A stretch of 40,876 nucleotides of DNA from assembly GCA_013373445.1 (NCBI GenBank), contig JABXHV010000123.1, positions 1 through 40,876 of the forward strand. Reading direction: 5' to 3'. A program made the position numbers and the translations under genes. The notes under the pieces were generated by a model, which did no database searches, was not told the origin of the DNA, and worked only from the letters and a program-made list of their open reading frames with translations. Shown piece by piece: positions 1 through 40,876 of the stretch. Numbering within the stretch: the first letter of the stretch is position 1; every line of letters starts with the position of its first letter. The DNA comes from Paracoccaceae bacterium (GTDB lineage Bacteria; Pseudomonadota; Alphaproteobacteria; Rhizobiales; Stappiaceae).

Positions 1-1
1 T

Positions 2-760
2 GCGCCGATCCTTTTGTCTGCGGCCGTCGTTCCGAGTGTTGAAGTGGCGCGCCCGATGCCTTTGCTGGCGTTATTCAAGGATGCGCCGCTAGGAACTGTG
101 GGGATCTTTCTGCTCGGAAGTGTCTATGCAACGCAATCGGGTATGGGGGCTGTGTTTGGAACCAAGATCGGTCTCAGTGCTGATCAGATTTCCCTATTTG
201 TGGCGATGTTGTTTGCCGGAGCCTTGGTGTTGCAATATCCGATTGGGTGGTTGTCTGATCGGATGGACCGGCGCAAGTTGATCCTGGGTGCTGCCCTTTT
301 GGGAGGTTGCTCCTGCGGGCTCGGCTGGTTTACCGGCGACAATCTTTGGGCCTTGATGGCTGCCGCATTTTTGGCCGGTGGTGTGACAACACCGCTTTAT
401 GCGCTGTTCCTTGCCTATACGAACGATTCCCTATCCGCCGATGACATGCCCGCAGCTTCTGGCGGGCTTATTTTCACGTTTGGCATGGGGGCCATTGCAG
501 GTCCGATGGTGGCCGGTTGGGCAATGCAGGGACGAGGGCCTCAAGCCTTCTGGCTGGTGCTTGGGGCGACATTCGCTGCGATTGTCGTTTATGCGGCCTA
601 TCGCATGACGCGGCGGACCGTTGTTCCTGTAGATGAGACGGAAAGTTACCTGAACGTTCTACCAACAGCGTCACCCGTGGCTATCGAGGCGGCTGCAGAA
701 TGGGCCGTTGACAATGCAGAAGCTGAGCGTGAGGCCCAAGAGGAGGAGCAGCCTTCTTAG
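2..760 (+). CDS. MFS transporter, C-terminal part (5' end outside window)
   Basis: The reading frame is open from base 2, so the gene begins upstream of the window; the TTG at 14 is probably internal. About 250 residues are visible. They contain several hydrophobic helices and the major facilitator loop motif between helices (GWLSDRMDRRKL, near residue 80), followed by further helices and a long acidic, probably cytoplasmic, tail ending EREAQEEEQPS. This fits the second half of an inner-membrane MFS permease, similar in style to the YcaD group of small-molecule exporters; the substrate cannot be read from this part. The gene converges on the kinase gene downstream, with a hairpin between them. 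The family call is firm; the subfamily is tentative. Confidence 0.8.
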   Translation, partial: APILLSAAVVPSVEVARPMPLLALFKDAPLGTVGIFLLGSVYATQSGMGAVFGTKIGLSADQISLFVAMLFAGALVLQYPIGWLSDRMDRRKLILGAALLGGCSCGLGWFTGDNLWALMAAAFLAGGVTTPLYALFLAYTNDSLSADDMPAASGGLIFTFGMGAIAGPMVAGWAMQGRGPQAFWLVLGATFAAIVVYAAYRMTRRTVVPVDETESYLNVLPTASPVAIEAAAEWAVDNAEAEREAQEEEQPS

Positions 761-800
761 GGTGCTCCTTCGCCAAGCTTGAGTGCGAGCCTGCCGGCTG

Positions 801-842
801 ACGGTGGGCCATGTCTGGGAAGCATGGTCCACCGTCCGTTTT
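801..842. terminator. Hairpin terminator between convergent genes
   Basis: A 13-bp stem (801-813 with 823-835, one G:T pair) encloses a 9-base loop and is followed by TTTT at 839-842. It lies between the stop of the MFS gene and the stop of the opposing kinase gene. The T-run serves the plus strand; no T-run follows on the minus strand, so action in that direction is less certain. Confidence 0.65.
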
Positions 843-854
843 CGGGTGTCTGAT

Positions 855-2489
855 TTAGGACTGTGAGCGACGAGCTGCCAGAAATTCAAACAGCCGTGCA
901 ACGGCTTCGGCACCCGGATCAACGTGACCAACAAGCTGCTTTGCATTGAGATAGGCTGCTCGCCCAGCCTGGGCTCGGGTTAAGGTTGCTGTGTGGGCAG
1001 CTCCCTTGCGTGCAGCAGTTGCTGCAGCCTCCAGACCATCGCTCAGGGCATCAAGTGCGGGTGCCAATGCGTCAATCATCGTGCGATCTCCCAGCTTGGC
1101 TCCACCTATCTGTTGCATGCGATCAAGGCCAGCCTTCAGGGAATCCCGCATAGGCATACCTGATGAGGACGCATCGCCCGCGGCCGCGAAAAAGATGGCC
1201 AGCAGAACGCCAGAGGAGCCTCCCATGGTTTGGCTAAGCTCTTGCCCGATAGCCCGATAGAGCTGGGTGGCATCTGACAGCGGAAGCGTGTCAATTGCGC
1301 TGATGAGTGCACGCGAGGCATTTGCCAAGGTCGAGCCGGTGTCTCCGTCGCCTGACTTGGCATCCAGTGCGTTCAAGTCGTCTTCGGACGCAATGAAAGT
1401 TTCGCAGCAGGAGATCAGAAAGGCGCGCGTTGGTTCGTGCTGCGACGGCATTGCCTTGATTGGGGCGAGCCCGTCGGGGAGCGGTATAATGTCTTGTTCC
1501 TCAAGCGTAACGCAGCCGGGCCAACCGATGGTCGAGACAGGAGCCGTGAGGTTCTTTATATCTTCTTCCGACGCTTCCAGCAGGGACACGGAGAAGCCGT
1601 GCATGTCGAGCGATGTCATCATGGAGGCGGGACCAACCAGCCACTTGATGTTTGTGCCAATGGCTGATTTGAGCAACTCGTGGGTCAGGATTGACATCTC
1701 CAGAACAGACCCCGCCCCCAGGTTGTTTACCAGCGCCACATGCGGCTTATCCGACATGGACGTTTTAAGCTTGTCCGTTACTGCTGCGATTGCTGCCGAG
1801 GCCCCTTCATAGGCCACCTGTTCAAAGCCTGCTTCGCCATGGATGCCGAGACCAAGCTCCGCTTTGCCAGAAGGAATACGGTTTTCCTTCGGTGAGCCGG
1901 GAACAGTGCAGGTGTCGAGCGACATGCCGATGCTGTAGCTCTTGGAAATGATGCGTTTGGCTGATTTGGTGATCGTCTCCAGATTGGCCCCTTGTTCCGC
2001 AAGTGCCCCAGCGATCTTGTGTACGAACAAAGTGCCAGCAACGCCTCTGGCCTGTGGGACATCGGGCAGTGCGACGTCGTCGTCGACGACGACCATATCA
2101 ACCTTGTGGCCAAAAGCACGCGCGCGCTCTGCCGCAAGGCCAAAATTAAGACGGTCACCGGTGTAGTTTTTGACGATCAGGAGGCAGCCCTTAGGACCTG
2201 TAACGGCCAGGATCGCAGCCAGCACAGCATCAACGGATGGCGAGGCAAAAACGTCGCCGCAAACCGCTGCTGTGAGCATTCCTTTTCCGACAAATCCGGC
2301 ATGAGCCGGTTCGTGACCAGAGCCGCCGCCGGAGATCAGGGCAACCTTTGATCTGCTCCAGTCTGAGCGCAGAACGACCCGGATGTGCGGAAATCCATCG
2401 AGCCGGGTCAGAGTTCCACCGGCAGAGGCAATGGCACCTTCTATGGCCTCGGTTACGAGGTCTTCTTTCTTGTTCATGAAATGAGTCAT
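855..2489 (-). CDS. dhaK: Dihydroxyacetone kinase, DhaK-DhaL fusion (ATP-dependent type)
   Basis: A 544-residue cytoplasmic kinase for dihydroxyacetone or a related ketose. The N-terminal DhaK domain shows SGGGSGHEP (about 53-61) and the GIHGEAG motif (about 215-221), whose His217 corresponds to the His that binds the substrate covalently as a hemiaminal. The C-terminal DhaL domain shows GDGDTG (about 380-385), which binds Mg-ATP, and TMGGSSG further on. Fusion of the two domains marks the ATP-dependent type, not the PTS-dependent one. I chose ATG 2489 because GAGGGAGAG lies just upstream; an in-frame GTG at 2504 would overlap the preceding ATPase stop. It is the last gene of the polyol transporter operon, so the imported compound, or its oxidised product, is probably the kinase substrate. 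Homologues act on dihydroxyacetone, and some relatives act on erythrulose. Confidence 0.9.
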   Translation of the reverse strand: MTHFMNKKEDLVTEAIEGAIASAGGTLTRLDGFPHIRVVLRSDWSRSKVALISGGGSGHEPAHAGFVGKGMLTAAVCGDVFASPSVDAVLAAILAVTGPKGCLLIVKNYTGDRLNFGLAAERARAFGHKVDMVVVDDDVALPDVPQARGVAGTLFVHKIAGALAEQGANLETITKSAKRIISKSYSIGMSLDTCTVPGSPKENRIPSGKAELGLGIHGEAGFEQVAYEGASAAIAAVTDKLKTSMSDKPHVALVNNLGAGSVLEMSILTHELLKSAIGTNIKWLVGPASMMTSLDMHGFSVSLLEASEEDIKNLTAPVSTIGWPGCVTLEEQDIIPLPDGLAPIKAMPSQHEPTRAFLISCCETFIASEDDLNALDAKSGDGDTGSTLANASRALISAIDTLPLSDATQLYRAIGQELSQTMGGSSGVLLAIFFAAAGDASSSGMPMRDSLKAGLDRMQQIGGAKLGDRTMIDALAPALDALSDGLEAAATAARKGAAHTATLTRAQAGRAAYLNAKQLVGHVDPGAEAVARLFEFLAARRSQS

Positions 2490-2500
2490 GTGGCTCTCCC

Positions 2501-3496
2501 TCACACCAGTCTTGCGCCAGAGGCGTCAAAATAAAGCGGATTATCTGGTTTGATTTTTATCGTGTCACCCTGTTGCAGCTCTGTGTGCGCATCGGTCACA
2601 GTGATGAGATCATGGTTCTTGAAGATCAGGTGAAGGCGGGTCTGGTCGCCCAGATGTTCAACCCTGGTTACCGTGCTTTCCTCACCTTCTCCCTGCAGGA
2701 TGTGTTCCGGACGAAGGCCGATTGAGGTGGCTTTGGGTGGAACGTTGGCGAAGAGGTCCGCGGGGAGCACATTTATGCGCGGCTGACCGAGGCGACTTGC
2801 GGCATAAAGGCTGACCGGATCTTCATAGATCTGGCGAGGCGTACCGAACTGGACGAGCTTGCCATTATCGAGAACACCGACATGGGTTGCCATTGTCATC
2901 GCTTCGACCTGGTCGTGTGTCACATAGATCAATGTTGCGCCGGAGTTTGCCTGGATGCTTTTCAACTCGACCCTAAGATCTGCTCGAAGTTTTGCATCCA
3001 GAGAGCTCAACGGTTCATCCATCAGGTAGACGGAAGGATTGCGTACAAGAGCTCGGCCGATGGAGACACGTTGCATTTCACCGCCGGAAAGTGCTGTCGA
3101 CTTGTTGTCGAGCTTGTGTGAAATCTGCAGGATCTCTGCGACTTCGTTCACTTTACGGTCGATTTCGGATTGCGGGGTACGCAAGAGCGGCGATTTGAGC
3201 GGAAACTCGAGGTTTTCTCGCACGTTCATGTGCGGATACAAAGAGTATTGCTGAAACACCATGGCGACGTTGCGCTGGGCCGGGGTCAGGCCAGTCATCA
3301 ATTGGCCGCCGATGGTGACTGTTCCTTCATCTGGAGTGTCCAGACCCGATACCATACGCAGGATCGTGGTTTTGCCAGCGCCGGTCGGGCCCAGCAAGAC
3401 AACGAAAGAGCCGTCGGGAACCTCCAGGTCAACCTTCTCAAGGGCTACGGTGGAGCCGAAGCTTTTCGAAAGCCCGGATAATCTGACTTCAGCCAT
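2501..3496 (-). CDS. ABC transporter ATPase of polyol uptake system (second ATPase)
   Basis: A 331-residue carbohydrate-type (MalK/UgpC-like) ATP-binding subunit. It has Walker A GPTGAGKTT, Q-loop MVFQQYSLYPH, signature LSGGEMQRV, Walker B VYLMDEP and switch THD, followed by a C-terminal regulatory (TOBE-like) domain ending GLRPEHI and beyond. The start at ATG 3496 is supported by GGGAGG nine bases upstream; a longer frame reaching 3601 has no such support and runs into the neighbour. The start overlaps the 3' end of the preceding ATPase gene by 8 bases, so the two are translationally coupled. It is the counterpart of GlpT/GlpS in the rhizobial glycerol ABC system, which also uses two different ATPases. 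The signature ends in E where canonical subunits have Q. Confidence 0.9.
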   Translation of the reverse strand: MAEVRLSGLSKSFGSTVALEKVDLEVPDGSFVVLLGPTGAGKTTILRMVSGLDTPDEGTVTIGGQLMTGLTPAQRNVAMVFQQYSLYPHMNVRENLEFPLKSPLLRTPQSEIDRKVNEVAEILQISHKLDNKSTALSGGEMQRVSIGRALVRNPSVYLMDEPLSSLDAKLRADLRVELKSIQANSGATLIYVTHDQVEAMTMATHVGVLDNGKLVQFGTPRQIYEDPVSLYAASRLGQPRINVLPADLFANVPPKATSIGLRPEHILQGEGEESTVTRVEHLGDQTRLHLIFKNHDLITVTDAHTELQQGDTIKIKPDNPLYFDASGARLV

Positions 3497-4586
3497 GCCT
3501 AAGGACCTCCCGATTGGCTTTTGAAAGGAGTGCGCGACCTGATTGTTCGTCGAAAACCGTGAGTTTGCGCGCGTCAAGTTCAATCCCGACAGTCTCGTCA
3601 ATCTTCACTGGTGTAGATGAGGCGATGCGTGCCTTGATCGGGCCGTTGGCGCTTTCCAGAGTTATGATCTGCGTCGTGCCTAGATATTCCTTTGCAACGA
3701 CGCGTCCGCGATAGGTTGCTGCATCACTCAACTGGACGTGCTCTGGGCGAACGCCGAGGTTCAACTTGCCTTGCTGGGTATCGAGTTGCTCGGGAACTTC
3801 GAACGCTGTTCCATTGAGATGAACGCTTGTCGTACCTTCCGACACCGACCCTTCAAAGGCGAGAAAGTTCATGGCGGGTGAGCCAATGAACTGGGCTACA
3901 AACTTTGTTGCTGGCCAGTCGTAGATTTGCTGAGGTACGCCGAATTGTTCGACGACGCCATGGTTCATGACAACGATTTTGTCGCCCATTTGCATGGCTT
4001 CCAACTGGTCATGGGTCACATAAACAGTGGTTGCGCCCATTCGGTCATGAAGCGCACGTAGCTCTTCGGCCATATGCTCGCGAAACTCCGCGTCCAATGC
4101 TCCAAGCGGCTCATCCATGAAGAAGGCTTTGGGCTCGCGAACGATCGCGCGGCCAAGGGCAACCCGCTGCCTATCACCACCAGAAAGGCTGCCGACAGGA
4201 CGGTTGAGCAGATCCTCAATTTTCAGGATCCGGGCAACTTCGCTGACTTTCTCTCGCACCACCTGCCGGGAAAACCCCTGGCTGATCAGAGGATAGCTGA
4301 TGTTCTTGCGAACGTTCATGTGTGGGTAAAGAGCAAACATTTGAAATACGAATGCAATGTCGCGCTGGCTTGCTCGCTTCTGACTGACTTCTTCATTGTC
4401 GATGTAGATCTGGCCACTTGATGGGAGTTCCAATCCAGCCATCATGCGCAAGGTTGTGGTTTTCCCGCAGCCCGAGGGACCAAGCAGCATGAAGAACTCT
4501 CCGTCCTCGATGGTGAAGGTCGAAGACTGGACGGCGGTGAAGCTTCCAAACTCCTTGCGGAGGTTTTCGATACGTATCTGGGCCAT
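3489..4586 (-). CDS. ABC transporter ATPase of polyol uptake system (first ATPase)
   Basis: A 365-residue carbohydrate-type ATP-binding subunit at the inner membrane. Visible motifs are Walker A GPSGCGKTT, Q-loop FVFQMFALYPH, signature LSGGDRQRV, Walker B AFFMDEP, switch THD and a C-terminal regulatory domain with LGVRPEHV. Together with the next gene it probably forms a heterodimer energising the two permeases. The signature has D and R where canonical LSGGQ has Q and Q, and the partner has E, so neither subunit carries the textbook sequence. It starts 3 bases after the stop of the small membrane protein gene. Paired non-identical ATPases in one operon are typical of the glp-type glycerol/polyol transporters of rhizobia; the exact substrate is inferred, not seen. 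Confidence 0.9.
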   Translation of the reverse strand: MAQIRIENLRKEFGSFTAVQSSTFTIEDGEFFMLLGPSGCGKTTTLRMMAGLELPSSGQIYIDNEEVSQKRASQRDIAFVFQMFALYPHMNVRKNISYPLISQGFSRQVVREKVSEVARILKIEDLLNRPVGSLSGGDRQRVALGRAIVREPKAFFMDEPLGALDAEFREHMAEELRALHDRMGATTVYVTHDQLEAMQMGDKIVVMNHGVVEQFGVPQQIYDWPATKFVAQFIGSPAMNFLAFEGSVSEGTTSVHLNGTAFEVPEQLDTQQGKLNLGVRPEHVQLSDAATYRGRVVAKEYLGTTQIITLESANGPIKARIASSTPVKIDETVGIELDARKLTVFDEQSGRALLSKANREVLRHG

Positions 4587-4589
4587 CTG

Positions 4590-4778
4590 TTATTCCGGAA
4601 AGTGACTGACGACGATGAACATGACCGTGCCGATAAGGGTGACGATGAAGGAATAGGTGTAGAGCCACAGTGCAAAGGGCTGCATCAGCATGAAAACACC
4701 AAGAGCGATCAAAATGGCTGCGACCATTTCCCAGGAATTGCGACGCAGGCGGAAAAGGCCATGAATGAAGGTACTCAT
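4590..4778 (-). CDS. Small two-helix membrane protein in polyol ABC operon
   Basis: A 62-residue product with a short basic N-terminus (MSTFIHGLFRLRRNSWE) followed by two hydrophobic stretches (about 17-35 and 38-57) and a C-terminus HFPE. Its ATG overlaps the stop of the preceding permease gene by 4 bases (ATGA), and its stop is 3 bases before the first ATPase gene, so it is surely part of the operon. The rhizobial glycerol system also carries a small membrane protein (GlpU, DUF2160) near this place, but this sequence is shorter and I do not recognise it as that family. It may be an accessory of the permease or an assembly factor; the function is unknown. Confidence 0.75.
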   Translation of the reverse strand: MSTFIHGLFRLRRNSWEMVAAILIALGVFMLMQPFALWLYTYSFIVTLIGTVMFIVVSHFPE

Positions 4779-5710
4779 TTGCGAACAGCTCCAAAGGTGA
4801 TCCCACGCAGCAGGTGCTTGCGTAGCAGGACAGTGAAGACCATGACGGGTACAAGGAAGAGGGTCGCACCGGCTGCAACAGCGGGCCAATCCTTACCGAC
4901 GCCAATAATCGTAGGGATGAAGGGAGGTGCGGTCTGAGCCGTGCCCGAGGTCAAGAGGACCGCGAACGCGTATTCATTCCAGGAAAAGATCAGACAGAAG
5001 ATTGCAGTTGATGCGATCCCGGTTGCCGCCTGTGGGAGCACGACCTTGTAGAAGGCCTGAAACCGGGTGTAGCCATCAATCAGGGCCGCTTCCTCGTATT
5101 CAACTGGGATTTCGTCGATGAAGCCTTTCAGCAGCCAGACGGACAGAGACAAGTTCACTGCCGTGTAGAGCAGTATCATGCCCAGATGCGTGTCTGACAG
5201 ACCCAGCTGCCGGAACATCAGGAAGATCGGGATCGCAACGGCGATCGGAGGCATCATCCTTGTCGAGAGGATGAAGAACATCAGATCATCTTTGAGCGGG
5301 ACCCGAAAACGAGAGAATCCGTAAGCTGCCAGTGTTCCCAGAAAGATCGACAAAAATGTCGAGCCAAATCCAATGATGACGGAGTTCAGGAACCGTTCGC
5401 CGTAGCGGCTTGGGCCAGAAATCACCATGTCATATTGGCGCACAATCTTGTCGTACCAAGTCTGCGGAGGGCCAAGTTCGGCCAGCGCGTCTGGTGACAT
5501 GCGTGTGCGTGTGGTGAAGAGGTTGACGTATCCTTCGACCGTCGGCTCGAAAACCACCTTTGGCGGATAGGCAATGGCATCAGACGGTGATTTGAAGCCA
5601 GTCGCGATAATCCACAACAGGGGAAGGATCGTCAGCAGCGCGTAGCCGGTTACGAGTACCCCGGCGAACCATTTTTGTCTGGTTGAGGGTTGGGTTACGG
5701 AAAAGCTCAT
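4775..5710 (-). CDS. ABC transporter permease, second (MalG/UgpE-like)
   Basis: A 311-residue inner-membrane permease with about six helices: a first helix around residues 15-35, a long periplasmic segment, then the core. The EAA loop that docks the ATPase reads EEAALIDGYTRFQAFYKVVLP, and the MMPPIAVAIPIF segment is typical of the MalG class. The start at ATG 5710 is chosen because it overlaps the upstream permease stop by 4 bases; a longer frame to 5812 would run into the neighbouring gene. The gene is followed, again with a 4-base overlap, by the small membrane protein. It would form the translocation pore with the first permease. Confidence 0.9.
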   Translation of the reverse strand: MSFSVTQPSTRQKWFAGVLVTGYALLTILPLLWIIATGFKSPSDAIAYPPKVVFEPTVEGYVNLFTTRTRMSPDALAELGPPQTWYDKIVRQYDMVISGPSRYGERFLNSVIIGFGSTFLSIFLGTLAAYGFSRFRVPLKDDLMFFILSTRMMPPIAVAIPIFLMFRQLGLSDTHLGMILLYTAVNLSLSVWLLKGFIDEIPVEYEEAALIDGYTRFQAFYKVVLPQAATGIASTAIFCLIFSWNEYAFAVLLTSGTAQTAPPFIPTIIGVGKDWPAVAAGATLFLVPVMVFTVLLRKHLLRGITFGAVRK

Positions 5711-6654
5711 CGTTCCTTCACCTTGTTCAAGGCCTTCACGTAGATCGAAGCAAGTCCGAAAACAGTCACGAACAGGATCACGGCGTAGGCGCTGGCATAT
5801 CCGGTGCGCCATTTCTCGAAGGCTTCGCGTTTCAGGTTGATGGAGGTCAATTCAGTGATGCTGCCGGGGCCGCCGCCAGTCAGCTGAACGACCAGATCAA
5901 ACATCTTGAAATTCTCGATGCCGCGGAAAAGCACGGCAAGCATCAGGAACGGCAGGGCCATTGGAATGGTAATGGTCCAGAATTGCCGCCATTTGCTGGC
6001 CCTGTCGCATTCAGCGGCCTCGTAGATGCTGTCGGGTATGGATCTTAGACCAGCCAGACAGATCAGCATCACGAACGGGGTCCACATCCATGTGTCAACG
6101 ATGACGATCGACCAGGGGGCGAGCGCTACATCTCCGATCATGGAAAATGAGGATGGATCCGCACCAGTCAAAAAGCCGATGAAATAATTGAAAAGACCGA
6201 TTTGAGGTTGATACAGAAATGTCCAGAAGTTTCCGACAACTGCCGGGCTGAGCATCATCGGGAGCACGATGATCGTGGTCCACAAGTCGTTGCCCTTGAA
6301 CTTCTTGTTGATCAGATAGGCCAGCGTGAAGCCAATCAGGACCTGCAGCGTGAGCGTCCAGAATACGAAATGCGCTGTTGCCTGCATAGCATTCCAGATA
6401 TCGGGATCAGTGAGGATCCGCTCATAGTTGCGTAGGCCAAGCCATTTGACTTCTGCGTTGGTGCGGTTGGCACGGTAGTTGGTCAGGCTGAGCCTGATGG
6501 TCCAGATCAACGGAAATATGTTGATCGCCAGAAGAAGAAAGATTGTCGGTGCGATGAAAATCCAGCCGACCATCCGGTCACTGAGACCCTTCATGCCGCG
6601 CGTATTGGATCCCTGCGAAGGTGCGGGAGCCTGGCCAGTCTTTTTGTCCAGCAT
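5707..6654 (-). CDS. ABC transporter permease, first (MalF/UgpA-like)
   Basis: A 315-residue inner-membrane permease with a cytoplasmic N-terminus of about 30 residues and six predicted helices, the first beginning VGWIFIAPTIF. The EAA loop reads YEAAECDRASKWRQFWTITIP, the docking site for an ATPase. The second permease gene begins inside its stop codon. The ATG at 6654 has only a weak ribosome site; an internal ATG at 6594 is possible. It follows the binding-protein gene after an 81-base gap holding a strong hairpin. By position and class it is the GlpP-like partner of the operon; polyol specificity is inferred from the operon, especially the terminal kinase. Confidence 0.9.
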   Translation of the reverse strand: MLDKKTGQAPAPSQGSNTRGMKGLSDRMVGWIFIAPTIFLLLAINIFPLIWTIRLSLTNYRANRTNAEVKWLGLRNYERILTDPDIWNAMQATAHFVFWTLTLQVLIGFTLAYLINKKFKGNDLWTTIIVLPMMLSPAVVGNFWTFLYQPQIGLFNYFIGFLTGADPSSFSMIGDVALAPWSIVIVDTWMWTPFVMLICLAGLRSIPDSIYEAAECDRASKWRQFWTITIPMALPFLMLAVLFRGIENFKMFDLVVQLTGGGPGSITELTSINLKREAFEKWRTGYASAYAVILFVTVFGLASIYVKALNKVKER

Positions 6655-6683
6655 GTTTTATAGTCCGAAAGGGATTTCTAGGG

Positions 6684-6721
6684 TTCCGGGCGTAGCCAAC
6701 GAATTGTCGCCACGCCCGGAA
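6684..6721 (-). other. Intercistronic hairpin between binding-protein and permease genes
   Basis: A perfect 10-bp inverted repeat (6684-6693 with 6712-6721, TTCCGGGCGT and ACGCCCGGAA) with an 18-base loop sits 14 bases after the binding-protein stop on the minus strand. It has no clear T-run. Hairpins at this place in transporter operons commonly protect the upstream message or cause partial termination, so that binding protein exceeds membrane subunits. Confidence 0.6.
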
Positions 6722-6735
6722 AGTTTCAGGCGCAC

Positions 6736-8061
6736 TTAGAGCTTGCCGTCGTCCTCGAAGGTTTCGGTCCAATCACGCACCAGCCCGTCCAGGGCTTCCT
6801 TTGCAGTTCCATTGCCGGCGACCACGTAATCATGGAAACGACGTTGGGTGTCCTGCAACAAGGTGGCGTAACTTGGCTCTGCCCAGAAGTCTTTCACGAC
6901 TGCCATGGAATCCAGGAATGTCTGGGCGTATGGCTGACTTTGCGGGAATTCTGGTGCCAGAGTGACTGATTTCAGGCAGGAAAAGCCGCCCATTTCCCAC
7001 CATTTGGCCTGAACGTCAGGCTTGGCAAACCATTTGATGTACTCAAGGGCTGCATCCTGTTTTTCCGAGTACGAGACAACAGAGATGCCTTGGCCACCCA
7101 ACTGAGCGAACTGATCGCCATTTGGTCCCTTTGGATTGACAAAGTAACCGGTTTTGCCGTTTCCGACATTGGCGTCGCTTTCAAAACCGGGCCAAGTGAA
7201 TGCAAAGTTCATCTGCAAGGCGACCTGACCTGATTTAAAGGCGTCGATGCCTTCACTCATGTAGCCATTTGATGACCCTGGAGGCGTACAGCAGTCATAG
7301 AGTTCCTTGTAATATTCCAAACCAGCGATGGCGCCGTCGGAATTCACGAAGCCTTCCATGTCATACGGCACTTCAGGGTTTTCATACAAGAAACCGTAGC
7401 TGTAGAGGACGTCCATTGCGCCCATCGTAATGCCTTCAGAACCACGTTCGGTATAGATGGATGCGCCGTAAACAGTGGTGCCATCGATTTCACGGCCCTG
7501 GAAGAATTCTGCAATATCCTTCAGCTCCGCAAAGGTGTCAGGAGCGGCCAAATCGCGGCCGTATTTTTCCTTGAACTCGGCCTGCAGCTCGGGACGTTCA
7601 AACCAATCCTTACGATAAGTCCATCCGACAACGTCACCGAAAGCGGGCAGGGCCCAATAGTTGGGTGTGTTCTTCGGCCACTCGGAATAGCCGGCAACCG
7701 TTGCGTCGATAAAGTCGGTCATCTTGATGCCTTCGGCATCGAAGAAGTCATTGAGTTTTACATAGTGGCCGTTCTCGGCGGAGCCGCCGATCCACTGGCT
7801 GTCACCAATCATCAGGTCGCAGAGTTTGCCGCCTGAGTTCAGCTCGTTGAGCATGCGGTCAGCGAAGTTTGGCCACGGCACGAATTCGAAATTCATCGAA
7901 TGGCCTGATTGGGCTTCAAAGTCCTTGCTGAGTTCGACCAAGGCATTTGCCGGGTCCCAGGATGCCCAGCACAGGGTCAGGTCTTCGGCCTTTGCGGTTG
8001 TTGCAAGGCTGGATGCGAACAGCACGCTTGCGCATGCCGTCAGAATCATTTTGCGGTTCAT
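6736..8061 (-). CDS. ABC transporter periplasmic binding protein (family 1, polyol/sugar)
   Basis: A 441-residue extracellular solute-binding protein. A clear Sec signal peptide (MNRKMILTACASVLFASSLA, cleavage probably after TAKA) precedes a mature protein beginning EDLTLCWASWDPAN. The mature part has the family-1 fold signs: a long N-lobe with GDSQWIGG, and aromatic-rich stretches such as FVPWPNF and WALPAFGDVVGWTYRKDWF that commonly line sugar pockets. I chose ATG 8061 because GGGAGG lies 9 bases upstream and the signal peptide begins there; the longer frame to 8181 would run through the operators. It is the first gene of the operon and controlled from the 8062-8260 region. A polyol, a short sugar or dihydroxyacetone is the likely ligand, inferred from the kinase gene. 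Confidence 0.9.
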   Translation of the reverse strand: MNRKMILTACASVLFASSLATTAKAEDLTLCWASWDPANALVELSKDFEAQSGHSMNFEFVPWPNFADRMLNELNSGGKLCDLMIGDSQWIGGSAENGHYVKLNDFFDAEGIKMTDFIDATVAGYSEWPKNTPNYWALPAFGDVVGWTYRKDWFERPELQAEFKEKYGRDLAAPDTFAELKDIAEFFQGREIDGTTVYGASIYTERGSEGITMGAMDVLYSYGFLYENPEVPYDMEGFVNSDGAIAGLEYYKELYDCCTPPGSSNGYMSEGIDAFKSGQVALQMNFAFTWPGFESDANVGNGKTGYFVNPKGPNGDQFAQLGGQGISVVSYSEKQDAALEYIKWFAKPDVQAKWWEMGGFSCLKSVTLAPEFPQSQPYAQTFLDSMAVVKDFWAEPSYATLLQDTQRRFHDYVVAGNGTAKEALDGLVRDWTETFEDDGKL

Positions 8062-8134
8062 AAGTTCTATCCTCCCATTAACAGATCCGCCTTTGCCCTC
8101 CTCGACACGGCAGCCCTGTTCCCCGAAGCCTAGA

Positions 8135-8181
8135 TGAGACACGTGCCTCAAAACAAGTAAAAAATGATGCACGTGTGTCAA
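8135..8181. promoter_or_regulatory. Tandem repressor operators and minus-strand promoter
   Basis: Two near-palindromic 16-mers share the pattern TGA-N2-CACGTG-N2-TCA: TGAGACACGTGCCTCA at 8135-8150 and TGATGCACGTGTGTCA at 8165-8180. Their centres are exactly 30 bp apart, three helical turns. On the minus strand, TTGACA (8181-8176) overlaps the upstream operator and a weak -10 lies near 8159-8153, between the two operators. This is the layout expected for repression of the binding-protein operon by the adjacent LacI-type protein. The assignment of the repressor is inference from proximity. Confidence 0.7.
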
Positions 8182-8260
8182 AATGTGCTATTGAGCATTA
8201 GAGGACTGGTTGAAATGCTGCCGCTGTAGAACGTGTCGATATATTTAAGCACTTGATAGT

Positions 8261-9316
8261 ATGAAACAAAAAATTGAAATGGCGGATTTACCACCTGAGG
8301 GTCCACCAACGACCAAGGACCTCGCAAAATTTGCCGGTGTGAGCCGTGCGACCGTCGACCGGGTGCTGAATGGGCGCGAAGGCGTTAAGCAAAAAACCAT
8401 CGACAAGGTCAATGAAGCAATCAGGGAACTCGGTTTCGTCCGGAACCTTTCAGCGGCCAATCTGGCGAAGAACAAGCGTTATCGTTTTGTCTTCTTGTTG
8501 CCGAGCCGGGGCGATTTGTTTCTTAAGGAAATTCAGCGGCACATTCGCGAGGCGGAGGCCGTTCTCGTCAACGAAATGGTTCAGGTCGATCTGGAGTGTC
8601 TGGACGAAAATGACCCGCATGGAATCGCCTCCTATTTGACTTCATTGTCGCTGGGAACGGTGGATGGGGTCGCAATAATGGCGCCTGAAACGCCGCAGGT
8701 GCGTGATGCAATCCTGCGCCTTTCGGAACGCGGCGTTCAGGCCCTGTCCTTTATCTCCAATCAACCGCGCACAGGGGACGATTGGGTCGGAATTGACAAT
8801 GAAGCGGCCGGCGCAACAGCTGGTACGTTGCTAGGCCGTTTTCTTGGAGGGCGCGGCGGCAATGTTCTTGTCGTGTCCGAAACCATGAAATCTCGAGACA
8901 GCCTGGAACGCCGACATGGATTTGACCGTGTTTTAAACGAGGGTTTTCCAAATGTCGTCGTGTTGCCATCCTTGGAAACCTATGGTTCTGCAGAGCGCGC
9001 TCGATCAATCATTGTGGAGACCGTCGAGCGACAGAAAATCGCTGCGGTCTATATCCTTTCATCCGAAGCGAGAGTGCCTCTGACGGTTTTGCGGGACCTT
9101 GGTCTGCCGCAACCGGTGGTGACGATTGCGCACGAACGTACACCGTTTACCGAAGAAGCTCTTCGCAAGGGGTATCTTGATGCCGTGATCGCCCAGGATC
9201 CCGGACATTTGGCACGAAGCGCAATCCGCAAGCTCAAGGCCATGACTGATCAGCGTAGCACACTTGTGTCGCAAGAGAAGATCCGCATCGAAATACTGAT
9301 TGCGGAGAACCTTTAA
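8261..9316 (+). CDS. LacI-type transcriptional repressor of the polyol operon
   Basis: A 351-residue DNA-binding regulator. The N-terminal helix-turn-helix reads TTKDLAKFAGVSRATVDRVL (about 17-36) followed by the hinge region; the remainder is a periplasmic-binding-protein-like sensor domain (VFLLPSRGDLF, DGVAIMAPETP, WVGIDNEAAGATAG). It is divergent from the transporter operon, with the CACGTG operators in between, so it probably represses that operon and perhaps itself until the imported compound or its phosphate binds. Neither ATG 8261 nor the in-frame ATG 8279 has a convincing ribosome site; the first is used here. The gene converges on the GntR-type gene downstream. Confidence 0.88.
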   Translation: MKQKIEMADLPPEGPPTTKDLAKFAGVSRATVDRVLNGREGVKQKTIDKVNEAIRELGFVRNLSAANLAKNKRYRFVFLLPSRGDLFLKEIQRHIREAEAVLVNEMVQVDLECLDENDPHGIASYLTSLSLGTVDGVAIMAPETPQVRDAILRLSERGVQALSFISNQPRTGDDWVGIDNEAAGATAGTLLGRFLGGRGGNVLVVSETMKSRDSLERRHGFDRVLNEGFPNVVVLPSLETYGSAERARSIIVETVERQKIAAVYILSSEARVPLTVLRDLGLPQPVVTIAHERTPFTEEALRKGYLDAVIAQDPGHLARSAIRKLKAMTDQRSTLVSQEKIRIEILIAENL

Positions 9317-9328
9317 TCCTCTTTGATG

Positions 9329-9385
9329 TATGAGAAATGACGCTCGGCGCAGCCCGGTCGTTTAGCGGCGTCGGGCTTTCTCATA
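9329..9385. terminator. Extended hairpin between convergent regulator genes
   Basis: An inner stem AGCCCG/CGGGCT (9351-9356 with 9372-9377) is flanked by a second inverted repeat TATGAGAA/TTCTCATA (9329-9336 with 9378-9385). It lies between the stops of the LacI-type and GntR-type genes and could end transcription from both sides. The T-run is poor, so this is a structural call only. Confidence 0.45.
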
Positions 9386-9391
9386 TTCGTT

Positions 9392-10069
9392 TCAGAAGAA
9401 CTCGGGGTGACGCTGCATAATGTTGTCGACGTTCGAAAGGGTGCCGGTCAGGTGGCCTCTCACTTCGCTCTCGGCCGTTTCTGCATCACCTGCCTTGATC
9501 GCATCGAGTATTCTTTGGTGATAGGCAATGATTTCGGCGGCTTTGCCTGGATCTGGCAGGTTAAGTTGGCGCAGGCGATCAATATGGCCGGAGCGATCCG
9601 TTACGAGATCCCAAAGGTCGGGCACCTCGGCAGCTTCGAAGAGTGCACGGTGGAAGGCGCGGTCGAGCGCGACGAAGTTGTCCATTTCATCTGCTTCGAA
9701 GGCCTGTTTTTGTTGAAGCAAGGAGTGTTCTGCCAGCTTGAGATTATCGCCGGAGCCGCTCGTAATCAGGCGGCGCGCGACTTCTATCTCTAGTGAGAGG
9801 CGCAGGAACTGGGTCTTCCTAGCATGCGCAACGTCGATCTTTGACACTTCGGTCTTCGACTGAGGGTAGATATGAAGCAGACCATCTTCCTCGAGGCGCA
9901 ACATGGCGTCACGCACTGGGGTCTGACTGACACCATAGTCTTCGGCAATTTCGGCACGCGAGAGGTTCTGCCCAGGGATAAACTCAAGGGCTATTATACG
10001 CTCGCGCAATGCTGCATGGATTTGCTGACTCGCTGATATCTTGCGAATCTTCTTGATTGTTCGAAACAT
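9392..10069 (-). CDS. GntR-family regulator, FCD (FadR-type) sensor domain
   Basis: A 225-residue regulator. A winged helix-turn-helix occupies about residues 15-75, with the recognition region LSRAEIAEDYGVSQTPVRDAM, and an all-helical FCD ligand domain follows. The FCD domain shows the usual metal-site pattern, with DRAFHRAL, a later SGHIDRLRQL and AYHQRILDAI, then a final RGHL. FCD regulators commonly sense organic or sugar acids. It is divergent from the TRAP/dehydratase operon, with AT-rich palindromes between them, and so is the probable repressor of that operon. The ribosome site upstream of ATG 10069 is weak but no alternative is better. Confidence 0.88.
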   Translation of the reverse strand: MFRTIKKIRKISASQQIHAALRERIIALEFIPGQNLSRAEIAEDYGVSQTPVRDAMLRLEEDGLLHIYPQSKTEVSKIDVAHARKTQFLRLSLEIEVARRLITSGSGDNLKLAEHSLLQQKQAFEADEMDNFVALDRAFHRALFEAAEVPDLWDLVTDRSGHIDRLRQLNLPDPGKAAEIIAYHQRILDAIKAGDAETAESEVRGHLTGTLSNVDNIMQRHPEFF

Positions 10070-10140
10070 TGTCAGCGCCCGTTTCCCTCGTATTTTTATG
10101 GCTTTATCCGTAGTTCAGCTCATAAAGTCAGAAAATAACT

Positions 10141-10178
10141 ATATAGGTATATTGCAAATTATAAACTAATATATTAGT
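10141..10178. promoter_or_regulatory. AT-rich palindromes upstream of the TRAP operon
   Basis: Two palindromes lie in the gap between the GntR gene and the TRAP operon: ATATA-GG-TATAT (10141-10152) and the perfect 14-mer ACTAATATATTAGT (10165-10178), with one more ATTAGT at 10181-10186. They are candidate operators for the divergent GntR-type regulator. In such AT-rich DNA they could also be promoter sequence; no clear -35/-10 pair could be fixed. Confidence 0.4.
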
Positions 10179-10230
10179 GCATTAGTGGACGCAGGAAGGG
10201 AGTTCTGCATCACCCAATGGGAGGATACTT

Positions 10231-11253
10231 ATGAAAATCTCTAAAATCGCCGTGCTCGCCGCATCGCTTAGCGTGCTTGCAACTACGGTTTCCGCCGAAA
10301 CATTCAATATCCAGACGTCTTTCAACGCTGGTGACTTTTCGACGCAATATATTACCGACAATTGGTTGCCTGAAATCGAAGCGCGCACTGACGGTCGCGT
10401 CAAAATCGTTCTCACACCGAATGGCTCCGTCGTTCCTGCACGCGAAACACCTGACGCGATTGCTGCTGGCGTTCTTGATGGCGACTTCACCTCAGTGAAC
10501 TATTTTGCAGGGCTTGAGCCAGCCTACGCGATCATGGGCGATCTTATTTCAGGATACGATACGCCGGAACAGATGTTGGGCTTCTGCAAGGACGGTGGCG
10601 GTGAAGCCATGATGCAGAAAGCTGCCGATTCGATCACTGGCGGCGAAGTCACTGTTGTTGCTTGTGGGCCTTACTCACGTGAAGCTCTTGCCGCGCGCAC
10701 ACCAATTCGCACTTTCGAAGACCTTGAAGGCAAAAAAATCCGTTCGCCTGAAGGCCTGGCCGCTGCCGTGTTCTCTGCCGCCGGCGCTTCACCGGTCTCC
10801 ATCCCGTTCTCAGAAGTTTTTGGCGCCCTTGAAAAAGGCATCGTAGATGCAGCAGATGCCTCCGCTTACGTCAACAATGATGCGACCGGTCTGCAGGATG
10901 TGGCTCCCTATCCGCTCTATCCTGGCATTCACTCGATGCCTTCGATGCAACTGACGCTCAACACTGCGAAATGGGATGCCCTGTCTGCCGAAGATCAGGC
11001 GGCTTTGCGCACCTGGTGGTATGACGCGATGTATGCGATGGCCGCTGAAGTTCATAAGCGTGATGCCGAAATCGCAGCCCGTGATGATGCGACCGACAAG
11101 ATCGAGGTCATTGACTGGGCACAGGAAGACCGTGACCAGCTTCGCGTTGTTGCCCGCGAACAGTGGGAAGACTACGCGAAGAAGTCAGCTCTGGCTCAGG
11201 AAGCTCTTGATGCGCACATCGCGTATATGACCAAGATTGGTCTTTTCAAATAA
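10231..11253 (+). CDS. dctP: TRAP transporter periplasmic binding protein (DctP family)
   Basis: A 340-residue solute receptor with a Sec signal peptide (cleavage probably after VSA, residue 22) and a mature start ETFNIQTSFNAGDF. The DctP core segment LEGKKIRSPEGLAAAVFSAA followed by PVSIPFSEVFGALEKGIVDA is typical; the Arg of KIRSP is in the position that usually forms the salt bridge with a carboxylate ligand. This suggests an organic or sugar acid as cargo. GGGAGG six bases before ATG 10231 fixes the start. It is the first gene of an operon with dctQ, dctM, a small membrane protein, an aldonate-type dehydratase and an aldolase, so a sugar acid is the likely ligand. Confidence 0.92.
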   Translation: MKISKIAVLAASLSVLATTVSAETFNIQTSFNAGDFSTQYITDNWLPEIEARTDGRVKIVLTPNGSVVPARETPDAIAAGVLDGDFTSVNYFAGLEPAYAIMGDLISGYDTPEQMLGFCKDGGGEAMMQKAADSITGGEVTVVACGPYSREALAARTPIRTFEDLEGKKIRSPEGLAAAVFSAAGASPVSIPFSEVFGALEKGIVDAADASAYVNNDATGLQDVAPYPLYPGIHSMPSMQLTLNTAKWDALSAEDQAALRTWWYDAMYAMAAEVHKRDAEIAARDDATDKIEVIDWAQEDRDQLRVVAREQWEDYAKKSALAQEALDAHIAYMTKIGLFK

Positions 11254-11269
11254 GCTCTCTCTCCCGGTG

Positions 11270-11295
11270 CCGCTCCGCCTTGTTGGGTGGGGCGG
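11270..11295 (+). other. Intercistronic hairpin between dctP and dctQ
   Basis: A 10-bp stem (11270-11279 with 11286-11295, two G:T pairs) with loop TTGTTG lies in the 76-base gap after the binding-protein gene. It has no T-run. As in other transporter operons, it may stabilise the dctP message or reduce read-through to the membrane subunits. Confidence 0.55.
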
Positions 11296-11329
11296 TATTT
11301 CACTTCAGATTGACTGCCAAGGTTTCGCG

Positions 11330-11851
11330 ATGAAACGCATTTTCGCACTCTACGCCGATGCTATGGACAGCATCAGTGTCTTTGTCGGCCAGGCCTGCTC
11401 CGTGCTCTTTTTTGCCTGTATCGCAATTTCCGCTGCCGAGGTGGTTCTGCGATACGGATTTGATGCACCTACGCTCTGGTCAACCGAACTCGCCATGACC
11501 TTGTGCGCAAGTGCTTGGGTGCTGTCAGTGGGTTACGTTACCCAACGACACCGCCACATCTCCATTACGATGATGGAACTCATCGTGGGTGAACGGGTCT
11601 GGCGGGTTTTCCGTCTGTGCCAGATGCTGATTGCCACTGCTGCGCTGTTTGTTCTGGCACTCGCGCTTCACCATCCTGCAAGCAAGGTTCTCGCCCGCAC
11701 GGAGTATTCCGGCACTGCGATGAACTCGATGGCACCTACCTATCTCAAGGTTCTGCTTTTCGTCGGCTGCATTTTCTACATTCTGCAATTGCTGGCCAAC
11801 ATCGTTCGTTGGACCCAAAACACTGAGGGGGACGTGACCGGTGGGCATTGA
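11330..11851 (+). CDS. dctQ: TRAP transporter small membrane subunit (DctQ)
   Basis: A 173-residue inner-membrane protein with four hydrophobic helices. It has the DctQ family pattern: a second helix region ending AEVVLRYGFDAPTLWSTELA, then HRHISITMMELIVG. It is the small subunit that forms the membrane complex with DctM for Na+-driven uptake of the cargo delivered by DctP. The start at ATG 11330 is chosen over the longer frame from 11237, because that would overlap the end of dctP and contains the hairpin; AAGG lies upstream. It overlaps dctM by 11 bases. Confidence 0.88.
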   Translation: MKRIFALYADAMDSISVFVGQACSVLFFACIAISAAEVVLRYGFDAPTLWSTELAMTLCASAWVLSVGYVTQRHRHISITMMELIVGERVWRVFRLCQMLIATAALFVLALALHHPASKVLARTEYSGTAMNSMAPTYLKVLLFVGCIFYILQLLANIVRWTQNTEGDVTGGH

Positions 11852-13157
11852 AATCATCACGCTACTGATCATTATCTCGCTGCTGGCGCTGATGGCACTC
11901 GGCGTGCCGCTGGGCATCACAACGCTTACCGTCTCGCTGGCGACCGCGATCCTCTATTTCGGCGAACGCGCCGGGTTCTTCATCGTCGCCGCCAATGTCG
12001 GCGAGGTTCTTCACAAATACGAATTGATTGCAGTCCCATTCTTCGTCTTCATGGCGAATGTGCTCGAGCGATCGGGCATCGCGAAATCAATGTTTGATTC
12101 CATGGCGATCATGGGCGGACGCTTTCGCGGTTCTGTCGGCGTCCAGACGACCTTTGTTGCTGTTCTTTTGGCCGCAATGTCGGGAATTATGGGCGGTGAA
12201 ATCGTCATGCTCGGCCTGATTGCCTTGCCGCAAATGATGCGTCTTGGTTATGATCGCAAGCTTGCTATTGGGATCATTTGTGCCGCAGGTGCTCTGGCGA
12301 CGCTCATTCCACCTTCCGTCGTGCTGATCATTTATGGTCTTGCAGCGCAGGTGTCGATTACCAAGTTGTTCGCTGCATCCGCTGTCCCAGGTCTGATCCT
12401 TGCGTCGCTCTATATCACCTACATTCTTGTCCGGGTTCGTTTGAACCCGGCGATGGCACCGATCTATGATGTGCCAGAGACTGCCCTGCCTTTTTTCAAG
12501 CGTTTGAAGTTCCTTAAGGGCATCGTCCTACCGGCCATTTTGATCGGGACTGTTCTGGGTGTGATCTATTCAGGAGTCGCGACAGTGACAGAGGCAGCGG
12601 CGATCGGCGCGGTCGGTGCACTTGTGGTGGCGGCTGCGCGCAAGGAATTGAACTGGACCATGACCCGTGACGCGATGCGTCAGACCGTCCTTACCGTTGG
12701 TTCCATCATATGGCTGGTCATTGGTGCCGTGTCTTTGATCGGCATCTACAATCGCATCGGTGGCGGAGAATTCTTACGCGGGATTCTCACGTCGCTCGAC
12801 ATCGGACCGATCTGGGTGATCGTCGTCATGATGCTTATCGTAATGGTCCTTGGTACTTTCCTTGAGTGGATCGCGATTATCTTCATCACCGTACCGATCT
12901 TCGCACCTGTGGTTATAGATCTGGGTTTTGATCCGGTGTGGTTCGGTGTGCTGTTCGCCATGAATATTCAGATGTACTACCTGTCGCCGCCATTCGGGCC
13001 AGCGTGTTTCTTCCTGAAATCGGTCGCGCCCAAGGAAATCCAGTTGCAAGAGATATTTGTCGCTGTGCTTCCTTTCATCGCGCTGCAGGCGGTTGGTCTT
13101 TTCCTTGTCCTCGCGTTTCCGCAGCTCGCGCTGTGGCTACCAGCAATGCTCGATTGA
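11841..13157 (+). CDS. dctM: TRAP transporter large membrane subunit (DctM)
   Basis: A 438-residue, highly hydrophobic inner-membrane protein with about a dozen helices, the sodium-coupled translocating subunit of the TRAP system. Family signs include GVPLGITTLTVSLA near the start, the conserved GIMGGEIVMLGLIALPQM region, a central GALATLIPPSVVLIIYG and the C-terminal MNIQMYYLSPPFGPACFFLK. A GTG at 11841 preceded by GAGGGGG overlaps the dctQ end by 11 bases, indicating coupled translation. It is followed after 17 bases by a small membrane protein gene with its own strong ribosome site. Confidence 0.93.
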   Translation: MGIEIITLLIIISLLALMALGVPLGITTLTVSLATAILYFGERAGFFIVAANVGEVLHKYELIAVPFFVFMANVLERSGIAKSMFDSMAIMGGRFRGSVGVQTTFVAVLLAAMSGIMGGEIVMLGLIALPQMMRLGYDRKLAIGIICAAGALATLIPPSVVLIIYGLAAQVSITKLFAASAVPGLILASLYITYILVRVRLNPAMAPIYDVPETALPFFKRLKFLKGIVLPAILIGTVLGVIYSGVATVTEAAAIGAVGALVVAAARKELNWTMTRDAMRQTVLTVGSIIWLVIGAVSLIGIYNRIGGGEFLRGILTSLDIGPIWVIVVMMLIVMVLGTFLEWIAIIFITVPIFAPVVIDLGFDPVWFGVLFAMNIQMYYLSPPFGPACFFLKSVAPKEIQLQEIFVAVLPFIALQAVGLFLVLAFPQLALWLPAMLD

Positions 13158-13174
13158 GGTGAAAGGAGACTGAA

Positions 13175-13336
13175 ATGTCAAAGAACGAACTCACCAAACA
13201 GGACGAAGATCTCTCCTCTTCCGAGTTCGAGGGGGAGGAGCTCAAGGATAATCATCAGTTCGGGAGCTGGCCGGAAGTTGTTGGCCTTGTGTTCACGCTC
13301 TTCGTTTGCTGGCTGATTTTCAATTTCCGGGGATAA
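13175..13336 (+). CDS. Small single-helix membrane protein between dctM and dehydratase
   Basis: A 53-residue product. The first 30 residues are polar and acidic (MSKNELTKQDEDLSSSEFEG and on); residues about 34-50 form one hydrophobic helix (VVGLVFTLFVCWLIF) and the tail is NFRG. A strong ribosome site (AAAGGAG) lies 6 bases before ATG 13175, and the stop is 4 bases before the dehydratase start, so the gene is very likely real although short. I do not recognise the family. An N-in, single-pass helper of the TRAP complex is a reasonable guess; a link to the enzyme downstream is equally possible. Confidence 0.7.
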   Translation: MSKNELTKQDEDLSSSEFEGEELKDNHQFGSWPEVVGLVFTLFVCWLIFNFRG

Positions 13337-13340
13337 GGCA

Positions 13341-15089
13341 ATGACAAAAAATACACCCCATAAGAAGGCGCCAGAGGACCTGCGCTCTGCGCGTTGGTTC
13401 ACTCCGGATGATCTTCGGTCTTTCGGCCACCGGTCGCGTATGATGCAATTGGGCTATACGGAAGAGGACTTTCGTAACAAACCCATCATTGGTGTCCTGC
13501 ATACGTGGTCGGAATTGAACACGTGCCACAGCCATTTTCCTGAGCGGATCAAGGATGTAAAACGCGGCGTGGTTCAGGCTGGCGGCTTTGCAGTCGAAAT
13601 GCCTGCGCTTTCCGTCGACGAGAGCTTCACCAAGCCAACTTCCATGCTTTATCGCAATATGCTGGCGATGGAGACTGAGGAGGTCATTCGTTCGCATCCA
13701 CTTGATGGCGTTGTCCTGATGGGCGGTTGTGACAAGACCACTCCTGGTCTGATTATGGGTGCCATTTCTGCAGGTGTTCCAATGATCTTCCTTCCGGCGG
13801 GGCCGATGCTGCGTGGCAATTACGCCGGCAAGATACTCGGTTCGGGGTCGGATGCCTGGAAATATTGGGATGAGCGCCGCGCCGGCAATATCTCTGATGA
13901 AGAATGGCTCGGCGTTCAGGGCGGGATCGCCCGTTCGGCGGGAACCTGCATGACGATGGGCACAGCGGCGACGATGATGTCTATTGCCGAGGCTATGGGT
14001 TTGACGATGTCAGGTGCTTCATGCATTCCTGCCGTGGACAGCAATCATCAGCGTATGTCAGCAGCCTGCGGTCGTCGAATTGTCGACATGGTTTGGGAAG
14101 ACGCGACCGCTGATACCATCGTGACAGATGCTTCTGTACGAAATGCCGCGATCGTTGCGATGGCGACAGGATGTTCGACGAACGCGGTTGTTCATCTTAT
14201 CGCCATGGCGCGCCGCGCCGGCGTTCCTCTGACGCTAGAAGATCTTGACGAACTGGGCCGTACTACGCCGCTTGTCGCCAATGTTCGGCCGTCGGGCAAA
14301 GACTATCTGATGGAGGATTTCTACTACGCCGGTGGGCTTCGTGCTTTGATGAAGCAGATGGAGGAGCGCCTCGACACATCCTGTATGACTGTCACCGGCA
14401 AGACGGTAGGTGAGAACCTGGAAGGTGCCGAAGTCTACAATGATGACGTTATTCGCCCGCTTGACAATCCGGTCTATCACGAAGGATCGCTGGCTGTTCT
14501 CAAAGGTAACCTGTGCCCACAAGGCGCGGTGATCAAGCCTGCCGCCTGTGACCCCAAGTACCATGTTCACGAGGGGCCGGCGCTTGTGTTCGACAGCTAT
14601 CTCGATATGAAGGCTGCAGTTGAAGATGAGGCCCTCGATGTCACGCCTGATCATGTGATGGTGCTACGGAACGCCGGTCCGCTGGGCGGGCCGGGTTTTC
14701 CTGAGTGGGGAATGTTGCCAATACCAAAGGCTCTGATCAAACAGGGACACCGCGACATGTTGCGGATCTCGGATGCGCGTATGTCTGGCACGTCCTATGG
14801 CGCGTGCGTGCTTCACGTCAGCCCTGAAAGCTATATCGGAGGCCCGCTGGCGCTTTTGAAAACCGGCGACACCGTTCGGCTTGATCTGCCAAACCGCACA
14901 CTCGACATGTTGGTTCCCAAGGAAGAGTTAGAGGATCGCCGTAAGGCGTTCAAGCCGCCCGAGCCGCGTTTTGAGCGAGGCTATGGCTACATGTTCTCCA
15001 AACACGTGACACAAGCCGACCAGGGCTGTGATTTCGACTTCTTGCAGACCGATTTCGGCAAAGCCGTCGGTGAACCGGATATTTTCTAA
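13341..15089 (+). CDS. IlvD/Edd-family sugar-acid dehydratase (L-arabinonate dehydratase-like)
   Basis: A 582-residue [2Fe-2S] dehydratase that should turn an aldonate into its 2-keto-3-deoxy product in the cytoplasm. The three cluster cysteines are visible: Cys62 (LNTCHSHF), Cys130 (GGCDKTTPG) and Cys203 (SAGTCMTMGTA). Lys132 in CDK is the position of the carbamylated metal-binding Lys, and Ser482 in DARMSGTSYG is the position of the catalytic Ser. All five sit 2-3 residues beyond those I recall for the Rhizobium L-arabinonate dehydratase (59, 127, 200, 129, 480), so it belongs to the pentonate/hexonate branch and is not IlvD proper. It lies between the small membrane protein and the RraA-like aldolase in the TRAP operon. 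The exact aldonate is not deducible. Confidence 0.88.
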   Translation: MTKNTPHKKAPEDLRSARWFTPDDLRSFGHRSRMMQLGYTEEDFRNKPIIGVLHTWSELNTCHSHFPERIKDVKRGVVQAGGFAVEMPALSVDESFTKPTSMLYRNMLAMETEEVIRSHPLDGVVLMGGCDKTTPGLIMGAISAGVPMIFLPAGPMLRGNYAGKILGSGSDAWKYWDERRAGNISDEEWLGVQGGIARSAGTCMTMGTAATMMSIAEAMGLTMSGASCIPAVDSNHQRMSAACGRRIVDMVWEDATADTIVTDASVRNAAIVAMATGCSTNAVVHLIAMARRAGVPLTLEDLDELGRTTPLVANVRPSGKDYLMEDFYYAGGLRALMKQMEERLDTSCMTVTGKTVGENLEGAEVYNDDVIRPLDNPVYHEGSLAVLKGNLCPQGAVIKPAACDPKYHVHEGPALVFDSYLDMKAAVEDEALDVTPDHVMVLRNAGPLGGPGFPEWGMLPIPKALIKQGHRDMLRISDARMSGTSYGACVLHVSPESYIGGPLALLKTGDTVRLDLPNRTLDMLVPKEELEDRRKAFKPPEPRFERGYGYMFSKHVTQADQGCDFDFLQTDFGKAVGEPDIF

Positions 15090-15100
15090 AGGATCATTTG

Positions 15101-15826
15101 ATGACCGATTATGTGCTCTCAGACGATACCCGCGCCAAACTCAAGCGCGTTTCTACAGCGTCTGTCGCAACCCAGCTTTATAAACGTGGCCTGCGCAATC
15201 AGTTCATTCAAGGCGTGCGACCAGTGTCGGAAAAAGCGGAAAACATGGTGGGGCAGGCCTTTACCCTGCGCTACATTCCGGCTCGTGAAGATCGCAACCA
15301 GCTAGAAGTGTTCCGCAACGCTGATCATCCTCAGCGCGTTGCCGTGGAAACTTGTCCTGAGGGACAGATCCTGGTGATGGATGCACGCGGTGATGCATCT
15401 GCAGCGACGGCGGGTTCTATCCTGGTCACGCGACTTGCGGTGCGCGGTTGCGCCGGTGTCGTGTCTGACGGCGGATTCCGGGACGCGAAAGGGATCGGCG
15501 AACTGAACATGCCGGCCTATAGCGCTGGCGCCTCAGCTCCCACAAACCTCACAAAGCACGAAGCGCTTGATATCAATGTGCCGATTTCATGCGGTGGGGC
15601 TCCGGTTTTCCCGGGCGACGTCCTCCTCGGTGATGCTGATGGTGTCATGGTTATTCCAGCTCATCTTGCCGATGAGATTGCCGAGGTATGTTCCGGGATG
15701 GAAAGCTTTGAGGAGTTTGTTCTTGAGGAAGTCATGGCAGGCGCGCCAATCATCGGGCTTTACCCTTGTACAAAGGATGAGAACCAGAAAAAATTTGAAG
15801 CATGGTGCACCAAAAACGGCCGTTGA
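15101..15826 (+). CDS. RraA-like aldolase (HMG/CHA aldolase family)
   Basis: A 241-residue protein of the RraA/MenG-like fold. It has MDARGDASAATAG (about 93-105), the active-site loop SDGGFRDAKG with Arg127 and the metal-binding Asp128, and the late motif PGDVLLGDADGVMVIP. Enzymes with this Arg-Asp pair are class II pyruvate aldolases, which cleave 4-hydroxy-2-oxo acids to pyruvate plus a second product, whereas true RNase E inhibitors share only the fold. After the dehydratase it would split a 2-keto-3-deoxy acid. ATG 15101 is preferred over TTG 15098 because of AAAGGA at a good distance. It is the last gene of the operon and is followed by a strong terminator. Confidence 0.8.
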   Translation: MTDYVLSDDTRAKLKRVSTASVATQLYKRGLRNQFIQGVRPVSEKAENMVGQAFTLRYIPAREDRNQLEVFRNADHPQRVAVETCPEGQILVMDARGDASAATAGSILVTRLAVRGCAGVVSDGGFRDAKGIGELNMPAYSAGASAPTNLTKHEALDINVPISCGGAPVFPGDVLLGDADGVMVIPAHLADEIAEVCSGMESFEEFVLEEVMAGAPIIGLYPCTKDENQKKFEAWCTKNGR

Positions 15827-15849
15827 TGACTAGCGTCCATTATCTTGTA

Positions 15850-15880
15850 AAAAAGGCGCGGATTTCCTCCGCGCCTTTTT
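15850..15880. terminator. Bidirectional rho-independent terminator
   Basis: A perfect 13-bp inverted repeat (15850-15862 with 15868-15880) has a GC core GGCGCGGA/TCCGCGCC, a 5-base loop TTTCC, an A-run on the left and a T-run on the right. It serves both the aldolase gene (plus) and the DUF2177 gene (minus, stop at 15908). Confidence 0.88.
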
Positions 15881-15907
15881 GGTATTCTGGTTCTTAGATC
15901 TTCGAGG

Positions 15908-16318
15908 TTAGCTCGCCGATGTAACTATTCTTGTCAGCCATGTGCCCAAGAAGGCCGCCGTGCCAGTCAGAACGGTTCCCCATGCCATGTCCACTGCAGA
16001 AACCGTGAGTGACCAGCTGCGCAAGGTTGCGTAGTTCGTCATGTCATAAGTTCCGTAAGCGAAGAAGCCGAACAGGGCGCCATAAATGAGGGCTGAGCCA
16101 AGGTTTCCAGACTTCAACGCTGGGAGGACGGCAAAAATCAGAATGCCGACAACGTAGATCGCATAGAATCCAACGGCAGCTCCCATGCGCGGGCTGTCGA
16201 GTATGATGTCGCCCAGACGGTCAAAGTAGAATGTCTTTGCGACACGGGTCAGCCAAATGTAGTCAATTCCAAGAAACACCACGGCTGTGAATGCGTATGC
16301 GATCAGATATTGGGTCAT
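15908..16318 (-). CDS. DUF2177 family membrane protein
   Basis: A 136-residue protein with four hydrophobic helices and the DUF2177 hallmarks: an early VFLGIDYIWL, a central ALIYGALFGFFAYGTYDMTNYATL and a final helix with VDMAWGTVLTG. The biochemical role of this family is not known to me. ATG 16318 has AGG at a good distance, while ATG 16324 two codons earlier sits too close to it. The promoter at 16375-16402 has the same TGATCC-N16-CGT form as the rpoE and FAD-oxidoreductase promoters, so it probably belongs to the singlet-oxygen regulon; a role in membrane protection would fit. Confidence 0.85.
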   Translation of the reverse strand: MTQYLIAYAFTAVVFLGIDYIWLTRVAKTFYFDRLGDIILDSPRMGAAVGFYAIYVVGILIFAVLPALKSGNLGSALIYGALFGFFAYGTYDMTNYATLRSWSLTVSAVDMAWGTVLTGTAAFLGTWLTRIVTSAS

Positions 16319-16374
16319 GGTCATCCTGTCGAAGTTGTTCTGATAATCTTGTCCGGTCGAATCTGTTAACCTCT

Positions 16375-16402
16375 TATACGCATCGGAAGTTGTGTTGGAT
16401 CA
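16375..16402 (-). promoter_or_regulatory. RpoE(ECF11)-type promoter for the DUF2177 gene
   Basis: On the minus strand TGATCC (16402-16397) is followed by 16 bases and CGTATA (16380-16375). The gene start is about 57 bases further on. TGATCC as -35 is the known hallmark of ChrR-controlled sigma factors of the R. sphaeroides RpoE type. The same spacing recurs twice in this window. Confidence 0.78.
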
Positions 16403-16473
16403 CTCAATCCCTGCTCGCGAGGAGTTTGTTATTGTGATGAAAGGGATTTTTGTCTCGGTTCATCATTTCAGAG

Positions 16474-16501
16474 TGATCCGCCGGAGGGTTCGATACGTTA
16501 C
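16474..16501 (+). promoter_or_regulatory. RpoE(ECF11)-type promoter for the lipid-modification operon
   Basis: TGATCC (16474-16479), 16 bases, then CGTTAC (16496-16501), with the FAD oxidoreductase ATG at 16529. It is divergent from the DUF2177 promoter; the two -35 regions form an inverted repeat (GGATCACTC at 16397-16405, GAGTGATCC at 16471-16479). Confidence 0.75.
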
Positions 16502-16528
16502 AGTAGTAGTTCAAAACTGGGACACGTA

Positions 16529-17857
16529 ATGGAACCTCTAAAGATTGCCGTGATCGGCTCCGGTATCTCCGGCTTATCTGCAGCTTGGCTGTTATCTAAG
16601 AACCACACTGTAACCGTGTATGAAGCCGGTGATCATCTCGGTGGGCACGCCAACACTCTTGAAGTCGACACCGTTGAAGGTTCTGTTGCCGTCGACACCG
16701 GGTTCATCGTTTACAACGAGCGCAACTATCCAAACCTGGCGGCGCTGTTCCGTCACCTGGATGTTGATACCGATCCGACAATCATGAGTTTTGCGCTATC
16801 TTTCAACCAGGGGGCCTATGAATATTCAGGGTCGGGCATAGGCGGTTTCTTTGGTCAGAAACGTAATTTTTTCAAGCCACTCCATTGGCAGCTCTTGAAT
16901 GATCTGTCCCGGTTTTTCCGAACCGCCAGTGCTCGCGTTGAAACGCTTCCAGCAGACATTACACTTGGAAACTTCCTTGAACTGGAGGGGTACTCTTCGG
17001 TTTTCATAAATGATCATATCGTGCCAATGGGGGCTGCGATCTGGTCCACGTCGATGAATGAGATGTTGGGCTTCTCTGCCCGTAGTTTTGTCGATTTTTA
17101 TGCCAACCATGGCATGCTGCAATTCAAGGATCGTCCGGCCTGGAGAACCGTTTCCGGTGGCAGTCAGTCCTATGTGAAAAAGATGATCGCTGACACTGAC
17201 ATCGAAGTGCAACTTGGAAACGGTGTTCAGCGGATCGTCCGCCAACCCGGTTATGTCCACGTAACGGACGAGCAGGGTGTGGTGCGTCCGTTCGATCACG
17301 TCGTGATTGCGACACATGCAAATCAGGCGCTGGATATGATTGAGGCGCCCGATCCATTGGAACAAGATGTTCTCGGGGCCTTCAGCTATCAGGCGAACAG
17401 GGCTGTCCTGCACCGGGATCCGCGTTGGATGCCAAAACGCAAGGGACTCTGGTCCAGTTGGAACTATCTGAAGACCTCCAAAGGTGAAGATACAGAACTG
17501 TGTGTCACTTACTGGATGAACCGATTGCAGGTCTTGCCGACCACGACAGATTTGTTCGTGACTTTGAACCCTCAAGCTGAAATCCATCCCAAGGCTGTCG
17601 ATGCGGATATTATGTACCAGCATCCGGTCTTCGATCACGCGGCTGTCAGGGCACAAAAGCGGCTCTGGAATTTGCAGGGTACCCATCGAACCTGGTTCTG
17701 CGGAAGCTACTTCGGCTACGGTTTTCACGAGGATGGAATTCAGAGTGGATTGGCGGTTGCAGAAGCCCTGGGCGCTGCGCGTCGGCCTTGGCAACTGGAC
17801 AATGAATCTGGCCGGATGGCATGTGCCATGGATATCGGCCGTGAGGCCGCGGAATGA
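16529..17857 (+). CDS. FAD-dependent amine-oxidase-like oxidoreductase (UfaD candidate)
   Basis: A 442-residue flavoprotein. The N-terminal nucleotide-binding motif is GSGISG (10-15), followed by YEAGDHLGGHANTL, the second part of the FAD site; the C-terminal FAD motif is visible around CGSYFGYGFHEDGIQSG. The fold is that of the amine oxidase/phytoene desaturase superfamily, whose members desaturate or oxidise lipids and amines. It begins the operon with DUF1365 and Cfa-family genes and has its own TGATCC-type promoter. Such FAD-DUF1365 pairs stand next to rpoE-chrR in Rhodobacter and include genes needed for furan fatty acid synthesis (ufaD/ufaO, from memory). Desaturation of a methylated acyl chain is the best guess; biochemical proof is absent here. 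Confidence 0.85.
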   Translation: MEPLKIAVIGSGISGLSAAWLLSKNHTVTVYEAGDHLGGHANTLEVDTVEGSVAVDTGFIVYNERNYPNLAALFRHLDVDTDPTIMSFALSFNQGAYEYSGSGIGGFFGQKRNFFKPLHWQLLNDLSRFFRTASARVETLPADITLGNFLELEGYSSVFINDHIVPMGAAIWSTSMNEMLGFSARSFVDFYANHGMLQFKDRPAWRTVSGGSQSYVKKMIADTDIEVQLGNGVQRIVRQPGYVHVTDEQGVVRPFDHVVIATHANQALDMIEAPDPLEQDVLGAFSYQANRAVLHRDPRWMPKRKGLWSSWNYLKTSKGEDTELCVTYWMNRLQVLPTTTDLFVTLNPQAEIHPKAVDADIMYQHPVFDHAAVRAQKRLWNLQGTHRTWFCGSYFGYGFHEDGIQSGLAVAEALGAARRPWQLDNESGRMACAMDIGREAAE

Positions 17858-18627
17858 CCCTAGATGCGGTCTACAATGGAACAGTGTTCCATACGCGTAT
17901 GCGTCCGGTTGAGCACAAGCTGCGCTACCGCGTATTTGCGTTGATGCTTGACTGTAATGCGCTCGAGGATGTGGCCGAACGGTTAAAGCTCTTTTCGTTC
18001 AACCGCTTCAACTTGTTCAGTCTGTATGATCGGGATTTTGGCGACGGCACCTCGATACGGGCGTATTTGAAGGCACTTTCTAAAGCCACGCCGAACGGCA
18101 GAGATGTGACCAGTTTTTCGATGCTTTGCTATCCGCGTATCCTGGGTTACGCCTTCAATCCTCTGACGGTCTATTATGGTTTGGATGATGCCGGCCGTGT
18201 GCGCCTCGTCGTTTACGAGGTGAGCAACACATTTGGTCAGCGCAAGACTTATGTCTTGCCGGTGGAAGGTGAGGGTGAGGGCGTCATTGCACAGCAGTGC
18301 GCCAAGGAATTTTATGTATCGCCTTTCAATGAAGTTGCCGGAACCTACAGCTTTCATCTGACGCAGCCTGGCGAAGCGCTCACGGTCGGCGTGGCTCTGC
18401 GCGATGATGACGGGCCATTGATGAAGGCTCACTTTACCGCAAAACGGGCGCCGTTGACCGATGGTGCGCTTTTGAGGGCGCTGGCTGCAACTGGCTGGAT
18501 GACGCTCAAGGTGACGCTTGGCATCCACTATGAGGCTGCCCGTCTCTGGTTCAAGGGATTACGACTTGTGCCTCGGCCGCCTGCGCCTAAGAACCCTATT
18601 ACTTTTGTTGATAAATCCGGTACGTGA
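17854..18627 (+). CDS. DUF1365 family protein
   Basis: A 257-residue protein with DUF1365 features: an opening GTVFHTRMRPVEHKLRYRVF, then RFNLFSLYDRDFGDG, a central FSMLCYPRILGYAFNPLTVYY and the late FHLTQPGEAL. The start overlaps the FAD oxidoreductase stop by 4 bases (ATGA), and the Cfa-family gene begins 3 bases after its stop. The family is nearly always found with FAD oxidoreductase and Cfa-like genes, so it probably acts on the same lipid; in the furan fatty acid pathway it would be a candidate for the O2-dependent step (UfaO), which I cannot prove from sequence. No signal peptide is seen. Confidence 0.87.
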   Translation: MTLDAVYNGTVFHTRMRPVEHKLRYRVFALMLDCNALEDVAERLKLFSFNRFNLFSLYDRDFGDGTSIRAYLKALSKATPNGRDVTSFSMLCYPRILGYAFNPLTVYYGLDDAGRVRLVVYEVSNTFGQRKTYVLPVEGEGEGVIAQQCAKEFYVSPFNEVAGTYSFHLTQPGEALTVGVALRDDDGPLMKAHFTAKRAPLTDGALLRALAATGWMTLKVTLGIHYEAARLWFKGLRLVPRPPAPKNPITFVDKSGT

Positions 18628-18630
18628 GAC

Positions 18631-19875
18631 ATGGCTGAAGACGTGAGCTTTGAAACGGCATCCTCTAGAACTGGATGGCAGTCTCCGCTTGGCTATTTGG
18701 CGAGAAGTGTCCTTCGTCGATTGTCCCATTTGACGCACGAAGGCTCTTTACGAGTCGAGCTGCCTTCAGGTGAAGAGGTGCTTTTTGGCACCGGAACGGA
18801 CACAAGAATTCCAACCATTCAAGTTCATCACTATCGGGCCTTCTGGAAGATCGTACGCCGTGGGGCCATCGGGTTTTCGGAAGCTTACATGGATGGTGAT
18901 ATCGATGCCGACGATCTCGTGGGCTTCTTTGAATATTTTCTGAAAAACCGTACCCAGTTTGAAGAAAAGACACCCGGCTTTGTCAAATCGGGTTTCATGG
19001 ATCGGATCCTGCATCTGGCGCGGCGCAATTCAAAACGTGGAAGTCGGCGCAATATCACCGAGCACTATGATCTGGGTAATGCGTTCTATCGGCTGTGGCT
19101 TGATGAGAAGATGATTTATTCAAGCGCGTGCTATGGGCCTGGTGCCGAAACTCTCGAGGATGCCCAAAAGGTCAAGCTGCAGAAAATCACTGACCTCGTA
19201 AAGCTGACGGGCCAGGAAAAAATTCTGGAGATTGGCTGCGGCTGGGGCGCTCTCGCACTTCATATTGCGGCGCAGTCGGGTGCAAGAGTTGAAGGCATAA
19301 CCCTGTCTGACGAGCAGCTGGCATATGCACGCGACGCTGCGCGGGAGGCTGGCCTTTCAGATCGCTGTTCGTTCGTCCTGAAAGACTATCGCGATCAGGA
19401 AGGAGCCTATGACCGGATCGTGTCGATCGAGATGATCGAGGCGGTTGGCGAAGCTTACTGGCCAGATTATTTCAAGGTGCTCCATGATCGCTTGAAGGAT
19501 GGCGGATCAGCTGTCATTCAGGCCATCACGATTGATGAGGCCCGTTACGAGAGCTATAGGAACTCGGCTGAATTCATACAGCGCTACATCTTTCCGGGCG
19601 GCATGCTGCCGACACGCGAAATCATGGAAGAACAAGCTGTAAAAGCGGGTCTGCGGACAGATCATGTTGAGCTCTTTGGACAATCCTATGCCCAGACTTT
19701 GATGGATTGGCGCGAGCGATTTGAGGATGCTTGGCCGGAGATCGCCAAACTCGGATTTGACGAACACTTTCGCCGTCGCTGGCGTTATTACCTGGCCTAT
19801 TGCGAGGCAGGCTTCCGTGACGGGTCGATTGATGTCGGCTTCTACCGTTTTGTCAAAGACCAGCGCTCAGGGTGA
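18631..19875 (+). CDS. Cfa-family SAM-dependent fatty acyl methyltransferase (UfaM/CfaA type)
   Basis: A 414-residue enzyme that should transfer a methyl group from SAM to a double bond in a phospholipid acyl chain. It has the family motifs EHYDLGNAFYRLWLD (144-158), the SAM site LEIGCGWGALAL (199-210) and a C-terminal YIFPGGMLP. Aligned by eye with E. coli Cfa, Glu270 (for Glu239), Ile299 (Ile268) and Tyr353 (Tyr317) of the bicarbonate site are kept, but Cys139 is Ser165 and His266 is Gln297. It therefore belongs to a branch different from classical cyclopropane synthases; the UfaM methylases, which make methylated trans-unsaturated chains, are a plausible match. Last gene of the sigma-controlled operon; its stop faces the dehydrogenase stop with 8 bases between. 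Confidence 0.88.
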   Translation: MAEDVSFETASSRTGWQSPLGYLARSVLRRLSHLTHEGSLRVELPSGEEVLFGTGTDTRIPTIQVHHYRAFWKIVRRGAIGFSEAYMDGDIDADDLVGFFEYFLKNRTQFEEKTPGFVKSGFMDRILHLARRNSKRGSRRNITEHYDLGNAFYRLWLDEKMIYSSACYGPGAETLEDAQKVKLQKITDLVKLTGQEKILEIGCGWGALALHIAAQSGARVEGITLSDEQLAYARDAAREAGLSDRCSFVLKDYRDQEGAYDRIVSIEMIEAVGEAYWPDYFKVLHDRLKDGGSAVIQAITIDEARYESYRNSAEFIQRYIFPGGMLPTREIMEEQAVKAGLRTDHVELFGQSYAQTLMDWRERFEDAWPEIAKLGFDEHFRRRWRYYLAYCEAGFRDGSIDVGFYRFVKDQRSG

Positions 19876-19883
19876 TGCGCTGG

Positions 19884-20645
19884 TTAGCTGCGCATCACCA
19901 CCTTGTTGATGACCCAGAAATACAGGAAAGTCGGCATCCGTTTCAGCAGCTTCATCGCGAAGACAAACGCGCGTGGGAAGGCGATTTCGAACTTCTCGCG
20001 CTTCAAGCCATCATAGATCGCCTCGGCTGCTTCTTTGGCGCTAATCATGCCGGGCATGGGAAACGGATTGTCTTTCGTCATCGGGGTGTCGACGAAACCT
20101 GGATTGATAACCGAGACAGTGATTCCGTGTGGCTCCAGCTCTAACCGGAGCGTTTCTGCAAGATTGATCAACGCGGCCTTGGTCGGTCCATAGGCGATCG
20201 AGCGTGGGAGTCCTCTATACCCTGCCACTGATGCAACAATCGCAATGTGTCCGCTACCTCTTTCGATCATTGAAGGAATGAGAACATTGAGGGCGTTGAC
20301 AACACCCATGTAGTTGACTTCGACGCCGCTTCTCATGGACTCAAGATTGATGTCTTTTGCATCTATGAGTGCCCAAGTGCCGGCATTGAGCACCGCAAGG
20401 TCGATGGCCCCCGCATTTTCTTCGATGCTCTTGATGCCGGTGGCAACGGCTTCAGCATTGGTGACATCAAGTGGATATGCGGTTGTGTTTCGGCTTTGAT
20501 TGACTTGTATGTCCAATTTGTCTTTCGACCGGGACGAGACTGCCAAGTGGGTGACCTTGTCATCCAGGAGGCGCGCCAGTTCATAGCCGATGCCCGTGCT
20601 CGCACCGGTAATCCAGACCGTGTTCCAGTCAACGTCCTTTGTCAT
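19884..20645 (-). CDS. Short-chain dehydrogenase/reductase, last gene of the rpoE-chrR operon
   Basis: A 253-residue classical SDR. It has the cofactor motif TGASTGIG (13-20), the NAG motif LNAGTW, the catalytic Ser in VASVAGYRG and YGPTK with the catalytic Tyr and Lys. The C-terminal region is hydrophobic and basic (FVFAMKLLKRMPTFLYFW), suggesting attachment to the membrane and a lipid-like substrate. It starts 1 base after the chrR stop and thus is co-transcribed with rpoE and chrR. In other proteobacteria similar SDR genes accompany the FAD/DUF1365/Cfa cluster; a role in handling oxidised or modified acyl chains is inference. Confidence 0.88.
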   Translation of the reverse strand: MTKDVDWNTVWITGASTGIGYELARLLDDKVTHLAVSSRSKDKLDIQVNQSRNTTAYPLDVTNAEAVATGIKSIEENAGAIDLAVLNAGTWALIDAKDINLESMRSGVEVNYMGVVNALNVLIPSMIERGSGHIAIVASVAGYRGLPRSIAYGPTKAALINLAETLRLELEPHGITVSVINPGFVDTPMTKDNPFPMPGMISAKEAAEAIYDGLKREKFEIAFPRAFVFAMKLLKRMPTFLYFWVINKVVMRS

Positions 20646-20646
20646 C

Positions 20647-21300
20647 TCAGATCCCGACCAGCGGCTGGAGGAGACGACTGAAAAATCCCTTGAAACGGGT
20701 TTGGGTCTCAGTCGCTACGAGGCAAATACAGGGGGCGTCAGGCTCGACCCGCGGCTGGTGTTCGATGTGCTCATCCAGGTCGGCGATGTCTCCTGGCTGA
20801 AAGCGTCCGAGCGCATCCTGATAGCTGCCGGACAGAATCAGCGTCATTTCTGCACCGCCATGTCCATGTTCAGGCACGACCTTGTTGGGGCCAATGTGCA
20901 GTAGATAAAGCGATGAGCTGCCATCGACCTCAATGCGTTTGCGTTTCACACCAGGAGCTGCGGTTTTCCAGGCAATCTCGTCCAGGCGATTGCCGACATA
21001 GCGACGCAGGGGAAGAGGCACGTCAGCAAATACATCTCGTGCTAGGCTTTCCCGTCGTTGAAGGGGAGCTTCCGCAACATCTATGCTGGACATGATGCGT
21101 TCGAGAGCGCCGGGAGCCAACTCAGCCGGCTCTTCGCTTTCGATCAGGCTGCCGCCGATGTCTTCAGCCATTCGCAATTCATTGCGGCACTCTTCGCACA
21201 TGGCCAAGTGTGATGCGACCACCACGGAGAAAGCGTCATCCAGGTCACCACTTGCGAAGCGCATTAATGTGTTTTTGTCGAGGTGATGTCGGACCGTCAT
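20647..21300 (-). CDS. chrR: ChrR-type zinc-binding anti-sigma factor with cupin domain
   Basis: A 217-residue anti-sigma factor. The N-terminal domain carries His6, His31, Cys35 and Cys38 (SHLAMCEEC), at the very positions that bind zinc in R. sphaeroides ChrR. The C-terminal cupin domain shows His145, His147 and Glu151 in PEHGHGGAEMT plus His181, matching the second zinc site of the family shifted by four residues. The protein should hold RpoE inactive until singlet oxygen is sensed through the cupin domain. The start at ATG 21300 overlaps the rpoE stop by 4 bases; the longer frame to 21426 lies inside rpoE. The match to the characterised protein is unusually complete. Confidence 0.93.
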   Translation of the reverse strand: MTVRHHLDKNTLMRFASGDLDDAFSVVVASHLAMCEECRNELRMAEDIGGSLIESEEPAELAPGALERIMSSIDVAEAPLQRRESLARDVFADVPLPLRRYVGNRLDEIAWKTAAPGVKRKRIEVDGSSSLYLLHIGPNKVVPEHGHGGAEMTLILSGSYQDALGRFQPGDIADLDEHIEHQPRVEPDAPCICLVATETQTRFKGFFSRLLQPLVGI

Positions 21301-21896
21301 TGGTATACTTCCAGTCGTCTTTTCAGCTTTGAATATGCAAGACGCATTCTTGATTTCACTGTGCCGAGCGGCAACGACAGCTTCGCTGCTATTTCGCTCT
21401 GCGACAGGTCCTGCACAAAAGCACATTCTATAATCTGACGTTGGTCCTCAGGAAGATCGGCAACAGCGATTGCTACGCCTTCAGACTGCTGACTTGCGAG
21501 GGTGCATGCTTCTGCATCGGCTTCCTCGCTTGCCAATTCCACGTCGTCCAGGTCGTCATAGGGTTGTGACGATCTGCGGCGCAGGCGGTCTATCCTGGCA
21601 TTTCTGGCGATTGTGTAGACCCAGGTGCTCACCGCTCCGCGATCAGGCCTGTACAGATGCGCCTTGCTCCACAAGGTCATCATCACGTCTTGAACCAGAT
21701 CGTCTGCAACGGCTTGCTCTGCACCTGCCTTGATCATCAAAGCCTTGATGCGCGGGCCGAAATAAACGAACAGCGCCTTAAACGCCGCACGATCACCAGT
21801 TCTGACGATCTGTTCCATCAGCCTTTTGTGGGCTTCCATCGAGGCTTGGTGCACGTCATCGTCCAAAATAACTGTTGTTTCAGCGACCGATCTCAT
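21297..21896 (-). CDS. rpoE: RpoE-type ECF sigma factor (ECF11, ChrR-controlled)
   Basis: A 199-residue extracytoplasmic-function sigma factor. Region 2 is visible in DDLVQDVMMTLWSKAHLYRPDR with the following VSTWVYTIARNARIDRLRRR; region 4 is visible in DLPEDQRQIIECAFVQDLSQ through LPLGTVKSRMRLAYSKLKRRL. The gene is followed by chrR with a 4-base overlap, as in Rhodobacter sphaeroides, where this pair drives the singlet-oxygen response. A TGATCC-N16-CGTACA site 30-60 bases upstream indicates autoregulation. The ATG at 21896 has only a modest AAGG upstream. Confidence 0.93.
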   Translation of the reverse strand: MRSVAETTVILDDDVHQASMEAHKRLMEQIVRTGDRAAFKALFVYFGPRIKALMIKAGAEQAVADDLVQDVMMTLWSKAHLYRPDRGAVSTWVYTIARNARIDRLRRRSSQPYDDLDDVELASEEADAEACTLASQQSEGVAIAVADLPEDQRQIIECAFVQDLSQSEIAAKLSLPLGTVKSRMRLAYSKLKRRLEVYQ

Positions 21897-21927
21897 ATCC
21901 GTCCGAACCTTAAGTCAACTCGTACTG

Positions 21928-21955
21928 TGTACGCGGTGAAACTTCAGGTGGATCA
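21928..21955 (-). promoter_or_regulatory. Autoregulatory RpoE(ECF11)-type promoter of rpoE-chrR-SDR
   Basis: On the minus strand TGATCC (21955-21950), 16 bases, then CGTACA (21933-21928), with the rpoE ATG about 32 bases further. It has the same -35 and spacing as the two sites at 16375-16501, which ties the three transcription units together. Confidence 0.8.
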
Positions 21956-22038
21956 CAGGGGATCGAATTTTTGCTTTTGCTGTCGTTATCTGGCGGAAAA
22001 ACTGGTTCTCTTACGCTCGTCTGCCGATGGGTGTTGAC

Positions 22039-23331
22039 TTAAACGATGACATCCATTTCGTCTTGCTCACCGACACCAAAGACACGCTTGTACCGAGCGA
22101 TTTCGTCCTTGGGGCCCATCGCCTTGTTTGGATTGTCCGATAGTTTGACGGTCGGGTTGCCGTTGGCCGATACTGCCTTGCAGACGAGAGAGAAGGGCGC
22201 GAGCGCTTCGTTGCTCGCCAAACCTCTGAAGTCGTTGGTCAAAAGGGTGCCCCAACCGAAAGATGTGCGCACTCGCCCGGAAAACTGCTTGTGCAGTTCA
22301 ATGATCTTGTCGGTGTCCAGACCATCGGAAAAAATGACGAGCTTCTTGGTCGGATCTTCCCCGCGTGAGCGCCACCAATTTATGGCGATTTCCGCGCCTT
22401 TTGCCGGATCACCTGAATCAATACGAATACCGGTCCATCCCGCCAACCAATCTGGCGCACGTTCCAGGAAACCTTGTGTGCCATAGGTGTCGGGCAGGAT
22501 GATGCGCAGATTGCCATCGTGCTCCTCATGCCAATCGTGCAGGACGTCGTAGGGAGCCCGGGCGAGCTCTTCGTCAGTCGAGGCGAGGGCCGAATAGACC
22601 ATTGGAAGCTCATGGGCGTTTGTTCCAACCGCTTCCAGATCGTGACGCATTGCGATGTGACAGTTGGAGGTTCCGGTGAATTTTTCCCCGAGGCCTTCTG
22701 TCATCGCCTGCACACACCAGTCTTGCCAGAGGTAGGAGTGGCGTCGGCGGGTGCCGAAGTCTGCAATCTTCAAGCCTTCAAGCGGCTGCAGTTGTTTGAT
22801 TTTTTCCCAAAGCTTGGTCATGGCTCTGGCGTAGAGGACCTGCAGCTCGAATTTTTTCATGGTGTTGATGACAGCGCGCGACCGCAGCTCCATCAGGATC
22901 GCCAGCGCCGGGATTTCCCACAGCATGACTTCTGGCCAAGACCCTTCAAAGGTCAGCTCATATTGGCCGTCATGCTGCTCCAGATGATAGGGGGGCAGGC
23001 GCAAGTTCTCGAACCACTCCATGAAGTCTGAACGGAACATTTGGCGCTTGCCGTAGAACATGTTGCCGCGCATCCAAGTGCTTTCGCCTCTGGACAGGGA
23101 GAGCGAGCGAACATGGTCGAGCTGCTCGCGCAATTCGCCTTCATCAATCATCTCAGCCATACGTATATCTTTGGACCGATTGATGAGCGAGAAGGTAACC
23201 GTCGTGTCCGGTTTGTTGCGGAACACTGATTGGCACATCAGGAGCTTATAAAAATCCGTGTCGATCAAGGATCGGACGATCGGGTCGATCTTCCATTTGT
23301 GATTATAGACACGGGTTGCGATGTCGACCAT
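22039..23331 (-). CDS. pncB: Nicotinate phosphoribosyltransferase
   Basis: A 430-residue cytoplasmic enzyme of NAD salvage that joins nicotinate and PRPP to give nicotinate mononucleotide, using ATP. It shows SLIDTDFYKLLMCQSVF near the N-terminus, DFGTRRRHSYLWQD, FTGTSNCHIAMRHDLEAVGTNAHELPM, whose AHE His is the phosphorylated residue in the family, and IRIDSGDPAKGAE with FSDGLDTDKIIELHK for phosphoribose binding. The length is that of bacterial PncB. It is a stand-alone gene between the singlet-oxygen module and the next LacI regulator, with a short upstream region. Nothing odd was seen in the coding sequence. Confidence 0.95.
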   Translation of the reverse strand: MVDIATRVYNHKWKIDPIVRSLIDTDFYKLLMCQSVFRNKPDTTVTFSLINRSKDIRMAEMIDEGELREQLDHVRSLSLSRGESTWMRGNMFYGKRQMFRSDFMEWFENLRLPPYHLEQHDGQYELTFEGSWPEVMLWEIPALAILMELRSRAVINTMKKFELQVLYARAMTKLWEKIKQLQPLEGLKIADFGTRRRHSYLWQDWCVQAMTEGLGEKFTGTSNCHIAMRHDLEAVGTNAHELPMVYSALASTDEELARAPYDVLHDWHEEHDGNLRIILPDTYGTQGFLERAPDWLAGWTGIRIDSGDPAKGAEIAINWWRSRGEDPTKKLVIFSDGLDTDKIIELHKQFSGRVRTSFGWGTLLTNDFRGLASNEALAPFSLVCKAVSANGNPTVKLSDNPNKAMGPKDEIARYKRVFGVGEQDEMDVIV

Positions 23332-23361
23332 GTGTTCAGGCTCTCTTGAATGTCGGCATGG

Positions 23362-23562
23362 TTATGACAGGATTGGCCATCGGTTTTCAAGTCTCGGTGA
23401 CCACTGATCGGTACGCTTGATCAGGTAGTTGGTTGGAGGGAACTGCTGCCAAAGTTTGACTTGGCGAAGCTGAGGAACCTTGAAAGCTTCTTTGGCATAT
23501 ATCGATCCCGGTGGTAAATCAGTGACACAGGCTGCTCTGGCAGCTGAGCCTGTGAAGCCGTG
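23362..23562 (-). other. Open stretch without start codon between lacI-type gene and pncB
   Basis: Directly after the stop of the LacI-type gene, and in the same frame, 66 codons stay open to a TAA 31 bases before pncB. The translation (for example IYAKEAFKVPQLRQVKLWQQ) looks protein-like but has no ATG, GTG or TTG in frame and no ribosome site. It may be a remnant of a former gene or chance. The same DNA contains an inverted repeat CACAGGCT/AGCCTGTG at about 23526-23554 without T-run, and it should also hold the pncB promoter, which I could not place. Confidence 0.25.
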
Positions 23563-24561
23563 TCAGCTGTCCTTAATGCTGCCACGCCAGACCAACCGTG
23601 AGTTCAGCGTTATTGTATGAGGCATGTCATCGCGTCTTTCTGCAAGGAATCCAATTGCAGCTTTTGCAATGTCATCGACGGGTTGCCGAAAGGTCGTCAA
23701 CTTATAGCTTTCCCAGGATGCCTGTTCGATATCGTCAAAACCTATGATGGAAATGTCGTCGGGGACACGCAAGTTGAAGCGACGGCGAGCCGAATCCATG
23801 ACACCGCAGGCTAACAGATCAGTCGCGCAGAAGATGCCGTCGGGCCGATCGGGCCGTGTCAAAAGTCTCGTGCCGATGTCCAGCCCAGTTTGATAGGACG
23901 TCATGCCGCTCGCTTCTTCGATCACCTCGCAACCTGCTTCTGCTGCGGCGTCACGAAAGCCCTTGCAGCGACCCTCAAGGCTGGGTGTTCCTGCCTTTGA
24001 TGAGGCAAAAGCAGGGCGCTTGCATCCGGCAGCGGCGAGTGCGGAAAAAGCCTGCCGACCGGTCATTTCATCATCAAGACGCACTCTCAGTGCGCCTGGG
24101 CGTTCTTCGTCCCGGTTGATCAGAACCAAACGCATCCCGTTTCGAAGGCAGGTTTCAGCAAGAGAAGTGTCTGGCATGCCAGACAAAACGATGGCTGCTT
24201 CTGTTCGGTACGAGATCGCTTTGCGCAACGCGTGTGCAACGCTTGAATCTGACCGGTCGGTGTTGATCAGTAAGCCCACATAACCCGCTGACTGAAGTTG
24301 ATCTGACAATGCAGCCAAGAGCGATGCCCGATAGGGCGTCTGCATTTCTGCGACGATCAAGGCGACCAGCCCGGTTTTGGATGTCAGCAACCCGCGTGCC
24401 AGGTTGTTGACCTGATATCCAAGCTGTTCGGCAGCCGAAAAAACTTTTGCTCTCGTTTCGGGCGAAACTGATGCGCCTGGCGTGAAGGCACGCGAAACGG
24501 CTGTCCGGGACACTCCCGCCAGTTCCGCCACGTCTTTTGCACTCACCTGATGTCTAGTCAT
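23563..24561 (-). CDS. LacI-family transcriptional repressor of the Afu-like operon
   Basis: A 332-residue classical LacI/GalR regulator. The helix-turn-helix reads SAKDVAELAGVSRTAVSRAF, and the hinge ends NNLARGLLTSKTG; the sensor domain has LVALIVAEMQTPYRASLLAAL, LINTDRSD, FCATDLLACGVMDSARRRF and ISIIGFDDIEQASW. It is divergent from the ABC transporter operon, with a palindromic operator in between and a half site overlapping its own promoter region. I prefer ATG 24561; a TTG at 24576 in frame is possible. Control by LacI indicates a carbohydrate-type inducer, which argues against iron as cargo of the neighbouring transporter. Confidence 0.9.
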   Translation of the reverse strand: MTRHQVSAKDVAELAGVSRTAVSRAFTPGASVSPETRAKVFSAAEQLGYQVNNLARGLLTSKTGLVALIVAEMQTPYRASLLAALSDQLQSAGYVGLLINTDRSDSSVAHALRKAISYRTEAAIVLSGMPDTSLAETCLRNGMRLVLINRDEERPGALRVRLDDEMTGRQAFSALAAAGCKRPAFASSKAGTPSLEGRCKGFRDAAAEAGCEVIEEASGMTSYQTGLDIGTRLLTRPDRPDGIFCATDLLACGVMDSARRRFNLRVPDDISIIGFDDIEQASWESYKLTTFRQPVDDIAKAAIGFLAERRDDMPHTITLNSRLVWRGSIKDS

Positions 24562-24571
24562 TTCAATATCT

Positions 24572-24675
24572 TGCAATCGTGTGCATTAATCCAACCCGAT
24601 AAAAGTAAGCTAATTTCATGACGTCTTGTTGACAACTGGAAATTTGAGATTCAATCTAATGCACAGGTGTGCATT
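24572..24675. promoter_or_regulatory. LacI operator region of the Afu-like operon
   Basis: An 18-base palindrome AATGCACA-GG-TGTGCATT lies at 24658-24675. A half site TGTGCATT recurs at 24580-24587, beside the repressor gene start. A TTGACA at 24629-24634 is a good -35 for the plus strand, but the -10 (about 24652-24657) is weak. The palindrome would lie at or just after the transcription start, where a LacI-type repressor blocks it. Confidence 0.7.
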
Positions 24676-24714
24676 CACATCTACCCCTGATGTTCAGGGA
24701 AATGGGAGGAAAAA

Positions 24715-25740
24715 ATGAAACTATTGAAGAGCGCCCTTCTGGGCGGCCTTGCGCTGTTGCCTGCTTCCGCGGCGATGGCGGATGAGCTCAACCTGATCTG
24801 CTCTGCTGATGTTGTTATCTGCGAGAAGCTGGTCACCGAATTCGAAGCAAGTCATTCCGATATTGACGTGAACATGGTTCGCTTGTCTTCCGGCGAAGCC
24901 TTTGCCAAGGTGCGTGCGGAAGCGCGTAACCCGCAGACCGATCTGTGGTGGGGTGGCACCGGCGATCCGCACCTTCAGGCTGGGCAGGACGGGCTGAGCG
25001 CTGTCTATAAGTCTCCGATGCTGGACAAGCTGCAAGACTGGGCGCGCGGGCAGGCAGAAGTCTCTGACTTCCATACTGTGGGCGTGTACTCAGGCGCACT
25101 TGGCTGGGGATACAACACCGAGATTTTTGCCGAAAAAGGCATCAAGGGGCCAGCCTGCTGGGCAGATCTTCTTGATCCTGCACTCGCAGGCGAAATCCAG
25201 ATTGCCGATCCAAATTCTTCAGGTACCGCCTATACGACGCTTGCGACTCTGGTTCAGTTGATGGGTGAAGATGAAGCGTTTGAATTCCTGAAAAAGATGC
25301 ATGCCAACGTGTCCCAGTATACGAAGTCCGGCAGCGCGCCAGTGAAAGCTGCAGCACGTGGAGAAACCGGCCTTGGTATCGTTTTCCAGCACGACGCTGT
25401 TTCTCAGGCAGTCGCAGGATTCCCGATCGCCGTCGTCGCTCCTTGTGAGGGAACAGGCTATGAGATCGGTTCCATGTCGATGATCGAAGGAGCCCAGAAC
25501 CCTGAGGCGGCCAAGGTCTTTTACGACTGGGTTCTGACTGCAGAAGTCCAGAACATGATGCCGGAAGCCGGGTCATTCCAAATTCCGTCGAATGCGAGTG
25601 CCACTCCGCCCAAGGAAGCACCGGATCTGAAGTCGATCAAGTTGATCGATTACGATTTTGCAGAATATGGAAGTGCGGAGCGCCGCAAGGCACTGCTTGC
25701 ACGTTGGGACAAGGAAATCGGTTCGCTGCCGCTGCAATAA
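24715..25740 (+). CDS. ABC transporter periplasmic binding protein, AfuA/Fe3+-type fold (probable phospho-sugar)
   Basis: A 341-residue binding protein. The signal peptide ends ASAAMA (about 22), followed by DELNLICSADVVICEKLV. The segment DLWWGGTGDPHLQAG (about 76-90) and YKSPMLDKLQDW are characteristic of the AfuA branch, which is often labelled as iron(III) binding but whose best-studied member binds hexose phosphates. The paired Tyr residues of true ferric-binding proteins (FbpA) are not visible in the C-lobe. GGGAGG before ATG 24715 fixes the start. The neighbours (LacI-type repressor, IMPase-family phosphatase) favour a phosphorylated carbohydrate or polyol as cargo. Confidence 0.85.
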   Translation: MKLLKSALLGGLALLPASAAMADELNLICSADVVICEKLVTEFEASHSDIDVNMVRLSSGEAFAKVRAEARNPQTDLWWGGTGDPHLQAGQDGLSAVYKSPMLDKLQDWARGQAEVSDFHTVGVYSGALGWGYNTEIFAEKGIKGPACWADLLDPALAGEIQIADPNSSGTAYTTLATLVQLMGEDEAFEFLKKMHANVSQYTKSGSAPVKAAARGETGLGIVFQHDAVSQAVAGFPIAVVAPCEGTGYEIGSMSMIEGAQNPEAAKVFYDWVLTAEVQNMMPEAGSFQIPSNASATPPKEAPDLKSIKLIDYDFAEYGSAERRKALLARWDKEIGSLPLQ

Positions 25741-25757
25741 GCGGATAGCCAGGCAAT

Positions 25758-25778
25758 GGGCGGTCCTCGTGACCGCCC
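25758..25778 (+). other. Intercistronic hairpin after the binding-protein gene
   Basis: A perfect 8-bp stem GGGCGGTC/GACCGCCC (25758-25765 with 25771-25778) with a 5-base loop lies in the 74-base gap before the permease gene. It has no T-run. It is a candidate message-stabilising or attenuating structure. Confidence 0.6.
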
Positions 25779-25814
25779 AACGACCCCGATCTCTCAATCC
25801 TATCGGATAGACAA

Positions 25815-28019
25815 ATGACCTCCAAAGACAACCGCAGGCTCGATGTGATCCTGGCTGCAGGGCTGTTCGCGTTCGTCGCCTTGCCCTGGTACCGCATTCG
25901 ATCCGGCTTTTTCAGTTTCGAATGGCCGGCCAAAATTTTCTCTTCTGATAAATTCTGGCCCGGCCTGTTTCAAATTGCTTCCGGGCATTGGCAACTTCTG
26001 CCGATTTTTGCACTTGTACTTTGTGCTGTGTACCTGCGCCTTGCGCGAGAACCTGGCGACCGCGGCAAGGCCTTGATCTATGTTGGAGTAGCTGGCCTTG
26101 CGTGGATGCTCGTTGAAGGTCTATCGATTGGCTTGCGAGGTTGGAACTGGGGACTATTGGAAACAACCCTTGGTGACATTTCCGGTCAGCCAGCCTTTGG
26201 TGCCGGAGCGGTTGTCATCGGGACAGTCTTTGCCTTGATGATCGCATTCGGTGCTGCGGAGCGAGGCGCCCTGAAAGGCGATGCCTTTGTTCTTGGTGCG
26301 ATTACGCTTATCGTGCTTCTTGTTTCTATTTTTGTCTTCTATCCCCTCATCTCCATGTTCACCGGTGCGTTCCAGGAATTTGATGGTTCCTTCACGACGG
26401 AGGGGGTTCAGCGCAATATAATTGATCCAAAAATCTGGTCTCTTTCCTGCCTTGTTGGCGGGAACTGCGGCGTCGCTTGGCGGACGTTCTTTCTTGCGAT
26501 CTGTACGGCGACTGGCACCACGATCATGGGGCTTGTCTTTGCACTTGTGGCGACGCGAACTGGATTCCGTTTCAAGAAATCGCTTCGATTGTTGACGGTC
26601 TTGCCGATCATTACACCGCCCTTCGTTGTTGGTCTTGCTCTGACTATGTTGCTTGGGCGATCCGGTTCACTGACGCATGTGATCGAGTCGGCTACCGGTT
26701 GGGAACTTGGTCGTTGGTTGTACGGGCTGACAGGCATCTGGATCGCCCAGATGCTGAGCTTCACACCTATTTCATTCCTGGTTCTGATCGGTGTTGTTGA
26801 TGGCATCAGTCCTTCCATGGAAGAGGCAAGTCAGACGTTGCGCTCCGACCGTTGGAGAACCTTCAGGAAGGTCTCGTTGCCTTTGATGGCACCTGGCCTG
26901 GCGAATGCATTTCTGATCGGTTTCATCGAATCCATGGCCGATTTCGGCAATCCTCTGGTGCTCGGGGGATCCGGCGGTGTTCTTTCAACGGAGATTTTCT
27001 TTGCAGTGGTTGGGGCGCAGAATGATCCTGCGCGTGCCGCTGTTCTTGCAACGGTTCTGCTGGTTTTCACGCTGTCAGCGTTTTTGGCTCAACGTTTGTG
27101 GCTGACCGGACGCAACTTTGCGACCGTCACCGGCAAAGGGGATGGTGGGCGTCATATCAGTCTCCCCCGCAGGGTTGCCATCCCCGTTATCACGCTGGCT
27201 GTCGCCTGGGCCATCTTTACGATCACTGTCTACGCAATGATCGTGTTCGGCGGCTTTGTGAAGGTCTGGGGACTCGACCATTCGCTTACATTTGATCACT
27301 ACATTCGTGCATTTGGTGTCAGTTGGGAGAATGGTCTGCAATGGACAGGTGTCGCGTGGGACAGCTTCTGGACCACTATGGGGATCTCGCTCATTGCTGC
27401 CCCTCTTACAGCTGCGGTAGGTCTTCTGACCGCCTGGTTGATTGTGAGGCAACGGTTCCCCGGGCGCTCGATGTTTGAATTTGCGCTGATGATGAGCTTT
27501 GCCATTCCGGGAACGGTCATTGGCATCAGCTACATCATGGCGTTCAACCTGCCTCCGCTGCAGATGACTGGTACCGCAGCAATTCTGATTGCCTGCTTTG
27601 TCTTCCGCAACATGCCGGTTGGTGTGCGTGGTGGTGTGGCAGCCATGTCGCAGCTTGATGGTTCACTGGATGAGGCATCTCTGACCCTGGGCGGCAACTC
27701 GGGCCGCACTGTTCGCAAGGTGATCTTGCCGTTGATGCGGCCAGCGATCCTGGCGGCACTGGTCTACAGTTTTGTCCGGGCGATCACGTCGATCTCGGCG
27801 GTGATCTTTCTGGTCAGTGCAAAATACAATATGGCCACGGCCTACATCGTCGGTCTCGTCGAAAACGGAGAGTATGGGATCGCGATCGCCTACTCTTCAG
27901 TCCTCATCTTGGTGATGATCACCGTCATCGGTGGATTCCAGCTGCTTGTTGGAGAGCGCCGCATACGACGGCGCGAGAAGACCACGTTTGACACCCCAAC
28001 AAAGGAAGCACTCGCATGA
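25815..28019 (+). CDS. ABC transporter permease, fused double unit (AfuB/FbpB-type)
   Basis: A 734-residue inner-membrane protein joining two permease units in one chain. About four extra N-terminal helices (residues 10-170) precede the first unit, whose EAA loop reads EEASQTLRSDRWRTFRKVSLP; the second unit carries DEASLTLGGNSGRTVRKVILP. Two EAA loops in one polypeptide are typical of the iron/phospho-sugar type (FbpB, AfuB, about 500-690 residues); this one is longer because of the N-terminal extension. It overlaps the ATPase gene by 4 bases. It would form the whole pore by itself. Confidence 0.9.
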   Translation: MTSKDNRRLDVILAAGLFAFVALPWYRIRSGFFSFEWPAKIFSSDKFWPGLFQIASGHWQLLPIFALVLCAVYLRLAREPGDRGKALIYVGVAGLAWMLVEGLSIGLRGWNWGLLETTLGDISGQPAFGAGAVVIGTVFALMIAFGAAERGALKGDAFVLGAITLIVLLVSIFVFYPLISMFTGAFQEFDGSFTTEGVQRNIIDPKIWSLSCLVGGNCGVAWRTFFLAICTATGTTIMGLVFALVATRTGFRFKKSLRLLTVLPIITPPFVVGLALTMLLGRSGSLTHVIESATGWELGRWLYGLTGIWIAQMLSFTPISFLVLIGVVDGISPSMEEASQTLRSDRWRTFRKVSLPLMAPGLANAFLIGFIESMADFGNPLVLGGSGGVLSTEIFFAVVGAQNDPARAAVLATVLLVFTLSAFLAQRLWLTGRNFATVTGKGDGGRHISLPRRVAIPVITLAVAWAIFTITVYAMIVFGGFVKVWGLDHSLTFDHYIRAFGVSWENGLQWTGVAWDSFWTTMGISLIAAPLTAAVGLLTAWLIVRQRFPGRSMFEFALMMSFAIPGTVIGISYIMAFNLPPLQMTGTAAILIACFVFRNMPVGVRGGVAAMSQLDGSLDEASLTLGGNSGRTVRKVILPLMRPAILAALVYSFVRAITSISAVIFLVSAKYNMATAYIVGLVENGEYGIAIAYSSVLILVMITVIGGFQLLVGERRIRRREKTTFDTPTKEALA

Positions 28020-29077
28020 CGCAGCTAAAAGGCGCTGTAGCGTTCCGTAATGTGCGGAAGAGCTTCGGCAGTTTCACCGCTATCCCCGATTTGTCTCTCG
28101 ATATCGAGCCTGGCAAGCTTGTTACCCTGCTTGGTCCATCCGGGTGCGGTAAGACAACGACGTTGAGAATGCTCGCTGGGCTGGAAAATCCGAGCGATGG
28201 TCGCATCTTTATTGGCGGCGATGACGTTACCCGACTACCGGCTGACCGCCGCGACGTTTCCATGGTGTTCCAAAGCTATGCCCTGTTTCCGCATATGACT
28301 GTTGGGCAGAACGTTGCCTATGGGCTCGAAGCGGGTGGGTTGAAAGTAACCGAGGCGCGCAAGAAGGCCGAAGAAGCACTTGAGCTTGTTGGCCTGTCGG
28401 GCATGGCAAGTCGTCTTCCTGCAGAATTGTCTGGTGGCCAGCAGCAGCGCGTTGCTGTCGCGCGTGCTCTTGTGCTTGAACCTCAGGTTCTTTTGCTGGA
28501 TGAGCCGCTTTCCAATCTTGACGCGCGGCTTCGTCGAAAGGTGCGCACCGACATTCGTGAGCTACAGCAGCGGCTTGGTTTCACTGCGGTTTATGTGACA
28601 CATGATCAGGAGGAAGCCCTTGCCGTTTCTGACAAGATTGTGGTCATGAAAGACGGCCACATTGCCCAGATCGGGACGCCGCGCGAGCTTTATGAATCTC
28701 CGGCATCAGACTTCATCGCCGACTTTATCGGTGAAGCAAATATTGTCGAGGGACAGATCCTGTCTGTGCAGGATGATCTTGCAAAGGTTGAATTGGGCGG
28801 TGTGGTTGTAGACCTCGCTTCGCGCGGAATGAAGGAGGGCAAAGCCAAAGTATCCCTTCGATCGAATGCGCTGCGCGTAAAGTCAGAAGGCCCGGGCATT
28901 GCCGGCACCATCGCCTCCTCGGCCTATCTTGGCGATCACATGGAGTATGAAATCGATGGTCCTCTGGGCCGCATTTTCGTGGTCGATGACGAGAATGAAA
29001 TGCCGCTTCACGCCGGCGCAACGGTTTCGCTTGAAGTTCGCCCTCGCGGTGTCGCGCTTATTCCTGGAGCTGTATAA
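28016..29077 (+). CDS. ABC transporter ATPase, AfuC/FbpC-type
   Basis: A 353-residue ATP-binding subunit. It has Walker A GPSGCGKTT, Q-loop MVFQSYALFPH, canonical signature LSGGQQQRV, Walker B LLLDEP, switch THD and a C-terminal TOBE-type domain (KVSLRSNALRV and following). The start ATG overlaps the permease stop by 4 bases. One ATPase with a fused permease implies a homodimeric nucleotide-binding pair. It is followed 2 bases after its stop by the phosphatase gene with a GTG start, so all four genes form one unit. Confidence 0.93.
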   Translation: MTQLKGAVAFRNVRKSFGSFTAIPDLSLDIEPGKLVTLLGPSGCGKTTTLRMLAGLENPSDGRIFIGGDDVTRLPADRRDVSMVFQSYALFPHMTVGQNVAYGLEAGGLKVTEARKKAEEALELVGLSGMASRLPAELSGGQQQRVAVARALVLEPQVLLLDEPLSNLDARLRRKVRTDIRELQQRLGFTAVYVTHDQEEALAVSDKIVVMKDGHIAQIGTPRELYESPASDFIADFIGEANIVEGQILSVQDDLAKVELGGVVVDLASRGMKEGKAKVSLRSNALRVKSEGPGIAGTIASSAYLGDHMEYEIDGPLGRIFVVDDENEMPLHAGATVSLEVRPRGVALIPGAV

Positions 29078-29079
29078 TT

Positions 29080-29880
29080 GTGAGTGATATTTCTGCAAAA
29101 AGATTGGATGTTGCAGTCGATCTGGCGCTTCGCGGCGGGGCCTTGGCCCTGGATTACTTCCACCGACGTGATGCCCTGCTCATCGAAACGAAACGTCATG
29201 TTACCGATCTGGTGTCGCAGGCTGATCGCGAGGTTGAGACGCTTATTCGTCAAGGGCTAAGTGAGGCCTTTTCCTCAGACTCCCAGCTTGGTGAAGAGCA
29301 TGGGCTGAGCGAAGGAAGCACAGATTTTACCTGGGTAATCGATCCGATTGACGGAACGGCGCCCTATCTGAATGGCTTGCCGGGATGGTGCGTCTCTATC
29401 GGTGCTTGTGATGCGGACGGCCCGGCGCTTGGCGTGATTTACGCGCCCGTGCTCGATGAACTTTTCGTTGCCGTGCGAGGTCAGGGAGCAACAATGAACG
29501 GCACGCCGATCAAGGCGATAGACGGCGACCTTCGATCAGGTCTGTTGGGCGTTGGTGCGAATGACCGGGTTGATAGCGATCGCGTCGGAGAGATGTTGGC
29601 AGACCTATCAAAGGCGGGTGCAGGATGGGTTCGATATGGATCCGGTGCTTTGATGTTGGCCTGGGTCGCTGCGGGACGTCTCGTTGGATACGTCGAACCG
29701 CGCATGAGTGCCTGGGATTGTATGGCCGCCTATGCGCTTATTCTCGAAGCTGGCGGAGCTGTTCTGCCGTTCCCCGACGGTGAGGAGATGACGCGCCCAG
29801 CTCCGGTTATGGGATCGTCAAGCGGCGCTTTTTCCGAGCTTGAGAAAATTTGCGGATTTGGTCAGACACCAGCCTGGTAA
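29080..29880 (+). CDS. Inositol monophosphatase-family phosphatase
   Basis: A 266-residue Mg-dependent sugar/inositol phosphate phosphatase. The metal-binding motifs are complete: GEEHG (71-75), WVIDPIDGT (85-93) and SAWDCMAAYALILEAGG with the third-site Asp. The family covers inositol-1-phosphatase, histidinol phosphatase, FBPase-like and CysQ enzymes; the substrate cannot be chosen from motifs. The GTG start lies 2 bases after the ATPase stop, so it is translated from the transporter message and probably removes phosphate from the imported compound. The ribosome site is weak, which fits translational coupling. Confidence 0.88.
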   Translation: MSDISAKRLDVAVDLALRGGALALDYFHRRDALLIETKRHVTDLVSQADREVETLIRQGLSEAFSSDSQLGEEHGLSEGSTDFTWVIDPIDGTAPYLNGLPGWCVSIGACDADGPALGVIYAPVLDELFVAVRGQGATMNGTPIKAIDGDLRSGLLGVGANDRVDSDRVGEMLADLSKAGAGWVRYGSGALMLAWVAAGRLVGYVEPRMSAWDCMAAYALILEAGGAVLPFPDGEEMTRPAPVMGSSSGAFSELEKICGFGQTPAW

Positions 29881-30144
29881 AGGTGTTGCCTCTTTCTCCC
29901 AGGGCAGCGGTCGGAAGGCTTGAGTTACACAGTGTGATCAATCCGTCCGACCGCTCGGGAGGCTTTTGCTTCAAGCTGGGGTTGGTTCTGAACAGCGGTA
30001 TCTTGTGTAATTCGCCCGAGGCTTTGCAAAGCTTGATGGCTTCCATCAAAGTGTCATCGAACAGATCTATCGAAAACCAGTTCGCCGCCTGCAATGCTGC
30101 TTTGGCAAGAAGGGCGACAAGGTTCCAATCAGCTGAGTAAAATT
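29881..30144 (+). other. 264-base gap with hairpin, no convincing gene
   Basis: An inverted repeat AGCGGTCGG/CCGACCGCT (29906-29914 with 29947-29955) with a 32-base loop could weaken or end transcription after the phosphatase gene. Open frames exist on both strands here (29850-30140 plus, 29807-30094 minus), but neither has a ribosome site or a recognisable product. The promoter of the next gene may lie here; none was found by eye. Confidence 0.35.
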
Positions 30145-30873
30145 ATGTTTCCCAAACGCCCCGATGCCTTTGAACTTCTCACCGGCCGCTTGAGTAATGA
30201 CCCGCATCCTGGCGGAATTTCGCTACCAGGAGAGGGCGGCAAGTTCTCTACCGATGGCGTGGTTCAGAACTGGCCGGGCAATACCTTCATTTGCCATGTC
30301 GATCCGACGTCTGATGCCTGGAGGGTAATCCGGGAAGTGCAGGAAAAGGTCAAATGCAGCCCTTTTCATCGGTTTTTCACCTTCACACCACCGTCCAGCT
30401 TTCACATGACCGTGTTTCAGGGAATTTGTCCGGTGGTGCGCGGCGACTGGCCAGAAGGTGTGCCGGAAGATGCGTCACGTGACCGCGTCAGTGGAGTTCT
30501 GCTGGAGCGCACAAGAGGACTTGATGTTCCAACATCTTTCAAGGTGCAGGTGAACAATCTTCATGCCCTGCATTCCCTGTCTGTGACGGGCGCGGACGAA
30601 GAGAATGACGCCCTGCTGCGCAAAACCCGGGAAATTCTTCGTGCGGCGACTGGAATTTCGCCCAAGGGCTTCGAAGACTACGTCTTCCATATAACGCTTG
30701 GTTATCCGGTGACCTTTGCCTCAGATAGCCTGGCAAAGGAGATGGTAGATTTCAGCCAGCAGATCAGCAGCGGCCTGACGGATGCGATTGGAACGATAGA
30801 TCTTGGGCCCTTGGAATTCTGCACCTTCGAGACCATGCATCACTTCGAGCCTCTGGTGAAATTGGGGGCATAG
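30145..30873 (+). CDS. DUF1868 protein, 2H phosphoesterase superfamily
   Basis: A 242-residue protein. Two catalytic His-x-Thr motifs of the 2H superfamily are visible: FHMTVFQG with His87 and FHITLGYP with His182. Such enzymes hydrolyse or form 2',3'-cyclic phosphates and related phosphodiesters. ATG 30145 begins the homologous part (MFPKRPDAFELL); an in-frame ATG at 30094 is possible and neither has a good ribosome site. It is on the same strand as the phosphatase gene but 264 bases away, so common transcription is uncertain. It ends 5 bases before the stop of the opposing AraC-type gene. Confidence 0.75.
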   Translation: MFPKRPDAFELLTGRLSNDPHPGGISLPGEGGKFSTDGVVQNWPGNTFICHVDPTSDAWRVIREVQEKVKCSPFHRFFTFTPPSSFHMTVFQGICPVVRGDWPEGVPEDASRDRVSGVLLERTRGLDVPTSFKVQVNNLHALHSLSVTGADEENDALLRKTREILRAATGISPKGFEDYVFHITLGYPVTFASDSLAKEMVDFSQQISSGLTDAIGTIDLGPLEFCTFETMHHFEPLVKLGA

Positions 30874-30878
30874 CAGCA

Positions 30879-31871
30879 TCATAGTCGGGATCTCCGTTGC
30901 TCTGACGGTGATGCATTGAAATGCTGGCGGTAGGTCTTAGAAAAATGGGCTTGGTTGGTAAAGCCGGTGGTGAGTGCGATTTCCAAGAAAGGTAATTTTG
31001 TCCTGCGGATTAACTCATCTGCTTTTTGTAGTCGCAGGTTCATGTAGGCTTTCATCACCCCGCCGCCTGTCTCTTGCGAAAAGCGGCGCTGAAGCTGGCG
31101 CTCGCTTGTGCTGGTGATTGCAGCGAGCTGCCGTAGTGTTAGTGGATCGGCGAGATGGGTTTCCATCAACTCATAGGTTGCCTGCACCAGTGCGGACAGA
31201 GGCATGCCATCAATGTCACGCTGAATGCTGCTCTCGCTGTGCCTTTGAGGGTCTTCGGCTTCTCGCACGCCGGTGTGTATGAACCAATCGGAGACCGCAC
31301 GAGCGAGATCGTCTCCATGCGATGAGCGAATGATTGCGTGCATCATATCGAGCGGCGCGATGCCGCCTGCACAGGTAGAGCGGTCCCGGTCAATCACATA
31401 GAGCCGCCGCTCCATCAACAGGTCTGGCGAATTGGCCTGCAGGTCGTCAAAATGTTCCCAATGTACTGTGAAGCGCCTGTTCTGCATCACCCCGGCTTTT
31501 GCGAGCACCACAGCGCCACCGGAGATGCCGCCCAGCTTCGCGCCGTGCGCCGATAGGCGCCGGAGTTCTGCAAACAGTGGGGCGTCGTTCAGCGTCATCG
31601 GGTTGCCTCCTGCGATGACGAAAAAGGTATCGTAATCTCGTTTGGCTTTAGCCAGTGGTATTGTGTCAAAGCAGGCGCCACAAGATGCCGTGACGAGCCC
31701 ACCTTGTCTTGAAACATAATCCCATTGGTAAAGTTCTCTGCCTGCGAGATGATTGGCTGCGCGCAAAGGCTCAATGGCTGCGGAGGCCGACATCAGCGCA
31801 AACCCGTCAATGAACAGAAAGGCCATCTTTTTTTGCGGGGCTGGTTTTGAGGGTAGGGGATCTATTGGCAT
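30879..31871 (-). CDS. GbdR-like AraC-family regulator with DJ-1/PfpI-type sensor domain
   Basis: A 330-residue activator. The N-terminal domain has a glutamine-amidotransferase-like fold: FLFIDGFALMSASAAIEPLRAANHLAGRELY, with the blocks IAGG and GGISGGAVVLAKAG. The C-terminal part is an AraC domain with two helix-turn-helix units (LTLRQLAAITSTSERQLQRRF and FLEIALTTGFTNQAHFSKTYRQHF). The opening block closely resembles Pseudomonas GbdR, which activates glycine betaine, dimethylglycine and sarcosine breakdown. ATG 31871 gives the same short N-terminus as GbdR; ATG 31892 and a GTG at 31934 are alternatives without ribosome sites. It is divergent from soxBDAG, which it should activate. Confidence 0.87.
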   Translation of the reverse strand: MPIDPLPSKPAPQKKMAFLFIDGFALMSASAAIEPLRAANHLAGRELYQWDYVSRQGGLVTASCGACFDTIPLAKAKRDYDTFFVIAGGNPMTLNDAPLFAELRRLSAHGAKLGGISGGAVVLAKAGVMQNRRFTVHWEHFDDLQANSPDLLMERRLYVIDRDRSTCAGGIAPLDMMHAIIRSSHGDDLARAVSDWFIHTGVREAEDPQRHSESSIQRDIDGMPLSALVQATYELMETHLADPLTLRQLAAITSTSERQLQRRFSQETGGGVMKAYMNLRLQKADELIRRTKLPFLEIALTTGFTNQAHFSKTYRQHFNASPSEQRRSRL

Positions 31872-31956
31872 GATTAGAATATTATATGGCATAAAATAGA
31901 AAATACAGTGCTTTGCGTTGTGGCATCCTGACAAAGATCGATTTGGAGACCCTGCT
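31872..31956. promoter_or_regulatory. Divergent control region between the AraC regulator and soxB
   Basis: An AT-rich 85-base gap (for example ATATTATATGGC near 31880-31891) separates the two starts and must hold both promoters. The soxB ribosome site GGAG lies 8 bases before the GTG. I could not define a GbdR binding site. Confidence 0.4.
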
Positions 31957-33207
31957 GTGCGCTATTCCGCGTTTCGTATTCTGAAAGAAGCCTTGAGCGG
32001 GCACAAAGGCTGGACACCGGCCTGGCGTGACCCGGAACCGCAGGCGTCCTATGATTATGTGATTGTCGGCGGCGGCGGTCATGGGTTGGCAACTGCTCAC
32101 TATCTGTCGAAGGTGTTTGGCAAGGCGCGTATTGCAGTTCTTGAAAAAGGCTGGATCGGCGGAGGCAACGTAGGTCGCAACACGACCATCGTTCGGTCCA
32201 ACTACCTGTTGCCCGGCAATGAAGCTTTCTATGAGCTTTCGATGAAGCTGTGGGAAGGGTTGGAGCAGGACCTGAATTACAATGCCATGGTGAGCCAGCG
32301 CGGCATTATGAACCTGATTCATACGGATGGTCAGCGCGATGCTTATCGACGACGCGGCAATTCCATGATCCTTCATGGTTCAGATGCAGAACTCCTCACG
32401 GCCAAGCAGGTGCGCAAGGAAGCGCCTTTCCTGAATTTTGACAATGCCCGTTTTCCGATCAAAGGTGCGCTTGTTCATCGACGCGGTGGGACCGTTCGCC
32501 ACGATGCCGTGGCCTGGGGTTACGCCCGTTCTGCTGACCAGCATGGCGTGGACATTATCCAGAACTGTGAAGTGACCGGATTTCGAATAGAGAACGGCGC
32601 TATCAAGGGCGTTGAAACATCACGCGGCTTTATTGGAGCGACCAAGGTCGGTGTTTCCGTGGCAGGGTCTTCCGGCAAAGTCATGTCTTATGCGGATATG
32701 CGGTTGCCGATTGAAAGTCATGTCTTGCAGGCTTTTGTCTCGGAAGGTCTGAAGCCGATCATTCCCGGTGTCATCACTTTTGGGGCCGGACATTTTTACG
32801 TCAGCCAATCTGACAAGGGTGGTTTGGTGTTCGGCGGCGACATCGATGGATACAACTCCTATGCCCAACGCGGCAATTTGCCGGTTGTCGAAGATGTTTG
32901 CGAGGGCGGCATGGCCTTGATGCCTATGATCGGCCGGGCGCGTCTCCTGCGAATGTGGGGCGGTATCATGGACATGTCCATGGATGGCTCACCGATCATC
33001 GACAAGACGTCTGTTGATGGCCTCTATTTCAATGGCGGCTGGTGCTACGGCGGTTTCAAGGCGACACCGGCGTCCGGTTATGTCTTTGCGCATCTGCTGG
33101 CGAAAGATGTGCCGCATGAAACAGCAGCGGCAATGCGCTTTGACCGGTTTGAAAAGGGACTGGTGATCGACGAAAAGGGCGTTGGCGCCCAGCCGAACCT
33201 GCATTGA
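31957..33207 (+). CDS. soxB: Sarcosine oxidase beta subunit
   Basis: A 416-residue flavoprotein subunit. It has the FAD-binding motif VIVGGGGHGLA (36-46), the block GNVGRNTTIVRSNYL (71-84), and GGTVRHDAVAWGYA, whose His182 probably carries the covalent FMN shared with the alpha subunit. With the others it oxidises N-methylglycine, or a related N-methyl compound, to the demethylated amine, passing formaldehyde to tetrahydrofolate and making H2O2. GTG 31957 is chosen because it gives the usual N-terminus (RYSAFRILKEALSGHKGW) and has GGAG at the right distance; the longer TTG frame from 31918 does not. The soxD gene follows after 10 bases. Confidence 0.93.
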   Translation: MRYSAFRILKEALSGHKGWTPAWRDPEPQASYDYVIVGGGGHGLATAHYLSKVFGKARIAVLEKGWIGGGNVGRNTTIVRSNYLLPGNEAFYELSMKLWEGLEQDLNYNAMVSQRGIMNLIHTDGQRDAYRRRGNSMILHGSDAELLTAKQVRKEAPFLNFDNARFPIKGALVHRRGGTVRHDAVAWGYARSADQHGVDIIQNCEVTGFRIENGAIKGVETSRGFIGATKVGVSVAGSSGKVMSYADMRLPIESHVLQAFVSEGLKPIIPGVITFGAGHFYVSQSDKGGLVFGGDIDGYNSYAQRGNLPVVEDVCEGGMALMPMIGRARLLRMWGGIMDMSMDGSPIIDKTSVDGLYFNGGWCYGGFKATPASGYVFAHLLAKDVPHETAAAMRFDRFEKGLVIDEKGVGAQPNLH

Positions 33208-33217
33208 GGACCCTGCG

Positions 33218-33517
33218 ATGATTATTCCCCATCCTTTGCTCGGGCCGCGCGATGCGCAAGAGTTCACCTATCTGGGCGATGCCAGCCTGCTCAACCGTCC
33301 CGATTGGCAGGCTGAGAACGCCGATGCTGCCTTTTATGACTATCAGTATCTGCGTAATAACCCGGCAGGCGTTCACCGCGAGCTCTGGTTTCATGAGCAG
33401 GGTGACCGTTCCTGGTTGATTGTTACGCGCAACACAGTGACCCACGAAATTCTAGGTGCAGAACTCGCAGTCGACGTGGCACGTGACATGTCAACCAAAA
33501 CGGAGACGGGAGTATGA
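33218..33517 (+). CDS. soxD: Sarcosine oxidase delta subunit, zinc-site variant
   Basis: A 99-residue small subunit. The family core is clear: GPRDAQEFTYLGDASLLNRPD, then DYQYLRNNPAGVHRELWFH. Classical delta subunits bind zinc through Cys6, Cys9, His59 and Cys63 (CPxCG and HxxGC). Here the first motif reads HPLLG and the second HEQGD, so only the His of the second motif remains. The subunit is of normal length and not truncated, so it seems to be a distinct variant that does not use this zinc site. ATG 33218 is preceded by GAGGA; the end overlaps soxA by 4 bases. Confidence 0.87.
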   Translation: MIIPHPLLGPRDAQEFTYLGDASLLNRPDWQAENADAAFYDYQYLRNNPAGVHRELWFHEQGDRSWLIVTRNTVTHEILGAELAVDVARDMSTKTETGV

Positions 33518-36471
33518 CCCAGAAGAACCGTCTTGCCGGTGGTCTGATTGATCGTTCCAAGTCCTTGAAATTTCAGTTTGACGGTCGCACCTACGATGGC
33601 TTTGCAGGCGATACCCTGGCCTCGGCCTTGCTCGCCAATGGCGTCAGGCTCATGGGTCGCAGCTTCAAGTATCACCGCCCGCGTGGCGTTGTGACTTGCG
33701 GCTCGGATGAACCCAATGCGTTGGTAGAGCTGCGAAAAGGCGCATATCAGGAGCCGAATACCCGGGCGACTGTGACCGAACTGTTTGAAGGGCTGTCTGC
33801 AAAAAGCCAGAACCGTTGGCCGTCTCTATCGTTTGATGCCATGGCGATTAATGATGTCTTTTCAGACTTTCTGACCGCTGGTTTCTACTACAAGACGTTT
33901 ATGTGGCCGAAGGCCTTTTGGGAAAAGCTGTACGAGCCAATCATTCGTCGGGCCGCAGGGCTCGGATCTCTGTCTGGTAAGGTTGATCCAGATGTGTACG
34001 AAAAAGGCTTCTTACACTGCGATCTTTTGGTGATAGGTGCAGGACCGGCAGGACTTTCTGCAGCCCTGACGGCTGCGCGCTCGGGAGCTCGAGTGATCCT
34101 TGCTGACGAAGACTTTCAACCAGGTGGTCGTCTGACATCCGAATTGATGGCGCTCGATGATGGCGATGCTTCGCTTTGGATCAAGGTTGTTCTCGACGAA
34201 CTTCGCTCTTTGAGCACAGTGCGACTGATGACTCGTACGACAGTGTTCGGGTCTTATGACCACGGTACATATGGTGCGCTGGAACGGGTGTCTGATCACC
34301 TGGGTAATCCTGATCCGGATCTGCCGCGTCAAATCCTATGGCGGATCTATTCCAAGCGGGCGGTGTTGTGCGCAGGAGCTGGAGAACGTTCCATTGCGTT
34401 TGAAAACAATGACCGTCCCGGCATCATGATGGCGAGTGCCATGCGCAGCTACGCCAATCGTTATGCCGCTGCAGCAGATCAAAGCATTGCCGTTTTTACG
34501 AACAATGATGATGGACACAAGACGGCGCGCGATATGATGGCTAAGGGCGTCGATGTAACTGCTGTGGTTGATGTCCGCTCTGGTGCCGACCCGATTGCAG
34601 ACTATCCGTTTTATGCTGGCGCGAAGGTCATCAATACGGCCGGACGATTGGGTCTCAAGTCCATCGATATCCGGTTGAACGATGGAAGCGTCAAGACAAT
34701 ACCATGCGGAGCGCTTGGAGTGGCCGGGGGATGGAACCCACAGGTGTCTTTGACCTGTCACCAACGTGGCCGACCCCAGTGGGATCCCGCGATTGCAGCG
34801 TTCGTACCTGACAATGTGTTGCCTCAAGGTATGAGTGTGGCGGGAGCTGCCAAAGGGGTTTTTTCCACTCAGGGAGCGTTGGTCTCCGGAGCGGAAGCTG
34901 CAGTGCGCGCGCTTGGCGAACTTGGCCGCGAGGCGCATATGCCTGCGCTGCCAGAGGCTGAGGATGCTCCGATCCAAGTGCAGGCGTTTTGGCACGTCGG
35001 TGAGGGCAAGGGGCGCGGCTGGCTCGATTTTCAGAATGATGTGACTGTAAAGGATGTGAAGCTGGCCTATCAGGAAGGCTTCAGATCCGTTGAACATCTC
35101 AAACGCTATACGACAATGGGCATGGCAACGGATCAAGGGAAGCTCTCAAACCTGGGCGGTCTTGCAGTCCTGGCGGAGTTATCTGGCAAGACCATCGCGG
35201 AAACGGGCACGACCATGTTTCGCCCTCCATTCACACCGGTTCCAATCGCTGCTTTCGCCGGGCGGTCACGTGAAGCTGATTTTCGTCCGACACGCCTCAC
35301 CCCGAGCCATGACTGGGCGGAGGAGCAGGGGGCGGTTTTCGTCGAGGTTGGTGCCTGGATGCGCGCCCAGTATTTTCCAAGACCTGGCGAAACCCATTGG
35401 CGTGAGACAGTCGATCGGGAGGCTCTTGCGGTCCGTAAGTCTGTTGGTGTCTGCGATGTTACCACTCTCGGCAAGATTGACGTTCAGGGCAAGGATGCCG
35501 CGGAATTTCTGAACTTCGTCTACTGCAACGGTTTTGCCAAACTTGCCGTCGGCAAGACCCGTTACGGGTTAATGTTGCGTGAAGACGGTTTCGCCATGGA
35601 TGACGGTACAGCGGCGCGTTTGGCGGAAGACCATTTTGTTGTCACCACAACAACGGCCAATGCGGTCAGTGTGTTCAGACACATGGAATTTGTACGCCAG
35701 TGCCTGAAACCGAACCTTGATGTGCAGCTGATCTCAACGACGGATGCCTGGGCGCAATATGCGGTGGCAGGTCCAAACTCGCGGGATCTGTTGCGGAAAA
35801 TCGTTGATCCGGAGATTGATATTTCGAACGAAGCCTTTCCATTCATGAGCTGTGCAGACATCACGGTCTGTGGCGGCGTGCGTGCACGGTTGTTCCGGAT
35901 CTCCTTTTCCGGCGAATTGGCCTATGAGATCGCCGTGCCGACACGTTATGGCGATAGCCTTATGCGCGTCCTGATGGAGGCCGGTGAAGAGTTTGATGTT
36001 GTGCCATATGGCACTGAAGCTCTTGGTGTGCTTCGGATTGAAAAAGGCCACGCAGCTGGAAACGAGCTAAATGGTCAGACATCGGCTTATCATCTTGGGA
36101 TGGGGAGGATGGTTTCGACCAAGAAAGACAGCATTGGCGCAGTACTCTCCCGGCGTGAAGGACTGTCAAGTGAAGACGGCGTTCGACTGATCGGACTGGA
36201 AGCGCTTGACGCCGAGAGCCAACTACCTGCCGGTGGTCACCTGTTTGAGGATAGCGCTGACGAGGTTGTGGCGAATGATCAGGGGTGGGTGACATCTGCC
36301 TGCTACTCGCCGCATCTGACGCGGCATATCGCGCTTGCGTATCTTGAAAGGGGCGATCAACGGATTGGTGAAATCATCCGGATCGCCAATCCGCTGGAGG
36401 GTCAGTCCATCAGCGCAAGAGTGGTGAGTCCACATTTTATTGATCCGGAAGGGGAGCGTTTGCGTGTGTGA
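33514..36471 (+). CDS. soxA: Sarcosine oxidase alpha subunit
   Basis: A 985-residue large subunit of the heterotetramer. An N-terminal 2Fe-2S-like domain without visible cluster Cys (residues about 18-95, with RSFKYHRPRGVVTCG) is followed by a nucleotide-binding domain (VIGAGPAGLSAA, 173-184, for NAD) and a second dinucleotide part. The C-terminal 390 residues are a GcvT-like aminomethyltransferase domain that binds tetrahydrofolate, opening with EEQGAVFVEVGAWMRAQYFPRPGE and ending with HLTRHIALAYLERGDQRIG. The length is usual. The ATG overlaps the soxD stop by 4 bases and soxG begins inside its 3' end. Confidence 0.94.
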   Translation: MTQKNRLAGGLIDRSKSLKFQFDGRTYDGFAGDTLASALLANGVRLMGRSFKYHRPRGVVTCGSDEPNALVELRKGAYQEPNTRATVTELFEGLSAKSQNRWPSLSFDAMAINDVFSDFLTAGFYYKTFMWPKAFWEKLYEPIIRRAAGLGSLSGKVDPDVYEKGFLHCDLLVIGAGPAGLSAALTAARSGARVILADEDFQPGGRLTSELMALDDGDASLWIKVVLDELRSLSTVRLMTRTTVFGSYDHGTYGALERVSDHLGNPDPDLPRQILWRIYSKRAVLCAGAGERSIAFENNDRPGIMMASAMRSYANRYAAAADQSIAVFTNNDDGHKTARDMMAKGVDVTAVVDVRSGADPIADYPFYAGAKVINTAGRLGLKSIDIRLNDGSVKTIPCGALGVAGGWNPQVSLTCHQRGRPQWDPAIAAFVPDNVLPQGMSVAGAAKGVFSTQGALVSGAEAAVRALGELGREAHMPALPEAEDAPIQVQAFWHVGEGKGRGWLDFQNDVTVKDVKLAYQEGFRSVEHLKRYTTMGMATDQGKLSNLGGLAVLAELSGKTIAETGTTMFRPPFTPVPIAAFAGRSREADFRPTRLTPSHDWAEEQGAVFVEVGAWMRAQYFPRPGETHWRETVDREALAVRKSVGVCDVTTLGKIDVQGKDAAEFLNFVYCNGFAKLAVGKTRYGLMLREDGFAMDDGTAARLAEDHFVVTTTTANAVSVFRHMEFVRQCLKPNLDVQLISTTDAWAQYAVAGPNSRDLLRKIVDPEIDISNEAFPFMSCADITVCGGVRARLFRISFSGELAYEIAVPTRYGDSLMRVLMEAGEEFDVVPYGTEALGVLRIEKGHAAGNELNGQTSAYHLGMGRMVSTKKDSIGAVLSRREGLSSEDGVRLIGLEALDAESQLPAGGHLFEDSADEVVANDQGWVTSACYSPHLTRHIALAYLERGDQRIGEIIRIANPLEGQSISARVVSPHFIDPEGERLRV

Positions 36472-37051
36472 GTATCGTCTTTCTGCTGTTGCTGCCCTGT
36501 CGCCGCCGAACAGAGAGCCAAAGCCTGTCGGTTCTTTCCAGCTGACCGAGCTGACGGAGGTTTCTATTGCCTCTGTGGCTTCTCGGAATACCTTCACCGA
36601 AGAGTGTGGCCAGTCGTTCGCTCAGTTTATTGGCGTGGATATTCCGGCCATCGGGCAGTTTGTGCGAGGTGCGGTGCACTCGGCCTTCTGGAGCGCGCCT
36701 GGTCAATGGTTTGTCCTTTCTTCTCACAATACCAATGAAGAGCTGGCAGGTGATTTGAAGGATGCCATTGGATCCGGTGTCTCGGTGAGCGAACAAAATG
36801 ATGCATGGACTTGCTTTGAACTCACCGGTTCAGGACTGAATAGTGTTTTCGAACGGTTGGCCGGGTTCGACGTTCACAGTTTTTCCACCGGAGATGTGGT
36901 GCGCACAACCATCGAACATATGGGCTGCTTTGTCCTGTGTCTGGAGACCAGTAACCTTTTCCAGCTGTTGGTGGCGAGGTCCTATGCACGGGCCATGTCT
37001 CACGCTGTTCTTCAGGCTTTTCAGTCCAGTGCAGCTCTCGAGAAAGTCTGA
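36464..37051 (+). CDS. soxG: Sarcosine oxidase gamma subunit
   Basis: A 195-residue subunit whose sequence is weakly conserved, as is normal for this family. It is recognisable by the opening SAVAALSPPNREPKPVGSFQLTELTEVSIASVASR, the central IGQFVRGAVHSAFWSAPGQWFVLS and the late LNSVFERLAGFDVHSFSTGDVVRTTIEHMGCFVL. GTG 36464 is chosen: GGGGAG lies at a good distance and it overlaps the soxA stop by 8 bases; the longer ATG frame from 36440 lacks this support. It is the last gene of the operon, followed by a terminator. Confidence 0.87.
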   Translation: MCEYRLSAVAALSPPNREPKPVGSFQLTELTEVSIASVASRNTFTEECGQSFAQFIGVDIPAIGQFVRGAVHSAFWSAPGQWFVLSSHNTNEELAGDLKDAIGSGVSVSEQNDAWTCFELTGSGLNSVFERLAGFDVHSFSTGDVVRTTIEHMGCFVLCLETSNLFQLLVARSYARAMSHAVLQAFQSSAALEKV

Positions 37052-37095
37052 CTTTCAGATTGCCGAGCCTCTTTTGCAGCCCTAGGGCTTGGCAT

Positions 37096-37132
37096 GCGGT
37101 GTCCCTTAGTTGGGGCGCCGCTTTTTGTTTTT
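37096..37132 (+). terminator. Rho-independent terminator of the sox operon
   Basis: A 10-bp stem (37096-37105 with 37112-37121, two G:T pairs) with loop TTAGTT is followed by TTTTTGTTTTT (37122-37132). It lies 45 bases after the soxG stop and separates the sox and hmu units. Confidence 0.85.
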
Positions 37133-37236
37133 AAAAAGCTTTTTAGGTTCTGCATCGCGCGCAGAGACGGTGAAGTGCGGCGAAATGTCATTTTAAGTTG
37201 ATTCTTTTACTCAGGTATTGTGCTGTGAATTTAACT

Positions 37237-37251
37237 TGAGTATATCTCTCA
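37237..37251. promoter_or_regulatory. RirA-type iron-responsive operator upstream of hmuS
   Basis: TGA-N9-TCA at 37237-37251, inside a slightly larger inverted repeat (CTTGAG ... CTCAGG), fits the iron-responsive box of rhizobial RirA. A second palindrome TTATT-GAT-AATAA (37256-37268) follows directly and resembles Fur/Irr-type AT-rich sites. Both lie 30-65 bases before the hmuS start. The core is short, so chance is possible; its place before a haem operon supports it. Confidence 0.5.
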
Positions 37252-37300
37252 GGATTATTGATAATAAAGCCCATCCTGGGCACTGAAAAAGGTCCACTCC

Positions 37301-38383
37301 ATGACCGAAGCATTCTCCTTCGATACGTCCAATCTGACCGCTGAAAAGATCCGCCAGGCGCGCGCCGAAAATCCAAAACTGCGTGAGCGTGATCTCGCTT
37401 ACAAACTGGGTATCTCCGAAGGAGAGCTTGTCGCAAGTTTTGTCGGGCACGGTGTGCGGCGCATTCGCTCCGAGTTCGATGTGTTTTTCCCAGGACTTGA
37501 AGCCTGCGGAGAAGTGATGACGCTGACGCGGAATGAGAGCGCCGTGCATGAGAAAATCGGTGTCTTTGACAAGTTCGTGAAAGGTCGCCGCGCGGCCTTG
37601 ATGCTTGGCAAGGTGATCGACATGCGAATGTTCCCAGACAAGTGGGTTCATGCCTTTGCAGTCGAAAAGACCGTTGATGGCAATGTGCGCCGTTCGATGC
37701 AGTTCTTTGATGCGCATGGCGATGCGGTGAACAAGGTCCACACGCGGCCCGATACCAATCTGGAAGCTTGGGAAGAGCTGGTTCAGAAGCTGATCGTGGA
37801 CGATCAGTCTGAAGGCATTACCGTCGATACTAAAGTTGAACGGACCAAGTTTGTCCGTGATGACAGCAAGACAGATACGCTGCGCGCGCGGTGGGCAGCG
37901 ATGACAGATGTTCATCAGTTTTTCGGCCTTTTGCAGGAACTTGAGCTGGAGCGTCAGGATGCGCTGGAAATGGGCGGCGAAGAATGGGCGTGGCAGCTTG
38001 ATCCGAGCGCGATTACCTCGATGCTGTATGCTGCAGCAAATCAAGGTATCCCGATTATGTGCTTTGTCGGAAACCACGGCTGCATCCAAATCCACGGTGG
38101 ACCTGTGCATGAAGTCAAGGAGATGGGGCCTTGGGTGAATATAATGGATCCAACATTCCATCTTCACTTGCGCGCCGACCACCTGGCTGAGGTCTGGACC
38201 GTTCGCAAGCCTTCCGACAATGGCATTGTGACGTCTGTTGAAGGTTATGACAAAGATGGCGTGCAGATCATTCAGTTCTTCGGCACGCGCATTGAAGGTC
38301 GTAAGGAGAACCTTGAGTGGCGTGAATTGGCAGAAAACCTGCCGCGTCTTGGCTCCATAAAAGCTGCTGGAGCGGCCGAGTGA
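37301..38383 (+). CDS. hmuS: Hemin-degrading/haem-trafficking protein HmuS
   Basis: A 360-residue cytoplasmic haem-binding protein of the HemS/PhuS/HmuS family, made of two repeated domains. The haem ligand is visible as His205 in MTDVHQFFGLL, matching the conserved His of HemS and PhuS; other family blocks are GRRAALMLGKVIDMRMFPDKWVHAFAVE and HGCIQIHGGPVHEVKEMGPWVNIMD. It accepts haem delivered by the ABC transporter and either degrades it or hands it to an oxygenase. The first gene of hmuSTUV; its stop overlaps the hmuT GTG by 4 bases. The iron box upstream suggests expression under iron limitation. Confidence 0.93.
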   Translation: MTEAFSFDTSNLTAEKIRQARAENPKLRERDLAYKLGISEGELVASFVGHGVRRIRSEFDVFFPGLEACGEVMTLTRNESAVHEKIGVFDKFVKGRRAALMLGKVIDMRMFPDKWVHAFAVEKTVDGNVRRSMQFFDAHGDAVNKVHTRPDTNLEAWEELVQKLIVDDQSEGITVDTKVERTKFVRDDSKTDTLRARWAAMTDVHQFFGLLQELELERQDALEMGGEEWAWQLDPSAITSMLYAAANQGIPIMCFVGNHGCIQIHGGPVHEVKEMGPWVNIMDPTFHLHLRADHLAEVWTVRKPSDNGIVTSVEGYDKDGVQIIQFFGTRIEGRKENLEWRELAENLPRLGSIKAAGAAE

Positions 38384-39264
38384 GCAAGTTTTCAGCATCC
38401 TTTAAGCCGCTTAACGGCGTCGTTGCCCTCGTTGTAGGGACTGTGCTTTTTGGCTTCGGCCTCTCATCCCAGGCCCTGGCGCAGGATCATAACCGTGTCG
38501 TCGCCGTCGGCGGGTCCGTCACTGAAATCGTTTACGCGCTTGGTGAAGAAGACCGCCTTGTGGCACGTGATTCAACCAGTACCTATCCGGATGAAGCGAC
38601 GGCATTGCCAGACGTCGGTTACATCCGGGCGCTCTCGCCCGAAGGCGTTCTTTCTGTGAAGCCCGATCTCGTTCTTCTTCTTGACGGTAGCGGACCGGCT
38701 GAAACGGTTGACGTTCTGAAGGCATCCGAAGTGGAGATCGTCAATATCCCGGATGAGGCGAGCGCCGAGGGTATTGTTGCAAAGGTTAAAGCGATCGGAG
38801 ATGCTTTGGGTGTCGCGGAAAAGGCCGATGCGCTGGCGGATAAGGTTGAGGAAGATATCGCGGTCGCGCAATCCGGAATTTCTGAAAAGGTCAAAGGCCA
38901 GAAAGTCGTCTTTGTGCTGTCTTACCGCGACGGCCGGATTATGGCTTCGGGTGCCGACACCCAGGCTAGCGCCATGATTGAGCTTGCCGGCGCAACGAAC
39001 GCAATGAATGACTTTTCTGGTTACAAGCAGCTTTCAGATGAATCCATTCTGACCGCTCAGCCTGATGTTATTCTGATGATGGACAATGGACACGGAACGG
39101 CTGTTTCAGCTGACCAGTTGTTTGCGCATCCGGCTTTGAGCGTCACACCTGCTGCCAAGAACAAGCGGTTGATCACCATGCCTGGTCTGTATCTGTTGGG
39201 TTTTGGACCGCGCACAGCGGATGCCATCCGGGATCTCGCCGACCAGTTCGCCGAAGCAGGATGA
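38380..39264 (+). CDS. hmuT: Haem ABC transporter periplasmic binding protein HmuT
   Basis: A 294-residue periplasmic haem-binding protein. A long signal peptide ends SSQALA (about 34) before QDHNRVVAVGG. The helical-backbone (class III, BtuF-like) pattern is seen: GSVTEIVYALGEEDRLVARDSTSTYP and later TMPGLYLLGFGPRTADAIRDL. The Tyr in STSTYP is in the region that usually supplies the axial haem ligand in ShuT/HmuT proteins. The GTG start overlaps hmuS (GTGA). Unlike the three other binding-protein genes in this window, it is followed directly by the permease gene, without a hairpin. Confidence 0.92.
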   Translation: MSKFSASFKPLNGVVALVVGTVLFGFGLSSQALAQDHNRVVAVGGSVTEIVYALGEEDRLVARDSTSTYPDEATALPDVGYIRALSPEGVLSVKPDLVLLLDGSGPAETVDVLKASEVEIVNIPDEASAEGIVAKVKAIGDALGVAEKADALADKVEEDIAVAQSGISEKVKGQKVVFVLSYRDGRIMASGADTQASAMIELAGATNAMNDFSGYKQLSDESILTAQPDVILMMDNGHGTAVSADQLFAHPALSVTPAAKNKRLITMPGLYLLGFGPRTADAIRDLADQFAEAG

Positions 39265-39270
39265 CCTATC

Positions 39271-40404
39271 ATGGCTGATCCGGCTGTTCCCGCTGGGCCA
39301 AGGTTTTTGTCGTGGCTGGACTACATCCGGATCAGTATTCACTCTGATCGCGAAGGCCGAGCTCGTTTCTGGTTGGTCGTCCTGCTCGTTATCCTGATCG
39401 CGACGGCAATTGGCAGTTTGGCCATCGGTCCGATTTCCATTCCGGTTTTTGACCTGTTGCCTCTGGTGATCAAGCGTCTGTTTTCTGGTGAAAGTGGTGT
39501 TCCTGAGAACGTGTCGCTTCGGGACTGGATCGTTCTGACGGACATCCGTTTACCACGTATGATCATGGGTGTGTTTGTCGGTGCGGCACTGGCGGTTTGC
39601 GGTGCGGTCATGCAAGGACTGTTTCGCAATCCGCTCGCCGATCCAGGCTTGGTCGGTGTGTCGTCGGGCGCAGGGCTTGGTGCTGCGAGCTTCATTGTTC
39701 TGGGCAATGGCATCCTTCAACCTGTTGCAATGCTGCTTGGTATTTACGCGGTTCCCGTTGCAGCCTTTGTCGGAGCGCTTGCGACCACATCCTTGCTCTA
39801 CCGGATCGGCACGCGAAGCGGCATCACGTCGGTTGCGACCTTGCTGCTTGCCGGTATTGCGATCGCCGCCTTGTCGGGTGCCGCGACGGGATTGTTGGTA
39901 TTTGTTGCTGATGACAGTCAGCTTCGAGATCTGAACTTCTGGCAACTTGGAGCTCTGACGGGCGCCACCTGGGAAAAGGTTGTCTCGATCGCTCCTATCA
40001 TTGTGGGGTCGCTGTTCTGTATGGGACTTTTGGCGCGTGGCCTCAATGCATTGACGCTCGGAGAAGCCGCCGCCAGTCATATTGGCATTCGGGTCCAACG
40101 GCTCAAGAACATCAGTATCTTTCTGGTCGCCGGTGCTACAGGCGCTGCTGTGGCGGTCAGCGGAGGCATAGGCTTCGTGGGTATTGTTGTGCCTCATTTG
40201 TTGCGCCTGACGATTGGTCCTGATCACCGCTATCTGCTGCCTGGCTGTGCGCTGCTTGGGGCAACATTGCTTCTGGTGACCGATACACTCAGTCGGACGA
40301 TCGTCGCCCCTGCAGAACTGCCCATTGGAATTTTGACCGCGCTGTTGGGAGCTCCATTCTTTCTTTGGATCCTATTGCGTCGTCGCAGTTTGGTTGGACT
40401 GTGA
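39271..40404 (+). CDS. hmuU: Haem ABC transporter permease HmuU
   Basis: A 377-residue FecCD/BtuC-type inner-membrane permease with about ten helices after a 30-residue cytoplasmic N-terminus. Family blocks are RLPRMIMGVFVGAALAVCGAVMQGLFRNPLADPGLVGVSSGAGLGA, the central GALTGATWEKV and, near the end, VSGGIGFVGIVVPHLLRLTIGPDHRYLLPGCALLGA. It forms a homodimeric channel that takes haem from HmuT and is driven by HmuV. Its stop lies 2 bases before the hmuV ATG, and its ATG is 6 bases after hmuT. Confidence 0.94.
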   Translation: MADPAVPAGPRFLSWLDYIRISIHSDREGRARFWLVVLLVILIATAIGSLAIGPISIPVFDLLPLVIKRLFSGESGVPENVSLRDWIVLTDIRLPRMIMGVFVGAALAVCGAVMQGLFRNPLADPGLVGVSSGAGLGAASFIVLGNGILQPVAMLLGIYAVPVAAFVGALATTSLLYRIGTRSGITSVATLLLAGIAIAALSGAATGLLVFVADDSQLRDLNFWQLGALTGATWEKVVSIAPIIVGSLFCMGLLARGLNALTLGEAAASHIGIRVQRLKNISIFLVAGATGAAVAVSGGIGFVGIVVPHLLRLTIGPDHRYLLPGCALLGATLLLVTDTLSRTIVAPAELPIGILTALLGAPFFLWILLRRRSLVGL

Positions 40405-40406
40405 GA

Positions 40407-40876
40407 ATGGCTTTGATGCAAGTAAATTCAGATCAAGAAAGTAGCGCCTTTGGTCTGCTCTCGGCAGCGGATGTCGAGGTCAGCCTTGGCGGCGCAGGTA
40501 TCCTTGACGGGGTTGCCATAGAGGCCGTTCCCGGGCGGTTTCATGCGATTATTGGACCTAGTGGGTCCGGTAAAACGACCTTTTTACGTGCTTTGGTCGG
40601 CGAAGTAGGATTTGCCGGTGCAATCACTCTTGATGATAAGGACGTTTCGACGCTCTCGCCCCGAGAGCTCGCCGAGCGTCGGGGGGTGTTGCCACAGAGC
40701 AGCCTATTGTCGTTCCCACTTACAGTCTCTGAAGTGGTGCAACTCGGATTGATGAACCAGAAGGATCTGCGCTGTCGGAAACTACGCCGAGAGCGGATTG
40801 CCGAGGCTTTGTCTCTTGTCGATTTGGCGAGCTATGAGGACCGTGTGTTCCAGGGCCTCTCTGGTGGTGAGCAGCA
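40407..40876 (+). CDS. hmuV: Haem ABC transporter ATPase HmuV (3' end outside window)
   Basis: The frame from ATG 40407 is open to the window end (156 codons plus two bases) and is cut there. It shows Walker A GPSGSGKTT (50-58), the Q-loop region RRGVLPQSSLLSFPLTVSEVV with Gln in LPQ, and the signature LSGGEQ at the very end; Walker B lies outside. The pattern fits the BtuD/HmuV class. The start may also be ATG 40416 three codons later. It is placed directly after hmuU, so it completes the haem transporter. Confidence 0.9.
   Translation, partial: MALMQVNSDQESSAFGLLSAADVEVSLGGAGILDGVAIEAVPGRFHAIIGPSGSGKTTFLRALVGEVGFAGAITLDDKDVSTLSPRELAERRGVLPQSSLLSFPLTVSEVVQLGLMNQKDLRCRKLRRERIAEALSLVDLASYEDRVFQGLSGGEQ

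Follow-up and report, generated by a model that had tools for sequence, protein, structure and literature searches.

The three transcription units described here in all probability form one regulon of the ECF11 (RpoE-ChrR) type, in which the operon of the sigma factor itself, an operon for furan fatty acid synthesis and a gene of the uncharacterised membrane family DUF2177 are transcribed from TGATCC-N16-CGT(A/T) promoters. The original prediction had placed rpoE-chrR-SDR, a lipid-modifying operon and DUF2177 under one ECF sigma factor, and the analysis supports this grouping and adds the type. The furan pathway is already known in this regulon, therefore the core of the module is of a known type; DUF2177 is its less expected part. 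The cluster would be a compact form of the Rhodobacter sphaeroides-type singlet-oxygen regulon, present in a marine Roseibium-group bacterium. Against a regulon weigh the CGTT variant at ufaD, the near-chance number of one-mismatch sites, a patchier site outside the genus and a genus ChrR that is not uniform, all of which are considered below.

In the proposed mechanism, RpoE would be held by the zinc protein ChrR, and inactivation of ChrR, for which singlet oxygen or organic hydroperoxides are the triggers in the R. sphaeroides model, would free RpoE to transcribe the three units from these promoters. UfaM would then methylate an unsaturated acyl chain, UfaD would add a second double bond and UfaO would insert oxygen to give a furan fatty acid, with DUF2177 as an additional membrane member of the regulon.

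Promoter sites and the sigma/anti-sigma pair

A motif scan of the window, i.e., the whole stretch of 40,876 nt that was analysed, recovered the three predicted TGATCC-N16-CGT sites letter for letter before the three units (Table 1). The distance from site to start codon is 50 nt for DUF2177, 27 nt for the FAD oxidase gene (ufaD) and 31 nt for rpoE.

Table 1. Genes and predicted promoters of the module, with positions in the window
Feature	Position	Strand	Basis
DUF2177 gene, 138 aa, very hydrophobic predicted membrane protein	15908..16324	-	PF09945 152.6 bits (cut-off 26.9); hydropathy
Predicted ECF11-type DUF2177 promoter	16402-16375	-	TGATCC-N16-CGTATA, exact match
Predicted ECF11-type ufaD-ufaO-ufaM promoter	16474-16501	+	TGATCC-N16-CGTTAC, exact match; CGTT instead of usual CGTA
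ufaD homologue, flavin amine-oxidase-type fatty acyl desaturase	16529..17857	+	PF01593 80.8 bits; R. palustris-like gene order
ufaO homologue, DUF1365, furan-forming oxygenase	17854..18627	+	PF07103 242.3 bits
ufaM homologue, SAM-dependent fatty acyl methylase, CfaS family	18631..19875	+	PF02353 276.9 bits
SDR-family dehydrogenase, third gene of rpoE operon	19884..20645	-	PF00106 145.6 bits
chrR, zinc/cupin anti-sigma factor	20647..21300	-	TIGR02451 194.1 bits (cut-off 124.5)
rpoE, ECF11-type sigma factor	21297..21896	-	Best solved relative R. sphaeroides SigE 2Q1Z, E 2.4e-39
Predicted autoregulatory ECF11-type promoter, rpoE-chrR-SDR	21955-21928	-	TGATCC-N16-CGTACA, exact match

Exact matches to TGATCC-N15..17-CGT numbered six in the window against 1.17 expected, a count reached in 0 of 100 shuffles, and four of the six have the 16-base spacer, namely the three reported sites and one at 36441. 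When one mismatch was allowed, the seven window matches were near chance (3.0 expected; seven reached in two shuffles), therefore the window by itself is insufficient to settle the sites, and it is the comparative evidence that settles them. This near-chance count is what speaks for reading the three sites as chance matches; their position, exact spacing and conservation make such a reading hardly credible, as chance predicted no conservation and the sites were found conserved in close relatives, which have clusters of this type preceded by promoters of this form. Among genes of other genomes, the site was found before rpoE in 35 of 44, always with a spacer of 16 (35/35), and before ufaD in 28 of 61. 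At the DUF2177, folE and photolyase (phr) loci of the genus, the base following CGT, which the search pattern left free, was A in 59/59.

The published -10 element is CGTA, with TGATCC-N16-CGTA given as the consensus for Pseudomonas syringae (PMC5507510), and similar promoter sites have been published for Shewanella and R. sphaeroides. The CGTT form of the window's ufaD promoter is shared by a minority, three of the 28 ufaD promoters of other genomes. For the genome scan suggested in the original prediction, we used the strict pattern TGATCC-N16-CGTA together with conservation, since looser patterns (40 sites; 120 sites) were too noisy for regulon calls. Its 12 occurrences in the whole draft genome include the DUF2177 and rpoE sites of the window, and seven of the other ten lie well within long open reading frames. 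Candidate sites were also seen ahead of genes for Transgly_assoc (C45) and for AhpC/TSA peroxiredoxin (C162).

Comparison with solved structures gave chain A of 2Q1Z as the best match of RpoE, with the next sigma factor at E 2.7e-13, and ChrR, whose gene overlaps rpoE by 4 nt, matched chain B of 2Z2S (E 7.8e-47). The ChrR alignment bore out the claim that all zinc residues are kept (H6, H31, C35 and C38), along with the H-H-E-H cupin set (H145, H147, E151 and H181). Within the genus, the zinc ligands are lost in 15 of the 20 ChrR loci read, and no rpoE adjoins chrR in the five zinc-ligand-less genomes read at length; regulation in the genus is therefore not uniform. The genus has two versions of the switch, the classical zinc ChrR beside rpoE and a zinc-ligand-less ChrR with no adjoining rpoE where read at length, and comparing the two could tell whether sensing depends on the zinc site or on the cupin site.

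We infer singlet oxygen as the signal by analogy with R. sphaeroides. In that species, ChrR turnover under singlet oxygen depends on furan fatty acid, a presumed protectant of the membrane. The regulon could be real and its natural signal nevertheless be an organic hydroperoxide, blue light, a metal or superoxide, given that other ChrR systems have various inducers: both tBOOH and singlet oxygen in P. syringae (PMC5507510), hydrogen peroxide in Shewanella, blue light in Vibrio cholerae and, reportedly, superoxide in Stenotrophomonas maltophilia. We consider another signal unlikely, though a serious candidate, because ChrR here still has the metal ligands found in its R. sphaeroides counterpart and the targets include the furan fatty acid genes, which are tied to the singlet-oxygen response in R. 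sphaeroides.

The probable furan fatty acid operon

The prediction of a lipid-modifying operon was supported and can be worded more exactly. On the basis of protein families and gene order, the operon most likely encodes UfaD-UfaO-UfaM, for furan fatty acid synthesis, an already-known part of the RpoE-ChrR regulon. UfaO contains DUF1365, and the gene order in Rhodopseudomonas palustris is likewise ufaD-ufaO-ufaM (PMC7380195). A sequence search with UfaO against solved structures gave no match.

The families matched by the third protein are named after cyclopropane synthase, so that the operon might instead encode a cyclopropane pathway. When the window protein was aligned to 6BQC, S165, A271 and Q297 were found at E. 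coli Cfa C139, H240 and H266. Of these Cfa residues, C139 and H266 presumably have catalytic roles, and their equivalents are absent here, S165 and Q297 standing in their place. The same A and Q occur in all 39 rows of the class alignment, with S in 38 and A in one at the first position; these rows are 37 other proteins plus the window gene twice, a set without a characterised UfaM sequence. The gene also directly follows ufaD-ufaO, as UfaM does in R. palustris (PMC7380195). In R. sphaeroides, ufaO is followed by RSP_1089, which is catalogued as a sugar/cation symporter; the CfaS homologue to compare is therefore RSP_2144 (UfaM), and pairing the CfaS gene with RSP_1089 instead of UfaM was dropped. 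A cyclopropane pathway is accordingly improbable, and we retain the furan assignment as the probable one.

DUF2177 and probable targets outside the window

DUF2177 appears to be an additional, conserved membrane component of the regulon. The sequence TGATCY-N16-CGTA stands directly upstream of DUF2177 in 28 of the 29 genus loci read, against 0.05 expected (expected footprint counts, here and below, derive from the motif rate elsewhere in the same genus loci), and in the sole exception without the site the gene lies downstream of chrR. Outside the genus, the site precedes 34 of 110 DUF2177 genes.

The -35 boxes of DUF2177 and ufaD are back to back in the window with 71 bp between them, and the promoter-like site of DUF2177 could be incidental to the divergent ufaD promoter and the gene a mere passenger, in keeping with the class sample, in which DUF2177 is linked to the regulon in eight of 18 other genomes and not in the remaining ten. 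Still, DUF2177 retains an exact site of its own in Roseibium species where it lies far from the cluster, and it follows chrR in three genomes (G018, G025 and G041), which makes a passenger role very improbable. The strong conservation ties this uncharacterised family to the regulon and offers a handle on its role.

Tentatively, we suggest that DUF2177 may be a conserved membrane partner of furan fatty acid synthesis and the singlet-oxygen response, with the modified lipids as its substrate or its co-actors; if true, this partnership would span alphaproteobacteria and green algae (Chlamydomonas). A small DUF2177 profile (A1) found no match in a sequence search against solved structures, and no paper was found for COG4852. 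DUF1761 is weakly matched by 17 of 87 DUF2177 members (best E 9.8e-5). At one locus (L269), a MAPEG-DUF2177 gene pair lies behind a TGATCC site; the pair suggested a kinship of the two families, for which a profile comparison using this single MAPEG protein gave no support. DUF2177 occurs in 59 plasmid records, and among the two inspected it is linked to the regulon in one (L361) and not in the other (L360).

The regulon had been predicted to be devoted to membrane lipids, which fits the ufa operon, but folE, located elsewhere in the genome (TIGR00063, 210 bits), carries a strict TGATCC-N16-CGTA site, which recurs at 17 of the 19 folE loci of the genus, the present genome included (0.10 expected). 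It is very likely that folE belongs to the same regulon, and because it has the same conserved promoter the regulon probably reaches beyond lipids. As predicted, the window holds no photolyase gene; the genome's one PF03441 match is on another contig (C47), with no site near its start when up to two mismatches were allowed. The motif was found at 14 of 18 genus photolyase loci (0.07 expected), therefore its absence here looks like a missing site at the species level and not a lipid-only design. One RpoH match lies above the family cut-off and has no site upstream, therefore the R. sphaeroides RpoE-RpoHII cascade is unsupported here; another RpoH match, incomplete and scoring under the cut-off, lies at a contig end.

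Comparison with known systems

The module resembles the RpoE-ChrR (ECF11) system of R. sphaeroides (Cereibacter) in its sigma factor, its zinc/cupin anti-sigma factor and the TGATCC -35 element, as well as in having ufaD, ufaO and an SDR gene (RSP_1087) beside rpoE-chrR. GTP cyclohydrolase is among the targets there and among the probable targets here, FolE being of type IA here whereas FolE2 is listed in R. sphaeroides (PMC7074977). The ufaM gene is inside the ufa operon here, while RSP_2144 lies elsewhere in R. sphaeroides, and RSP_1088 and RSP_1089 have no counterpart in this cluster. Photolyase and rpoHII genes are under RpoE promoters in R. sphaeroides, as is the fasciclin-type RSP_1409 (PMC7074977), in contrast to the photolyase gene without a site here and the lack of an rpoHII-like target among those found. 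DUF2177, absent by name from the R. sphaeroides RpoE regulon list (PMC7074977), is added here. R. palustris ufaD-ufaO-ufaM (RPA2571-2569) has the same furan-operon gene order and a further methylase, FufM, of which none was identified in the present genome among the two of four CMAS matches examined.

The Pseudomonas class II LitR light regulon co-induces the genes for photolyase (PhrB), UfaM and GTP cyclohydrolase (FolE) (PMC9758184); it relies on LitR-family regulators and LOV photoreceptors, compared with the sigma/anti-sigma pair here. In Chlamydomonas, the CFA1, CFA2, DUF1365 and DUF2177 genes are listed as induced by singlet oxygen in a SAK1-dependent manner (PMC4067076); this set has family names in common with the present module, under a eukaryotic regulator and no sigma factor.

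Promoter sites and genes of the module

The draft genome comprises 3.64 Mb in 201 contigs, the window being contig C141. The three promoter-like sites that the original prediction had placed before DUF2177, a lipid-modifying operon and rpoE-chrR-SDR are present in the window exactly as described, each ending 27–50 nt from its start codon. Exact TGATCC-N15..17-CGT occurs six times in 40.9 kb against 1.17 expected, a count that none of 100 shuffles reached; the spacer is 16 bases in four of the six, the three reported sites among them. With one mismatch allowed, seven window sites stood against 3.0 expected, and two of 100 shuffles reached seven. Since the excess fades in this way, it is the position of the sites, their exact match and their conservation that carry the argument.

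Conservation was surveyed in loci longer than 5 kb from other genomes, with C or T as the last -35 base (TGATCY) and spacers of 15–17. Sites were detected upstream of rpoE (35/44), ufaD (28/61) and DUF2177 (34/110), and the motif rate of the surveyed loci, true sites included, was 0.021 per window of equal size. The spacer was 16 at 35 of 35, 27 of 28 and 33 of 34 of these sites, respectively. CGTT, the form at the window's ufaD, recurred at 3/28 ufaD, 3/34 DUF2177 and 2/35 rpoE sites. Judged by the sequence evidence, the regulon is real, and its core is of an already known kind.

Features of the module and related loci
Feature	Location	Strand	Basis or remark
Site before DUF2177	16402-16375	-	
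Site before ufaD-ufaO-ufaM	16474-16501	+	
Site before rpoE-chrR-SDR	21955-21928	-	
DUF2177 gene			PF09945 (Pfam, NCBIfam, PDB comparisons)
ufaD			flavin amine-oxidase family
ufaO			DUF1365
ufaM			CfaS family
rpoE			ECF sigma family
chrR			TIGR02451, 194.1 bits (cut-off 124.5)
SDR gene, third of rpoE operon			SDR family
TGATCC-N17-CGTA matches	35107-35135; 4798-4824		within ORFs, taken as chance
Second UfaM-like CfaS paralogue	L232 (G000:C25:28618-29421)		outside ufa cluster
Strict site before folE	L205:1501-1526 (G000:C30:16617-16642)		this genome
MAPEG-DUF2177 locus	L269:8416-9318		other alphaproteobacterial family; TGATCC-N16-CGTAAA, MAPEG gene, DUF2177; apparently one operon
Zinc-less ChrR, genus	L073-L078, L080, L081, L083-L085, L087-L090		
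Zinc-less ChrR, other families	L082, L086		

The genes rpoE, chrR and SDR constitute one operon, with a 4-nt overlap between the first two and a 1-nt gap before the third. Among solved structures, the best relatives of the sigma and anti-sigma factors are R. sphaeroides SigE (2Q1Z, E 2.4e-39) and ChrR (2Z2S, E 7.8e-47). As originally predicted, the window ChrR keeps every zinc residue, i.e., H6, H31, C35, C38 and the cupin ligands, as listed in PMC6852236.

In the second operon, a 4-nt overlap joins ufaD to ufaO and a 3-nt gap precedes ufaM. Of the 52 rows in an alignment of the CfaS family, one is the window protein and 51 are ORFs taken from loci; L231 is among the latter, so the window gene appears twice. 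One class of 39 rows includes the window protein, genes from ufa clusters and the second paralogue that this genome encodes on contig C25. Where E. coli Cfa has H240 and H266, all 39 carry A and Q; where it has C139, 38 carry S and one carries A. C139 and H266 have catalytic roles in Cfa. The remaining 13 rows, mostly ~340-aa proteins carrying E-H-M and H, are tentatively named FufM-like, their size and neighbourhood being similar to those of FufM. CMAS matched four proteins of this genome, two strongly, both UfaM-like, and two weakly (43.6 and 36.2 bits). The predicted product would accordingly be a monomethyl furan fatty acid. Singlet oxygen would be the signal, and sigma binding is likewise inferred.

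DUF2177 and its promoter

DUF2177 is carried by 43 of 61 relatives, including all 37 of the window's genus. The best 30 matches supplied loci, 29 of them from this genus, which we take to be Roseibium. TGATCY-N16-CGTA lies directly upstream of DUF2177 in 28 of the 29 (16 with C, 12 with T); elsewhere in the same loci it occurs twice in 190,400 strand-bases, giving 0.05 expected against 28 observed. In the sole exception, G025, DUF2177 is downstream of rpoE-chrR. No ufa or chrR homologues were found within ~8 kb of unlinked DUF2177 in the three genomes read at length (G017, G028 and G035).

We also examined the best 80 of 593 named DUF2177 loci, some of which come from the same genus and are not independent. 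Homologues of ufaD, ufaO, chrR or rpoE lay within the stretch read in 43/80, with only a weak rpoE match at L181. TGATCY-N15..17-CGT stood at most 250 nt upstream of DUF2177 in 26/80, with 1.31 expected from the loci motif rate, and the strict form in 17/80, with 0.44 expected. A more even sample of the class contained DUF2177 in 19 of 190 genomes; among the 18 besides this genome, six have it in a ufa cluster, two have the promoter only (in one, before a preceding MAPEG gene) and ten have neither. This less one-sided result indicates that DUF2177 has other contexts too; the family is also present in Lactococcus lactis, used as a control. Based on these genomic comparisons, DUF2177, not named in the regulon lists compared, is a well-supported addition to the known regulon. 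The accessible literature found for DUF2177 contained no link to ECF11, and none was found for COG4852; an earlier mention is possible in Dufour et al. 2008, reportedly the founding comparative study.

Two versions of ChrR and the probable wider regulon

The best 30 ChrR loci were read, 20 of them representing genus genomes (of 37). All four zinc ligands are kept in five of the 20, this genome included, and three of the four are lost in the other 15 (typically T, H, S, N); the cupin ligands (HHEH) and a C-x-C pair are kept in 30/30. Within the five genomes read at length (G017, G035, G009, G032 and G002), no rpoE homologue adjoins the zinc-less chrR; chrR-SDR faces ufaM-ufaO-ufaD, and both chrR and ufaD are preceded by TGATCY sites. 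Their best RpoE homologues (L281-L285) lie elsewhere, with 40–43% identity to that of the window, and neither chrR nor TGATCY-N15..17-CGT was found in the 3.5-kb stretch read for each. When one of these was compared with solved structures, its match to 2Q1Z (E 7.6e-50) clearly placed it in the R. sphaeroides type. In G055, from another family, the zinc-less ChrR adjoins rpoE. Within the genus, these promoters accompany two ChrR proteins of different build.

A genome-wide scan with the strict form, TGATCC-N16-CGTA, returned 12 sites: the DUF2177 and rpoE sites of the window, one before folE, seven well inside long ORFs, and two others. One of these is ~115 nt before a Transgly_assoc gene, inside an opposite, possibly spurious 126-aa ORF, and the other ~175 nt upstream of an AhpC/TSA gene, where a long opposite ORF has its N-terminal end. 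The folE site precedes the genus main copy in 17 of 19 loci (0.10 expected) and none of 11 other loci, i.e., second copies and other families (17/30 overall). Photolyase sites precede 14 of 18 genus main copies (0.07 expected; spacer 15 in ten, 16 in four), and a fifteenth genus locus, L333, has one further upstream; second copies had none (0/8) and other-family copies one (1/4), giving 16/30 overall. The photolyase of this genome (L191, contig C47) has no site even at two mismatches, only a lone TGATCC hexamer upstream without CGTA at the right spacing. The cluster had been described as devoted to membrane lipids; furan lipids stand, but lipids alone do not, because the folE site is kept and the photolyase site exists in the genus, though not here. 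The amended regulon would cover DUF2177 and furan lipids and probably also pterin supply; the photolyase site is lacking in this species.

Comparison with known systems

TGATCC-N16-CGTA is the consensus published for P. syringae (PMC5507510), and like sites are known in Shewanella (PMC4336711); the R. sphaeroides form is TGATCC-N15-GCGTA (PMC5036791). As shown in PMC7380195, furan fatty acids are made by UfaM, UfaD and UfaO, the last containing DUF1365, and R. palustris has ufaD-ufaO-ufaM (RPA2571-2569) in the same order as the window. In R. sphaeroides, ufaM (RSP_2144) is apart from RSP_1087-1091, whereas in the window it adjoins ufaO; Table 1 of PMC7074977 gives RSP_1089, next after the R. 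sphaeroides ufaO, as a symporter. FufM has been likened to Arabidopsis AT4G33110 (PMC10940516). The R. sphaeroides regulon list includes phrA and folE2 (PMC7074977), while the enzyme here is FolE (GTP cyclohydrolase I). DUF2177 is unnamed in the accessible portions of that 15-gene table and of the core regulon list of PMC5507510, both of which have hypothetical proteins among their entries.

DUF2177 is among the frequent neighbours of heliorhodopsin genes (PMC11109279). For Chlamydomonas, PMC4067076 lists a DUF2177 gene as SAK1-dependent and 1O2-induced, together with CFA1, CFA2 and a DUF1365 gene. This parallel underlies a speculative reading, less likely than not, in which DUF2177 would be a membrane partner of furan-fatty-acid synthesis and the singlet-oxygen response in both alphaproteobacteria and green algae. 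On a 600 kb plasmid of Paracoccus seriniphilus (L361), DUF2177 lies beside SDR, MFS, DUF1365 and FAD-oxidoreductase genes, a content resembling RSP_1087-1091, the R. sphaeroides operon, plus DUF2177.
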